Of a stretch of DNA of 43,474 nucleotides, positions 1 to 43,474 are shown piece by piece; the stretch's first letter is position 1; each line of letters starts with the position of its first letter. Source of the DNA: a virus. The position numbers and the translations under genes were made by a program. Below the pieces are notes generated by a model. It had not been told where the DNA came from. It made no database searches and was given only the letters and a program-made list of their open reading frames with translations. Location of the stretch: IMG/VR virus record IMGVR_UViG_3300042448_000896, positions 1 to 43,474 of that record. The stretch is one strand, 5' to 3'.

Positions 1-855
1 ATCGTCGTTCCCACATTCCTTTGAGTATTCACATGTAACCGTAGTCGTCCCAGTATGATTCTGATCAAAGTGGCTATGATCATAAATTCGAGTGTAAGGT
101 GAATGTGAATTGATTTGATTAACAACGAAATGTTCTTCAACTGGAACTCCACTGCGATGATGAAATTCAAGCGTGCGGTATGGCAAACGACCGTGTTTAT
201 AGTCATAGTATGCATCAACTTTTCCAGTGTAAACTGTTAATGTCGCCGCGTGTTCCCTCCATTCGTTTGGCTTACAATTAAGATGCACGTGTATGTTAGG
301 GTGGTCAAGCATCTTCCGAAACATTGCGGTATAACCATCCTTAGGAATGCACTGATACTTTTGTCCTTCAAACCAGGTAGGGTCTTCACAATTCGCTGTC
401 TTTGGAATGCGATTAGTGATTGTCTTTGGTATAGTATCAAACGGAACTCCCCACTGCTTTTCGGAATAGTCTTTAAAGATTGTATCAACAATTTCTTCCT
501 GTGACAATTCATGACCAATCTCTTTAATTGTTTTTTGACTGTAAGGAAGGCTGATCAATCCATAATGAGTGGATTGGCCTTTAGGCTGCAGGTTGAATGA
601 AGTCCATTCAGAATAGTCCTTAACAAAATCCCAGACCTCTTCGTCATCGGTATGAAAAATGTGTGGTCCATATTGATGAAGAAACTTTACATTACCAAGT
701 GGTGCATCATAGCAATTTCCACCAATATGAGATCGTGTTTCAAAGATGTCAACAATGTATCCCTTGCGAGCAAGACATACTGCCGCAACAGTTCCGCTAA
801 GTCCACATCCTACTATCTTAGCGGAGTATAAGTCTATTGTCTTTTGCATATTCAT
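1..855 (-). CDS. glf: UDP-galactopyranose mutase, 3' end cut by window edge
   Basis: Flavoenzyme that interconverts UDP-galactopyranose and UDP-galactofuranose, supplying Galf for surface glycans. The minus frame is open from the ATG at 855 (or 849) to base 1, giving 285 residues. The N-terminus has a Rossmann FAD-binding motif (GCGLSG, residues 16-21), an acidic strand end (DIFE) and the family motif GGNCYD, followed by QYGPHIFHTD and, later, SLPYSQKTI and a KQWG segment, all typical of Glf. Cellular Glf proteins are about 370 residues, so roughly 90 C-terminal residues lie outside the window. The start overlaps the upstream glycosyltransferase-like gene by 38 bases, which implies co-expression. 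Family identity is secure; the role in phage infection (modifying host surface or virion glycans) is inference. Confidence 0.9.
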   Translation of the reverse strand, partial: MNMQKTIDLYSAKIVGCGLSGTVAAVCLARKGYIVDIFETRSHIGGNCYDAPLGNVKFLHQYGPHIFHTDDEEVWDFVKDYSEWTSFNLQPKGQSTHYGLISLPYSQKTIKEIGHELSQEEIVDTIFKDYSEKQWGVPFDTIPKTITNRIPKTANCEDPTWFEGQKYQCIPKDGYTAMFRKMLDHPNIHVHLNCKPNEWREHAATLTVYTGKVDAYYDYKHGRLPYRTLEFHHRSGVPVEEHFVVNQINSHSPYTRIYDHSHFDQNHTGTTTVTCEYSKECGNDD

Positions 856-1510
856 AAACTAATTTTTCTTGAACGTCAATATTTGGATATATCTTAACTA
901 TTTCATCTAAACTATCATCAAATGAATGGATAAGCTTTTGCATTTGTTGCAATTGTCCAACATAAAAATTGTCTAATCCGACAGGATTACGCGTATATAT
1001 TGGGTACTTAAAGTTTAAGGTGCGAGGTGAATTAAAAATTCTCATCAGCAAAGGTTCACTCGTTAAACATAAATGATGAGTGAACAAGTCGTATCGAGTG
1101 TTGATTACCTTATCATATTGTACACCTGACTCTGCAATTGTGTCAATCAACTTTCTTTTACCAGCCCACATTCGCTTCCATGCGACAATCGGTAATAATG
1201 ATTTTGCAACTTTGCCTTCAAGGTTTCCTTTAAGCTCTAACTTAGAGTCATCTGCGATTTCAATGCTCTTTATTTTATCTCGGATGTTTTCACCAAAGTA
1301 GTGTTTAATCAAATCCGGTGTAACATTTACAATTACACCATGATCCAATTTCCGGTATGAACTCTTGGCCTCATGTTCTTTCCATGTATGACAATATATG
1401 TCAAGAGTACCGACATGTCGCGTAGAGATTAGTTTTTCTACAAATTGACGAAGTCGTGCATCGATCAACCCGTCTCTTATATGGCCTCTTAATGCTAAAG
1501 CTACTTTCAT
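818..1510 (-). CDS. Putative glycosyltransferase-like protein
   Basis: A 230-residue soluble protein that I do not recognise with certainty. It opens with MKVALALRGHIRDGL, followed by a DIYCHTW segment, and has a central INTRYDLF motif. This pattern (Rossmann-like strand with RG.R, then an IY.HTW strand, then an R-x-D acidic motif) occurs in poorly characterised glycosyltransferase-like proteins of phages and large viruses. No signal peptide or membrane segment is visible. Its 3' end overlaps the start of the UDP-galactopyranose mutase gene by 38 bases, and that pairing with a sugar-nucleotide enzyme is the main support for a glycan role. It could instead be another sugar-related enzyme. Confidence 0.6.
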   Translation of the reverse strand: MKVALALRGHIRDGLIDARLRQFVEKLISTRHVGTLDIYCHTWKEHEAKSSYRKLDHGVIVNVTPDLIKHYFGENIRDKIKSIEIADDSKLELKGNLEGKVAKSLLPIVAWKRMWAGKRKLIDTIAESGVQYDKVINTRYDLFTHHLCLTSEPLLMRIFNSPRTLNFKYPIYTRNPVGLDNFYVGQLQQMQKLIHSFDDSLDEIVKIYPNIDVQEKLVYEYAKDNRLILR

Positions 1511-1527
1511 TTAGATATATATCCATT
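1511..1527. promoter_or_regulatory. Short divergent intergenic region with AT palindrome
   Basis: Only 17 bases separate the divergent starts at 1510 (minus) and 1528 (plus). They hold the palindrome GATATATATC. On the plus strand an octamer GATATATA lies 6 bases before the ATG, the same placement as the late boxes elsewhere in the window, although the match to TATAAATA is imperfect. A weak divergent promoter is possible but not shown. Confidence 0.25.
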
Positions 1528-1704
1528 ATGAATGAACGCATTAACATTACGAAAGAGTTTGCAAATCAACTGAGCGACTTAGGTCTAGGCATAGTTGACC
1601 ACATCACAATCTATAAAGTAGAAGGAGATCGTTATTACTTTACGGCAAATACCGGAAGACTCCATCTTACACATAAAGAGTTACTTGAAGCGAAAGCTCC
1701 ATGA
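1528..1704 (+). CDS. Small hypothetical protein (58 aa)
   Basis: A small plus-strand ORF beginning MNERINITKEF and ending ELLEAKAP. The ATG at 1528 is chosen because the longer in-frame start at 1456 lies inside the divergent gene and adds an unconvincing N-terminus. The composition is balanced, with alternating hydrophobic strands (DHITIYKVEGDRYYF) suggesting a small beta-rich fold. It is divergent from the glycosyltransferase-like gene and convergent with the 139-residue gene, with 14 bases between the stops. No function can be assigned and it may not be real. Confidence 0.5.
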   Translation: MNERINITKEFANQLSDLGLGIVDHITIYKVEGDRYYFTANTGRLHLTHKELLEAKAP

Positions 1705-1718
1705 ATGACTAACATCAT

Positions 1719-2138
1719 TTACTCTAAGTCTGTGGGGATGTATTCGACAACCGGTTCTTCAATTATTGGTTGGTCTGTAGAGATGTATTCGACCATCGGT
1801 TCTTCAATTATTGGTTTGACTATAGTCACTCCACTTTCTCCTATTGTGAATACCTTGGGAACAACTGTCTTACATCTCACGTCAAACACCCCATTAGATT
1901 GAAGAATCGAATTGAAATGTTGTGCAGTTTCGGCGTGCCGATTAAACACACTTTGTAAGGCTTCAGATTCTATCAATGAATTCAACACATTAACAAGTCT
2001 TTCTTCTGGTAAATTCCAAAAATAATCAAAAGAGTTGTTCAACGATGAAACCGCCGCCTTTAAAGCTCTGATTGTATTGTCAGCTAGTTTTTCAATCTGA
2101 TCAATATCCTTTTGTGTTTGAGTTTTGTTTGTAATCAT
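1719..2138 (-). CDS. Hypothetical protein with C-terminal 15-aa tandem repeat
   Basis: A 139-residue protein at the downstream end of the fibre/baseplate gene cluster. The N-terminal two thirds (residues 1-90) look alpha-helical (TQKDIDQIEKLADNTIRALKA and following). The C-terminus is two near-identical 15-residue repeats of the form PIIEEPxVEYIxTD, rich in Pro and Glu, matching a 45-bp DNA repeat. The ATG lies just after the stop of the downstream fibre gene boundary at 2140, so it is probably cotranscribed with the fibre genes. The function is unknown; virion accessory protein or fibre chaperone are guesses from position only. Confidence 0.7.
   Translation of the reverse strand: MITNKTQTQKDIDQIEKLADNTIRALKAAVSSLNNSFDYFWNLPEERLVNVLNSLIESEALQSVFNRHAETAQHFNSILQSNGVFDVRCKTVVPKVFTIGESGVTIVKPIIEEPMVEYISTDQPIIEEPVVEYIPTDLE
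1729..1818. repeat. 45-bp tandem repeat, two copies
   Basis: Two adjacent 45-bp units at 1729-1773 and 1774-1818 differ at only a few positions. They encode the 15-residue Pro/Glu repeat at the C-terminus of the 139-residue protein, so copy-number change keeps the reading frame. Confidence 0.9.
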
Positions 2139-2139
2139 A

Positions 2140-5073
2140 TTATTCTAAGTATGTGAAAATGAATTGTCCGTTCACGATTGCCATAGTGCAATTACTAGAT
2201 GGACCACCAGTAAGATTTCTTACACATAATGCAAATTGAGTACCTTCTTGTCCAGATTGTCCAGTTGGTCCTCCCGTTAAAGTTTGTATAGCAACTCCGT
2301 TTATATGGAATGTAAAATTTCCTAGCCCGTCGCCAGTAATTTCAACCAACGTAACGGGCGAAAAGGGCGATGTAGTCGTAAATATGGGTGTTGCTCCGAC
2401 GTTTAGAGTCGTTCCATCCATCACCCACGCATAATATGATCCAGCTGAACGCCATATACCCACTGCTTTATTTGGAGCTTCAGGTGCTCCATATTTTCGG
2501 TATTGACGCGAACAACCCATACGCACCCAACCATCTGCTCCTGCGTTTGGCCCACTATTGGATCCGTGTGATACTGTAATTTTAAAACCGAAGTATGTTT
2601 TTCGGTCGAAATTAATACCAGTTGTGCCAGTAGTAGCTTCTCCTGCATAAACGAAGGGAGCCGGATTAAAGGAACCGGCAAGCAAAGATGATTCACTCCC
2701 TAAAGTCGCACTTGTAGATACGTTCATAAATCTACCTGACGACGTTGCAGTTCCACCAGCAATAACCATGGTGTGTATGGTTGTTCCTGATGCGATGTCA
2801 GCAATTAGCGGAGCAGAAATTGTAACGTTTGGTAGTGGTGAAACAGCAGCCGCATTTATAGCTGTGATGTATGTATTATGCGGAATTCCAGTGAATATGT
2901 TTGTTGCGATTGTCATACCAACTGCCATACCAGCCGTTGTGGTGAGCCTAAGACCAGTTGCACCCGTTGAAGCTGGTTGGTTTAATGTCGTGTTTATTGC
3001 CTGAGAAGAAAAACCCATCGCTACATCGACAAGAGTGATTGTTGCCAAACCTAACAATCCAACATTTGATATGTATCGTGCATCTGCTAACGAACGCGTT
3101 AAAACTGAATTTCCGGTGGTATCCGTTTGGTTTGGTGCTGTTATTTGTCCATTACAAATCAAGTCATCTGTAAAGGTTTTATCGCCAGCAATACTTTGAT
3201 CACTTGTATTATATACAATATTACCGGAGTATATATTGGTGGCAGATATATTTCCCGAGACTGTTAATTTTTCATTTGGAGTAGTTGTCCCGACACCGAC
3301 ATTTCCATTAGCATCAATTCTCAACCTCTCAGAACTAGCCGTAGAGAAAGCTAGTATATTTGTACCAGCCCTCCACATACCTAAACTTGACTCCGCAGTA
3401 AATGTATGAGAAGGAGCACTTACCGTCCCTGATCCACCTGCAACATTACCTAAAGTGCTAATACCTCCACCTGCGGTAAAAGTGGTCGCATTTGCACCAG
3501 AACTTGTGAACACAACTGAATTACCAGCTGTTTTATAAAACCCAGTAGTTTCCCAACCAATAGAAGGTGCGCCGTTTGAACCGTTTGATCCAAGTTGTAT
3601 AGTTCCAGCTGCTGTATTTGTAGCGCCGATACCCAAACCGCCAGTAACAAAAGTATTCCCAGCTACAGTTAATTTTTCGTTTGGAGTAGCTGTCCCGACA
3701 CCGACATTTCCAGTACTTGTGTCAACATATAGGTGATTGGTATTCACCGCAAAATCTCCAGTTCCCGATAGCGTGAGGTTTATGTTTTGCCCAGAGGTAG
3801 GGGAAATCGTTAGAGCGCCACCGGTTCCAACCCCTTGCATTGTTAGACCTCCAGTTGAACTAATTGTTGAAGACCAGTAATTGGAAGTGTCATATCCAAT
3901 TCTCATCTGTTCTGATGTCTTCGTGACGTGTAGTTGCGCAGAGATAGTGCCTGAAATACCAACATTACCAACACCGATGTTGCCTTGGTTATTTAAGAAG
4001 AGTATTCTACCATTAGCATTTGTGAGGCCAACAGAGCCAGCTCCACCAGTTGAGCTGATTATAAATTCTCCAGGCGACGTCGAGGAGTTATAACCGACAT
4101 ATGCCTGGACGCTGCCATCGCTTCCTCTAGCAAAACGAATGCGTCCGCTTTGCCCGGACGAGCCAACCAATATTTGACCGTTTGAAAAGTTTGCTGTGGC
4201 TGTTAATAAAGACGTGAAGGTTTTATCGCCAGCAATACTCTGATCACCTGTGTCATATACAACACCTTCAGGCGTAGGGCCCGTTGCTCCTGTTGCTCCT
4301 TGAGGTCCAGTTGAGCCTTGCGGACCTTGAATACCAGTTTCTCCTACAAGACCTTGAATACCAGTTGCTCCTGTAGATCCTTGGGGCCCAGTTGAGCCTG
4401 TCGCACCGCTTCCTCCTACAAGACCTTGAATACCAGTGCTGCCGGTTGCTCCTTGGGGTCCTGTTGAGCCTTGCGGACCTTGAATTCCAGTTGCTCCGCT
4501 TGAAGCAATTAGATCCCAAAATAAACTACCATCATATGGAGTATCTCCTATGTTACCGCCATTGGCATGTTTTCGATAAAACAGTTGGCCGCCGTATGTT
4601 GCGAGATCGCCAACCGAATAACTTACACCACCATTATACTCGTGAGTGTAATTCCATAAAGCGTCTACACCGGCTGGTCCAGTTGAGCCTGTCGCACCGC
4701 TTCCTCCTACAAGACCTTGGGGTCCAGTTGATCCGACTAAACCTTGAGGACCCGTCGCCCCAATTGGTCCTGTTGAACCCGTCGCCCCAATTGGACCTGT
4801 GCTACCCGTCGCCCCAATTGGTCCTGTGCTACCTGTAGACCCAATTGGTCCTGTTGAACCAACTAAACCTTGAGGACCCGTCGCCCCAATTGGTCCTGTG
4901 CTACCTGTAGACCCAATTGGTCCTGTTGAACCAACTAAACCTTGAGGACCCGTCGCCCCAATTGGTCCTGGTGCAAGAGTGTTATTTAGTGTAGATGAAA
5001 AACTATCTTGTTCAACAAGTGTTCCACCTATTACGTGCGTTGATATTATTTGGCCACCGATGATGTCAGGCAT
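2140..5073 (-). CDS. Collagen-like tail fibre with carbohydrate-binding module
   Basis: A 977-residue virion adhesin. A short N-terminal segment is followed by collagen-like Gly-X-Y triplets (about residues 36-133, dominated by GPIGATG and GPQGLVG). Residues about 135-190 form a module with W, Y and GD spacing like a type-3 chitin-binding / CBM5-12 fold ([17 protein letters not shown]). A second collagen-like stretch follows to about residue 270. The middle consists of beta-structured repeats of the type [15 protein letters not shown] and [11 protein letters not shown], common in phage fibres. The last ~150 residues are rich in Gly and aromatics and look like a lectin-like tip ([24 protein letters not shown]). 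It very probably binds the host surface; the receptor is unknown. No clear Shine-Dalgarno is present. Confidence 0.85.
4388..4719. repeat. 41-bp perfect direct repeats flanking the carbohydrate-binding module
   Basis: Bases 4388-4428 and 4679-4719 are identical over 41 positions. They encode the same collagen-like segment and bracket the ~250-bp stretch that encodes the CBM5/12-like module. Recombination between them would delete or exchange that module in frame. Confidence 0.85.
4808..4970. repeat. 72-bp tandem repeat, 2.3 copies
   Basis: Two identical 72-bp units (4808-4879 and 4880-4951) and a 19-base partial third copy (4952-4970). Each encodes 24 residues of collagen-like triplets. Perfect DNA identity, not just protein similarity, points to recent duplication or ongoing unequal recombination. 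Confidence 0.9.
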
Positions 5074-5080
5074 GTTTAAC

Positions 5081-5425
5081 TTATTCTATTGGCTTAGTTG
5101 CGCGAGGTGTAATTTCGGCTTGACCTTCGCATACACGAATCACATCAGTTTCATTTTCATTGTAAATTTCGACATCAAAGACATATCGACCAGGCTTCAT
5201 TGCCCCGGTTTGAGTTGGTGTAAGGTTAATGTAAATTTCACCAGACTCTGGATCCTGAATACTTGTTGAGAAATTTACAGATGTCAATGATGAATATGAT
5301 CGACGGATTTGACCACGTGCTGCAAATCCGGTGAGATTCACTGGCAACTTATTTGCGCCAACTACGGGAATCTTACCTGAATATGTTGAGCCTTGATCTA
5401 TGGTGATATCAGTGTACTGGGCCAT
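5081..5425 (-). CDS. Small beta-sandwich virion protein, LtfC-like
   Basis: A 114-residue protein beginning [17 protein letters not shown], with [15 protein letters not shown] in the middle and RYVFDVEIY near the end. This is the layout of the small LtfC/p132/Gp6-type beta-sandwich family associated with phage fibres: a polarity-rich strand, then 'VNLTGyxARxQIR', then 'GxYxyDvei'. It sits between two large collagen-like fibre genes, which supports a role as a fibre-associated structural protein. A late-type box lies 6 bases before the ATG. Confidence 0.65.
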
Positions 5426-5431
5426 ACACTG

Positions 5432-5439
5432 TATTTATT
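5432..5439 (-). promoter_or_regulatory. T4-type late promoter box (AATAAATA)
   Basis: The minus strand reads AATAAATA followed by 6 bases and the ATG at 5425. By analogy with T4 late promoters, transcription would begin at or within a base or two of the start codon. Confidence 0.6.
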
Positions 5440-5450
5440 AGATTAGATCT

Positions 5451-8141
5451 TCACTGGATTATCATAACACTCACCTTACATTCTGCTGTAGCAGCAGCGT
5501 TTCCATGCACCGCATATGAATTAGTCCCGGGCACAATGCGAATGTATTTTAATGTAGTGTCATCTGTTATCAGAGTTCCAACAATCGGAGTCGATGTGGT
5601 AACTCCGATCGCAGATACAGTCACAGAACTTTGACCTACATCGATCGTAACAATTTCTCCTTTGATACCTAGAGCAGTTCGATGATTAGTTTTAGCTGTA
5701 GCGTTGTTATATGTGAAGGATGCGCTGTTAGAATAAACCTGACCCGCTGATGTTATGATTCCACCTGCGCCATACTTAACTAAATTTCCATCGGTCGGTG
5801 TAGGTGAAGTTAACTGAGATATTAATGAATTTTTAGAAGGAGTCGTCAAATCAAATTGTACGCCAGAGAAAGTAATTGTTTTAGTGCTACCTCCGTTATA
5901 CACCACGCTTCCACTCATTTGAACAGACGAACTGAAGAATGCGGTTGCATTGACTGTTACTGAACTAGTAAAAGTATCGTTTGTTTGAATGATGAGTGCC
6001 GAATTGAAACTATGCCATTGATCAGCTCCATCTGATGTTGTATATGAAATAAAGTTTCCAATGTTGCATAATTTAGAATACCCGGAAGCACCTGACATAT
6101 CATGCACGGTTGTTCCAATTTGTGCAGTGCTACCAATTAGCTCATTAACAGTTAAATCGCCGTTTTCATTTCTTAATGCAATAGTATCAGGTGTAGCTTC
6201 AACATCTACACCATCAATATCAGCCGGTGTAATTTCACCGTTCGATTGACTGGTTAATGCTATATTTCCAGATGATGAAGGTAAAGTCCAAGTAATGCCT
6301 GATGCACCCGATGCACCTATTAATGAATTAGTCCCGCCTAACTTATATGAATTTGCGCTTAGTATACCAGAACTATCTCTTAACGCTAAAGTATTTGGTG
6401 TGCGCTCTACGGTTGCGTTCTCAATATCAGCTGGAAAGATTTTACCGTCGGATGCTGATACCACCGCTAATGTTTTGGGGGTGAGGGAGTGCGGCAAATA
6501 CAATACATTATCAGCTTCACTAGTATATTGTAGTTGAGAAGTGCGCCCAGGACCATTTCGTAAAGTTATGCTATTAACAAATACAGGTGCGGTTATTCTA
6601 CCATCTCCGTCGTATTTAACAACCTTATTTGCCGATGGAGATGCAGATGCATCTGTGATAGCTGAACTCACGTGTGTGTGTGAAGATGGCGTAAACGTGC
6701 CTGGCACTCCAGTAAGATCTCCCCATGCAGTTGTTCCAGTTGCCCCTTGTGGTCCAGTTGCGCCTGTTGCTCCGTTTATTCCGGACAAACCGATTGGTCC
6801 TTGCGGCCCCGTTGCTCCTTGTGCTCCTTGTAGTAATCCAGCATTAGTCCATGGTTCTGGTGCATTTGCTGCGGTGTAAATATAAACAACCTTTGTATCC
6901 GCGAGTATCCATGCATCACCATCGGCTGGAGACGGTATTGTATTTAATGCCGCGAAATTAGCAACACTTCCTTTTAGTGTAAATGCCGTTCCAGGTGGTC
7001 CTTGTGGTCCAGTGATACTCCCAAAAGTTTGAATTGTACCATTGCTAAACTGGATGATTAACGTGCCGTCATATAGGACAGTAATAGTCCCTATACTAAT
7101 ACCAGTTGCCCCAATTAGTCCACTCACACCTGTTGCTCCACGCGGTCCACTTGCGCCGATTGCTCCACTTGCGCCGGTTGCTCCAGCTGCTCCAGCTGCT
7201 CCAACTAATCCCGGCGGCCCAGTCGCACCGGTTGCTCCGGTTGCTCCGGTTGCGCCGGTTGCTCCGGTTGCGCCGGTTGCTCCGGTTGCGCCGGTTGCTC
7301 CACTTGCCCCGGTTGGCCCAACATCACCAGAAGGTCCCTGTGCTCCAGTTACTCCAGTTGCTCCGGTTGCGCCGATTGCTCCACTTGCTCCGGTTGCGCC
7401 GGTTGCGCCGGTTGCTCCAGATGGGCCTGCCGATCCGTTAAGACCAGCTGCTCCAGCTGCTCCAACTAATCCCTGCGGCCCAGTTGCGCCGGTTGGACCA
7501 GCGGACCCGGTAGCACCTGTTGCTCCAGATGGGCCTTGAGGTCCTACAATACTTCCAGCATCAACCCAGCCAGATCCACCCCAAACCCATGCATGGCCGG
7601 TGTAGGCAACAATCCATAAATCACCTTGCGTATTACTAGTGGATGGAGGAAGGTTGTCGAAAATATCGACTGCACCTTTTACGGTAATACTTGTTCCAGG
7701 TGCGCCAGTTGCTCCTACAACGTCTCCGACTAAAATGACTGAAGAATTTGATAGCGTTAAGAAAAGATTTCCATCATATCCGATTTCAGCTGATACGATT
7801 GTCGCTCCAGTCGCTCCAGTTGGACCAGTTGATCCTCTTACACCAGTTGCTCCAGTTGCTCCGCTCCCTCCGGTGTTTCCAATTGGACCCTGCGTGCCTT
7901 GAAGACCGGTTGGACCGGTTGCTCCTGTCGCTCCGGTTGCTCCACTACTACCGCCAGTTGCGCCGCTTGCGCCAATTAGATCTTGACCAATGAACTTAAT
8001 GTTATCGGCTTCATCTTTGTAATAGAGCTTCCCGTCAGCATAATTTAAAGCAAATTCACCGCGTTCCAAAAACGCAGATGTTGGTACCGCTGAAGGGACT
8101 GAGCTTGATTTTACAATCACGCGTGTTGGGATATCTGACAT
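5451..8141 (-). CDS. Collagen-like tail fibre, long GAT-triplet rod
   Basis: An 896-residue adhesin. Residues 1-52 (RGEFALNYADGKLYYKD) form the small N-terminal unit found at the base of many phage fibres, resembling the major tropism determinant N-terminal domain. Three collagen-like Gly-X-Y blocks follow, at about residues 57-113, 200-345 and 425-470; the second includes many consecutive GAT triplets. Between them lie two copies of a ~55-residue domain (GTSITVKGAVDIFDNLP..GDLWIV and GTAFTLKGSVANFAAL..GDAWIL). The second half is beta-rich with fibre repeats (ITPADIDGVDVEATPDTIALR). It is flanked by late-type boxes. The exact virion position (fibre or baseplate appendage) is not established. 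Confidence 0.85.
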   Translation of the reverse strand: MSDIPTRVIVKSSSVPSAVPTSAFLERGEFALNYADGKLYYKDEADNIKFIGQDLIGASGATGGSSGATGATGATGPTGLQGTQGPIGNTGGSGATGATGVRGSTGPTGATGATIVSAEIGYDGNLFLTLSNSSVILVGDVVGATGAPGTSITVKGAVDIFDNLPPSTSNTQGDLWIVAYTGHAWVWGGSGWVDAGSIVGPQGPSGATGATGSAGPTGATGPQGLVGAAGAAGLNGSAGPSGATGATGATGASGAIGATGATGVTGAQGPSGDVGPTGASGATGATGATGATGATGATGATGATGATGPPGLVGAAGAAGATGASGAIGASGPRGATGVSGLIGATGISIGTITVLYDGTLIIQFSNGTIQTFGSITGPQGPPGTAFTLKGSVANFAALNTIPSPADGDAWILADTKVVYIYTAANAPEPWTNAGLLQGAQGATGPQGPIGLSGINGATGATGPQGATGTTAWGDLTGVPGTFTPSSHTHVSSAITDASASPSANKVVKYDGDGRITAPVFVNSITLRNGPGRTSQLQYTSEADNVLYLPHSLTPKTLAVVSASDGKIFPADIENATVERTPNTLALRDSSGILSANSYKLGGTNSLIGASGASGITWTLPSSSGNIALTSQSNGEITPADIDGVDVEATPDTIALRNENGDLTVNELIGSTAQIGTTVHDMSGASGYSKLCNIGNFISYTTSDGADQWHSFNSALIIQTNDTFTSSVTVNATAFFSSSVQMSGSVVYNGGSTKTITFSGVQFDLTTPSKNSLISQLTSPTPTDGNLVKYGAGGIITSAGQVYSNSASFTYNNATAKTNHRTALGIKGEIVTIDVGQSSVTVSAIGVTTSTPIVGTLITDDTTLKYIRIVPGTNSYAVHGNAAATAECKVSVMIIQ
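7222..7302. repeat. 9-bp microsatellite encoding Gly-Ala-Thr triplets
   Basis: Nine consecutive 9-bp units alternating between gttgctccg and gttgcgccg (plus-strand reading), with the first and last units slightly diverged. They encode a run of collagen-like GAT triplets on the minus strand. Slippage here would change rod length in steps of three residues without breaking the frame. Confidence 0.9.
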
Positions 8142-8146
8142 AAAGG

Positions 8147-8154
8147 TATTTATT
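8147..8154 (-). promoter_or_regulatory. T4-type late promoter box (AATAAATA)
   Basis: AATAAATA on the minus strand, 5 bases before the ATG at 8141. It overlaps the last two bases of the stop region of the upstream RCC1-repeat fibre gene. Confidence 0.6.
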
Positions 8155-10942
8155 AAATGTTTTTAGATTTTGTTAAGTATGGAACCGCTGCGTCGTTCGG
8201 GAAGGCACCAACATTATAATAATGATAACCACACGTATGCAAATCGCCGTATTCTTGGCTATCGTCGGCAGTCATAAGTGTTGTTAAGTGCCCACTACTT
8301 TCACGTATAATTGTAGTTTGTACATCAGTTACATTACTATCATTTTCAACATACACGTTTTGTGGAGCATTGTGTGAGGCTGCGTTATTATGTGTTCCTA
8401 ACTTGTTGTATGGATTTTCACCCCATGCAGTTAATTTCTTATTGGTGCCTGATTGAAATACACAAAATCTACAATTGGTTCCAGGACTAAAGAATTGGTG
8501 TACTGAGTAATCATTGCCTGTAATTTGGAGACCGCTGTCGCTTAGATTCGCAACCGATACTTTTTGAAATTGACTTTGGTATCCTACGTTTTGGCCGATA
8601 CCTAACTGACCATAGTTATTTCTTCCACATGCATACAGATGATTGCCTGTTGCGGCCGTTGAAACAAAGTGCACCGTGTGGTCTAATCCAGTGTATAGTG
8701 CTTGGGATTTAACGGTTGAACCAATTGTTTTTTCTACTGCAGTTGGGAGTGATTTATATGCAGTTGATCCATTTCCTAGTTGACCATAACCGCCATACCC
8801 CCATGCATATAGAGTTCCATCTGTCGTTTGAATATAACCAAATGTCAAGCCTCCAGTTCCACCAAATGCAGCATTTGCTATGCCAGTCATTCGCTTATGA
8901 ATTTGAGTGCTCCCGCTAAATGTTAGTGGTGCCGTCGACGATGTGATAGGCACTAACAAATCATTACTACATAATTGGAAGGTGTTAGCAGATAAAACTT
9001 TCACTACATAATTAAGTGTACCGGACTTGGCGATGTCATAATCTTGCAATCCATGTGGAGATGTAGAGGTGTAAGTACCTGAATCATATGCAGTTGTACC
9101 GCCGGTATAAGAAGATGTTACTGGATTTAAGACTGGGACCCATGTCGGATTACTATTGCTGAAATTGATCCGACCCATTTGACCCCAACCACCATAACCA
9201 CATGCCCACAATGTATCGTCTGTTGCTAAAACATATCCAGTCTGCGCGTTACCGTCTCCAATTAGCCATGCTTTTCTAACAGTCTTTCCACCTGGATTTG
9301 TTGCACGCGGAAGGTAAGCTGTGGAGGTGCCGGCGCCTGGAGCACTTGAGCCAAGCCCTAGTTGACCATACCGATTGCTTCCTGCAACCCATAGGCGACC
9401 ATCCTTTGTTATTGCATATACCGTCTCGGCCGTGGAGTAACTTAAAATAACTTCATCAATTGGTTCTCCGTCAAACGCGAGGTTTGGTGAAGTGAGGTAT
9501 GTTGCTGATGCCAATGGGAGAGCAACGCCCGTTTTGCGAACAGAATTCCATCCATACGAATATACAGTATCATCTGCATATTTTATGTATGTGTTATATG
9601 TATCAGAATAAACGTTCGTAGCATTTTTAGAGTATATCGGAAGCGTGTACCCAAGAGCATTACTATAAACATCTCCATATCGTAATGCACGAGAACCGTC
9701 GGATGCTCCATATGCCTTAACATGGTTTTCGTAATTTACAAATACTGCTCCGAGGTATGGTTGCACACCGTAAGAATTATAACCTTTTCCATTTAGACTT
9801 CGGATCTTATGATCTTTTGATTCGGCCAGGTTATCAACATAAGCTTTATTGACGAGAATTGATCCTTCAGCGGTAGGTCCTACGATACCGGGTGTGTTTC
9901 CTCGAACATAACCATTTGTATCTCTAAGAGGAATTCCTATAGATCCAGTTGCAGCGGTCGTCGACGCATTTGCTAACTTCGTATAAGATATTTCACCGTT
10001 TGATAGTAACAACCTTTTATTGATATCAAACGTAAATTCAGAGCCTACGTTTAGCGAAACCGTTCCACCGTAAATATCAATTGAAGAGTTAGCATCCTTA
10101 CCTAATAGAGTGACACCATTTCCACTGTTGAGTGTAAACGTAACGGTCGCATCCTTTTTAGCTTTAATGTAATAATGTACATCGTAATATGATGGAGCAC
10201 CCGTTGCACCTGTTGATCCAATGAATCCGGTTGCACCGCTTGATCCCATAAGAACTTTGGTTCTCAAATCGGGAGTCGTGAATGTTCCAGGATTAGGCGC
10301 TTCTAATTTAGCAGCCAGTTCAGGATATGTTTCCGAATTGTATGTAGTTTCACCATCGCATAGTAACCAAGTGTTTTCAATCAATCCAGTTGAAGGAGCT
10401 GAATTTAGTCTAACACCAATAACGGTTCCAACTGGAGTAATTTCTTGAGCTGATACTAAAGCGGACTTAGCAATGCCGAGCTTAACTTTGTCAACAACAG
10501 TGTTCAAACTCTCAAACGCAATATTGCCAGCTGGATTATGGTATACGTAACCTTCAATTTGGTCTTCCTTGAGTGTTGGCCACTGATATGTTCTTCCGCC
10601 AAGAGTAAGCTTACCACTTCCAGAGATTAAAGTGTTAGCTGATAGAGTCTTATCTCCTAGAATTACTAAGTTGTTTGTCAGCAAAAGTTCACTTGAAGAG
10701 TTGACAGTAAGAGGTACATTTCCACCACTTCCGCCAACCGTAATTCCGTTACTGAAAATTTTGTTACCTAATACCGTTTGTGCGGAATTATCCAATAGCA
10801 AAACACCATTGCGTGAAGCATAGGAAGAATTGATGGTGCTAACCTTTCCGATTATTCCATTGGTCTTTAGTCTCCATGTCTCAAATGTATCGGTGCCCAA
10901 TACACCAGTGGCGCCAAATAGGTCAAAATCAATTGTTTCCAT
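8153..10942 (-). CDS. Tail fibre with collar domain and RCC1-type repeats
   Basis: A 929-residue virion protein. The N-terminus (DTFETWRLKTNGIIGKV, residues 18-34) is the attachment unit common in fibres of marine T4-like phages. Residues about 169-234 (TPVGTVIGVRLN..WLLCDG..FTTPDLR) match the phage tail-collar domain. From roughly residue 380 to the end there are repeated RCC1-type units with the signature 'LxxxGxxxxGQLGxG' (for example AGSNRYGQLGLG, AWGYGGYGQLGNG, ACGRNNYGQLGIG, AWGENPYNKLG), consistent with a seven-bladed beta-propeller or similar. RCC1 repeats are best known from eukaryotic proteins, but they also occur in bacterial surface proteins. I infer a receptor-binding head; the ligand is unknown. 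Confidence 0.85.
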   Translation of the reverse strand: METIDFDLFGATGVLGTDTFETWRLKTNGIIGKVSTINSSYASRNGVLLLDNSAQTVLGNKIFSNGITVGGSGGNVPLTVNSSSELLLTNNLVILGDKTLSANTLISGSGKLTLGGRTYQWPTLKEDQIEGYVYHNPAGNIAFESLNTVVDKVKLGIAKSALVSAQEITPVGTVIGVRLNSAPSTGLIENTWLLCDGETTYNSETYPELAAKLEAPNPGTFTTPDLRTKVLMGSSGATGFIGSTGATGAPSYYDVHYYIKAKKDATVTFTLNSGNGVTLLGKDANSSIDIYGGTVSLNVGSEFTFDINKRLLLSNGEISYTKLANASTTAATGSIGIPLRDTNGYVRGNTPGIVGPTAEGSILVNKAYVDNLAESKDHKIRSLNGKGYNSYGVQPYLGAVFVNYENHVKAYGASDGSRALRYGDVYSNALGYTLPIYSKNATNVYSDTYNTYIKYADDTVYSYGWNSVRKTGVALPLASATYLTSPNLAFDGEPIDEVILSYSTAETVYAITKDGRLWVAGSNRYGQLGLGSSAPGAGTSTAYLPRATNPGGKTVRKAWLIGDGNAQTGYVLATDDTLWACGYGGWGQMGRINFSNSNPTWVPVLNPVTSSYTGGTTAYDSGTYTSTSPHGLQDYDIAKSGTLNYVVKVLSANTFQLCSNDLLVPITSSTAPLTFSGSTQIHKRMTGIANAAFGGTGGLTFGYIQTTDGTLYAWGYGGYGQLGNGSTAYKSLPTAVEKTIGSTVKSQALYTGLDHTVHFVSTAATGNHLYACGRNNYGQLGIGQNVGYQSQFQKVSVANLSDSGLQITGNDYSVHQFFSPGTNCRFCVFQSGTNKKLTAWGENPYNKLGTHNNAASHNAPQNVYVENDSNVTDVQTTIIRESSGHLTTLMTADDSQEYGDLHTCGYHYYNVGAFPNDAAVPYLTKSKNI

Positions 10943-10947
10943 ATATC

Positions 10948-11184
10948 TTAACTATTTATACCTGCTAACTTTGATACTTGATGTTCTAGCACTTCGCATC
11001 GTTTTATCAATTCTTCAATCTGATTTTTCATTTGTGCATGTTCAGACTTTTGTTGAGCAATCGCTTTCTTTTTCATCTTAGCATTAAGATATGCATCTCT
11101 ATTTGTATTAACGATAGAGTTGGATTGAGTATCGCGACATAAATCGCGATACTCATCAACCGGGACCATATGACTTAAACTCAT
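10948..11184 (-). CDS. Small coiled-coil protein in the baseplate operon
   Basis: A 78-residue protein with an N-terminal segment MSLSHMVPVDEYRDLCRD and a C-terminal heptad-like helix (about residues 35-73, QMKNQIEELIKRCEVLEHQV) that should form a coiled coil. It overlaps the stop of the upstream 1715-residue baseplate protein by 4 bases, so it is translationally coupled to it. The fibre gene follows 5 bases downstream. Position suggests an oligomerising adaptor or assembly factor for the fibre/baseplate junction; no function is known. Confidence 0.7.
   Translation of the reverse strand: MSLSHMVPVDEYRDLCRDTQSNSIVNTNRDAYLNAKMKKKAIAQQKSEHAQMKNQIEELIKRCEVLEHQVSKLAGINS
10953..10960 (-). promoter_or_regulatory. 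T4-type late promoter box (TATAAATA)
   Basis: A perfect TATAAATA on the minus strand, 10 bases before the ATG of the RCC1-repeat fibre gene at 10942. It lies within the 3' end of the coiled-coil gene. Confidence 0.75.
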
Positions 11185-14100
11185 GTGGTAGCAATTGCTC
11201 TGAAGTTTTTAATACGTGGGACGTCAACAATATTTGCACCGACAAATTCAATCTTAACTCTAAATGAACCAAATTCGCTAGGTGTAGATTTAATCTGATA
11301 ATGAATTTCAGAAAACGTATCAGGATCGGTGTTTACTGGGATGAATCGTGGATTCAATATTGGAACGCTGATCCAATCCCCGCTGTCATCATACTTAACA
11401 TACACGTTTAGATTGCACACAGTGGATGGTCGATTTGCGTCAAAGTAAATATCAAGCTGATCTGCCTTTTCGGCTAATTGAATGTCACGTGTAACATAGC
11501 GAGAAGTTTTTGCTGTATCCGTTTGGATGTTGTTGCGAATCAACTTAACATTTAGGCGGTCAGTGTCAATGACTGGAGTGATATAATCAGAAGTAGTATA
11601 TAGAGTAGAAGTAAGCTCTACCAAATTATTACGATTCACACCATCCTCGTCATCGGACCATGCCTTCTTGCTCTTATATGCTTCATATGTAGAGTCGGCT
11701 TCAACTTTATAATTGTTACCAATAATGGTGATTTGATTTGTAACTGATGTTTTGATGTCAGCTGATATTGCAAGCTCAACTGTATCTTGATCTAAGACGA
11801 AGTTAGAGACCTGATGATTAGCCATCACTGCTATTGCTGTTGCTTGTGTACCGCCCGATCCTGGCGGATCAATTGTGACTGTTGGAATGTTGGTATAGCC
11901 TTCACCTTGATTCGTGATAACAATTTCAGAGATTCCGTCACTTGAATTTCGAACTGCATACGCAGTTGCGCTACCATCAATAGTGACTGTTGGCGCTGAC
12001 GTGTAACCTGAACCAGCATTTGTAACTTGGATTCTTCTTAGCGTTTGTACTGATGGAGTATTAAATACAACTTCTTTTTGAGAGTTTGCATCAAATTGAG
12101 CACGGTATAAAGTAAATGTAAGATCTACTGTTTGTTCTGGCGTCCATGTTGATGAGTTTGCACTGACAAAGAATACGCCTCCGTATGGATTCTTCGAGAT
12201 AGTCTGTCCAGCATCTGCGATGTTGGGTTGACCTAATGTTGCCGTGAATACTTTGTAATCAACATCAGTACTCTTACAAACGACTGCATATTCTTGATAT
12301 GGAGATAGGTACACTGGCTGTTCAAATTCAAAATATGTCGGAGGTCCTGGAAGTTGATTGTCAGATACAATCACATCAGCTGTCTTCTTAATCACCGTTG
12401 AGAGTGGAACTACATTTTGCGTAGGCATCCCATTTTCACATGTAACAATATAAATTTCAACTGGAGTATTTGTGGAAGATTTCTTGGAAAAGAATAAGTC
12501 AATACCAACAGCAAAGATACCTTCATCATTGTCGATTAAAAAGCTCTGCGCAATAGGGTCTTGATATCCACATACACCATGACTGTTAGCAACAGTATGA
12601 GTTACATTATTGATTCTGATTTCAGCAACTGGTGTTCTTACAAGTTCAGGAACGGCCGTCGAAAGAATCGCTGACTGAACCGTCTTAGTCATTCCAGATG
12701 CAACATAGTTAGTTGATGCATAACTCGTTATCTCTGGAGAAGAATTTCTTGGAGAATCTGATAACTTAAATTCACGTTCACCCGTCAAGAATCGCAAACC
12801 AGACTTCGTGAAGTCTGGTACAACAAACACTCCAAATAATTCACCGTCTTCGTTTGACTTAATTTGTGTTTGGCTACCTGGTGTAATTTCAGGTAGATAT
12901 GGTCCTACGATGTCATCATTCTTTCTTTCATTAAACTCAGTTTCAGTTAGATTGTAACAAGTAAATCCAACATCAACTCCATCAAAGAATGGGTAGTAAA
13001 TAGTGTTGGCCTTAAGAGCTTTGGCGCTGAAATAAATGTAACGGCGACGAATATATGGTCGAACCGAAAGGTCAACCACACGTTCACCTAAATCGACGGT
13101 CGTATTATCAGTACCAATTGATGTGGTTAATCCGTCTCTGCGGTATTCAATCTGATTAGCAAAACGTTTTCTTATTTTCTTACGAGTCTTCTTTCTGTAT
13201 GAGTTCACCGGCTTCCCGCCCCAGTATGCGGTCCAGCTATTCCATTCAGTGCCAAGAATGTCAACATCAAGCACGTCTTCCAGTCCGGTTAGAACGTTTA
13301 TAAATGAATCTTTAAGCGAGTCATTTTGAACAACATTTGGTGCAATTTCATTTGTCTCACACCAATAATCTGCTGATGGGTAGAGACTTAATTTACCAAC
13401 AGCTGTTGCTGTGTCAAGAGGAACAATTGTGCGTGATTCGCTTGCCGCGCTCTGTTTGATATAAGCAAGTGGTTTATACGGTAAAGTTATTGAACGATCA
13501 TGTACACCGCTCAACCAGCCTTCAGGCATTACCTGAGCGGTGCTAAATGCCTTAAGTTTAAGACTTCTTGTTGAGAAAGCGGGGCGGCACTCATTGGTAT
13601 CTGGATCAACCGCGCACACGCTGTTGCCTTCGGATGTATCACTTACATTATGACCTATGAAATTGTCGACTACAAAACCATTCTTAAATCGGTCAATACC
13701 GAGGTCATCGAGAATAGTCGCATCATTTGCGTTCTTTTCAAGCAATGAAAGCGTCGTGTAGTATTCAAGATTTGAGATTCGTTTTTCTAATGAGCGGATG
13801 TTACTCATTGTGTATCTCTTATTGTCAATCTTTTCTATATCTACGTCGTCAGGACCGAATGTATATGGGCCGATGTTAAGAGTGTATAACTCCATCGCGT
13901 TTGATGGAATAGATCTCTTCCTAGGCTCAGTTGAAGCAACACCTTTAAGAATTGAAAATTCTCCGATATTGTTAACGACTACGCTATCAATTCGAGGAAT
14001 GTAGTATTCAAGATCAAACGTGATTGTGCTGTATGGATCAATTGGAGAAAATTGTGATGCGCCAAGTACATAGCGGAAGTCAAGAACGTCAATGAGCGGA

Positions 14101-16328
14101 GTAGTACCATATGATGGAATATCCTCAAGAGGTATTTGAACTGTCGATGTTATTCCTCCGCTTACGACGGTCTTCTTATAACTGAGAGCGTCATAATAAA
14201 CCGCGTCGGACGTATCAAAGTCATAGTATGTAACGGTAAGAGTAACTGGCACAGTGTCCTCACCCGTTTTAGTTATTCTAATCGTTGCGTCTTCATAATG
14301 AGAATCATATTGTCCATCATTAACAATTTCATATGTAGGACCACTAGGACCAGTAACAGACACAAGATGCTTAATGCCAGTGAGTGTACGTACTCCATTG
14401 ACAGGATTACTTATTGTGCGTGTCGCTGTCTTAAGAATTTTATTACCTCGCTTAGCAGTGCCAGTCACAGAAGCAATAACAGTTGCCGTTACAGACGTGA
14501 TGCCTGCGGGTAAACCGTTCAATGTCAAGGTTAGAGTATTTGAACTGGTTCCTTGAGTAACATTTATGTCTGTAACTATTGCCGTTGATGGAGCTCCACT
14601 CACAAGACCAGCGACTCGAACAATAATGTTTGTCGGGCTCTTATCAAATGCGCTCCCAGTATCAGTTACAACTGTAAGTGTGCCAACCGTAGAGTCGGTC
14701 TTTGTGACAGATACGTTACTAAAGACTTTCTTCTTAAGAATTTGTACATCTTCGATGTTCTTTATTGGAGAAAATGGAAGATCATAAAGAGCAGTGCGAA
14801 CATCAGCATCTTTAAGAACTGTGTCTGAGATAAATGTAATAGAACTGCCTAAGACGATTTTCGTATCTTCGTGAATAGTACGAATTTCAGATGTTCCTAT
14901 AAATTTTATGTCATATAGGAAAAGGCGATATGTTCCATCACCATTTGATTCAATTGAACGGATGCGGGTGCTTCCGATTGTCGCGGCGCCGTAAGTCCCA
15001 GACTTAAGAGTATAGATCGTTTCTACATTCTCAATGTCTGGAATGTCACTACCCGAATCAAATATACCATCGACATACATTCCCATGTCAGCTGAAATAC
15101 CAACATTTTGTAAACTGTCGGTTTCTCTGGCTTTAGAAAATTTCAAAGGAATTGCAGAATTCAATTGTACACGATATCCTTTAACATATGCAACCGATGG
15201 ATCGAGCGTGCATATCAAGTCTTCTTGCGCAGCCGCAGCATTTGTGTAGCCGTTATCAAGTAATTGGTTATTTACGTAGAGACCACCATTTGTTAGATCG
15301 TTATACGCTTCACGAATATGAATTGGGAATGGGTTAACCTCATAGTTACCTGACTCTTCATATGTACGCTTTGCAAGTTTATCATCAATCCCAGTAAATT
15401 CCGCTTCAGCGTAATTGACCATCACCTTGTCATCAACAATCTTTAAGATCGTAATGTATTTTTCATCCGATGGTATATCAGTTCCGCTTAACAATTCTAA
15501 CTTAAGATCGATGTAATAGCGATCAGCTCCAGGTGAGCTGTAGTTAAGATATCCTCGAGCATTGTCAAGAAGAGTCTCGTCGGTCTCAGATGTAGCAATG
15601 CCTTCGGTTACTTTAAGAACTGCATATCCGGTGAATTTAGAATTCGCTGGAATATCAGTTGCAACATACTGCTCATCGACTGGAACATAGCATCCTTTGA
15701 TGAAGTATACCCCTTTTGCAACCTGTGCTCCCACCGAAGAATGTACCGATGTAACGTTTAAACCAATTGACCCAACAGTATCATCTTGACTGTTATCTAA
15801 TGATAAAAGATCGCCGACGGAATACTTCGAGATATTTGTTTGGGTTGCACTCGTTTCGGAATTTGTATTCTTAAGAAAAAGCTTGTAACGATATTGACCA
15901 TCTATAGTAGGCGGCTCTAGCGGCTCAACTATAACAACCTTTGCGCGCAGTGGTAGTTCGGCGCTTACTCCAACTGTAGTGCGAGTAACACGATTGTATG
16001 ATGTAAAATCAAATACATCATCCGTAAGGTTTTCGTCTAAATCAATCAGCGGAGTCGATGTTGTGACATCTACACTATAGATTTCAAGCTGATCATCAAA
16101 TCGAGCGCTACCATCAATTACTGGCTTACCGCTCTGATAAATGCTATCGCCGAGACGATCAAGTTGAGCTTGAATGAGTGACTGCAGCTGATTTAGTTCA
16201 CGTGTTTGAACTGCATATCCTGGCTTAAATAGGATACGCATGTAATTTTTATCCAACGGTGTTTTACCGTTAGAGTCTGGCACGTTAACGTCGTCGCAGT
16301 AAGTTGTATTGTATGCAGTAATTGCCAT
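11181..16328 (-). CDS. Giant baseplate/fibre-attachment protein, DUF4815-type
   Basis: A 1715-residue structural protein and the largest gene in the window. The N-terminus (YCDDVNVPDSNGKTPLDKNYMRILFKPG, then AVQTRELNQLQSLIQ) matches the DUF4815 family found in large virion proteins of T4-like marine phages. About residues 830-900 are a helical linker (SNIRSLEKRISNLEYYTTLSLLEKNA). Around residues 1435-1500 there are two copies of a short motif of the form GxGYTxxPTVTI, which recurs in phage structural proteins. It starts at the stop of gp8 (stop and start overlap) and lies where T4 encodes gp9-gp12, so I infer a wedge component that carries fibres. No cleavage signal or membrane segment is visible. 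Confidence 0.8.
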   Translation of the reverse strand: MAITAYNTTYCDDVNVPDSNGKTPLDKNYMRILFKPGYAVQTRELNQLQSLIQAQLDRLGDSIYQSGKPVIDGSARFDDQLEIYSVDVTTSTPLIDLDENLTDDVFDFTSYNRVTRTTVGVSAELPLRAKVVIVEPLEPPTIDGQYRYKLFLKNTNSETSATQTNISKYSVGDLLSLDNSQDDTVGSIGLNVTSVHSSVGAQVAKGVYFIKGCYVPVDEQYVATDIPANSKFTGYAVLKVTEGIATSETDETLLDNARGYLNYSSPGADRYYIDLKLELLSGTDIPSDEKYITILKIVDDKVMVNYAEAEFTGIDDKLAKRTYEESGNYEVNPFPIHIREAYNDLTNGGLYVNNQLLDNGYTNAAAAQEDLICTLDPSVAYVKGYRVQLNSAIPLKFSKARETDSLQNVGISADMGMYVDGIFDSGSDIPDIENVETIYTLKSGTYGAATIGSTRIRSIESNGDGTYRLFLYDIKFIGTSEIRTIHEDTKIVLGSSITFISDTVLKDADVRTALYDLPFSPIKNIEDVQILKKKVFSNVSVTKTDSTVGTLTVVTDTGSAFDKSPTNIIVRVAGLVSGAPSTAIVTDINVTQGTSSNTLTLTLNGLPAGITSVTATVIASVTGTAKRGNKILKTATRTISNPVNGVRTLTGIKHLVSVTGPSGPTYEIVNDGQYDSHYEDATIRITKTGEDTVPVTLTVTYYDFDTSDAVYYDALSYKKTVVSGGITSTVQIPLEDIPSYGTTPLIDVLDFRYVLGASQFSPIDPYSTITFDLEYYIPRIDSVVVNNIGEFSILKGVASTEPRKRSIPSNAMELYTLNIGPYTFGPDDVDIEKIDNKRYTMSNIRSLEKRISNLEYYTTLSLLEKNANDATILDDLGIDRFKNGFVVDNFIGHNVSDTSEGNSVCAVDPDTNECRPAFSTRSLKLKAFSTAQVMPEGWLSGVHDRSITLPYKPLAYIKQSAASESRTIVPLDTATAVGKLSLYPSADYWCETNEIAPNVVQNDSLKDSFINVLTGLEDVLDVDILGTEWNSWTAYWGGKPVNSYRKKTRKKIRKRFANQIEYRRDGLTTSIGTDNTTVDLGERVVDLSVRPYIRRRYIYFSAKALKANTIYYPFFDGVDVGFTCYNLTETEFNERKNDDIVGPYLPEITPGSQTQIKSNEDGELFGVFVVPDFTKSGLRFLTGEREFKLSDSPRNSSPEITSYASTNYVASGMTKTVQSAILSTAVPELVRTPVAEIRINNVTHTVANSHGVCGYQDPIAQSFLIDNDEGIFAVGIDLFFSKKSSTNTPVEIYIVTCENGMPTQNVVPLSTVIKKTADVIVSDNQLPGPPTYFEFEQPVYLSPYQEYAVVCKSTDVDYKVFTATLGQPNIADAGQTISKNPYGGVFFVSANSSTWTPEQTVDLTFTLYRAQFDANSQKEVVFNTPSVQTLRRIQVTNAGSGYTSAPTVTIDGSATAYAVRNSSDGISEIVITNQGEGYTNIPTVTIDPPGSGGTQATAIAVMANHQVSNFVLDQDTVELAISADIKTSVTNQITIIGNNYKVEADSTYEAYKSKKAWSDDEDGVNRNNLVELTSTLYTTSDYITPVIDTDRLNVKLIRNNIQTDTAKTSRYVTRDIQLAEKADQLDIYFDANRPSTVCNLNVYVKYDDSGDWISVPILNPRFIPVNTDPDTFSEIHYQIKSTPSEFGSFRVKIEFVGANIVDVPRIKNFRAIATT

Positions 16329-17815
16329 TATAGTTGGATGATGATTTTAAGTTCTTCGTTTTGATCAGCACTACGATTAATTGTCGCACGATTATCTATA
16401 AAGAGTACATCGGCGGTATTAACTGTTGGAGTGCTTGGGCTGCTTGGAACAATTGATGTAGCCGTTTCAACCCCAGTTGAACTTACAAATACAATTGTAT
16501 TTCCAGAAGTAGTGAGTGGCTTATCAAATCCGTGCTTAGCGCTGTTTGTGTAATAGATGACAACATCGTCTCCATTTTGCTTATATGAATCAACAGTACC
16601 AAGTCTTTTTACAATCTGACCAGAGCCGTTCTTTTGAACAATAGAATACGTTTCATCAATCGAAGAAGCAGTGTAACCTGCCAGCGTGAAGCTTTTCTTC
16701 ATATTTTGAAAAGCTACATTTAAAATAGACAGAGCTCCGTCTAAGGTTGGATTTCTAATCAATGAAACCTGAGAGTATTTTGTATAAACGTCCTGTGACG
16801 ATACATTAGTGTTTGCGAGGAAGCAGACATACCATGCAGGTGTATACTCAGTCATGTCGTACTTAAATCCATTTGTGTTTGAAACATTTGGATAAATGGT
16901 GGCCTCAGTGGTCTGAGTGATGCCTTCGGCTGTAATCGCAATTTTAGCAGTTGGCTTCTTAAAGCTAAAACCGCTTAAGGTAGAAGCGTTTGTCGCAAGG
17001 TCGGAATAATATGCAGATGTTGGTCTAACCGAAGTTATCTTCCCTTCAAAAATTGTGCATAGGACTGGAATTTGTAGCGGAGCTGCGTACGTCATTACAG
17101 TTGAGCCGGATTCATACACTGTAACAGTTCCAGCGACAGATGTTCCATCACCACTATACACACCACCGTTTGCGACGTGGAATCCATAAACAACTCCTTT
17201 GTATTTAAGAGTGCCTGATGTATTAAGATCTTCTTCTACTCCAACAAATTGCGAATTATTAAATTTGCTGTTTGGATCAATATTCCCAATGCATACAATT
17301 GTATATCCGGAAGTGGTTGTTATCATTTCAACCGCACCGTCTCCAGTGTTACCATTTAAGAAAAATGTGTATGGAATTGGATCGGAGCTTGTTACTGCTA
17401 ATGTAGTCGCCGTCGTCGGCGCGTCTAAAACTAAAAACACATTACCGCTTGATGGCTCGATAAAGTATGCAGGCTTATAACTAAGACCTCCTATTGTAGA
17501 AGGATATAAACACGATGCATCATATGGGTCAAATTTCTTATAGTATGATGCAACTGTTGTTGGATTTACGTTGGGTATGACACGTGAATAGTCAGCAAAA
17601 CTCATCTTTATCAGATCTGTTAAATTACCAAGTAAGTTTAACGAATCTCCAGTTGTACCTTGAGGAAAGGGAGCAGACAATCCACCCGAAAGATCTTCAT
17701 ACCATTCATCAGATTTGCCAATGCCAATGTAGTAATTATTAATTGAATCTTGTAGATTTTCGTCCAATAGCTTAGCTAAAGACTTTCTGTAATTCTCAGT
17801 GATGATTGCGGCCAT
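16328..17815 (-). CDS. 8: Baseplate wedge protein gp8
   Basis: A 495-residue protein (T4 gp8 is 334). The N-terminus (ENYRKSLAKLLDENLQ..YYIGIGKSDEW) and the 'LIRNPTLDG' segment match gp8 features, as does the last strand FIDNRATINRSADQNEELKIII, which parallels the T4 gp8 end. gp8 is a dimeric component of each baseplate wedge, bound to gp7. The longer length reflects inserted beta domains around residues 120-330. It has its own late box 19 bases upstream of the ATG and a purine-rich AAAGAGAC just before the start, one of the few Shine-Dalgarno-like signals in the window. Confidence 0.85.
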   Translation of the reverse strand: MAAIITENYRKSLAKLLDENLQDSINNYYIGIGKSDEWYEDLSGGLSAPFPQGTTGDSLNLLGNLTDLIKMSFADYSRVIPNVNPTTVASYYKKFDPYDASCLYPSTIGGLSYKPAYFIEPSSGNVFLVLDAPTTATTLAVTSSDPIPYTFFLNGNTGDGAVEMITTTSGYTIVCIGNIDPNSKFNNSQFVGVEEDLNTSGTLKYKGVVYGFHVANGGVYSGDGTSVAGTVTVYESGSTVMTYAAPLQIPVLCTIFEGKITSVRPTSAYYSDLATNASTLSGFSFKKPTAKIAITAEGITQTTEATIYPNVSNTNGFKYDMTEYTPAWYVCFLANTNVSSQDVYTKYSQVSLIRNPTLDGALSILNVAFQNMKKSFTLAGYTASSIDETYSIVQKNGSGQIVKRLGTVDSYKQNGDDVVIYYTNSAKHGFDKPLTTSGNTIVFVSSTGVETATSIVPSSPSTPTVNTADVLFIDNRATINRSADQNEELKIIIQL

Positions 17816-17834
17816 GTCTCTTTGATGTTATAAG

Positions 17835-17842
17835 TATTTATA
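17835..17842 (-). promoter_or_regulatory. T4-type late promoter box (TATAAATA)
   Basis: A perfect TATAAATA on the minus strand in the 31-bp gap upstream of gp8, 19 bases from its ATG. This is the late box with the longest leader found here, and it is paired with a weak purine-rich ribosome-binding site. Confidence 0.75.
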
Positions 17843-17846
17843 TGAG

Positions 17847-19460
17847 TTAGAATATAATTTCATCTGCTTCCGGGATGTAACCATAACGATGTTGTCGCTG
17901 CATTGCGATTTCGAGATTGATTGTTTTTGATCCGCCGCTTAACGTAACGGAGGCAACGTCTGTCAATGATAGATTTGGTTTTACTTCTCCACGATTTGGA
18001 GTTGTTTGTGTTGCTGTTATAAGGTTACCTGCATACAAATTCAGAGCAGCTGTTATGTGACTGCATAGAGCACCCGGCATTGGAGTAATCGCAATGTTAT
18101 TTCCAAATATGTCGATTGCAACCAAATCGTTTTGTGTAACAGTTGCGATTGGATTTAGCAGTCTTACAACTATAAGATTACCATCAGGACCTCGATTGTC
18201 AGCACTGATTGCGATTGTGTTGGTTAAGTTATCAACTGAAGTATATGTTAAGTTTCCACTTGCAGTTGTATAGTCATACATATTGCTGATGTCAGGAGGA
18301 ATGACCTCCTCAACTGATGAAGTTTCCCAAATACAGGTTGCGCCACTTGCTCCTGTGGCACCAATGCATCCGCTAGAGCCGCTTGCACCTATTGTTGCAT
18401 TTACATAGCCTAAAACATAGTCGTCTTCAATTTCAATCGTCGGCGTCATAACTTCGAATCGACATTCGTTCATTGGTCGATATGCAGCTGATGCGTCATC
18501 AATCGTTAGGTTAGAATATCCATCAGAAATTTTTAGAGAATCCTTATATTTTAACCATATCTGATATTCACTGCGAAATCCAGGTGTCGACCCATATGAA
18601 AGTAAACTTAAATCAAGAAGTACATTTAATACAGCTGCATAAAGTTCATCTTCGCTGATACCACGAATTGGGTATGTATGCGTTCTGTAACTATGAGCAG
18701 AATCAATAATTACCTTGAACAGATAGTCGATTGGTGCATCTGTATTTGGTTGCCATTTTGGAGAATGCTTTCCGAGTATAGCCTCCATCTTGATGTTGTT
18801 CCAATATTCGTCTGGAGATAATGCATCAGGATTGTTAATAAAATCTTCTAGTGATCCTTCCCAGTTATTTTCAGCAAAGCAAAAAACAATAACTGCAATA
18901 AGTAGTTTTAATCCAGCTGGATGAACAAACTTAAGGAAAGAGTCTTTCCATTGTAAAGGGTTATTGAGTGTTCGAATTTCATACGAATACTTTTGCCAAC
19001 GTTCACCATCCTGTAACCTAAAATTTGTAGATGATTCGGACTGATTGTCTGATGTATGAAACAACTCAGACGATGGATAAAATATAGTCACAAACTCATT
19101 GAAAAATATACGAAAGAAAATGTGAATGCTTTCTTCAGACCCGCGCGTCTTGTAGTATTGAGCAATGATCTTAAAGAGACGTCTCTTATCAAGCGTTACA
19201 CTGTTAGGAACAGACTTAGCAATTTGCAATTCAATAGCCGTTAAGTATTTGTCAGACATTTCATCAATGTCATGATTACTAATTAAGTTCTCTAATTCAT
19301 GCGATGGATTATCTTTTGAATTTAGGTACTCATAATAGTGACGAATCATTTGCACAATCTTAGCGTCTGGGTTTTCCCGAACATATCCGGGAAAAAGAGA
19401 AGCTGAGCGTGTTGGTTCGTTGTGTGCTATTGATGCTGCACTTGCCACGGATATTGACAT
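17847..19460 (-). CDS. Baseplate wedge protein, gp7-like position
   Basis: A 537-residue structural protein between gp6 and gp8, where T4 encodes gp7 (1032 residues). The N-terminal half is helical (HYYEYLNSKDNPSHELENL, IAQYYKTRGSEESIHIFFRIFF), followed by EFVTIFYPSSELF. This arrangement is familiar from wedge proteins of T4-like marine phages that are shorter than T4 gp7. Residues about 350-372 carry a short collagen-like insert (GASGSSGCIGATGASGAT), echoing the fibre genes. The ATG overlaps the gp6 boundary (start and stop share base 19460). Assignment as the gp7 counterpart rests on gene order more than on sequence. Confidence 0.7.
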   Translation of the reverse strand: MSISVASAASIAHNEPTRSASLFPGYVRENPDAKIVQMIRHYYEYLNSKDNPSHELENLISNHDIDEMSDKYLTAIELQIAKSVPNSVTLDKRRLFKIIAQYYKTRGSEESIHIFFRIFFNEFVTIFYPSSELFHTSDNQSESSTNFRLQDGERWQKYSYEIRTLNNPLQWKDSFLKFVHPAGLKLLIAVIVFCFAENNWEGSLEDFINNPDALSPDEYWNNIKMEAILGKHSPKWQPNTDAPIDYLFKVIIDSAHSYRTHTYPIRGISEDELYAAVLNVLLDLSLLSYGSTPGFRSEYQIWLKYKDSLKISDGYSNLTIDDASAAYRPMNECRFEVMTPTIEIEDDYVLGYVNATIGASGSSGCIGATGASGATCIWETSSVEEVIPPDISNMYDYTTASGNLTYTSVDNLTNTIAISADNRGPDGNLIVVRLLNPIATVTQNDLVAIDIFGNNIAITPMPGALCSHITAALNLYAGNLITATQTTPNRGEVKPNLSLTDVASVTLSGGSKTINLEIAMQRQHRYGYIPEADEIIF

Positions 19461-21391
19461 TATCGGTCGCGCTTAAATGTTTGATAGTTAATACTACGGC
19501 TTGTTCCACCAACCGCAATTTCGTCTACATATCCAAAGATGTTGCAACGCGCAACATCGATTTTTACAATTTGGTTTCTTTTTGAAACAACATCATCTGA
19601 TATTGGAATCAAATCTATTGAGACATCAAATGGATCGTCCGATATTCCAAGAGGTGATATTGTCAGGATTCCGGTTGATAAAACAATACTTCCAACATTA
19701 TCATTTACTGTATACCTAGACCCATTTGTTGCGATAGAGTATGTATATAGTATTCTCTTATCCATTGACGTCGGATCTTCTTTGTCTGCGAGGTAAACCC
19801 GAATACCGTCGTATTCCCATGGCGTGTCTGATGTTACTGCAGATGAGGCAACCGCAATTCCATCGTCAACCGTCAATGGTGATCCATACTTAACCGTAAT
19901 GTTTGCAAATGATGTAGGATCAATGGTTATATCCTTAGATAGGAACACTCGGACATGTGAATTTAGTATTGCGGCCGAAGAGTTATCAATCTTTTTTGTA
20001 AACTCCGAATGCCTAAAGATCTTACCAAACCCCTTTAGCTGAACATTGTTATAATCAGTGATTACCCCAGATCTTAAATTATTTTCAAGCTCAGATTTTG
20101 TAGAAGTCGTAATGTTACTGTTGTACTTGAAGAGAACATCAAGAATAATGTTAATACGTTCCGCATCAACAATCTCGGGTATTATAGCAATGACTTTCTT
20201 ATTTGCAATAATCCCTAAAAGCTGTCTCTTCTCGGATTCAGTTAATATGTCAGCCTCTTCATTGGCCTCTTCTTTGCTAGGAGAGATAAACACCTTGCCA
20301 TATTGAGGAGGATCGTTATCTTCTCCACCCCAAATGCTTACGCTTTTAACAAGAGGAAATTCCTTAACGATGATGCTGTTATAGTCATCAGCTGTAACTG
20401 CACGATTTTGTGAAACGAAACTGGATGTTGCATTGGATCGTATTTCATCGACACTTTCACGATCGTTTCCACCAGTTGATGGTCCGTTTACATTGATAGC
20501 AAATGAATATACAATTTCTGAAGTGTTAGCAAATGGATTAGATACTAAACTAAACGAGCCGCTGGCACCGTTTGCCTGTGAACCATTTGTTATGATGTAT
20601 TCCAATTCTAATACACTAAGAGGATTTGGCTTGCGACTAATTACACCATTACCAAAAGTAATTTCAAACTTCCCTAAAGAATTTTCAGCTACATAATACA
20701 GAGCCGCTTCAGGCGATGTCTGACTGATATTTTCATATCGAGAATATTCTGTTACATTATCCGTATCATTTGGATTAGGATAAACTCTAACAATTAAACT
20801 TGACATGTCAATGTTCTCGTCATCGATGACATACTTTTCATAGTCATATGCTCCATTAATTGGATATCGTTTTGTGACACGCTGTCCTTCAACTAAAAAT
20901 AAAGGAGATGATTGTGAAATATATGTTGACGTACCACTTACTTTTTGAAATGTCGCGCCGTCCTTAAGAGTGTAATAGTATACCTTATACAAAGAAGATA
21001 CTTTAAATGTCGTGTTTCGATCCAAATATAACGAATCGGGTAGACTATATGAATTGTTTGTTGGCGTTGCAGTGATTACAATTGATGCATCAACACGACT
21101 AGAGGTTGCACTGCGGGGAACGTAACCAAGTAACTTTGCGGCCGATACTACACTGCTGCGTAGCTGTGCGCTGTCAATGAAAGTTTCATTAACAGCCATA
21201 TGAGCCGTCATTGCATTGTAATGAGTATTATACGCAAGAATACTCATAAGAGTATTTAATGCACTACCCTGAAAATCATAATCTTGATAAGGCTTTTGTC
21301 CTCTTTCATCTGTCACATTCTTAAAGTATGTGACAAGATTATTTTTGATTGTATCAAAGTCTAGCTCAGTGATGTTAAGTTTGTCAGGCAT
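19460..21391 (-). CDS. 6: Baseplate wedge protein gp6
   Basis: A 643-residue protein (T4 gp6 is 660). It belongs to the gp6 / baseplate J-like family, whose dimers close the inner baseplate ring. Recognisable segments are DYDFQGSALNTLMSILAYNTHYNA near residue 45, SPEAALYYVAENSLGKFEITFGNGV around residue 230, and SFVSQNRAVTADDYNSII around residue 330. It overlaps gp25 upstream and the gp7-like gene downstream by one base each, so the wedge genes form one tightly coupled operon. Confidence 0.9.
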   Translation of the reverse strand: MPDKLNITELDFDTIKNNLVTYFKNVTDERGQKPYQDYDFQGSALNTLMSILAYNTHYNAMTAHMAVNETFIDSAQLRSSVVSAAKLLGYVPRSATSSRVDASIVITATPTNNSYSLPDSLYLDRNTTFKVSSLYKVYYYTLKDGATFQKVSGTSTYISQSSPLFLVEGQRVTKRYPINGAYDYEKYVIDDENIDMSSLIVRVYPNPNDTDNVTEYSRYENISQTSPEAALYYVAENSLGKFEITFGNGVISRKPNPLSVLELEYIITNGSQANGASGSFSLVSNPFANTSEIVYSFAINVNGPSTGGNDRESVDEIRSNATSSFVSQNRAVTADDYNSIIVKEFPLVKSVSIWGGEDNDPPQYGKVFISPSKEEANEEADILTESEKRQLLGIIANKKVIAIIPEIVDAERINIILDVLFKYNSNITTSTKSELENNLRSGVITDYNNVQLKGFGKIFRHSEFTKKIDNSSAAILNSHVRVFLSKDITIDPTSFANITVKYGSPLTVDDGIAVASSAVTSDTPWEYDGIRVYLADKEDPTSMDKRILYTYSIATNGSRYTVNDNVGSIVLSTGILTISPLGISDDPFDVSIDLIPISDDVVSKRNQIVKIDVARCNIFGYVDEIAVGGTSRSINYQTFKRDR

Positions 21392-21822
21392 TATCGTAAA
21401 CGATTGATTATGAACTCCACTGTTTGTGGATTTTGGTTGTTGATTGCAAATTCAACTGTGACATGATATGCGTTTTCATCGGACATGTCAATTAAGTTAA
21501 CCTTGACCGTTGAGACACGAGATTCGTATTTGCGAATGACATTTAGAATTTCGTCCTTAACAGCAATTGCCGTAAGAGGAGTTACGTTTTCAAATAAAAG
21601 ACCTCTTAGGCGCGTCCCAAGATAAGGTTCAAATGGCCTGTCATATGTTGTACATAAGACAAGATTGCGAATTGAATTTTTGATAGCATCAATATCAGTT
21701 AGCGGAACAATATCGTTTGAGCTACCTTTGGTTAATGTCATATCCAAATCAGAATAGATAATATCTCTAGTTACAATAGGCACATAACCCGGATGATTGT
21801 AATCTGAAAGAATGCTATTCAT
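21391..21822 (-). CDS. 25: Baseplate wedge protein gp25 (sheath initiator)
   Basis: A 143-residue protein (T4 gp25 is 132), member of the gp25/lysozyme-like baseplate family (also TssE in type VI secretion). It nucleates the contractile sheath on the baseplate. Visible family features are the LTKGSSNDIVPLTDIDAIKNSIRNLVLC segment, the EPYLGTRLRGLLFE motif and the C-terminal strand pair VKVNLIDM..YHVTVEFAI. A perfect late box lies 6 bases before the ATG. It overlaps gp6 by one base. Confidence 0.93.
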   Translation of the reverse strand: MNSILSDYNHPGYVPIVTRDIIYSDLDMTLTKGSSNDIVPLTDIDAIKNSIRNLVLCTTYDRPFEPYLGTRLRGLLFENVTPLTAIAVKDEILNVIRKYESRVSTVKVNLIDMSDENAYHVTVEFAINNQNPQTVEFIINRLR

Positions 21823-21828
21823 TTACCG

Positions 21829-21836
21829 TATTTATA
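21829..21836 (-). promoter_or_regulatory. T4-type late promoter box (TATAAATA)
   Basis: A perfect TATAAATA on the minus strand followed by 6 bases and the gp25 ATG at 21822. If transcription starts 5-6 bases after the box, as in T4, the mRNA would begin at the start codon. Confidence 0.75.
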
Positions 21837-21846
21837 TAGTGACATC

Positions 21847-23391
21847 TTATGGGCCGAAGCGCGCCTGAGCTTTCTTGTATTGTGGAGCTTCTTTGCTTCC
21901 ACGTGAAACTAGGAATACTTGAACTGCTGCCATATTAGATGCTTTATATGGTTCAGGATTTAATGCAAAGATATCAACCTTTTTATATGTTAGCTCCTGA
22001 TTTCCAGTATCATGAACCGTGTATACGCCACTTGGATTTTTACCACTTGGGTTGTATGGAGTACCATCTGGATTCTTAAGAGCAAGTACGCTACCAATTG
22101 GAACACGCGTACTTGCACATGAAAAACCATCAATCAATCTATCACTAAACGGTCCTTTAAACGCATCTTCATAATCGAGAGTGCCAATCCTGAAAGACTT
22201 TCCTTTGCTATTTGTATATGTATTACCAGAAGGTATTTTATAGCCTCGGGATTGCCAATATGCTGTTAATTCCGGCGGGCGCTGTGAAGGTTTAATGTCT
22301 AAGAATGTCGTGTAGTCAGTATTTGGCCCGCCATACACCGTTACACCAGTTGAAAGCATTGAGCCTGTCACTGGTCCGATTTGATTGCGCATTGCATACG
22401 CGCGAACAATGTCACCTGAACGGCCAAGCGATATTCCGATATTATTACATCTGTTATTATAATCGGTTTTGATTTCTTCATTCCATTGAAGATTATGAGT
22501 ATTCAATTCAATACCAACACTCGTCTTAAATTCAGAAGCAAATCGCGCATCATCGGCATTTGACTTCGACTTCATTAACTTATCATGATATGCAAGAGCA
22601 ATTGTATTTACCGATGTTATCATTGAAACATATGAAGAGTCGCCTGTCTTTGATGTATCCTTGCCGGTGTAATTCTTGATTTCGAACATTAAACCATCAT
22701 AATCATTCTTAGCTGTTATTACTTGAGTATTAACAGTTGCACCCGGATGTGTTGGCGGTGACGCCATCGGGATAATTGCCGGTGAAGATATCCCATTGCT
22801 GAGAATCGCACCATTTGCAGTATAGTTTGGCGCGGAACAAATATCAAGAACATCAAGATTGTTAATCATATCTGTTATATTATTCACCGCCCCTCCAAAT
22901 TTAGTTAAAATTTCCTGAACCTTTTTGACCTTCGCTAATCCTTGTAAACCTTTTGCGATTGCTATTTCTGTGAGAAGATCTCTTTCCTTAATGAGCTTGG
23001 CAACATTAATGACTTCTTGTAATGTGCTAGCATATGCTTGAACTTGGCCGAGTTTCGAAACTACATCTTTTGCGGTTGAATTATTTGTAAGTAATTCCAT
23101 TGCCTTTTCTTGAGCTTTAGCCATAATGCGATCCTCAAGATTCATTACACAATCGAACAAATTTGCGGCTGGCTCCAAGTTAAGCGCTAAATTCGCTTTA
23201 ACCATGACAGCACTAATGTTAGTCATGCTGTCAACAGTCATTGCTGTATTAGCATTCGAAACATTCAATAAGTTTGCTGGATCTGCTAACGTGCCAACTA
23301 AAGATATTCCCGTTGGATCGGATGATAACTTTGATTTATTAAACGTGTTTTTAACTGATTCTGTCAGCGAAGATAGTTGGGTGTTTGCCAT
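21847..23391 (-). CDS. Baseplate hub-region protein with C-terminal 3D domain
   Basis: A 514-residue protein between the spike gene and gp25. The N-terminal ~200 residues are mostly helical with repeated hydrophobic faces (IMAKAQEKAMELL, KLIKERDLLTEIAIAKGLQGLAKV). The C-terminal ~110 residues form a 3D (three-aspartate) double-psi beta-barrel: FSCASTRVPIGSVLAL, YTVHDTGN and KVDIFA fit the family, which includes lytic transglycosylases related to MltA and cell-wall resuscitation factors. I infer a virion-associated, murein-directed domain at the tail tip. A purely structural use of the barrel cannot be excluded. Confidence 0.7.
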   Translation of the reverse strand: MANTQLSSLTESVKNTFNKSKLSSDPTGISLVGTLADPANLLNVSNANTAMTVDSMTNISAVMVKANLALNLEPAANLFDCVMNLEDRIMAKAQEKAMELLTNNSTAKDVVSKLGQVQAYASTLQEVINVAKLIKERDLLTEIAIAKGLQGLAKVKKVQEILTKFGGAVNNITDMINNLDVLDICSAPNYTANGAILSNGISSPAIIPMASPPTHPGATVNTQVITAKNDYDGLMFEIKNYTGKDTSKTGDSSYVSMITSVNTIALAYHDKLMKSKSNADDARFASEFKTSVGIELNTHNLQWNEEIKTDYNNRCNNIGISLGRSGDIVRAYAMRNQIGPVTGSMLSTGVTVYGGPNTDYTTFLDIKPSQRPPELTAYWQSRGYKIPSGNTYTNSKGKSFRIGTLDYEDAFKGPFSDRLIDGFSCASTRVPIGSVLALKNPDGTPYNPSGKNPSGVYTVHDTGNQELTYKKVDIFALNPEPYKASNMAAVQVFLVSRGSKEAPQYKKAQARFGP

Positions 23392-23397
23392 ATGAAA

Positions 23398-24246
23398 TTA
23401 TGGAGTTGGAGGTAATGTAACCGAATTGGTTTCAACGTGAACGTGATTAACAAGAGAGATTGATGCGCCAATAACATCTATATCAGATGTCACTGTTCCT
23501 TTTACACTAGCTTGTCCTGTTACATTTACATTTTCATCGACTGTAAGATCGCCTGCTTCAAGATGCATATCAGATGGAGCGTTTACAATAACTCCTCCCC
23601 CAGACGCTAAGTTTAAGTTTGCACCGCTAGCAACGGTCGCGTCTCCTCCTGCAGCCATGATTGATTTTCCGCTAACTGAGTTAACATAATTGCCCATGAC
23701 AGTAGAAGTGGAATCACTGGACACAACAGTTTGCATTTTTTCACCAACTGTTAAACTCTTTGATCCCATAATCTTTTCCTGATGAGCTCCGTGTACCGTT
23801 GAAATGACATTACCTGACACGTTTGTTCCAATGTCGCCGACGATGTCAGCCGCAATTCCGCCGCCATTAATCTTAGTATTAATCTTACCATCAACTTTTA
23901 AGTTGACATCCTTCTTTACATATAAATTGTAATTACCTTCAACCACTGTTTCACAATCACCCATGACAGTGATAGATGCATTACCGCCGATGAAGATGTG
24001 TCCATCTTGAATGATGGTGACCCAATCACTACCGACAATCGTTAAAGTACGTCCGCCGTCTGCGCTGTAAGTATCACATGTTCCGCTCTTGTGTTGGCGA
24101 TGAATTCGTTCGGCTCCAAGAGTATCGTCTACTTCATGAATGTGTCCGCTGCGTGACTTTTGTACTGAGTTAAACGGGTAAATGGATTCACCACCTTGTA
24201 ACGGCGGGCTCCACGAATTAGATGAAATTGGAAGAATGTCTGCCAT
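23398..24246 (-). CDS. Tail spike (gp5 C-terminal / VgrG-like beta-helix) with HxH tip
   Basis: A 282-residue protein corresponding to the needle of T4 gp5, here encoded separately. An N-terminal segment (SGHIHEVDDTLGAERIHRQHKSGT, residues 33-56) matches the strand that starts the gp5/VgrG spike. About 180 residues of short alternating strands follow (SITVMGDCETVVEGNYNLYV and similar), typical of the triple-stranded beta-helix. The end carries H268-V-H270 in NHVHVETNS, like the metal-binding HxH apex of P2 gpV and phi92 gp138. I therefore infer that the protein forms its own metal-capped tip. A late-like box lies 5 bases upstream. Confidence 0.85.
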   Translation of the reverse strand: MADILPISSNSWSPPLQGGESIYPFNSVQKSRSGHIHEVDDTLGAERIHRQHKSGTCDTYSADGGRTLTIVGSDWVTIIQDGHIFIGGNASITVMGDCETVVEGNYNLYVKKDVNLKVDGKINTKINGGGIAADIVGDIGTNVSGNVISTVHGAHQEKIMGSKSLTVGEKMQTVVSSDSTSTVMGNYVNSVSGKSIMAAGGDATVASGANLNLASGGGVIVNAPSDMHLEAGDLTVDENVNVTGQASVKGTVTSDIDVIGASISLVNHVHVETNSVTLPPTP

Positions 24247-24251
24247 AATAG

Positions 24252-24259
24252 TATTTAGT
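24252..24259 (-). promoter_or_regulatory. Late-like promoter box (ACTAAATA)
   Basis: ACTAAATA on the minus strand, 5 bases before the ATG of the spike gene at 24246. It differs from TATAAATA at the first two positions but keeps the typical TAAATA core and placement. Confidence 0.45.
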
Positions 24260-24261
24260 GA

Positions 24262-25287
24262 TTAAGCTGCAATGATAGAAGCATTCTTGGATATAGTGAT
24301 AGCGCTTTGTACACTAGTTCTAATATTTCGATTTTTTTCAAAGACGCCCCATCCAACTCCTTTCCCTCCACCTGATGTATTGCCATCTATAGTTTTAAAA
24401 GATCCTGAAGCGTCACTGTCGGTTGATGCAATACCAATATGACTATATGAAAAGATGACTATATCTCCAGCTTTAATGTACCTTGGGTTTTCGCGAAGTT
24501 GCGCATATGATTTGCCTTTAGCCCATTTCTCCCATTCAAAGACCGCTGCCGATTTAGGTCTTTCAGCCTCAGATAATACGCCTGCTTGCTGTACACACCA
24601 TGCTATAAATGCAGCACACCATTTTCCTTTTTCTCCACCATATCCACCTGGGTATTCGGTTGCACTCCAAAACTTTTTAATGTCTGCTCCGTTATTGGAG
24701 CCTGGCGGCTGTTCTCTAACATGCAGTTGACTACGTGCAACATTTACAACATTAATCATTCCGCCATTTGGGACAAACTGAGCTTGAGGTTGATCAAACG
24801 AAGTCGATAAACCATTAGAATTCATATATGATCCATTAACTGCGTTTGCGGCTCCAAAGCTATTAGCAACGGTTCCAGCTGTCGAGGATGTTGCGGTTCC
24901 AGCTTCAGGCGGTATGTCATTTCCTATAAAGCCATCAAGCACTCCGTGTGGATCGCCAAACCCAATGTTTCCAGTCACGTCATATCCAACGTCATACCCA
25001 CTTGCAGACGTAATTGTTCCCATGATCACTGGATCTTGTAACTCGGCACCATCACGGAAGAAACCAAATACCCATGTGTTAGGGATTAACGCCGTCGCGC
25101 TTAAACCGATACCAGCAACACTTGCGGACGTTGTCGGCAACATAACAGTTGCAAGAGGTAAGTCCTGCGTTGGCAGCTTATTACGATCAGGCGTATGATA
25201 CCCAAGGCAGCGAACACGTACACGACCTTGGCCTTGAGGATCATTGATGTCCTCAACTACTCCTACATACCAATCATTAATTCTCAT
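24262..25287 (-). CDS. gp5-like baseplate hub: OB fold fused to CHAP domain
   Basis: A 341-residue hub protein. Residues 1-95 form the gp5 N-terminal OB fold (WYVGVVEDINDPQGQGRVRV, then IPNTWVFGFFRDGAELQDPVIMGT). A Ser/Asn/Gly-rich linker follows to about residue 178. Residues about 180-330 are a CHAP / NlpC-P60-like peptidoglycan hydrolase of the TIGR02594 type, with C224 in GKWCAAFIAWC, the AGDIVIF strand, and H283 in YSHIGI as the likely catalytic pair. T4 gp5 has a lysozyme domain at this place and carries the spike on the same chain; here the enzyme class differs and the spike is the next gene. It overlaps the gp27-like gene by 4 bases. Confidence 0.85.
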   Translation of the reverse strand: MRINDWYVGVVEDINDPQGQGRVRVRCLGYHTPDRNKLPTQDLPLATVMLPTTSASVAGIGLSATALIPNTWVFGFFRDGAELQDPVIMGTITSASGYDVGYDVTGNIGFGDPHGVLDGFIGNDIPPEAGTATSSTAGTVANSFGAANAVNGSYMNSNGLSTSFDQPQAQFVPNGGMINVVNVARSQLHVREQPPGSNNGADIKKFWSATEYPGGYGGEKGKWCAAFIAWCVQQAGVLSEAERPKSAAVFEWEKWAKGKSYAQLRENPRYIKAGDIVIFSYSHIGIASTDSDASGSFKTIDGNTSGGGKGVGWGVFEKNRNIRTSVQSAITISKNASIIAA

Positions 25288-26741
25288 GTGTTATCTCTAA
25301 TTATTTTAGCACGTGTTAAGTAATATCCGTTTTCGAAAGTGTGTACTGCTACCGCTACAATGTAACTACCACTTAACGAGTAGTCTTTATCATCAGTTTC
25401 GTCTGGAGTACCTTTTTGCTTTTCGTAAAATTTCTTAATGTTTGCTGACTTTGGAATTTCAATATTGATCTTTCTTCCGGGATTCAACCCAAAGTCTCCA
25501 AATACAACAATTTCGTGTGATTGTGAATCAATATTTGCAAGGTATGACTTGGCTGCAGACGATTGCTGTTCAAGAACGCTCGACGCATTATTACTACCAG
25601 CTTGAGCCGCAACCTCGGTGATGTTTGCGTCAACAGCTCTGTTTAGTTCAAGAGGAGCTTTAATTTCCTTTAGGCCACTTAAGAACCCAAACGCTTGGCC
25701 CCATTCCGTAAACTTGTAATTCGACAACGTTCGCGCCATACGGTTTTTTCGCACCTGTTCATCTTTGTCGATATTAAAGATACGATCAACAAATGTCTTA
25801 GTACCAAAATCTGTTATTTGCGTCGTGTTAGCAAATCCACCACGTGATGCCTGTGCTAACTTATCAAGCTTAATGTTTGAATTGACGCTTAAGATACGCG
25901 CCATGTTTTCAGCATATGCATCTTGAGTCAATGGAGTCGACTCAACGTATTGCTTTAATTTGTAAGTAAAATCATTGTTAGGATAACGATTGTCATTATC
26001 AATCATTGCTGACCAAGACTTATACACAACCTTATTTTCACTTATTGTCGTGTAAACATAAAACGGAGCGCCTTTTGGATCAAACGATTTTTGACGAAGC
26101 CACTCAATTGCCTTAAGAGGTGTTTGAACTGTCACGACACCATCAAATTGTGTAACACATGCATATCGGCTCTTGGGTAACGTAATCTTATCAGGCTTTA
26201 CATTTAAGCTTTCATTGAAGATCTTGCTAATGTTATCTATCGTATTACCATGTACACTATGAGAGATTCTTTGAAGATTGCTTAAATAAGCATAATCAGA
26301 AATTGCGATCAAGTTATATTCCTGAGCGTCAAGTGTTTCATTTGACTTAACGTAGTTTGGGTACTCTTTAACCGTAAGATATAAATCAATCGTTTTTGGA
26401 ACTCTCCACTTACTTGAAGGTAATTGCATTTCTTCGTTGTCAGGTCCTTCAACTTTTCTTAAAACTAACTTAATAATTTCTTGACCGCTTAACGCAAATT
26501 CCTCAAAGAAATTGATCGTATCACGTATGCGAGCGTTAAAGACAACAATAGGAGAATAGATTTCTTCAGTTATTGTAAAACCGACAACAAGACCGCGAAT
26601 ATCCATCGTTCTACCTTGTTGATTAGAGATGATGAATTTTTCAACCTTATATGAAGAAGGTATCTGCGCTGCATCATTGCTTAACCCGCGAGGTGTGTTT
26701 TGCGAGTTAAGATCATACGTGTTATATTGTTCATTATCCAT
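25284..26741 (-). CDS. Baseplate hub protein, gp27-like
   Basis: A 485-residue protein lying directly upstream of the gp5-like gene, as gp27 pairs with gp5 functionally. The N-terminus (YKVEKFIISNQQGRTMDIRGLVVGFTITEEIYSPIVVF) and the C-terminal SGSYIVAVAVHTFENGYYLTRAKIIRD fit the gp27/VgrG-type hub fold of tube-like domains. In this phage group the gene is often labelled only as a virion structural protein. It overlaps gp53 upstream by 8 bases and the gp5-like gene downstream by 4. Function as the central hub ring is inferred from position and these motifs. Confidence 0.75.
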   Translation of the reverse strand: MDNEQYNTYDLNSQNTPRGLSNDAAQIPSSYKVEKFIISNQQGRTMDIRGLVVGFTITEEIYSPIVVFNARIRDTINFFEEFALSGQEIIKLVLRKVEGPDNEEMQLPSSKWRVPKTIDLYLTVKEYPNYVKSNETLDAQEYNLIAISDYAYLSNLQRISHSVHGNTIDNISKIFNESLNVKPDKITLPKSRYACVTQFDGVVTVQTPLKAIEWLRQKSFDPKGAPFYVYTTISENKVVYKSWSAMIDNDNRYPNNDFTYKLKQYVESTPLTQDAYAENMARILSVNSNIKLDKLAQASRGGFANTTQITDFGTKTFVDRIFNIDKDEQVRKNRMARTLSNYKFTEWGQAFGFLSGLKEIKAPLELNRAVDANITEVAAQAGSNNASSVLEQQSSAAKSYLANIDSQSHEIVVFGDFGLNPGRKINIEIPKSANIKKFYEKQKGTPDETDDKDYSLSGSYIVAVAVHTFENGYYLTRAKIIRDNT

Positions 26742-27717
26742 TATTTAGCGCAGTGAAGTATGATTCAGTAAATCTCGCAATGTTAGCCGGATTAATAACC
26801 GAAATATTTCGTTTTTGGGTATTCTTAATTTCCTCCATCTCTTCATATGTGATGCGATTAACATTAGTGTATATGTTATCACCTGCAATAACATCATATG
26901 TCGATAATGAAGTTGGTTCTTCATTGATGTATGTATAAAACTGGTATGTTGCGTTTTTCATTAGCTCATGATTAAGATCATTGCCAGAACTGTCAACTGC
27001 TACATTGTAATAATACTGCATAGCATCTTCATCATCGGTTGATTGGTATGCAGAGTTAACTTGTAATGCAAAAGCCTCATTTGGTCCATCGACATAATCT
27101 TTGCTATCATTTGGGTGGTTAACAAACTGTATTGAAACTATACGATATGAATCAAGCTTTATGAAGTCAGATATACTTATGTCAACTGGATCATATTCAT
27201 TTCGTTCTGCTTCAGTGTAAAAGTTAAAAATTGGATTAGCTCTTTCAACAATCATCTGACAAGATAGAGTATCGTAACTAATGATTTTACGATATGCAAT
27301 TCCGTTTTCAGTCTCAGCTGCAAGGTATAAAGAATCTATGTACTCAGTTGTGAATGGGACATATGAAAGGTTTGTGTACGGTGAGGTTGGATCAAACGTT
27401 ATACATGCATACTTTCCATACTTCAATGATATGTAATTGTCAAGTTCATTTTGAGAAAGAGGCCATTCGGAAATGCCTTTTCGTAGATGATCATTAATTG
27501 TAAAAAATGTCCAGTGGTATGCTGTCGTTCCATACAACATATGCGACGTGATGTCAGGTCTTTCTCCATCACCAATCGTATAATTCATATACGATATGTT
27601 CTTAATTAGATTTGCGTTTCTAACTTTAAAGTTAGGCGTAAAGTCAGTCATCAGTGAAGATACACCATCACCTAACGTATCATATCGGACTGTTGGAAAG
27701 CTACGGAAGTATTTCAT
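26734..27717 (-). CDS. 53: Baseplate wedge protein gp53
   Basis: A 327-residue wedge protein (T4 gp53 is 196). The N-terminal ~115 residues carry the family signature: KYFRSFPTVRYD, then YTIGDGERPDITSHMLYGTTAYHWTFFTIND, then SEWPLSQNELDNYI. gp53 joins adjacent wedges around the hub. The extra C-terminal ~130 residues contain a LysM-like segment (TYDVIAGDNIYTNVNRITYEEMEEIKN), which some gp53 homologues also have. It overlaps gp48 by 4 bases and the gp27-like gene by 8. Confidence 0.9.
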   Translation of the reverse strand: MKYFRSFPTVRYDTLGDGVSSLMTDFTPNFKVRNANLIKNISYMNYTIGDGERPDITSHMLYGTTAYHWTFFTINDHLRKGISEWPLSQNELDNYISLKYGKYACITFDPTSPYTNLSYVPFTTEYIDSLYLAAETENGIAYRKIISYDTLSCQMIVERANPIFNFYTEAERNEYDPVDISISDFIKLDSYRIVSIQFVNHPNDSKDYVDGPNEAFALQVNSAYQSTDDEDAMQYYYNVAVDSSGNDLNHELMKNATYQFYTYINEEPTSLSTYDVIAGDNIYTNVNRITYEEMEEIKNTQKRNISVINPANIARFTESYFTALNNG

Positions 27718-28694
27718 TTAGTTTGTTCTTCTGGTGTTTTTGTTGAAAGATTGGTTGTTCCACTATTTGCAAACAACGGTTCAGTTTCACCCAACACTTT
27801 ATACCCATCTCGATTTCCTGGAGGAATATTGATAAATGCGTTTGTATCAAGGTTGCGAATATCTTGATGACGCAATGCTCGGGTTTCTTTAAACGATACG
27901 CTAATTTCACATTCAATTGGAGCACCGTCAGTATGCCAAAGATTAGCCGATCCGTTGTATGATACACTGAGAGCAGTCAAGTAGCATTCCCAAATCTTAG
28001 GAAGGTAACTAATATCATTATTACCCATCATAAAGCGAATTGTCCATGTAGGCGGATATTTCAGCGCTAGGCGGTCTGCCTCTGGATATAGCCCATTACG
28101 AAACGCAGTACCGATGTTGCGAATGATTTCAGATTCTTTCTTCGATGAACCAACAAGCTTAAATTTGAAACCAAATGAACGAGTAGAAACTCCAGTAAAT
28201 TCAGTCACAATGTGTTTGTTTGTCGTCATCTTCATTGCAATGCCAACACCAGATTTGATATTATCTCCAAGCTTAGAGTTAGAAATTGCGGCAATTGCAG
28301 CACTTCCAAATTTGTTTTTTAGGGAATCAATTCCGCCATCTCCAATATCTCCAATAATTCCAGCTGCTTTAGACGCAATATCACTCGCTTCCATGCCAGT
28401 TTTTACAACAGCTGCGGTCGCTGCGCCAGCATATCCAAGTGCAGCATCATCATAACTTGCACCATCCGAAAACTCAATACCCTGAGGAATTGGAAAACCA
28501 ATGTATTGTGAGTCCCCATTTGCAACTCGAGATGCGCACGTGAACATAATGATTGGTCGGTTGACGCTTATTGCGTCTGGAGTCTTCGAAGGATCAGACC
28601 CCATGTCAATCGGATAGAATAACGTGTTGCCAGGAACACCCCACTCTTTCATTGGCACAGCCGACGGAATTACTGGTGAATAGATAAGTTCCAT
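27714..28694 (-). CDS. 48: Tail tube cap / baseplate protein gp48
   Basis: A 326-residue protein of the T4 tail-cap (gp48) type, which sits on the hub and starts tube polymerisation. Family-like features are TLFYPIDMGSDPSKTPDAI and IMFTCASR near the N-terminus, a Gly/Ala-rich helical centre (residues ~85-165), and the tube-like C-terminal half with RSFGFKFKLVGSSKKESE and LPKIWECYLTALSVSYNGS. The paralogous gp54 is an alternative label, because both share the tube fold. It is the first gene of the minus-strand baseplate operon, driven by a perfect late box at 28711-28718. Confidence 0.8.
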   Translation of the reverse strand: MELIYSPVIPSAVPMKEWGVPGNTLFYPIDMGSDPSKTPDAISVNRPIIMFTCASRVANGDSQYIGFPIPQGIEFSDGASYDDAALGYAGAATAAVVKTGMEASDIASKAAGIIGDIGDGGIDSLKNKFGSAAIAAISNSKLGDNIKSGVGIAMKMTTNKHIVTEFTGVSTRSFGFKFKLVGSSKKESEIIRNIGTAFRNGLYPEADRLALKYPPTWTIRFMMGNNDISYLPKIWECYLTALSVSYNGSANLWHTDGAPIECEISVSFKETRALRHQDIRNLDTNAFINIPPGNRDGYKVLGETEPLFANSGTTNLSTKTPEEQTK

Positions 28695-28701
28695 ATAAAT
28701 A
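28694..28701 (+). promoter_or_regulatory. T4-type late promoter box (TATAAATA), plus strand
   Basis: A perfect TATAAATA whose first base is also the first base (on the opposite strand) of the gp48 start codon. It lies 16 bases before the gp4 ATG at 28718 and is the likely promoter of the plus-strand block. Confidence 0.8.
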
Positions 28702-28710
28702 CTATGAATC

Positions 28711-28718
28711 TATTTATA
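28711..28718 (-). promoter_or_regulatory. T4-type late promoter box (TATAAATA), minus strand
   Basis: A perfect TATAAATA on the minus strand that overlaps the first base of the gp4 ATG. It lies 16 bases before the gp48 ATG at 28694 and should drive the whole baseplate operon. Confidence 0.8.
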
Positions 28719-29161
28719 TGGCGTACCGCGGAACATATCGAGTCAAGAACCCAGGTAAGTATGATGGCGATCATACAAAGGTTACCTATCGCTCGCTTTG
28801 GGAACGACAAGTGTTCCGTTGGCTAGACGAGAATGATAACGTCAAAAAGTGGAACAGCGAAGAAACAATCATACCTTATCGTTGCAAGACAGATAACAAA
28901 ATCCATCGTTACTTTGTTGATCTAAAGGTTACATTCAAGACAGGGCAGACCTACTTCATTGAGATCAAACCTGAAAAGGAAACAAAAGAACCTCGCCCAC
29001 GTAGTCGCAAAACACCAGCTTACATAAAGGAGGTTATGACATACGTCAAGAATATCTCAAAGTGGGAAGCTGCAACTGAATATGCAAAGGATCGTAACTG
29101 CATCTTCGAGGTGTGGACCGAAAAGACTATCAAGTCGCTTGGAATTAAGCTGTTGACATGA
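28718..29161 (+). CDS. 4: Head completion protein gp4
   Basis: A 147-residue protein (T4 gp4 is 150). The sequence GTYRVKNPGKYDGD, YRSLWERQVFRWLDEN and YFVDLKVTFKTGQTYFIEIKPEKE is characteristic. The fold is nuclease-like, with the D..IEIKP strand typical of PD-(D/E)XK enzymes such as TnsA. In T4 the protein is needed to finish filled heads before tail joining. In T4 gene 4 lies next to gene 53 on the same strand; here it is divergent from gp48/gp53, with 23 bases between the ATGs. Confidence 0.92.
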   Translation: MAYRGTYRVKNPGKYDGDHTKVTYRSLWERQVFRWLDENDNVKKWNSEETIIPYRCKTDNKIHRYFVDLKVTFKTGQTYFIEIKPEKETKEPRPRSRKTPAYIKEVMTYVKNISKWEAATEYAKDRNCIFEVWTEKTIKSLGIKLLT

Positions 29162-29165
29162 CACA

Positions 29166-29173
29166 TATAAATA
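29166..29173 (+). promoter_or_regulatory. T4-type late promoter box (TATAAATA), plus strand
   Basis: A perfect TATAAATA 6 bases before the ATG at 29180 and 4 bases after the gp4 stop. The spacing would give a leaderless or nearly leaderless transcript. Confidence 0.75.
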
Positions 29174-29179
29174 GCAGAT

Positions 29180-29767
29180 ATGGCTTCTATATTTGCTAAG
29201 ATCCAAGATCGTGCTGAGCGCGCTGGAATAGTACCATACACTGAAAAGTCTCGTAAGTGGTTTACTCAGAGACTACGTAAGATGTCAAATGTCGGCTCAC
29301 AACGAGTATTGACAGATGATAGATTGACACGTCGCAAGAAGCCTTTAATTGGTCGCATGTTTATGTTCCTGTATGATCCAAAAGGAAAGGATACATTACC
29401 ATACTATGACCGCTTTCCTTTAATCCTTATGGTGGGTCCAGCTGAAAATGGGTTCTATGGACTTAACCTACATTACCTTTCGCCACGTGCACGCGCAGTT
29501 TTCTTTGATGAACTGCAGTCGTTTCTCAACAATGACAAGATGGACGAGTCGACTCGATTTCGTTTAGCATATAGTACGCTATCACGCGTGAGTAAGCTAC
29601 GAGCTTTTGCTCCTTGCTTTAAACACTACCTCTACTCACATGTGGTAAGTCATACTGTAGAGATTCCTCCATCCGAATGGGAGATTGCATTATTCATGCC
29701 AACTGAAGATTTTGTTGGTGCAAAGAATCGCAGCGTTTGGAATACTTCTAAAAATTTAGCATTATAA
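29180..29767 (+). CDS. Conserved T4-like virion/assembly protein of unknown role
   Basis: A 195-residue basic protein. Its motifs are SRKWFTQRLRKM, RMFMFLYDPKGKDTLPYYDRFPLILM, FYGLNLHYLSPRAR, CFKHYLYSHV and EWEIALFMPTEDF. I recognise this pattern as recurring in T4-like marine phages beside gp4 and the tube/hub genes, but I know of no assigned function. The high Arg/Lys content of the N-terminus would fit nucleic-acid or internal virion contacts. It has its own late box and is followed one base after its stop by the tube-like gene, through a TAATATG junction. Confidence 0.75.
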   Translation: MASIFAKIQDRAERAGIVPYTEKSRKWFTQRLRKMSNVGSQRVLTDDRLTRRKKPLIGRMFMFLYDPKGKDTLPYYDRFPLILMVGPAENGFYGLNLHYLSPRARAVFFDELQSFLNNDKMDESTRFRLAYSTLSRVSKLRAFAPCFKHYLYSHVVSHTVEIPPSEWEIALFMPTEDFVGAKNRSVWNTSKNLAL

Positions 29768-29768
29768 T

Positions 29769-30320
29769 ATGGCAACAATCAACGACATAAAAGGAGTAAT
29801 TAGTAAACGCGGCGGATTAGCACGGCCTAACCGATTCAAAGTCGACTTCACTGGACTACTAGCAGGTCCTGTGACCATACCAGGTTTAGACGTAAGCACA
29901 ATTAAAGATTTAAACTTCTTAGTTGATAACATCAGTATTCCAGGCCGAGCCATCAATACGTTTGAGTATGCAATTTGGAATCATTCAATTAAGGTTCCAA
30001 TTGGTTATGATGAAGATGATATCGAAATCGTGTTTAACTTAACAAACGATTTCATGCCAAAGAAGATCATTGATGCATGGTCTGCAATCATTATCAACCA
30101 AAGCAGTTACCTAGCTGAATATGATGAAGCATATAAAAGAGACATCATCATTTGGCAGCTTGATGAAAATGACAACATTAAGTATGGAGTAAAACTGCTG
30201 GGAGCATATCCACTTGCGTCCAAAGGATTGTTCTTAGACAACAGTGCCGAATCAGCAATATCTCGTTTCAGTTGCACTCTAACCTTTAATCGCTTTCAAG
30301 TTGAGCCAATTCCAAATTAA
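29769..30320 (+). CDS. Tail tube-fold protein (gp19/gp54 family)
   Basis: A 183-residue protein of the gp19 tube fold. Segments such as ARPNRFKVDFTG, FLVDNISIPGRAINTFEY and VPIGYDEDDIEIVFNLTNDFMPKKIIDAWSA are diagnostic, and the C-terminus (SRFSCTLTFNRFQVEPI) is the closing strand. Length is near T4 gp19 (163 residues) and far shorter than gp54 (320). Its position next to gp26 and the tape measure, away from a sheath gene, suggests it could instead be a baseplate-tube initiator (gp54-like) or a second tube protein. Family call is strong, exact role open. Confidence 0.8.
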   Translation: MATINDIKGVISKRGGLARPNRFKVDFTGLLAGPVTIPGLDVSTIKDLNFLVDNISIPGRAINTFEYAIWNHSIKVPIGYDEDDIEIVFNLTNDFMPKKIIDAWSAIIINQSSYLAEYDEAYKRDIIIWQLDENDNIKYGVKLLGAYPLASKGLFLDNSAESAISRFSCTLTFNRFQVEPIPN

Positions 30321-30322
30321 TG

Positions 30323-30330
30323 AATATATA
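30323..30330 (+). promoter_or_regulatory. Possible late promoter box (AATATATA)
   Basis: AATATATA five bases before the gp26 ATG at 30336. It differs by one base from the AATAAATA boxes at 5432 and 8147 and has the same short distance to the start codon. Confidence 0.4.
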
Positions 30331-30335
30331 GATTT

Positions 30336-31043
30336 ATGAGTTTACCAATTATTGCATCTCCTAAGTACACCATTGAAATTCCTTCAACTGGTACAGCCGC
30401 CGAATATCGCCCATTCTTAGTTAAAGAAGAAAAGGTATTGCTTATTGCTCAAGAAAGTCAAGACCAAGGGCAAATTATGAATGCCATTAAAGATGTCATT
30501 CGTGCGTGTACATACAATAAAGTCGATGTTGATAATCTTACATCGTATGATCTTGAATACCTTTTCATTAAGTTACGCTCAAAGAGTGTTGGTGAAATTT
30601 CAACGGTTGGACTTAAATGTACAGAATGTGATTCTCAAAACGAGATTGACATTAATCTTGATGAAATCAAAGTTATGGGTTCAGCTCCAGATGGTCGCGT
30701 TCAACTTACCGATACTGTTGGAGTAAACATGAAACCGATGAGTGTCAAGGACATGAGTAAAATTGCATCTAAGAAGGACATGTCAACTGCTGATCAAATG
30801 ACTGAATCTGTTATTGCATGTATTGATAGCATCTATGATGAAAACAAAGTTTATCCAAAAACAAGTTACAGTCGATCTGATATGGAGACCTTTGTTAATT
30901 CTCTAGCGCGTTTACAGATGCAAAAGATTGAGGCATTCATCACTAACCTTCCAAAGGTTGAACATACAATCAAATTCAAATGCAGCAAATGTTCATGTGA
31001 AAATGAACAGTCTCTTAGCGGCATAAGATCTTTTTTCTCATAA
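30336..31043 (+). CDS. 26: Baseplate hub assembly protein gp26
   Basis: A 235-residue protein of the T4 baseplate gp26 family (T4 gp26 is 208). Segments include RPFLVKEEKVLLIAQES, LTSYDLEYLFIKLRSKSVGE and a C-terminal VEHTIKFKCSKC. Two CxxC pairs, C95-x2-C98 and C216-x2-C219, should bind one zinc as a ribbon. The family is needed to assemble the tail hub and, by genomic position before the tape measure, is the likely equivalent of lambda G. The final codons contain a T-TTT-TTC slippery heptamer at 31031-31037, four bases before the stop codon. Frameshifting there would give a 297-residue gp26-gp51 fusion. Confidence 0.88.
   Translation: MSLPIIASPKYTIEIPSTGTAAEYRPFLVKEEKVLLIAQESQDQGQIMNAIKDVIRACTYNKVDVDNLTSYDLEYLFIKLRSKSVGEISTVGLKCTECDSQNEIDINLDEIKVMGSAPDGRVQLTDTVGVNMKPMSVKDMSKIASKKDMSTADQMTESVIACIDSIYDENKVYPKTSYSRSDMETFVNSLARLQMQKIEAFITNLPKVEHTIKFKCSKCSCENEQSLSGIRSFFS
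31031..31037 (+). promoter_or_regulatory. -1 ribosomal frameshift slippery heptamer (TTTTTTC)
   Basis: In the gp26 frame the bases read T TTT TTC (X XXY YYZ). Both tRNAs can re-pair one base upstream with at most one wobble change. The next -1 codon (31037-31039) opens a frame that runs to 31228. The gp26 stop TAA follows at 31041. Confidence 0.75.
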
Positions 31044-31228
31044 GTCTCTCCCATGAGTCATTGGTTAATCTGTACAAGACTAACTTTGCACTTATGTATC
31101 ATCATAAGTATAGCATATCAGAAATTGAAGATATGCTACCATGGGAGAGAGAAATTTACATTTCGTTATTAGCTGACCAAATTAAGAAAGAAAACCAAGA
31201 ACGAAATAACAAACAAAACCACCTTTAA
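31037..31228 (+). CDS. gp51-like tail assembly chaperone domain, made by -1 frameshift from gp26
   Basis: A 63-codon frame, -1 relative to gp26, reading SHESLVNLYKTNFALMYHH, then KYSISEIEDMLPWEREIY, then LLADQIKKENQERN. It looks like the second domain of tail assembly chaperones: a helix, 'HHKYSxxEIExMxPWERE', and a charged helical end. It corresponds in position to T4 gene 51, which follows gene 26. There is no ATG or GTG before residue 20 of the frame; the first ATG lies inside the conserved part, and the only early alternative is a TTG at 31061 without a ribosome-binding site. It is therefore best explained as the tail of a gp26 fusion (234 + 63 residues). The tape measure starts 3 bases after its stop. 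Confidence 0.75.
   Translation, partial: LISLSHESLVNLYKTNFALMYHHKYSISEIEDMLPWEREIYISLLADQIKKENQERNNKQNHL
31045..31150 (+). promoter_or_regulatory. Long-range 11-bp RNA stem downstream of the slippery site
   Basis: Bases 31045-31055 (TCTCTCCCATG) are perfectly complementary to 31140-31150 (CATGGGAGAGA), enclosing 84 bases. The first arm starts 7 bases after the slippery heptamer, the usual spacer length for -1 frameshift stimulators. A competing 5-bp local hairpin (31037-31041 with 31053-31057) is also possible. Confidence 0.6.
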
Positions 31229-31231
31229 TAT

Positions 31232-33382
31232 ATGCCAGAAACATCCCAGGAAATGACCAACATCCTGCAGCAAATGTTCAGTAATCAAACTGACATTGCT
31301 GCAGCTGTCGAGCTAGTCACATATGAAGTAGGCAATACGCTGACTCCTTTAAGGGACTCATCGATTATGTCTGAGCTTTTCCTTGAGGAAATATCCAAAC
31401 TAATGGGTATCATGGTCAAAGGAATTGACACTCTGGCAAAAAACAAAGGAGGGGCGCCTGGTGGTGGCAATAGCAGTCAGTCAATCATACCTTCAGCTAG
31501 TGATATTGTTAAGTCAATTACTTTTGGCGTTTTCCCAAAAGTAGTTAAGGCATATGCAAAGGGCATGCGCAATTTGATTACGGAATTGTCAGATATCAAT
31601 GATGTATCACTCGAAAAACTAAAGACATTCTCAGAAGCATCAAAGGCAATATCTGAATTTGCAAAGATCAGAGTTAGCGGAGTAATTAAAGCTGGAGTAG
31701 CATCACGTCTACTAGGGGGAAGCATAAAAAGTTTTGTTGAAACTCTAAGTAAATTGAGTGATGCCAGTGTTAAAAAGCTGTCTGCATTAGCTGAAGCATT
31801 TTCTGATTTCAATAAGGTAGAGGCGGGTCCAATGCTGAAATTTGGATTGGCTTTAATCTTCATAAGAAAGCCACTAACGGATTTCATCGATGCAATCAAT
31901 AATACAACAGTTGGTAATTTTGTAAAATCCGCCGATAATATCTCAAAGGGTGTTACTAAACTTGGTAAGGCTGATGTATCATCTCTAACAAAACTTGGTA
32001 ACACTATTCTAAAAGTAGGAGGAGGCTTTATCCTATTTGCCGGTGGACTGTTTGTTCTTGGAAAATCTCTTAAGACATTCTCAGAAGTTAAGTGGGAAGA
32101 TTTAGGTAAGGCCGGTCTTGTGATTGGTGGAATTGTTGCAGCAACATACGGTTTATCAAAAATACAGGGGTCATTGCTAAAGAGTGCATTAGGAATTGCT
32201 GCAATGGGTGCAGCTTTGGCAGTAACTGCAATTGCGCTTCGTACATTTGAATCTGTTAAGTGGGAAGATTTAGGTAAGGCGACAGTTGCACTTGGCGGAC
32301 TAGCATTGCTTGGCACTTTCTTAGGGAAGTCAATGGCAACGATCGCAAAAGGAGCATTGGCTATAGGATTACTTGGAGCTTCGCTAATTCCATTAGCATT
32401 TGGTCTTAACCTTCTAAAAGATGTCTCATGGAAATCTTTAGGTATAGCTGCTGTTGCATTAGTTGGCCTAACGTTAGCCGCTGCTGGATTAGGCGCATTG
32501 TTAATGGGACCACAAGCCGCATTGTTTGCAGCAGGAGTACTTGCAATTGCTGCACTTGGTGCTGCATTGATACCTTTGGCTTATGGACTAAATGTTCTAA
32601 GTAAGGTTGACATGAAAGCATTTGAAGGTCTAACCGGTGTAGCAGCATCTTTGGCTAAAGCATCGCTGCTCCTATTACTGGCAGCTCCTGGAATGACTCT
32701 GGCAGGCGCAGCGATGCTACCTCTATCAGCTGGATTGACTCTATTGAAATTAGCAATAGGAGATGATAACAAAATTGGAGAATTCTTCGATTCATTTAGT
32801 GAAAGAATTTCTAAGCTTGACGGGGGAATGTTATTTGGTATCGCCGGAGGTATTGCTGCAATAGGAGCAGCAATTGCTGGGTTTGGTGTTGGTGAAGCAG
32901 CAGCTGGCTTAGGTAATTTTATCGGCAAGCTTCTATCATTTGGAGCAGATAGTCCGCTTGAAAAGCTGATGAAGCTGTCAAAGGAAGGATATAATCTAAT
33001 TGGTATTGGTCAGTCTATCAAGGCTATGGGCGAAGGAATGAAGTACATATCTGATTTGAATACTGATTGGGCTTCATTTGGTAGCTTCCCTTGGGATAAG
33101 ATTGAGGAACTTAAGGACTTCAAAACTCCGATTCAAATCATTGCATCCAATTCGCCTGCTGCGGCCGCATCTAACGGGCTCAGCACAGTAACTCCATCTC
33201 CAGCTGATACCGTATCAGCAATCAATAGTCCAGGTAATTCAGGTGGTGGAATGATGGTTGTCAACAATGTCAGCCGTGGAGGAGACGTACACAATGTCTC
33301 GAACAGCAACGTCAATCAAAACTTAAATGGCGCCGCTGGTCCAATTCTGACCGGCAGCGCCATGGGGTTATATGCTTACTAA
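31232..33382 (+). CDS. Tail tape measure protein (gp29 counterpart)
   Basis: A 716-residue protein. The N-terminal ~270 residues are amphipathic helices; the centre (residues ~275-540) is strongly hydrophobic and Ala/Gly-rich, with ~56-residue repeats built on 'xVKWEDLGKA' (KWEDLGKAG, KWEDLGKAT, SWKSLGIAA). The C-terminal ~70 residues are Ser/Asn/Gly-rich. These are hallmarks of tape measures, and the location immediately after the gp26/gp51-like chaperone frames matches. At about 0.15 nm per residue the helical protein would span roughly 105 nm, slightly longer than T4's tail. Hydrophobic segments may insert into the host membrane during DNA entry. Confidence 0.85.
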   Translation: MPETSQEMTNILQQMFSNQTDIAAAVELVTYEVGNTLTPLRDSSIMSELFLEEISKLMGIMVKGIDTLAKNKGGAPGGGNSSQSIIPSASDIVKSITFGVFPKVVKAYAKGMRNLITELSDINDVSLEKLKTFSEASKAISEFAKIRVSGVIKAGVASRLLGGSIKSFVETLSKLSDASVKKLSALAEAFSDFNKVEAGPMLKFGLALIFIRKPLTDFIDAINNTTVGNFVKSADNISKGVTKLGKADVSSLTKLGNTILKVGGGFILFAGGLFVLGKSLKTFSEVKWEDLGKAGLVIGGIVAATYGLSKIQGSLLKSALGIAAMGAALAVTAIALRTFESVKWEDLGKATVALGGLALLGTFLGKSMATIAKGALAIGLLGASLIPLAFGLNLLKDVSWKSLGIAAVALVGLTLAAAGLGALLMGPQAALFAAGVLAIAALGAALIPLAYGLNVLSKVDMKAFEGLTGVAASLAKASLLLLLAAPGMTLAGAAMLPLSAGLTLLKLAIGDDNKIGEFFDSFSERISKLDGGMLFGIAGGIAAIGAAIAGFGVGEAAAGLGNFIGKLLSFGADSPLEKLMKLSKEGYNLIGIGQSIKAMGEGMKYISDLNTDWASFGSFPWDKIEELKDFKTPIQIIASNSPAAAASNGLSTVTPSPADTVSAINSPGNSGGGMMVVNNVSRGGDVHNVSNSNVNQNLNGAAGPILTGSAMGLYAY
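32087..32280. repeat. 26-bp perfect direct repeat within tape measure gene
   Basis: Bases 32087-32112 and 32255-32280 are identical, 168 bp apart, in frame (56 codons). They encode the VKWEDLGKA motif of successive tape-measure repeats and suggest growth by internal duplication. Confidence 0.85.
33327..33363 (-). terminator. Strong GC-rich hairpin, candidate terminator of gp32 mRNA
   Basis: Arms 33327-33341 and 33349-33363 form a 15-bp stem with one mismatch and one G-U pair, and a 7-base loop. On the minus strand it is followed by a U-rich stretch (UUAAGUUUUGAUU), fitting an intrinsic terminator 32-68 bases beyond the gp32 stop. It lies inside the 3' coding end of the tape measure; on the plus strand there is no U-run. 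Confidence 0.5.
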
Positions 33383-33394
33383 GCAGATGCGGTA

Positions 33395-34336
33395 TTAACC
33401 ACGTGCAAGCTTAGCAAAGTAGCTGATGTCATCATCGTCTCCTTCGGATGATGTACCGCCGTCAGACGTGAATGGAATGTCATCATTGACATCGTCATAT
33501 GAGCTACCAGCTGCTGGTGCTGCTTGTGCTTCAACGGCACGACCAACATTAACTTCAGCAACTGCAGTATGTGCAGTTGAGGCTGATCCATTAACTGCTT
33601 CTTCGCCAAGAACCTCGATGAGCTTCTTCTTGAGTTCAGTGTAGGACTTGTAGCTCTTCGGATCGACGAAGTCGGATAGGCTATGGAGCTGGCCATAGAT
33701 TTCCTCAAGACGTGCATCGTCACCGCCAAAGAGTTCGGTTGGTTTATCAAACTCGCTCTTATCATAGTTACGATATCCTTCGAAGTTGCGAATCTTCAAG
33801 CGGAAGCTTGCGCCACCCCAGAAGTCGAACGGATTGACCGGCGTCTCGTCCTGGAATTGCGGTTGCATCAGATCATTGATCTTGTCAAAGATCTTCTTAC
33901 CATATTTGAAGATAAATACCTTTCCTTCATTTGCTGGATTAGCAGGATCGCTAACAACCAGGATGTTAGAAACGTAATGCAGACGACGCTTACGATCGCG
34001 TGCAACTTCCTTGTCTTTTTCATTACCGCTGTTCCAAAGAACAGAGTTGAGTTCAGAAACTGGGTCAGTCTGACCGATGCTGGTCAAGCTGTTCTCAATG
34101 TACCAACGACCAGTTGGTCCCTTGAATCCATGATCCCAATAGCGAACCCATGGAAGATCTTCACCTTCCTTAGCAGGGAGGAAACGGATAATAGCATACC
34201 CGTTACCAGTCTTATCGACGGTTGGTGCCCACAGACGATCATCGCCATAGGTTTTAGTTCCGCCTGTCTTTTCAGCAGCATTCACGAGTTTTGAGATTGC
34301 GGCTGCACGATTTTGTTTCAGTTTATCAAACGACAT
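33395..34336 (-). CDS. 32: Single-stranded DNA-binding protein gp32
   Basis: A 313-residue replication, recombination and repair protein (T4 gp32 is 301). The N-terminal basic segment (KLKQNRAAAISKLV) should mediate cooperativity. The OB-fold core shows NGYAIIRFLPAKE, DHGFKGPTGRWYIEN, RLHYVSNILVVSDPANPANEGKVFIFKYGKKIFDKI, and the C-terminus is acidic (EGDDDDISYF), the usual partner-binding tail. The T4 zinc ligands H64, C77, C87, C90 align with H69, S83, D91 and S94, so the zinc site appears lost. The gene follows gp33 and gp59 as in T4 and has its own promoter and an unstructured leader. Confidence 0.95.
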   Translation of the reverse strand: MSFDKLKQNRAAAISKLVNAAEKTGGTKTYGDDRLWAPTVDKTGNGYAIIRFLPAKEGEDLPWVRYWDHGFKGPTGRWYIENSLTSIGQTDPVSELNSVLWNSGNEKDKEVARDRKRRLHYVSNILVVSDPANPANEGKVFIFKYGKKIFDKINDLMQPQFQDETPVNPFDFWGGASFRLKIRNFEGYRNYDKSEFDKPTELFGGDDARLEEIYGQLHSLSDFVDPKSYKSYTELKKKLIEVLGEEAVNGSASTAHTAVAEVNVGRAVEAQAAPAAGSSYDDVNDDIPFTSDGGTSSEGDDDDISYFAKLARG

Positions 34337-34373
34337 ATGTTTTTGTATTGTTGTTGTTGTTGTATTGCGTTGT
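34337..34373 (-). promoter_or_regulatory. Unstructured ACA-rich leader of gp32 (candidate autoregulatory operator)
   Basis: The mRNA leader reads as repeated CAA/ACA triplets (for example CAACAACAACAACAATAC) up to the ATG, with no Shine-Dalgarno and no hairpin. T4 gp32 represses its own translation by binding a similar unstructured leader cooperatively; the same control is inferred here. Confidence 0.5.
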
Positions 34374-34379
34374 ATGGTT

Positions 34380-34408
34380 ATTATATACTATTTGTTTACA
34401 TATGTAAA
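34380..34408 (-). promoter_or_regulatory. Sigma70-type promoter of gp32 (TTTACA-N17-TATAAT)
   Basis: On the minus strand the -35 box TTTACA (34403-34408) and -10 box TATAAT (34380-34385) are separated by exactly 17 bases. The predicted start lies about 37 bases before the gp32 ATG. The -35 box is inside the end of the gp59 gene. Confidence 0.75.
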
Positions 34409-35023
34409 CGAATTTAGTACATTTTGTTTTGCCTTCGAAACATCAATTTTCGATCTTAAGAAGGGCTTGTAGCGAGAGACACGGTAGGTAATGTCAGAGA
34501 CAATCTCTAGCGGGTCGCTCACAAACTTATTTATACTCGACGTGTAGTTCACCAATGTGTCGAGGATTACTAACGTCTCGATTGGAAGTTTTCCTCGAGT
34601 GTATGCCTGGTAAATCGGCGGCATGTCTTCACGTGAAGACGGCTTGATGATAGAGTCAAATGAACTTGCATTGTTAGACAAGTCTGACATTGCAGAACGG
34701 AAGTCATAGTCCATTCGTTGAACGCGGCCTTGCCATCCTGCATAAGAATCGTCATTCATTGAACCAATCCAAGTATTCCCGTCTAGCAGGTTTGCAAGGA
34801 AGTATTCGATTGTAGAGTTCTTATTCGGATATGCACGTGCTATTTTCTCAAATGCATAGCGCTGCCGATACGCCATAAATGTTTCACGCTTGCAGCGCGG
34901 ACCTTTAAAGTTAAAACGAAATGCGTCATAGCCGCTGTCCTTACGGAAATGCAATGACAGCGCAGTGTATATACTCCAAGCGTCAAATGGGGTTATAGTT
35001 GTTTCATCTGAAACACTAATCAT
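34388..35023 (-). CDS. 59: Replicative helicase loader gp59
   Basis: A 211-residue protein (T4 gp59 is 217) that loads the gp41 helicase onto gp32-coated forked DNA. Helical, basic features match the family: AWSIYTALSLHF, AYRQRYAFEKIARAYPNKNSTIEYFLANLL, WIGSMNDDSYAGWQGRVQRMDYDF, PPIYQAYTRGKLPIETLVILDTLVNY. It lies between gp33 and gp32 exactly as in T4, overlapping gp33 by 4 bases. Its last codons contain the palindrome that overlaps the gp32 promoter. Confidence 0.88.
   Translation of the reverse strand: MISVSDETTITPFDAWSIYTALSLHFRKDSGYDAFRFNFKGPRCKRETFMAYRQRYAFEKIARAYPNKNSTIEYFLANLLDGNTWIGSMNDDSYAGWQGRVQRMDYDFRSAMSDLSNNASSFDSIIKPSSREDMPPIYQAYTRGKLPIETLVILDTLVNYTSSINKFVSDPLEIVSDITYRVSRYKPFLRSKIDVSKAKQNVLNSFTYVNK
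34394..34409. promoter_or_regulatory. 16-bp perfect palindrome at gp59 end / gp32 -35 box
   Basis: GTTTACATATGTAAAC is a perfect palindrome that covers the gp32 -35 hexamer and the final gp59 codons. It could be an operator, or simply a consequence of two facing TTTACA elements. Confidence 0.4.
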
Positions 35024-35268
35024 AGACCGAACAGGCTATTTGGTTTTGGTAATAGGTTGTTTCGTTGTGCTTCAGCTTTAAGCTTTTCTTTAAGACTTCC
35101 GCCAACAAGCTTAGCGATGTCCTCAGGGTCAATACCTTTCATATCACACACGTGAATGATTGCTTCAGCATAACCCATACTTTCAGTACGAACTAATGCC
35201 TCAGCCTGAGAAATTAGATCTGCTTTAGTTAGGATAGGAATGATTGTTTCAGGAGTAATATCTGTCAT
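35020..35268 (-). CDS. 33: Late transcription coactivator gp33
   Basis: An 82-residue protein (T4 gp33 is 112). It bridges host RNA polymerase and the sliding clamp during late transcription. Family-like features are the helix pair AEALVRTESMGYAEAIIHVCD and IDPEDIAKLVGGSLKEKLKAEAQRNNLL. The extreme C-terminus NSLFGL is hydrophobic and resembles the clamp-binding tail (LDFLL in T4 gp33). It overlaps gp59 by 4 bases and the upstream 409-residue gene by 4. The presence of late boxes in the window fits a functional gp33/gp55 system; gp55 is not in view. Confidence 0.82.
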   Translation of the reverse strand: MTDITPETIIPILTKADLISQAEALVRTESMGYAEAIIHVCDMKGIDPEDIAKLVGGSLKEKLKAEAQRNNLLPKPNSLFGL

Positions 35269-36494
35269 GGTCGATGTTCAAGTACTTTGAGAATAATAGT
35301 GTGTTCGTTTAGACGGCCATTAGCTTTCTTCTTAGTGATCTTAACTCCATCAAAGATTTTATCAAGCTTCTTCAGAGTCGACGATAGTACACCAGTAAGA
35401 ATATCCTTTGGCTTGCGCAATGTGGCATGGAAGCTAAGCGCATCATCAAATCCTTTAAGTGATGTACCTTTAACTTCAAATCCATTGTTACCGCTTGCAT
35501 AGTAAACACCAATTTGTCGAGTCTTGGTATTGAATATGTATAGACGTTGGGCGTATGGGATACGCGACGGTGAAACACTCTCAAGTGCATATTCTGCGGA
35601 GTTAGACTGATACTTAAGACGTTGCACTTGCTTATCGGCAGCCTTAGGCTTCTTAGTTCGCGGCTTACGCATTGCATTTTTGATCTTGCCATGCGATTCA
35701 ACGTCAGCTTTAAAAGTCTCTAATATCGAAACGATCTTACGTAGGTTTGGCTTAGACATGTATGAATATCCTTCAACCAATTGGGGATCAGTCTTTTCGT
35801 ATGCGCCTCGATATTCTTCGAGGTTGCGCTCAATCCATTTGATGATGTCGCCTAGACCTTGCGCAGGGATCTTATGATCTCTTAACATATTACCTAAGTT
35901 AAGAGATGCAACCGCTTTTGAAGTATCGGTCCAGCTATCATTCAGTTCATCTAAATAAATTAAAATATCTTTTTGAACACGTTCACGAATGCGATCCAGT
36001 GGCGTGATCTTCTTTTTTTCGTCCTGTTTTATCAGTGCGACCGCTGGAGTTTGTGTGTCAGCGTTAATCGTCTTAAGAGCTTTTCGTATATAACTATCTA
36101 CCGCTTCGATAGAATCCTTTGGCTTTAACGGTACGTCTTCGTCATATCTCAACAGACCTTCAAAGTATTCTTCAGCCTGCGGGTGAATACTTGGCATACC
36201 CACGTCCATCATACGAATAAGCTTACCTACTGTTGTCGGAAGATACCATGGAGCTGAATCTTTAATTAGAGACATCTCATCTTTGGTATATCCATTCTTC
36301 TTCATCCATGACAAAACGATAGGCTTAAATGCATTGCTATCAAGATAGTAATTGTAAAAACGTAAAGCTTTGCTTTGAACTTGGTAGAACTTTTCTACTG
36401 TCCACTTTTCCCAATTGTGCCAATCGGGTTCTTCGCCGGTGTACTTAAAGTCAGGTGCATGAACCTTACCTGACTTGTTAAAGAGATTTGCCAT
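35265..36494 (-). CDS. Conserved hypothetical protein in replication operon (409 aa)
   Basis: A 409-residue soluble protein that I do not recognise by function. The first ~150 residues are rich in Trp/Tyr (DWHNWEKWTVEKFYQVQSKALRFYNYYL) and helical; residues 270-300 are very basic (KNAMRKPRTKKPKAADKQ), followed by a beta-rich region (QRLYIFNTKTRQIGVYYA). The basic linker suggests nucleic-acid contact. It sits upstream of gp33-gp59, overlaps gp33 by 4 bases and its start overlaps the upstream small gene by 17. In related phages a similar-sized gene occupies this position. A role in replication or late transcription is inferred from position only. Confidence 0.7.
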   Translation of the reverse strand: MANLFNKSGKVHAPDFKYTGEEPDWHNWEKWTVEKFYQVQSKALRFYNYYLDSNAFKPIVLSWMKKNGYTKDEMSLIKDSAPWYLPTTVGKLIRMMDVGMPSIHPQAEEYFEGLLRYDEDVPLKPKDSIEAVDSYIRKALKTINADTQTPAVALIKQDEKKKITPLDRIRERVQKDILIYLDELNDSWTDTSKAVASLNLGNMLRDHKIPAQGLGDIIKWIERNLEEYRGAYEKTDPQLVEGYSYMSKPNLRKIVSILETFKADVESHGKIKNAMRKPRTKKPKAADKQVQRLKYQSNSAEYALESVSPSRIPYAQRLYIFNTKTRQIGVYYASGNNGFEVKGTSLKGFDDALSFHATLRKPKDILTGVLSSTLKKLDKIFDGVKITKKKANGRLNEHTIILKVLEHRP

Positions 36495-36729
36495 ATTCTG
36501 TTATTGTTTTGTAGAATGCATGTGCCTTTTGATATGATTCGGAATGTTGAACACCTTTAGGTCTTTCATAATCACCAACAACTGCATTTAGATTGTCGAT
36601 ATATGTTAGCCACACGCGCGGTGACAATGTCTTCTCAGCCATGTGCATCGCGTCAAGACTATGGTAATAATCCAATTGAATTGTACCACAGTGATTATTG
36701 ATCTCAGTGTTAATTGTTTCGGATATCAT
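36478..36729 (-). CDS. Hypothetical protein (83 aa)
   Basis: A small acidic protein (TIQLDYYHSLDAMHMAEKTL in the middle) in the gp33-gp59 operon. No motif is recognised. It is separated from the upstream gene by a TAATATG junction (stop, one base, start) and overlaps the 409-residue gene by 17 bases, so its expression is tied to the replication operon. Confidence 0.65.
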   Translation of the reverse strand: MISETINTEINNHCGTIQLDYYHSLDAMHMAEKTLSPRVWLTYIDNLNAVVGDYERPKGVQHSESYQKAHAFYKTITEYGKSL

Positions 36730-36730
36730 A

Positions 36731-37042
36731 TTACTTCTCTACCCAAAGGTCAAGTGATTTTAGGATTGCCTCGGTTCGCATATGAGGACGACAAGAAAGA
36801 AACATAACTGTCATCTCAATTGGAGAAAAAACATCGGATGGAGCGATTTCTGAATTGCCGTATGCGTCATCAACCCATCGCAATTCATCAAGGCTATTGT
36901 AGAAGTCATGTATGATGACAAGACGTTTTTTATCATCATACCCATGGAAGTTAGACCCAATTCCAATCCACTTACCCGTGAATTCATCAGGATTTAATCC
37001 GACGAGACGAGCAAGCGCAAAATTTTGACTCCACTGATCCAT
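36731..37042 (-). CDS. Hypothetical protein (103 aa)
   Basis: A small alpha/beta protein with no recognised motif. Visible features are GKWIGIGSNFHGYDDKKRLVIIHDFY and an acidic WVDDAYGN segment. Its ATG overlaps the stop of the upstream DUF2693-like gene (TAATG). It is part of the operon that runs from 37308 to gp59. Confidence 0.65.
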   Translation of the reverse strand: MDQWSQNFALARLVGLNPDEFTGKWIGIGSNFHGYDDKKRLVIIHDFYNSLDELRWVDDAYGNSEIAPSDVFSPIEMTVMFLSCRPHMRTEAILKSLDLWVEK

Positions 37043-37308
37043 TATGCAAATACGGTTGCGCTCTTAACATTAGCGATGATGAATGAACGCCATCCTTCAG
37101 CCTCAAGATCATATGCGCGAATCACGTCAGGATTGTCATCAACGAAGTTTTCATTCTTCGGAATCGGAGCATTGATGGCTCGTTTCAAATCGCGAGTGCA
37201 ACGCATAAGGCGTTCACCGCCATCCTTTTTAGTAAAGATCACTTCACATACATCTTGTCCGAGAGACTGTAGGAGTGAATCGCGCGTAAGTTCAATATTG
37301 TTTTTCAT
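37042..37308 (-). CDS. SH3-like DUF2693-type protein
   Basis: An 88-residue protein with EVIFTKKDGGERLMRCTRDL near residue 20 and DLEAEGWRSFIIANV near the end. This matches the small phage family often labelled DUF2693, with an SH3-like beta fold; its role is unknown. It is the first gene of the gp59/gp33 operon. A TTTACA-N17-TATAAT promoter lies immediately upstream, with only 6 bases between the -10 box and the ATG. Confidence 0.75.
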   Translation of the reverse strand: MKNNIELTRDSLLQSLGQDVCEVIFTKKDGGERLMRCTRDLKRAINAPIPKNENFVDDNPDVIRAYDLEAEGWRSFIIANVKSATVFA

Positions 37309-37314
37309 ATTGTT

Positions 37315-37343
37315 ATTATAAATGGATTATGGTTGTATGTAAA
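37315..37343 (-). promoter_or_regulatory. Sigma70-type promoter (TTTACA-N17-TATAAT)
   Basis: -35 TTTACA at 37338-37343 and -10 TATAAT at 37315-37320 on the minus strand, spacing 17. The -10 box ends 6 bases before the ATG at 37308, so the transcript should be leaderless. It would drive the operon down to gp59. Confidence 0.75.
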
Positions 37344-37348
37344 TCAAA

Positions 37349-37792
37349 TTAGTGTCCGTCTGAAAGAATGTACATTGACATCTCGTACTTGTCCTTTAGA
37401 CAACCCGGCTTAAGATCTGAGCTGTTATGCACATTGTCTGCATACTTTACAATGCGAGTGATTGGATTCTTTTTCGCACGCAAGATTGCTTGCAGATAAG
37501 TTTCACTTGGAATCTTAGTCAAAATCCGAACACAGCCCGCGACTTCTCCTCCAAATACCTCAAGCAATTCTTCATATGTAACATCAGTATCTTCAAGAAC
37601 ATCGTGAAGCAATGCAACCTTCTCAAGCAGTGAATTGTCAATCCAATCACTATCAACAATATCCTTTGCAATTGATGCAACCGCAATTGGATGCGTGATG
37701 TAAGGCGTGCCCGTAAACTTTCGGGTTTGTCCGGCATGCGCACGAGTGGAAAATTCCAAAACGTCAGAGTTAATGATCTTATCGGTATCCAT
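37349..37792 (-). CDS. HD-domain (p)ppGpp hydrolase-like protein (small alarmone hydrolase)
   Basis: A 147-residue protein matching the SpoT/MESH1 HD hydrolase fold. Metal and catalytic positions are intact: R24-K25, H34 in ITHP, H63-D64 and E67-D68 in LLHDVLEDT, and D119 with N123 in KYADNVHN. No synthetase or regulatory domain is present, so it is hydrolase-only. Such enzymes remove the 3'-pyrophosphate of (p)ppGpp; some act on related nucleotides. It is preceded by its own promoter with the -10 box 8 bases from the ATG. I infer that it counters the host stringent response or alarmone-type toxins early in infection. Confidence 0.85.
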   Translation of the reverse strand: MDTDKIINSDVLEFSTRAHAGQTRKFTGTPYITHPIAVASIAKDIVDSDWIDNSLLEKVALLHDVLEDTDVTYEELLEVFGGEVAGCVRILTKIPSETYLQAILRAKKNPITRIVKYADNVHNSSDLKPGCLKDKYEMSMYILSDGH

Positions 37793-37800
37793 ACAACAGT

Positions 37801-37829
37801 ATTATAAACAGATTCCTGGAAAATGTAAA
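37801..37829 (-). promoter_or_regulatory. Sigma70-type promoter (TTTACA-N17-TATAAT)
   Basis: -35 TTTACA at 37824-37829 and -10 TATAAT at 37801-37806 on the minus strand, spacing 17, ending 8 bases before the HD gene ATG. The transcript would have a leader of only a few bases. Confidence 0.75.
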
Positions 37830-37833
37830 CAAC

Positions 37834-37848
37834 ATTATTTGTAATAAT
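37834..37848. other. AT-only hairpin upstream of promoter
   Basis: ATTATT-TGT-AATAAT forms a 6-bp stem with a 3-base loop, located just upstream of the HD gene promoter and downstream of the histidine phosphatase stop. It is too weak for a convincing terminator. Confidence 0.3.
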
Positions 37849-37860
37849 TTGACAAAATGA

Positions 37861-38436
37861 TCATAGTTGTTCTAGGATAACCTTACAATTTTCAGGATTT
37901 GTATGATAGCGATTAAAGTAATCTACTGATTGACTACGCAAATACATCATTGCTAAACGAATCCATTCACCATGAGCAACAATCACAATGTCATCATGCG
38001 GATATCGCCCAATACGAACTTCTTGCAAGAAGGTCACAACGCGAACATACGTATCTGCAAAGCTTTCGCCGCTTACAGGTCGATAGAAGAAATTGAAATG
38101 CATGTTAGCATCCAATTCAGGGCTGTCGACAATTTCACGTAGGTTACCCCAGCTGCGTTCATACAACAGAGGAGATTCATGGATCGCTGCATACTTCCCG
38201 TCAAGAATACATTGCTTGTCAATGATCGACGCCGTTTCAGACGCACGCACAAATGGAGAATGAACAATCGTGAATGGACGGTTCTGCACCAAGTAAGATA
38301 CTCGCTTGCCCGCCTCCTTTGCCTGTTCGCGCCCAAGGTCAGTAAGACTAATCAGATGATCATGCTGAGTGAAGTAATGCGAAGGATCGACATTCGCGAC
38401 GCTTTGGCCATGTCGGATAAGATACAGATTTTTCAT
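37861..38436 (-). CDS. Histidine phosphatase superfamily protein
   Basis: A 191-residue phosphoglycerate-mutase-like phosphatase. The catalytic RHG motif is at residues 8-10 (LIRHGQSVAN), the general acid region is YERSWGNL, a second Arg comes from SPFVRASETA, and the second histidine is in IVIVAHGEWIRL. All four catalytic positions expected for the family seem present. The substrate (small phosphorylated metabolite or protein) cannot be told from sequence. It overlaps the upstream gene by 4 bases and ends 32 bases before the HD gene promoter. Confidence 0.88.
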   Translation of the reverse strand: MKNLYLIRHGQSVANVDPSHYFTQHDHLISLTDLGREQAKEAGKRVSYLVQNRPFTIVHSPFVRASETASIIDKQCILDGKYAAIHESPLLYERSWGNLREIVDSPELDANMHFNFFYRPVSGESFADTYVRVVTFLQEVRIGRYPHDDIVIVAHGEWIRLAMMYLRSQSVDYFNRYHTNPENCKVILEQL

Positions 38437-38831
38437 GAGTTTTCGTTTAGATATTCTTCGATCATATCTTTGATACTTTCGGGATTATACCAATTAAGAA
38501 TGACACCATCCTCATTGATGTCAAAATTGATGTAATCGCCATATTCATTTGGAATAAAGGCTGGGACATAATCATGAATTGTCTCAACGATCATCCCATT
38601 ATCCATAAGATTATATCGACCTGAATCGCATACCTTTAGATACACATTTGCCGATACGCCCTTTGGCCAATCGACAACACGTCCAGTGTCAAGTTCAATT
38701 GCCGGCGTCCATACGTTCTTTGTTCTGAAAGGGAAATCGTATGGAATGTCTTGGTCTTCATATCGCACTGGCACCTGAATCCAAACATGCGTCAATTGGA
38801 TTTCCTTCGTTGTTTGAATTTCAACAATCAT
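38433..38831 (-). CDS. Hypothetical protein (132 aa)
   Basis: A beta-rich acidic protein with repeated strand-like segments (LTHVWIQVPVRYEDQDIP, VSANVYLKVCDSGRYNLMD, YINFDINEDGVILNWY). No known motif is identified. It has a rare Shine-Dalgarno-like AAAGG close before its ATG and overlaps both neighbours by 4 bases. It belongs to the early operon driven from 40806-40834. Confidence 0.7.
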   Translation of the reverse strand: MIVEIQTTKEIQLTHVWIQVPVRYEDQDIPYDFPFRTKNVWTPAIELDTGRVVDWPKGVSANVYLKVCDSGRYNLMDNGMIVETIHDYVPAFIPNEYGDYINFDINEDGVILNWYNPESIKDMIEEYLNENS

Positions 38832-39049
38832 GCCTTTGCGGTCTGAGGGAATTTAGATGGGTCACCTGGTTCAAAGAGTTTGTTAAACTCATCGGCGGTA
38901 CCTACCCATGAAACTATGTGTTCAAGACGATCACTCATTTCAGCATCATGCGCGATGATCTCCTTCATGCTTGAGAAGACTACACGCATTTGCCGATTAA
39001 GAGCGGTCTGGCGCCAAACACTACCTGGTCTTGGAAGTTGTCCTGTCAT
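38828..39049 (-). CDS. Hypothetical protein (73 aa)
   Basis: A small protein beginning MTGQLPRPGSVWRQTALNRQ, with a helical centre. No recognised motif, signal or membrane segment. It starts 2 bases after the upstream gene's stop and overlaps the next gene by 4 bases, in the tightly packed early operon. Confidence 0.6.
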   Translation of the reverse strand: MTGQLPRPGSVWRQTALNRQMRVVFSSMKEIIAHDAEMSDRLEHIVSWVGTADEFNKLFEPGDPSKFPQTAKA

Positions 39050-39051
39050 AA

Positions 39052-39564
39052 TTACTTGTCAAGAATTAGAAGAATAGGACGTCCGTTACGATACGTGATG
39101 TTCCAGTCATAATCACGGTCAAGCATGATCCCATCACCTTCAATAGATACGCCAATGGAAAGGCCGCGAACCCATTCACCGGTGATAATCACCAAATCAT
39201 CTGCGAGGTTATCTAAAGCACCTCCAACTTCGTTTATCCAACTGCGACCAAGCTTACGAGTAGCACGTTCCAAAATGTTTTTGCTTGGCGGGTTCTTTGC
39301 GTTCTCAAGTTCATTTCGGAGAACGCCCAGACGTTCTTCGGTCTCCTTAAGTTCACGCTGAATCTTATTCACAAGATCGCTGTTAATAGCCGTCGAGGTA
39401 TCAACCTTTTCATTGACTTCAACGAATTTCCTAGCCGCATACCATTCAACGCAACCAGAATCATTGCGAATCTTGTAACGATCGGTGTATCCACAACGAT
39501 CAAGCACCGTATAAGTGTCGTTGTTGTTGATAGATTGCGCGCTTCCTTTGTATTTTACTTTCAT
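39052..39564 (-). CDS. Hypothetical protein with SH3-like N-terminus and coiled coil (170 aa)
   Basis: The first ~55 residues (KVKYKGSAQSINNNDTYTVL..CGYTDRYKIRNDSG) look like a small SH3/KOW-type beta barrel. Residues ~62-95 (VNKIQRELKETEERLGVLRNEL) are a predicted coiled coil. The end (DRDYDWNITYRNGRPILLI) is again beta. Function unknown. It overlaps the upstream gene by 4 bases. Confidence 0.65.
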   Translation of the reverse strand: MKVKYKGSAQSINNNDTYTVLDRCGYTDRYKIRNDSGCVEWYAARKFVEVNEKVDTSTAINSDLVNKIQRELKETEERLGVLRNELENAKNPPSKNILERATRKLGRSWINEVGGALDNLADDLVIITGEWVRGLSIGVSIEGDGIMLDRDYDWNITYRNGRPILLILDK

Positions 39565-39767
39565 TGTGTTATGTATTTTTGTGTTTTAAGGTAGTGAATG
39601 ATTTCGTCTTGTTGGCCGCGAGTATGCCATCCTTTCATCTTGCGACGAGCGGCAGATATCGACAGTCCATAATACTTGCGAGAAAATGAAATGTGCAGGA
39701 CCAGCGGCACTTTCTTGAAGAAGATGCTTTGGCCATGGATTTCATAACGTGGTTCAGATGAATTCAT
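39561..39767 (-). CDS. Small basic hypothetical protein (68 aa)
   Basis: Starts at the ATG at 39767 (MNSSEPRYEIHGQ). The longer upstream ATG at 39878 is rejected because it lies deep in the preceding gene; the chosen start has GGAAA five bases upstream and overlaps the previous gene by only 14 bases. The protein is basic (SAARRKMKGWHTRGQQDE), which could mean nucleic-acid binding. No family is recognised. Confidence 0.6.
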   Translation of the reverse strand: MNSSEPRYEIHGQSIFFKKVPLVLHISFSRKYYGLSISAARRKMKGWHTRGQQDEIIHYLKTQKYITQ

Positions 39768-40212
39768 CAATTTCCATTGGAGAGTGGGGCTCAGTGTAAG
39801 TCTGTTTTTTCTTTTCGCCTTCGCGACTTTTACGATCAAGAATCTGCTTACGTCCGTTCTTGAGAAGACGCGCACCAAGGCATGGATCCTGAGCGGTCAG
39901 CCATTGATCAAGTGTGTATGTACCGTCTCCTTTGTCATACAAAGGGCAAACGATTGGGTTAAACTTAGTTGCGCCGTTGGAATATTGAAAATTGATAGTT
40001 GCACGATTGCCTTTGAAAGAAAGGACAATTTTGGTTCCGTTACCTTTGCATTTGAAGTCATTCACGTCAGCCCAATGACGCAACTCTAGCAATTTACTGA
40101 GGATGTGACGAGCGTAACCTTTACGACCTTCAAGCTTACGCTCAGCGTAGGTCATAGGGCGAGTAACTGTGGTGCCTTTTGGCGGGGTGAAAGCAGAAAC
40201 GGTGAAGTTCAT
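39754..40212 (-). CDS. Hypothetical protein (152 aa)
   Basis: A 152-residue protein with a basic N-terminus (YAERKLEGRKGYARHILSKLLELRHW), a beta segment (GTKIVLSFKGNRATINFQY) and a very polar C-terminus (KSREGEKKKQTYTEPHSP). No family motif is identified. It follows the 49-residue ORF through a TAATATG junction. Confidence 0.65.
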   Translation of the reverse strand: MNFTVSAFTPPKGTTVTRPMTYAERKLEGRKGYARHILSKLLELRHWADVNDFKCKGNGTKIVLSFKGNRATINFQYSNGATKFNPIVCPLYDKGDGTYTLDQWLTAQDPCLGARLLKNGRKQILDRKSREGEKKKQTYTEPHSPMEIDEFI

Positions 40213-40213
40213 A

Positions 40214-40363
40214 TTATAGAGTAAGTGTGTATCCGAGAGCTTTAAGTTCCTTACAGACGATGCGGAATCTTTTTCGGTCGGCGAAGGTTAAGTTGGTTTT
40301 TGACTTGAGGATCAGCACTCGAAGTTCATCGAGGTAATCATCGACTTTTGATTCGTCTTGCAT
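40214..40363 (-). CDS. Tiny hypothetical protein (49 aa)
   Basis: A short ORF reading MQDESKVDDYLDEL and ending GYTLTL, compatible with a two-helix protein. Its ATG follows directly on the stop codon of the next upstream ORF (TAG-ATG), and its stop is one base before the 152-residue gene. The perfect tiling supports that it is real. Function unknown. Confidence 0.6.
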   Translation of the reverse strand: MQDESKVDDYLDELRVLILKSKTNLTFADRKRFRIVCKELKALGYTLTL

Positions 40364-40519
40364 CTATTTAAGATTGATCGTTTTCGTTTTAATTCCATCA
40401 AAAATATACGCAACTGGATCTCCATTTATATCTCCAGAAACAGTAATCTCAGGGTGCTTATTTAGTAATGCAGAGAAATCCTTTTTGAATTTTTCGAGTT
40501 TCTTTTGAGCGTCTGTCAT
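40364..40519 (-). CDS. Tiny hypothetical protein (51 aa)
   Basis: A short ORF reading MTDAQKKLEKFKKDFSALL, then a beta-like ITVSGDINGDPVAYIFDG, ending TINLK. It directly abuts the downstream ORF (TAG-ATG) and lies 18 bases after the upstream gene, filling an otherwise empty stretch. Protein-like composition and tiling are the evidence; function unknown. Confidence 0.6.
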   Translation of the reverse strand: MTDAQKKLEKFKKDFSALLNKHPEITVSGDINGDPVAYIFDGIKTKTINLK

Positions 40520-40537
40520 GTTATGTAGTGATTAGAA

Positions 40538-40780
40538 TTAGTAAGCGCGAGCGACTGCGTAAAACTTTCCGTCAGAGGTTTTTTCGATCTCCCAATAGAC
40601 TCGACGATTGCCGCAGTCACAACGACGGTCGAAGCCGTCCCAGCCGCTGCACTCAACTTGACCTTCCTCGAGGTAATCGTTGCAGTTCATGCCGTCAAAA
40701 GTATCAACACCGCCATTTGCTTCGGCATACGCCTTAGCGGCATCTTCAGCTTGTTCAGCAGTATCGTAATTGGTATTCAT
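40538..40780 (-). CDS. Small acidic Cys-containing hypothetical protein (80 aa)
   Basis: An acidic N-terminal helix (DTAEQAEDAAKAYAEANGG) is followed by a segment with four cysteines (MNCNDY, VECSGW, RRCDCGN) that could bind zinc, and an end that reads VYWEIEKTSDGKFYAVARAY. It is the first gene of an early operon with a TTTACA-N17-TATAAT promoter about 25 bases upstream. Function unknown. Confidence 0.65.
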   Translation of the reverse strand: MNTNYDTAEQAEDAAKAYAEANGGVDTFDGMNCNDYLEEGQVECSGWDGFDRRCDCGNRRVYWEIEKTSDGKFYAVARAY

Positions 40781-40805
40781 TTTGTAGTGGTTGCCTTACG
40801 GAATT

Positions 40806-40834
40806 ATTATAAACGGAAAATGCTCGGATGTAAA
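40806..40834 (-). promoter_or_regulatory. Sigma70-type promoter (TTTACA-N17-TATAAT)
   Basis: -35 TTTACA at 40829-40834 and -10 TATAAT at 40806-40811 on the minus strand, spacing 17. It lies upstream of the operon that runs from 40780 to the histidine phosphatase at 37861. The ~20-base leader contains AAGG about 14 bases before the ATG. Confidence 0.75.
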
Positions 40835-40847
40835 TATCTTTTTTCGT

Positions 40848-40864
40848 AAATTTTCACAAAATTT
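40848..40864. other. AT-only palindrome upstream of promoter
   Basis: AAATTTT-CAC-AAAATTT, a 7-bp all-AT stem just upstream of the promoter at 40806-40834 and after the stop of the next gene. It lacks a following U-run and is not a standard terminator; an UP-element-like role is possible. Confidence 0.3.
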
Positions 40865-40875
40865 CGTATTTTTCG

Positions 40876-41214
40876 TCATTCTAGAACGCCTCGTGGCATT
40901 CCTGGCAGTAATTTACCCAGATCGGAATAAAGAGATGATTCTAGAGCACTACAGAGAAGATATGTACGACTATCTGTCTTTGACGCTAAAATGCGGTCAA
41001 ATTCTTCTTTGAATGCCCTGACAGATGCAGACTCAAATCCAACTTGCGTTAACTGATGCTTGATGTTGTTGGCCAATTCTAGTGCGTCATCTCCAGTCAG
41101 CGTTGATAACCCCGCAGGACATCTTACTTGAATGAGAACATTATTGTTTTCCGCCGATATTACTCTTGCTTGAAGACAAGGTAATTCTCCGTTAGTTGTA
41201 GAAATTTTAGACAT
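40876..41214 (-). CDS. Hypothetical protein (112 aa)
   Basis: The ATG at 41214 (MSKISTTNGELPC) is preferred over one at 41277, which lies inside the upstream gene; the stop TGA of that gene is one base upstream (TGATATG). The protein has a beta segment (ARVISAENNNVLIQVRCPAG) and a helical C-terminal half (VRAFKEEFDRILA). No family is recognised. Its end at 40876 is followed by the AT palindrome and an early promoter. Confidence 0.6.
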   Translation of the reverse strand: MSKISTTNGELPCLQARVISAENNNVLIQVRCPAGLSTLTGDDALELANNIKHQLTQVGFESASVRAFKEEFDRILASKTDSRTYLLCSALESSLYSDLGKLLPGMPRGVLE

Positions 41215-41215
41215 A

Positions 41216-41599
41216 TCACCATGGACGGAAAGCACGTGCAAATCCGACAAAGACCAACACATACATGATTGCTCCAAGAATGACTAAACCAATCGGGACA
41301 CTAATCAGCCACATCCAACCAGGCATGGAAATGCTATGCGATTTAGGTGATAGTGTTATTTTGAAGGAATCATCAAATTCAAATGATTCGGCAATCCATG
41401 CGGGTGAAACGTATCCAACTGGGAATACATTTTCATTTCCGCTACGGACTACAAATCCTTCGATGTATCGGTCCAGTTTGCGTCCAGTTGGAATAGCAAT
41501 GATGTGAATGTCATCCCGTGTTCCTTTTAGGATTCGGCTGCGGCGATAACTACTCTTTTCATGGTCAGTATACCACTGACTGTATTCTTCGTTTGTCAT
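41216..41599 (-). CDS. Small membrane protein (127 aa)
   Basis: A soluble N-terminal ~90 residues (IHIIAIPTGRKLDRYIEGFVV, VSPAWIAESFEFDD) is followed by one transmembrane segment near the C-terminus (WLISVPIGLVILGAIMYVLV). No signal peptide; it should be a tail-anchored inner-membrane protein with the N-terminus in the cytoplasm. It overlaps the ligase gene by 4 bases. Function unknown. Confidence 0.7.
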   Translation of the reverse strand: MTNEEYSQWYTDHEKSSYRRSRILKGTRDDIHIIAIPTGRKLDRYIEGFVVRSGNENVFPVGYVSPAWIAESFEFDDSFKITLSPKSHSISMPGWMWLISVPIGLVILGAIMYVLVFVGFARAFRPW

Positions 41600-42945
41600 G
41601 CGAGTTGGATAGCAGCTTCAAATTGTTCCTTGATCTTGTCAAGCGAATCGGCTTCAGTCTTGTCCTTACGGAATTCAGCAAATCGTGGAAGGAACAGGCT
41701 CCACTTCTTACCTCCGCGCGAAGGTTCCATGATCATATTAGAGTCAACCGACATAATCGTACCGATGTAACTGTCGATGCTTTCGAAGATTTCCTTACGA
41801 TGACTGTCGGTAAAACCAGAGACAGCGACCTCAAGCAGACCGTCAGATGATTCACAAATTAGCGAGCCAAACAAGTCCTTGTTCTTGTTCTTACCAGGAC
41901 GCCAGCCAGTGATAACCAATTCACATGTAGCGGTCAGCTTAAACTTGATCTTAAACTTGGAAGTACTGTCAACCCATGGAGCGTTTGGCTCAGACAGAAT
42001 AGTACCTTCCTTGCCAGCTTCAAGCATTTCACGATAGTGTGCTTTTGCTTCGTCCATGTTGTGGACAACCCGAGTGTCGATGACTGCGATTGCCTGACTA
42101 TGTTCGCCAAGTTGAGCCTCAAGCGCAGTGAGACGCGCAAGATAGCCAACGTTGTACTTAACCTTGGTCTTTACTTCGGACAGCGGAATCTGATCCCATG
42201 CATGGTAAATCGGAGAAAAGCCGTCAGGCCATACTCCACCTTGCGCAATCTTGTTGAGCATACCATTACCAATTTCCCGCGGCTGAACTTCGCCAGCAGC
42301 ATTGATTACAAGCAGCTCGCCTTGAGTCTGCGTGTTATCGTTGAGCATTTTCTTTGCGGCTTCAACAATACCTGGGAAGGAGTCGGTGTCAAACGGCTTA
42401 CCACTGCGGGACATCATTGCGATATCTCCAGTGGACTTGTTGATTGTGCAGTACATTCCGTCAGCCTTTTCCTGCGAAATCACACCCTTCTTCCAATCCC
42501 AAGTAGAGAACTTAGCATCCTTTGGTAGTGCACAGCGCATATAAGGGAAGTCAGGAATGATGCCTTTCTTTGCCTTATTGACAGTGGATTCACCGAAGCC
42601 TGCCTTAGGATCCTTGTTAAGAATACGGATCATGAGGTCAGCGGGAAATCCAGCAGCAACCAAGCGACCGCAAGCATAACGCGCTTCGTTTCCAGATACA
42701 TTCCGTTTCGCCAATTCATCAAAGATAAAGTAAGCGTCATCAGAATTCCAGGTTGATGGAGCATCGGTCGCTGGCTCGAAGTTCTTGATGTAGAATCGCT
42801 TGAACGGATTCAGCATCAGCACAACGACCTTTTCAAAGTCAGGTGTGTTTTCAAGGTGCTTCTTGACGAGCGCTTCTTTGTCCTTCTTACCAGGAACGCT
42901 AGCAATTTCGTTCAGAGCGGATAGTACGTTTTCAAATGTTTTCAT
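41596..42945 (-). CDS. 30: ATP-dependent DNA ligase gp30
   Basis: A 449-residue nick-sealing enzyme (T4 ligase is 487). The adenylation lysine is K160 in EKADGMY, matching T4 K159. Later nucleotidyltransferase motifs are visible: TQGELLV (motif III-like), KEGTILSEP (motif IV) and KFKIKFKLTATCELVITGW (motif V region with the OB fold beyond). The ATG at 42945 is chosen over one at 42996 because it gives the expected N-terminus (MKTFENVLSALNEIASVPGKKDKE) and lies one base after the upstream stop. It overlaps the membrane protein gene by 4 bases. Confidence 0.93.
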   Translation of the reverse strand: MKTFENVLSALNEIASVPGKKDKEALVKKHLENTPDFEKVVVLMLNPFKRFYIKNFEPATDAPSTWNSDDAYFIFDELAKRNVSGNEARYACGRLVAAGFPADLMIRILNKDPKAGFGESTVNKAKKGIIPDFPYMRCALPKDAKFSTWDWKKGVISQEKADGMYCTINKSTGDIAMMSRSGKPFDTDSFPGIVEAAKKMLNDNTQTQGELLVINAAGEVQPREIGNGMLNKIAQGGVWPDGFSPIYHAWDQIPLSEVKTKVKYNVGYLARLTALEAQLGEHSQAIAVIDTRVVHNMDEAKAHYREMLEAGKEGTILSEPNAPWVDSTSKFKIKFKLTATCELVITGWRPGKNKNKDLFGSLICESSDGLLEVAVSGFTDSHRKEIFESIDSYIGTIMSVDSNMIMEPSRGGKKWSLFLPRFAEFRKDKTEADSLDKIKEQFEAAIQLA

Positions 42946-42946
42946 A

Positions 42947-43117
42947 TTAATGTGGTTTTGAGATGAGTGTAAAATTGTTGATGTTAAGACGCGCAATGTA
43001 TCTTTTAGGAGTTCTTACGGTAACAATGTTTTCCTTTACGGCAAGTACCAAGTAAGATAGCGTGACGGGCTTGTCATTAAAGGTCTTGGTGATTTTAAGA
43101 GTATCCCCGCGTTTCAT
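42947..43117 (-). CDS. Small beta-barrel-like hypothetical protein (56 aa)
   Basis: Starts at 43117 (MKRGDTLKITKTF); a longer start at 43177 lies inside the upstream gene. Alternating strands (DKPVTLSYLVLAVKENIVTVRT) suggest a small SH3/KOW-like barrel. It joins the upstream and downstream genes through TAATATG junctions on both sides. Function unknown. Confidence 0.6.
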   Translation of the reverse strand: MKRGDTLKITKTFNDKPVTLSYLVLAVKENIVTVRTPKRYIARLNINNFTLISKPH

Positions 43118-43118
43118 A

Positions 43119-43474
43119 TTAGTATTCAGCTGCTTCGGCGAGGTCTTCGTAGCGATCCCGGATCGCGCGATCCTCATGTGCCGAATTCATCCAGTTGGAG
43201 TATTCTTCTTCGGCCTTTTCATAGACGCGATCGGCTTCTTCTTGCTCAGCTTGTCGTCGGCACTCAATGCGAAGGCTATTGACCTCAGCGGTCAGCTCCT
43301 CAACGGTCGACTGCATCAGATCGAGGAAGTCCAACCGGTATCCGTATATCTCCTTATTGCCGTCATAGATTTCGCATGCAAGGTTGTATTTGATGAAGTC
43401 CTCAACCGTGAACACTTCGCACGTGTTCCAGTGCTCAAGATCCTCAACGTGCGTCGTAGCGAAACGATGTGGAT
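43119..43474 (-). CDS. Coiled-coil hypothetical protein, 5' end cut by window edge
   Basis: The frame remains open to the window edge, so the start is outside. A GTG at 43415 would give 98 residues, but the upstream codons (FATTHVEDLEHWNTCEV) look coding. The visible part has a helical, Glu-rich stretch (residues ~40-75 of the short form, TAEVNSLRIECRRQAEQEEA) that probably forms a coiled coil. Function unknown. Confidence 0.6.
   Translation of the reverse strand, partial: PHRFATTHVEDLEHWNTCEVFTVEDFIKYNLACEIYDGNKEIYGYRLDFLDLMQSTVEELTAEVNSLRIECRRQAEQEEADRVYEKAEEEYSNWMNSAHEDRAIRDRYEDLAEAAEY

Follow-up and report, generated by a model that had tools for sequence, protein, structure and literature searches.

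RCC1-headed fibres in described phages

Phage fibres with an RCC1 head are already known from isolates, and the protein described here, P0001, adds one. In the T7-like Pseudomonas phages PollyC and Ppr_SeaP1-4 (phrog_4219), a fibre anchor is followed by a C-terminal RCC1 head of ~400-500 aa. Their anchor is of the T7 type and recurs in about 50 other Pseudomonas phages, the majority of them similar in the anchor alone; the RCC1 fibre gene of PollyC occupies the tail-fibre position, and a related head is found in the unrelated phage Littlefix. There, gp88 (phrog_20500; Schitoviridae) is a long tail protein that also carries a C-terminal RCC1 head. RCC1 proteins are present in virions too: mass spectrometry of E. 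coli phage W70 particles identified three phrog_4219 RCC1 proteins (PMC11370258), and Cronobacter phage GAP32 virions contain RCC1 repeat proteins as well (PMC11370258, PMC5259590). Rak2-like jumbo phages encode many RCC1 proteins with no known adhesin role (PMC7247149, PMC5259590); phAPEC6 has 11 RCC1-like copies (PMC7247149), 121Q and PBEC04 several each (PMC5259590). We found no paper in the open-access literature on RCC1 propellers as phage receptor-binding heads.

P0001 is encoded in the window analysed here, a 43,474-base IMG/VR fragment taken at full length. Its head is detectably related to those of PollyC and SeaP1-4 (P0001 matched phrog_4219 at 6.5e-26), and the head is all that they have in common; the T7-type N-terminal anchor of these phages contrasts with the DTFxxWxxKTN anchor and collar trunk of P0001. 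More generally, phrog_4219-type fibres fuse a trunk to a C-terminal RCC1 head as P0001 does, but the trunks differ; likewise, Littlefix gp88 shows the same arrangement in another phage family and on another trunk. The likeness to the W70 and GAP32 proteins is by repeats only. Synechococcus phage S-SRM01 (T4-like) has RCC1 genes immediately after its baseplate-wedge and tail-fibre genes, but these are separate genes of 344-405 aa that, unlike P0001, have no fused anchor or collar trunk. The eukaryotic UVR8, HERC2, RPGR and RCC1 share the repeat signature and the predicted fold class with P0001, at about 20% identity, with seven blades as the canonical number and with unrelated functions. To these systems, our analysis adds an anchor-motif gene trio, head exchange on the trunk of P0001, an insert within the head, the question of blade number (seven versus eight) and a point on PHROG labels.

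The first-pass annotation had called RCC1 repeats uncommon in phage adhesins. This holds among isolates: out of 50,697 phage records, one canonical viral RCC1 query matched 22 (E<1e-5). Viral contigs, in contrast, are rich in RCC1 proteins. At least 120 IMG/VR stretches matched one RCC1 pattern and at least 520, among the 600 candidates listed, encode RCC1 relatives, figures that take in stand-alone RCC1 proteins and are therefore no count of adhesins as such. In several IMG/VR loci, among them L178 2435-8166 and L196 1289-8248, four to five RCC1 genes of about the same length follow one another on a contig, reminiscent of the eleven copies in phAPEC6. Searching for the same head elsewhere, as had been proposed, yielded the RCC1-headed fibres of PollyC, SeaP1-4 and Littlefix on the phage side; on the side of possible hosts, a bacterial genome scan returned generic RCC1 relatives only (23-35% identity), with no host link. 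Full-length P0001 gave no match at 1e-5 by tblastn against isolated phages. Scans of viral contigs for close relatives, with whole P0001, its head or its N-terminus, returned a single contig, which overlaps the fibre locus and carries an identical P0001 ORF.

The fibre ORF and its RCC1 repeats

The ORF and the elements of its head are as follows (window coordinates; numbers in brackets are signature residues).

8153..10942 (-), tail fibre ORF with C-terminal RCC1 head (P0001), 929 aa
8153..9790 (-), putative RCC1-type propeller head, residues 385-929 (Pfam RCC1; UVR8 by sequence; RCC1 domains by fold)
9683..9766 (-), hairpin 1 (409), degenerate; by eye and by alignment with L351 and L362, missed by the hairpin HMM
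9527..9610 (-), hairpin 2 (461), degenerate; by spacing, residues 448-598 being aligned by a full-head viral HMM
9356..9439 (-), hairpin 3 (518), GSNRYGQLGLG; 19.6 bits
9173..9256 (-), hairpin 4 (579), GYGGWGQMG; 13.7 bits
8879..9121 (-), insert of ~80 aa between hairpins 4 and 5, residues 608-688
8774..8857 (-), hairpin 5 (712), GYGGYGQLGNG; 28.0 bits
8600..8683 (-), hairpin 6 (770), GRNNYGQLGIG; 16.0 bits
8396..8479 (-), hairpin 7 (838), degenerate; 3.5 bits, in the shuffle range, strands in model 2
8204..8287 (-), hairpin 8 (902), degenerate, C-terminal; by eye only, low pLDDT in both models

RCC1-type repeats had been proposed for 8153-9800 (-), which corresponds to residues 381-929 of P0001. 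By comparing the protein with Pfam, we could confirm this assignment: RCC1 (PF00415) matched four stretches with E=1.8e-25 and 89.7 bits (cut-off 21.7), and RCC1_2 (PF13540) matched with E=1.6e-7. WD40_RLD also matched (E=1e-31), yet its 111 bits are below the cut-off of 150. The best sequence match in the PDB was UVR8 (E=5e-21), followed by HERC1, HERC2, RPGR and RCC1. Over the virus's own record, PF00415 has five places, three of them above cut-off, and PF00415 rings were found in 0 of 14 control genomes. The PF00415 place on hairpin 7 (8321-8428) reaches 19 bits, under the cut-off.

The same annotation counted at least six units with the signature GxxxxGQLGxG. The literal motif occurs only three times, its first G being at residues 521, 715 and 773; the unit at 579 has a GQMG variant and the remaining units are degenerate. 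Eight hairpins can nevertheless be traced by eye from spacing and pattern, at residues 409, 461, 518, 579, 712, 770, 838 and 902. With a hairpin HMM made from viral RCC1 repeats and a background of 200 shuffles (best shuffle 6.3 bits), four units (518, 579, 712 and 770) were clear, whereas the unit at 838 scored below the best shuffle. Hairpin 1 is supported by the homologues L351 and L362. The units are 25-58% identical in nucleotides over 84 nt and are therefore not recent copies, in agreement with the earlier remark that they differ from one another in DNA. Judged from the sequence, the RCC1 repeats of P0001 are real, chance being excluded.

Predicted fold and blade number

We modelled the head in two AlphaFold2 runs, which reached mean pLDDT values of 58 and 56 and pTM values of 0.58 and 0.57, with blade cores at pLDDT 70-90 and poor values for the insert and both ends. 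The alignment behind model 1 consisted of whole seven-blade relatives, in which the insert got filled with a blade, leading to a distorted ring. When fragment rows were tried, the fragments landed on wrong blades. Rows of six repeats kept the register and left the insert nearly empty, and model 2 still had a mean pLDDT of 56. These row sets were chosen among many trials by register, not by fold outcome.

A structure prediction had been suggested as a check of the RCC1 assignment, and our low-confidence models point to this fold class. With both models, the leading Foldseek matches were all RCC1 domains (E to 2e-17), and VIA Z scores against RCC1 domains were 19.8 (model 1) and 24.2 (model 2), the best other propellers reaching 11-14. 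The rmsd to RCC1 domains was 5.8-8.2 A, measured on models with the mean pLDDT given above. Fold matches in BFVD include the PollyC and Littlefix fibres.

The number of blades is less clear-cut. First, 164 viral ORFs from the fetched loci have six complete hairpins as their longest run, and those of them read by eye have an extra N-terminal half that brings them to seven signatures, in keeping with a ring of seven blades in which both ends meet to close it. Second, the best non-RCC1 match of model 2 was DPP4, with a lower rmsd over fewer residues. DPP4 is an eight-bladed propeller, and with models this weak the match is only a hint. The propeller of P0001 is predicted to have seven or eight blades.

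The insert between hairpins 4 and 5 has low pLDDT in both models and is missing from the homologue L351. It has no family match in Pfam or NCBIfam and no significant match in the PDB. By pattern only, it resembles the HGL...NTF beta modules of L395 and L381: a phmmer comparison of the insert with L395 reached no significance, and the insert of P0001 itself went into the profile by which L381 was matched. Tail proteins of E. coli phages gave one weak match (E 0.03; 38% over 69 aa). We tentatively consider, as a possibility we rate below even, that the head is an RCC1 propeller variant that has eight blades and holds a foreign beta module between two of them, serving as a phage receptor-binding head. 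In L395, too, eight hairpins can be counted by eye, and comparable segments lie in two places, ahead of hairpin 1 and between hairpins 3 and 4, which would make eight blades a recurring variant.

A shared trunk with exchangeable heads

Upstream of the head, P0001 consists of an anchor, a shaft and a collar region.

9830..10942 (-), anchor, shaft and collar trunk, residues 1-371
10853..10891 (-), N-terminal anchor motif DTFETWRLKTNGI, residues 18-30 (DTFxxWxxKTN)
10253..10414 (-), putative phage tail collar domain, residues 177-230 (PF07484)

The collar domain of P0001 scores just under the PF07484 cut-off of 24 (21.9 bits, E=1.7e-4), and collinear collar domains in its homologues L378, L413 and L405 reach 48.2, 40.4 and 37.0 bits, respectively. 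Residues 1-248 align with these same three proteins (E 1e-11 to 8e-9), and residues 244-371 align with L413 (E 1.6e-4). We regard the assignment of P0001 as a tail fibre, made from its sequence, as strong.

By scanning IMG/VR for DTFxxWxxKTN, we found at least 119 stretches with the motif. Among the matches listed, it lies inside the first 60 residues in 105/116 motif ORFs, and the motif ORF follows a DUF4815/phrog_358 homologue at <400 bp in 57/77 pairs; since the scan was seeded with P0001's own motif, these figures describe motif carriers and not all fibres. The motif proteins listed range from 202 to 1715 aa, some of them ended by the contig edge.

The C-terminal parts of these proteins differ. 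Between L413 and L405, identity along the trunk is about 80-100% in the majority of 40-residue windows, collar loops excepted, and the similarity is lost in the last part of the protein. L378 has a full-strength collar domain followed by an RCC1 head; compared with P0001, its collar region is longer, and seven hairpins can be counted by eye. Two further uncultured relatives, L351 and L362, have the anchor and trunk in common with P0001 and L378 but, unlike P0001, are ended by the contig edge; L351 also bears an RCC1 head. Elsewhere among the motif proteins, the C-terminal part is an S74 chaperone or, in L373, a pectate-lyase-like tailspike. Because L413 and L405 bear other heads on a trunk homologous to that of the RCC1-headed L378 and L351, the RCC1 part is an exchangeable head. 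The first-pass view of an RCC1 propeller heading a collar-domain fibre is thus backed by sequence families, by fold comparison and by a trunk whose relatives have differing heads. Moreover, finding RCC1 on a trunk whose relatives bear unrelated heads supports trunk-borne RCC1 members as host-range modules.

Gene neighbourhood of the fibre

Two genes precede the fibre on the same strand.

11181..16328 (-), DUF4815/phrog_358 large structural protein, 1715 aa, upstream neighbour of the fibre
10948..11184 (-), small ORF, 78 aa, coiled-coil-like, between the DUF4815 gene and the fibre

The large protein matches Pfam DUF4815 (E=2.7e-49) and phrog_358, a family of unknown function (E=1.9e-287); by context, it would be associated with the baseplate wedge. 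The small ORF matches phrog_473, annotated as 'virion structural protein' (E=1.6e-9). In most of the listed contigs in which a DUF4815 homologue and a motif fibre are separated by ~200-250 bp, this gap holds an ORF of 60-78 aa, and the order at the P0001 locus (DUF4815 gene, small ORF, motif fibre) is exactly as in those contigs. Anchor motif, small gene and DUF4815 neighbour together provide a sequence handle to locate head-bearing fibres in T4-like phages.

The small ORF is conserved, with a motif like RDxxSxAIINTD and a coiled-coil-like C-terminus. Lying between a large structural protein and a fibre with a variable head, its product may be a fibre adaptor. The neighbouring fibre has a collagen-like GATG region (7183-7526) whose internal copies are about 83-84% identical in DNA, which points to a recent duplication within this region, beside the RCC1 fibre. 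Between the two collagen-like fibres, ORF 5081-5425 (-) matches L-shaped tail fibre assembly proteins (phrog_3304, E=6.8e-23) and possibly encodes a chaperone of both.

Proposed role and alternative explanations

P0001 is probably a modular T4-like tail fibre that combines a baseplate anchor, a shaft with collar and a tip RCC1 propeller binding a host surface structure. This reading draws on the RCC1 homology, fold class, anchor, trunk, gene position and differing heads on homologous trunks documented above by sequence and model. The N-terminus with DTFxxWxxKTN would attach the fibre to the baseplate near the DUF4815 protein, and the shaft and collar domain would carry the head outward. At the tip, an RCC1-type propeller of seven or eight blades, with its ~80-aa insert between blades 4 and 5, would bind the host surface structure. 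We infer the virion location of P0001, its oligomeric state, its outward orientation and receptor binding via loops or insert. Most likely, the RCC1 propeller acts as a swappable host-gripping head.

The RCC1 part could instead be structural or decorative (a spacer, a whisker or an assembly platform), the receptor being bound by another fibre such as the collagen-like 5451-8141 or 2140-5073. Several observations are compatible with such a role, namely the presence of these two further fibre genes on the fragment, the runs of consecutive RCC1 genes in IMG/VR contigs, and the jumbo coliphages phAPEC6, 121Q and PBEC04, which have many RCC1-like copies, some of them in virions (PMC7247149, PMC5259590). 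We nevertheless consider it unlikely, given that the RCC1 part is C-terminal, on the tip side, and swapped for other domains on homologous trunks, as a receptor-binding head would be. The mass spectrometry of W70 virions (PMC11370258) fits the adhesin and the structural readings alike and speaks against a purely intracellular role.

It is much less probable that the head is an enzyme, that is, a propeller-type depolymerase or glycosidase acting on host polysaccharide. Propeller folds are present in some phage tailspikes, and the pectate-lyase-like tailspike of L373 indicates that enzymatic heads occur in the motif-fibre family. However, the best sequence and fold matches of P0001 are all non-enzymatic RCC1 domains, RCC1-type domains act as interaction platforms, and P0001 matched no glycosidase family.

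A DNA-binding or DNA-condensing function is hardly credible: phrog_4219, 7220 and 16766 are named 'regulator of chromosome condensation; DNA, RNA and nucleotide metabolism', and DNA spooling has been proposed for the RCC1 proteins of phAPEC6 (PMC7247149), but P0001 has a fibre anchor and a collar trunk, and we rejected this role because the N-terminal half of the phrog_4219 profile is itself a tail fibre, SeaP1 residues 1-444 matching phrog_4219 (1e-208) together with several tail-fibre families. Although uncultured viral contigs hold RCC1-repeat proteins in abundance, PHROGs places these under DNA metabolism, a label that is misleading for trunk-borne RCC1 members.

The virus

The fragment comes from an uncultured phage, and T4-like genes on it encode gp4, gp2, tail tube, hub, tape-measure, SSB and helicase-loader proteins. 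Compared with its counterpart in Methylophilales phage Melnitz (record taxonomy Kyanoviridae), the gp6-like protein shows 33.5% identity, and it is about equally close to those of Pelagibacter and Synechococcus phages. Within the baseplate gene cluster, a 514-aa ORF (21847-23391, -) has no PHROG match. Two adjacent ORFs, 23398-24246 (-) and 24262-25287 (-), match separate segments of the profile of phrog_430, a tail-lysozyme hub family (positions 321-494 and 19-141, respectively), so that gp5 is apparently split into two genes, and a similar pair is present in Melnitz.

Follow-up and report, generated by a model that had tools for sequence, protein, structure and literature searches.

A putative −1 frameshift joining gp26 to a gp51-like domain in an uncultured T4-like virus

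The window, by which we mean the whole stretch of DNA analysed here, is the 43,474-base IMG/VR virus record IMGVR_UViG_3300042448_000896 of an uncultured T4-like virus, in which the tail tube protein, gp26, a gp51-like domain and the tail tape measure protein are encoded one after the other (Table 1), the position typical of tail assembly chaperones of the lambda G/GT kind. The gp51-like domain occupies the −1 frame relative to gp26, opening at the last base of a slippery heptamer that lies just ahead of the gp26 stop. This frame translates as LISLSHESLVNLYKTNFALMYHHKYSISEIEDMLPWEREIY..., runs for 63 residues, and its stop is followed three bases later by the tape measure ORF. No ATG or GTG stands ahead of its conserved part, its first start codons being TTG at 31061 and ATG at 31094, and a motif scan detected no Shine-Dalgarno-like motif before either. 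Joined at the heptamer, the two frames would give a fusion of 297 aa whose two parts meet after residue 234.

A sequence-only reading of this DNA had proposed a programmed −1 frameshift from these same elements. The heptamer in the gp26 frame near its stop, the 63-codon −1 frame with no ATG or GTG before its conserved part and the tape measure gene three bases beyond it were all found where that reading had placed them, and its predicted products, a gp26 of 235 aa and a gp26-gp51 fusion of 297 aa, are supported at the level of sequence. Elsewhere in the window, a 514 aa ORF on the minus strand amid the baseplate genes (21847-23391) matches no PHROG at E 0.001.

Table 1. Features of the tail gene region of the window (positions count from its first base).
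Feature	Position	Strand	Match or source
Head closure gene	28718-29161	+	
DNA end protector	29180-29767	+	
Tail tube protein, 183 aa, just 5' of gp26	29769-30320	+	phrog_45 (E 2.9e-27), phrog_3629 (E 3.1e-27)
gp26, short chaperone form (TAC-N), 235 aa	30336-31043	+	PF12322, phrog_150
Slippery heptamer T TTT TTC, gp26 frame	31031-31037	+	Read from sequence
−1 frame, gp51-like C-terminal domain (TAC-C), 63 residues and stop	31037-31228	+	phrog_634
gp26 stop codon TAA, 3 bases 3' of the heptamer	31041-31043	+	
Tail tape measure protein, 716 aa	31232-33382	+	phrog_4372 (E 5.7e-9)

Both frames belong to recognised T4-type families. gp26, whose sequence holds two CxxC motifs, matches PF12322 (T4_baseplate) with 200 bits, against a cut-off of 24.5, over positions 2-218 of the 219-position profile, and phrog_150 at E 2.1e-61 over profile positions 5-232. 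The gp51-like identity claimed for the −1 domain is borne out by its homology to phrog_634 (E 1.3e-24, residues 3-61 on profile positions 59-117 of 121), a family whose label, baseplate hub assembly catalyst, is what gp51 is usually called. The −1 frame also matches phrog_150 at positions 236-281 (E 1e-6), so that gp26 and the −1 frame fall on successive parts of phrog_150 and are already united in one public family. In pairwise profile comparisons, as distinct from database searches, the −1 domain matched the C-terminus of T4-type gp51 at E 6.6e-12, and the gp26 alignment (A3) matched T4-type gp51 (A4, 5 sequences) at E 2.5e-10, in a match spanning the N-terminal 200 residues.

An AlphaFold model of gp26 built with 71 sequences (mean pLDDT 94.1) weakly resembles the HK97 tail assembly chaperone. 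In VIA-align, the model matched 3fgx with Z 7.9 and the HK97 chaperone 2ob9 with Z 7.1 over 83 residues, values that, being under 8, fall below the level the tool treats as safe and are not proof; both matches cover the first ~85-95 residues of gp26, and the next row stands at Z 4.6. Foldseek against the PDB returned nothing at E 0.001 or better, with 2ob9 at E 0.39. Sequence matches to solved structures were taken as chance both for gp26 (best E 0.2) and for the −1 domain (E 0.022, to designed or natural HIV gp41 helices). This resemblance, together with the gene order, supports a possible chaperone role for gp26, and "baseplate hub" is probably a label carried over from older usage. In a 2010 review, T4 gp26 and gp51 are listed as hub assembly chaperones, and genetic work placing gp26 in the hub is also cited (PMC3004832).

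Conservation was followed in two sets of IMG/VR loci. Set 1 comprises the window and the best 80 of 598 confirmed gp26 relatives (81 loci), and set 2 the best 80 of 597 confirmed relatives found by searching with the −1 domain (alignment A2, 36 sequences); sharing 7 contigs, the sets hold 153 contigs besides the window, and farther relatives lie outside both counts. The loci are partly non-independent, set 1 forming 72 clusters at 90% identity and set 2 comprising 79 distinct segments. TTTTTT followed by C, T or A lies in the gp26 frame at all 81 loci of set 1 (55 C, 23 T, 3 A), where the −1 frame is open for 58-69 codons in every case and the gp26 stop comes 0, 3 or 9 bases past the heptamer in 18, 58 and 5 loci, respectively. 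All 80 loci of set 2 likewise carry the heptamer in register (37 C, 32 T, 10 A, 1 G), with a gp26-frame stop 0-3 bases past it in 73 and 24-27 bases past it in 7, and one locus has only 51 open codons upstream. A conserved heptamer near the 3' end followed by a conserved −1 frame, the arrangement expected of frameshifted chaperone genes, is therefore found in 81/81 and 80/80 loci, and in 60 of the 72 set 1 representatives the −1 stop has the beginning of a long ORF close by.

Two controls bear on whether a run of T's is simply what two phenylalanines look like in these genomes. At other Phe-Phe dipeptides of the set 1 loci the heptamer pattern occurs in 14 of 220 cases; these were taken from mechanically called ORFs of at least 120 aa, some of which may be spurious, and we therefore give greater weight to a control within gp26 itself. 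There, the first slip Phe is TTT in 71/71 representatives (71 of 72, L074 being left out of alignment A3), against 34/71, 32/66, 45/68 and 32/56 (48-66%) at four other conserved Phe columns. By these counts, conservation of the heptamer exceeds chance.

The T run could also act through RNA polymerase, which might slip on it and yield an edited mRNA pool encoding the fusion, and at least six T's are present at all 81 loci of set 1 (most often six, at 57 loci, with seven at 17, eight at 6 and nine at 1). In bacteria, transcriptional slippage occurs on runs of nine A or T (PMC5009743), whereas the run here is six long at most loci and is followed at 55 of 81 by a C, which suits re-pairing of tRNAs; moreover, the Shine-Dalgarno-like motif that many relatives carry upstream acts on ribosomes. 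Polymerase slippage thus appears extremely improbable. Still harder to credit is that a sequencing error or a recent frameshift mutation split a single gene: homopolymers are, as is generally known, common error sites, but the same architecture recurs in the 153 other contigs and in the records of the phages P-SSM2, S-SM2, HTVC008M, ACG-2014d and ACG-2014e.

The −1 domain evolves as a coding sequence. Its dN/dS is 0.30 over 163 overlapping pairs drawn from all 81 set 1 loci, and 0.40 for columns 0-17, the part before the commonest ATG. In close pairs (102 pairs), changes in codons 0-7, ahead of the window's TTG, number 157, 70 and 260 at the first, second and third codon positions, so an excess at third positions is present already at the very start of the domain. 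These substitution patterns indicate that the domain is under purifying selection, and, with heptamer and −1 frame retained together throughout both IMG/VR sets, they come out in favour of frameshifting in the conservation test that the sequence-only reading had proposed. Columns 3, 5 and 8 of the domain are conserved L, H and L. In set 1, no ATG, GTG or TTG occurs before column 3 in 75 of 81 loci, before column 8 in 57 and before column 17 in 35, and no ATG occurs before column 8 in 64; an ATG is found at column 19 in 59.

We also compared 26 phage records hand-picked for diversity, the T4 record (2,800 bases) standing outside the PF12322 count. PF12322 matched twice in six of them (phiAS4, CC_R7, phiKT1024, POP12, Rgz1 and avDM1), two of the six second matches barely passing the 24.5-bit cut-off (29.9 and 26.9 bits), and these same six carry a long gene of the fused kind; each of the remaining 20 gave a single match. 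A single-protein search with gp26 gave one match in the 43 kb of the window, a record that comes with no completeness figure. Fifteen of the 20 single-copy records have the heptamer in register, namely KVP40, D527, RHph_I46 (TTTTTTG), Mendera, Atu_ph07 and XG4, in each of which an ATG overlaps the gp26 stop, and P-SSM2, S-SM2, HTVC008M, Mosig, Melnitz, ACG-2014d, ACG-2014e, RaK2 and V45v66. An ATG precedes the conserved part in 8 of the 15, as judged by marker residues chosen by eye for each record. Among the marine T4-like records (L087-L093), gp51 is annotated from an internal ATG in P-SSM2, S-SM2, HTVC008M, Mosig and Melnitz, and the domain is unannotated in ACG-2014d and ACG-2014e, so that the predicted frameshift product is missing from those records.

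The in-register heptamer is absent from the remaining five single-copy records, K444, VAP7, 1.255.O, Se_AO1 and SP-15. In VAP7 (L095 2180-2405), 1.255.O (L104 2200-2417) and K444 (L105 2100-2324), an ATG overlapping the gp26 stop (TAATG) serves the C-terminal domain, which would consequently be a free protein there; given these and the six distant relatives that have the same overlap together with the heptamer, frameshifting would not be universal in the family. VAP7 and 1.255.O are Ackermannviridae, and K444 is listed only as Viruses. Salmonella phage Se_AO1 (L096 2280-2480) lacks both a T6 heptamer and an ATG, and the ATT it carries where VAP7 has ATG is possibly a non-standard start. Bacillus phage SP-15 (L098 2200-2450) has a T6 run at the end of gp26 with a plausible downstream domain in the other frame, possibly reached by a +1 or −2 shift or from an ATG inside gp26 after GAGG.

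The gp51-like domain of the window might instead be a separate small protein, made by reinitiation or from TTG 31061 or ATG 31094, the T run being just an AT-rich Phe-Phe. The stop-overlapping ATG of the nine phages so described, six with and three without the heptamer, is in keeping with such a start, as are the frequent ATG at column 19, the minority of loci free of starts before column 17 and the internal-ATG annotation of gp51 in public records. Against it, the conserved L, H and L lie at or before such starts, the TTG of the window stands where a conserved Leu (69/72 representatives) is written with various codons, neither start in the window has a Shine-Dalgarno-like motif by motif scan, and a TTT invariant at the first slip Phe is explained by neither protein nor base composition. 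We regard a separate start in the window as very unlikely. An ordinary start codon in relatives is what the sequence-only reading had named as counting against frameshifting; in set 1 starts before column 3 are rare, and several distant relatives have a stop-overlapping ATG.

Genes 26 and 51 of T4 are divergent neighbours. They are separate ORFs, as that reading had stated, but T4 gp51 is a full-length gp26 paralogue with an extra C-terminal domain rather than the domain alone. A profile of the predicted fusion crosses the junction near position 235 in one stretch in 7/7 long proteins compared (T4, phiAS4, Rgz1, avDM1, POP12, CC_R7 and phiKT1024), and in 4/4 short forms (T4, phiAS4, POP12 and phiKT1024) the match stops at profile position 232-237. 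Two-gene phages, having both a short and a long form, thus offer natural versions of both predicted products. Campylobacter phage CC_R7 (L086 937-1677) and Vibrio phage phiKT1024 (L102 964-1653) carry a full-length fused form and a second PF12322 match; neither is listed as Straboviridae, yet their two-gene state is like that of T4.

Upstream of the heptamer, a Shine-Dalgarno-like motif occurs at −16 to −9 in 56 of 72 set 1 clusters, whereas in-phase windows drawn from those ORFs predict 4.0, and in the same interval in 61 of 80 set 2 loci. With motifs and spacing taken from PMC4066793, the spacing rule being applied as we interpret it, the counts are 53 of 72 observed and 8.9 expected; the window itself is among the 19 of 72 with no such upstream motif. 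The commonest motif, present at 34 loci, is GAGG, spaced 11 nt from the second heptamer base, and where Glu-Gly occupies the motif site, Glu is GAG in 34 of 48 cases, compared with 41 of 240 Glu-Gly elsewhere. In many relatives, the motif therefore probably aids slippage.

Evidence for RNA structure is mixed. No consensus downstream structure (0 pairs) emerged from an alignment of 29 of the 81 loci, chosen for having the heptamer at the end of the reported match, which keeps offsets simple. The window folds better than synonymous-codon versions of itself (z −3.8 and −3.3, 30 samples) but no better than dinucleotide shuffles (z −1.27, 24/200 as stable). Across 72 loci, 60-nt windows have mean z of −0.9 to −1.1 under the synonymous-codon null, against −0.2 to −0.7 in gp26 controls, a mild effect at the family level. 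A downstream stimulator in the window was rejected as a candidate, its stems beginning ~25 and ~50 bases downstream, far for a stimulator, with the shuffles unsupportive. An Rfam search gave one match only, far below the gathering score.

Taken together, the sequence signals observed, how widely they are conserved, the selection on the −1 frame and the homology of both predicted products to two separate T4-type genes make it very probable that a single gene of this virus yields two tail assembly chaperones by −1 frameshifting; we infer from them that slippage occurs during infection, how often it does so and that the products act as chaperones. The majority of ribosomes would terminate at 31041 and release gp26 (TAC-N, 235 aa), while a minority would slip back one base on UUU UUC (31032-31037), both Phe tRNAs re-pairing with UUU UUU, and translate the −1 frame to 31228, producing TAC-NC, a fusion of 297 aa. 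If the pair works as gpG/gpGT does in lambda, binding of the tape measure protein encoded downstream would fall to the gp26 part, and recruitment of tail tube subunits to the C-terminal domain, present on a few of the subunits.

More broadly, and tentatively, T4-like and related phages may make this chaperone module in at least three ways: by slippage, from a stop-overlapping ATG that yields a free C-terminal domain, or by gene duplication, as in T4-type phages. As part of the same tentative reading, slippage in most marine relatives may be aided by the Shine-Dalgarno-like motif ~11 nt upstream. Were this so, covalent fusion of the two domains would not be essential everywhere, and the slip signal would include, in the motif, an element that has evolved and can be tuned.

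Vladimirov, Gautam and Davidson (Virology, 2022) reportedly found frameshifting to be conserved in several T4-like groups, T4 using genes 26 and 51. The genes of that study we take to be gp26 and gp51. Papers citing it state that TAC-N genes of T4-like phages have poly-T slip signals (PMC12846349) and that some T4-like phages do without frameshifting by carrying a short chaperone gene alongside a long, fused one (PMC10885494). The mechanism and its T4 variant are thus already published, the locus described here being a member. Earlier papers describe gp51 of marine vibriophage and cyanophage as being without the first ~200 residues (PMC3037559) and, in 2016, the G-T frameshift as widely conserved except in T4 (PMC5009743). 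The locus is not new in kind, and the frameshift idea is in print for T4-like phages; in the passages of this literature that were covered, with Vladimirov et al. 2022 represented by papers citing it, we found no report of an upstream Shine-Dalgarno-like motif in T4-like chaperone genes. The analysis assigns the uncultured T4-like virus of the window, along with 153 other contigs, to the branch of T4-like tail assembly that relies on frameshifting, and frameshifting would explain the internal-ATG or missing gp51 annotation in several marine phage records. The slip-signal statistics make the signal directly testable, with the Shine-Dalgarno-like motif as a candidate stimulator.

Among known systems, E. 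coli dnaX combines a homopolymeric heptamer with an upstream Shine-Dalgarno stimulator, as described in PMC5009743, and many relatives of the window share this combination. The dnaX heptamer is A AAA AAG, whereas the window has U UUU UUC with no Shine-Dalgarno-like motif, and we found no consensus downstream hairpin in an alignment of 29 of the 81 loci. The slip sequence of lambda also differs from that of the window; compared with the lambda proteins, gp26 is larger and has two CxxC motifs, its likeness to the chaperone fold is limited in the model to the first ~85-95 residues, and we claim no sequence similarity. Lambda gpG/gpGT likewise consists of a short chaperone and a −1 frameshifted long form, which bind the tape measure protein, according to PMC5009743. 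T4 gp26 is homologous to the window's gp26 over nearly its whole length, and the C-terminus of T4-type gp51 is homologous to the −1 domain, but in T4, unlike the window, the long form is a separate, divergently placed paralogous gene. Also close are the TAC-N/TAC-NC pairs of T4-like phages, which, as outlined in the citing papers, share with the window a poly-T slip signal in the TAC-N gene, and to which the present analysis adds an uncultured virus, 153 contigs, and codon-level and Shine-Dalgarno statistics.
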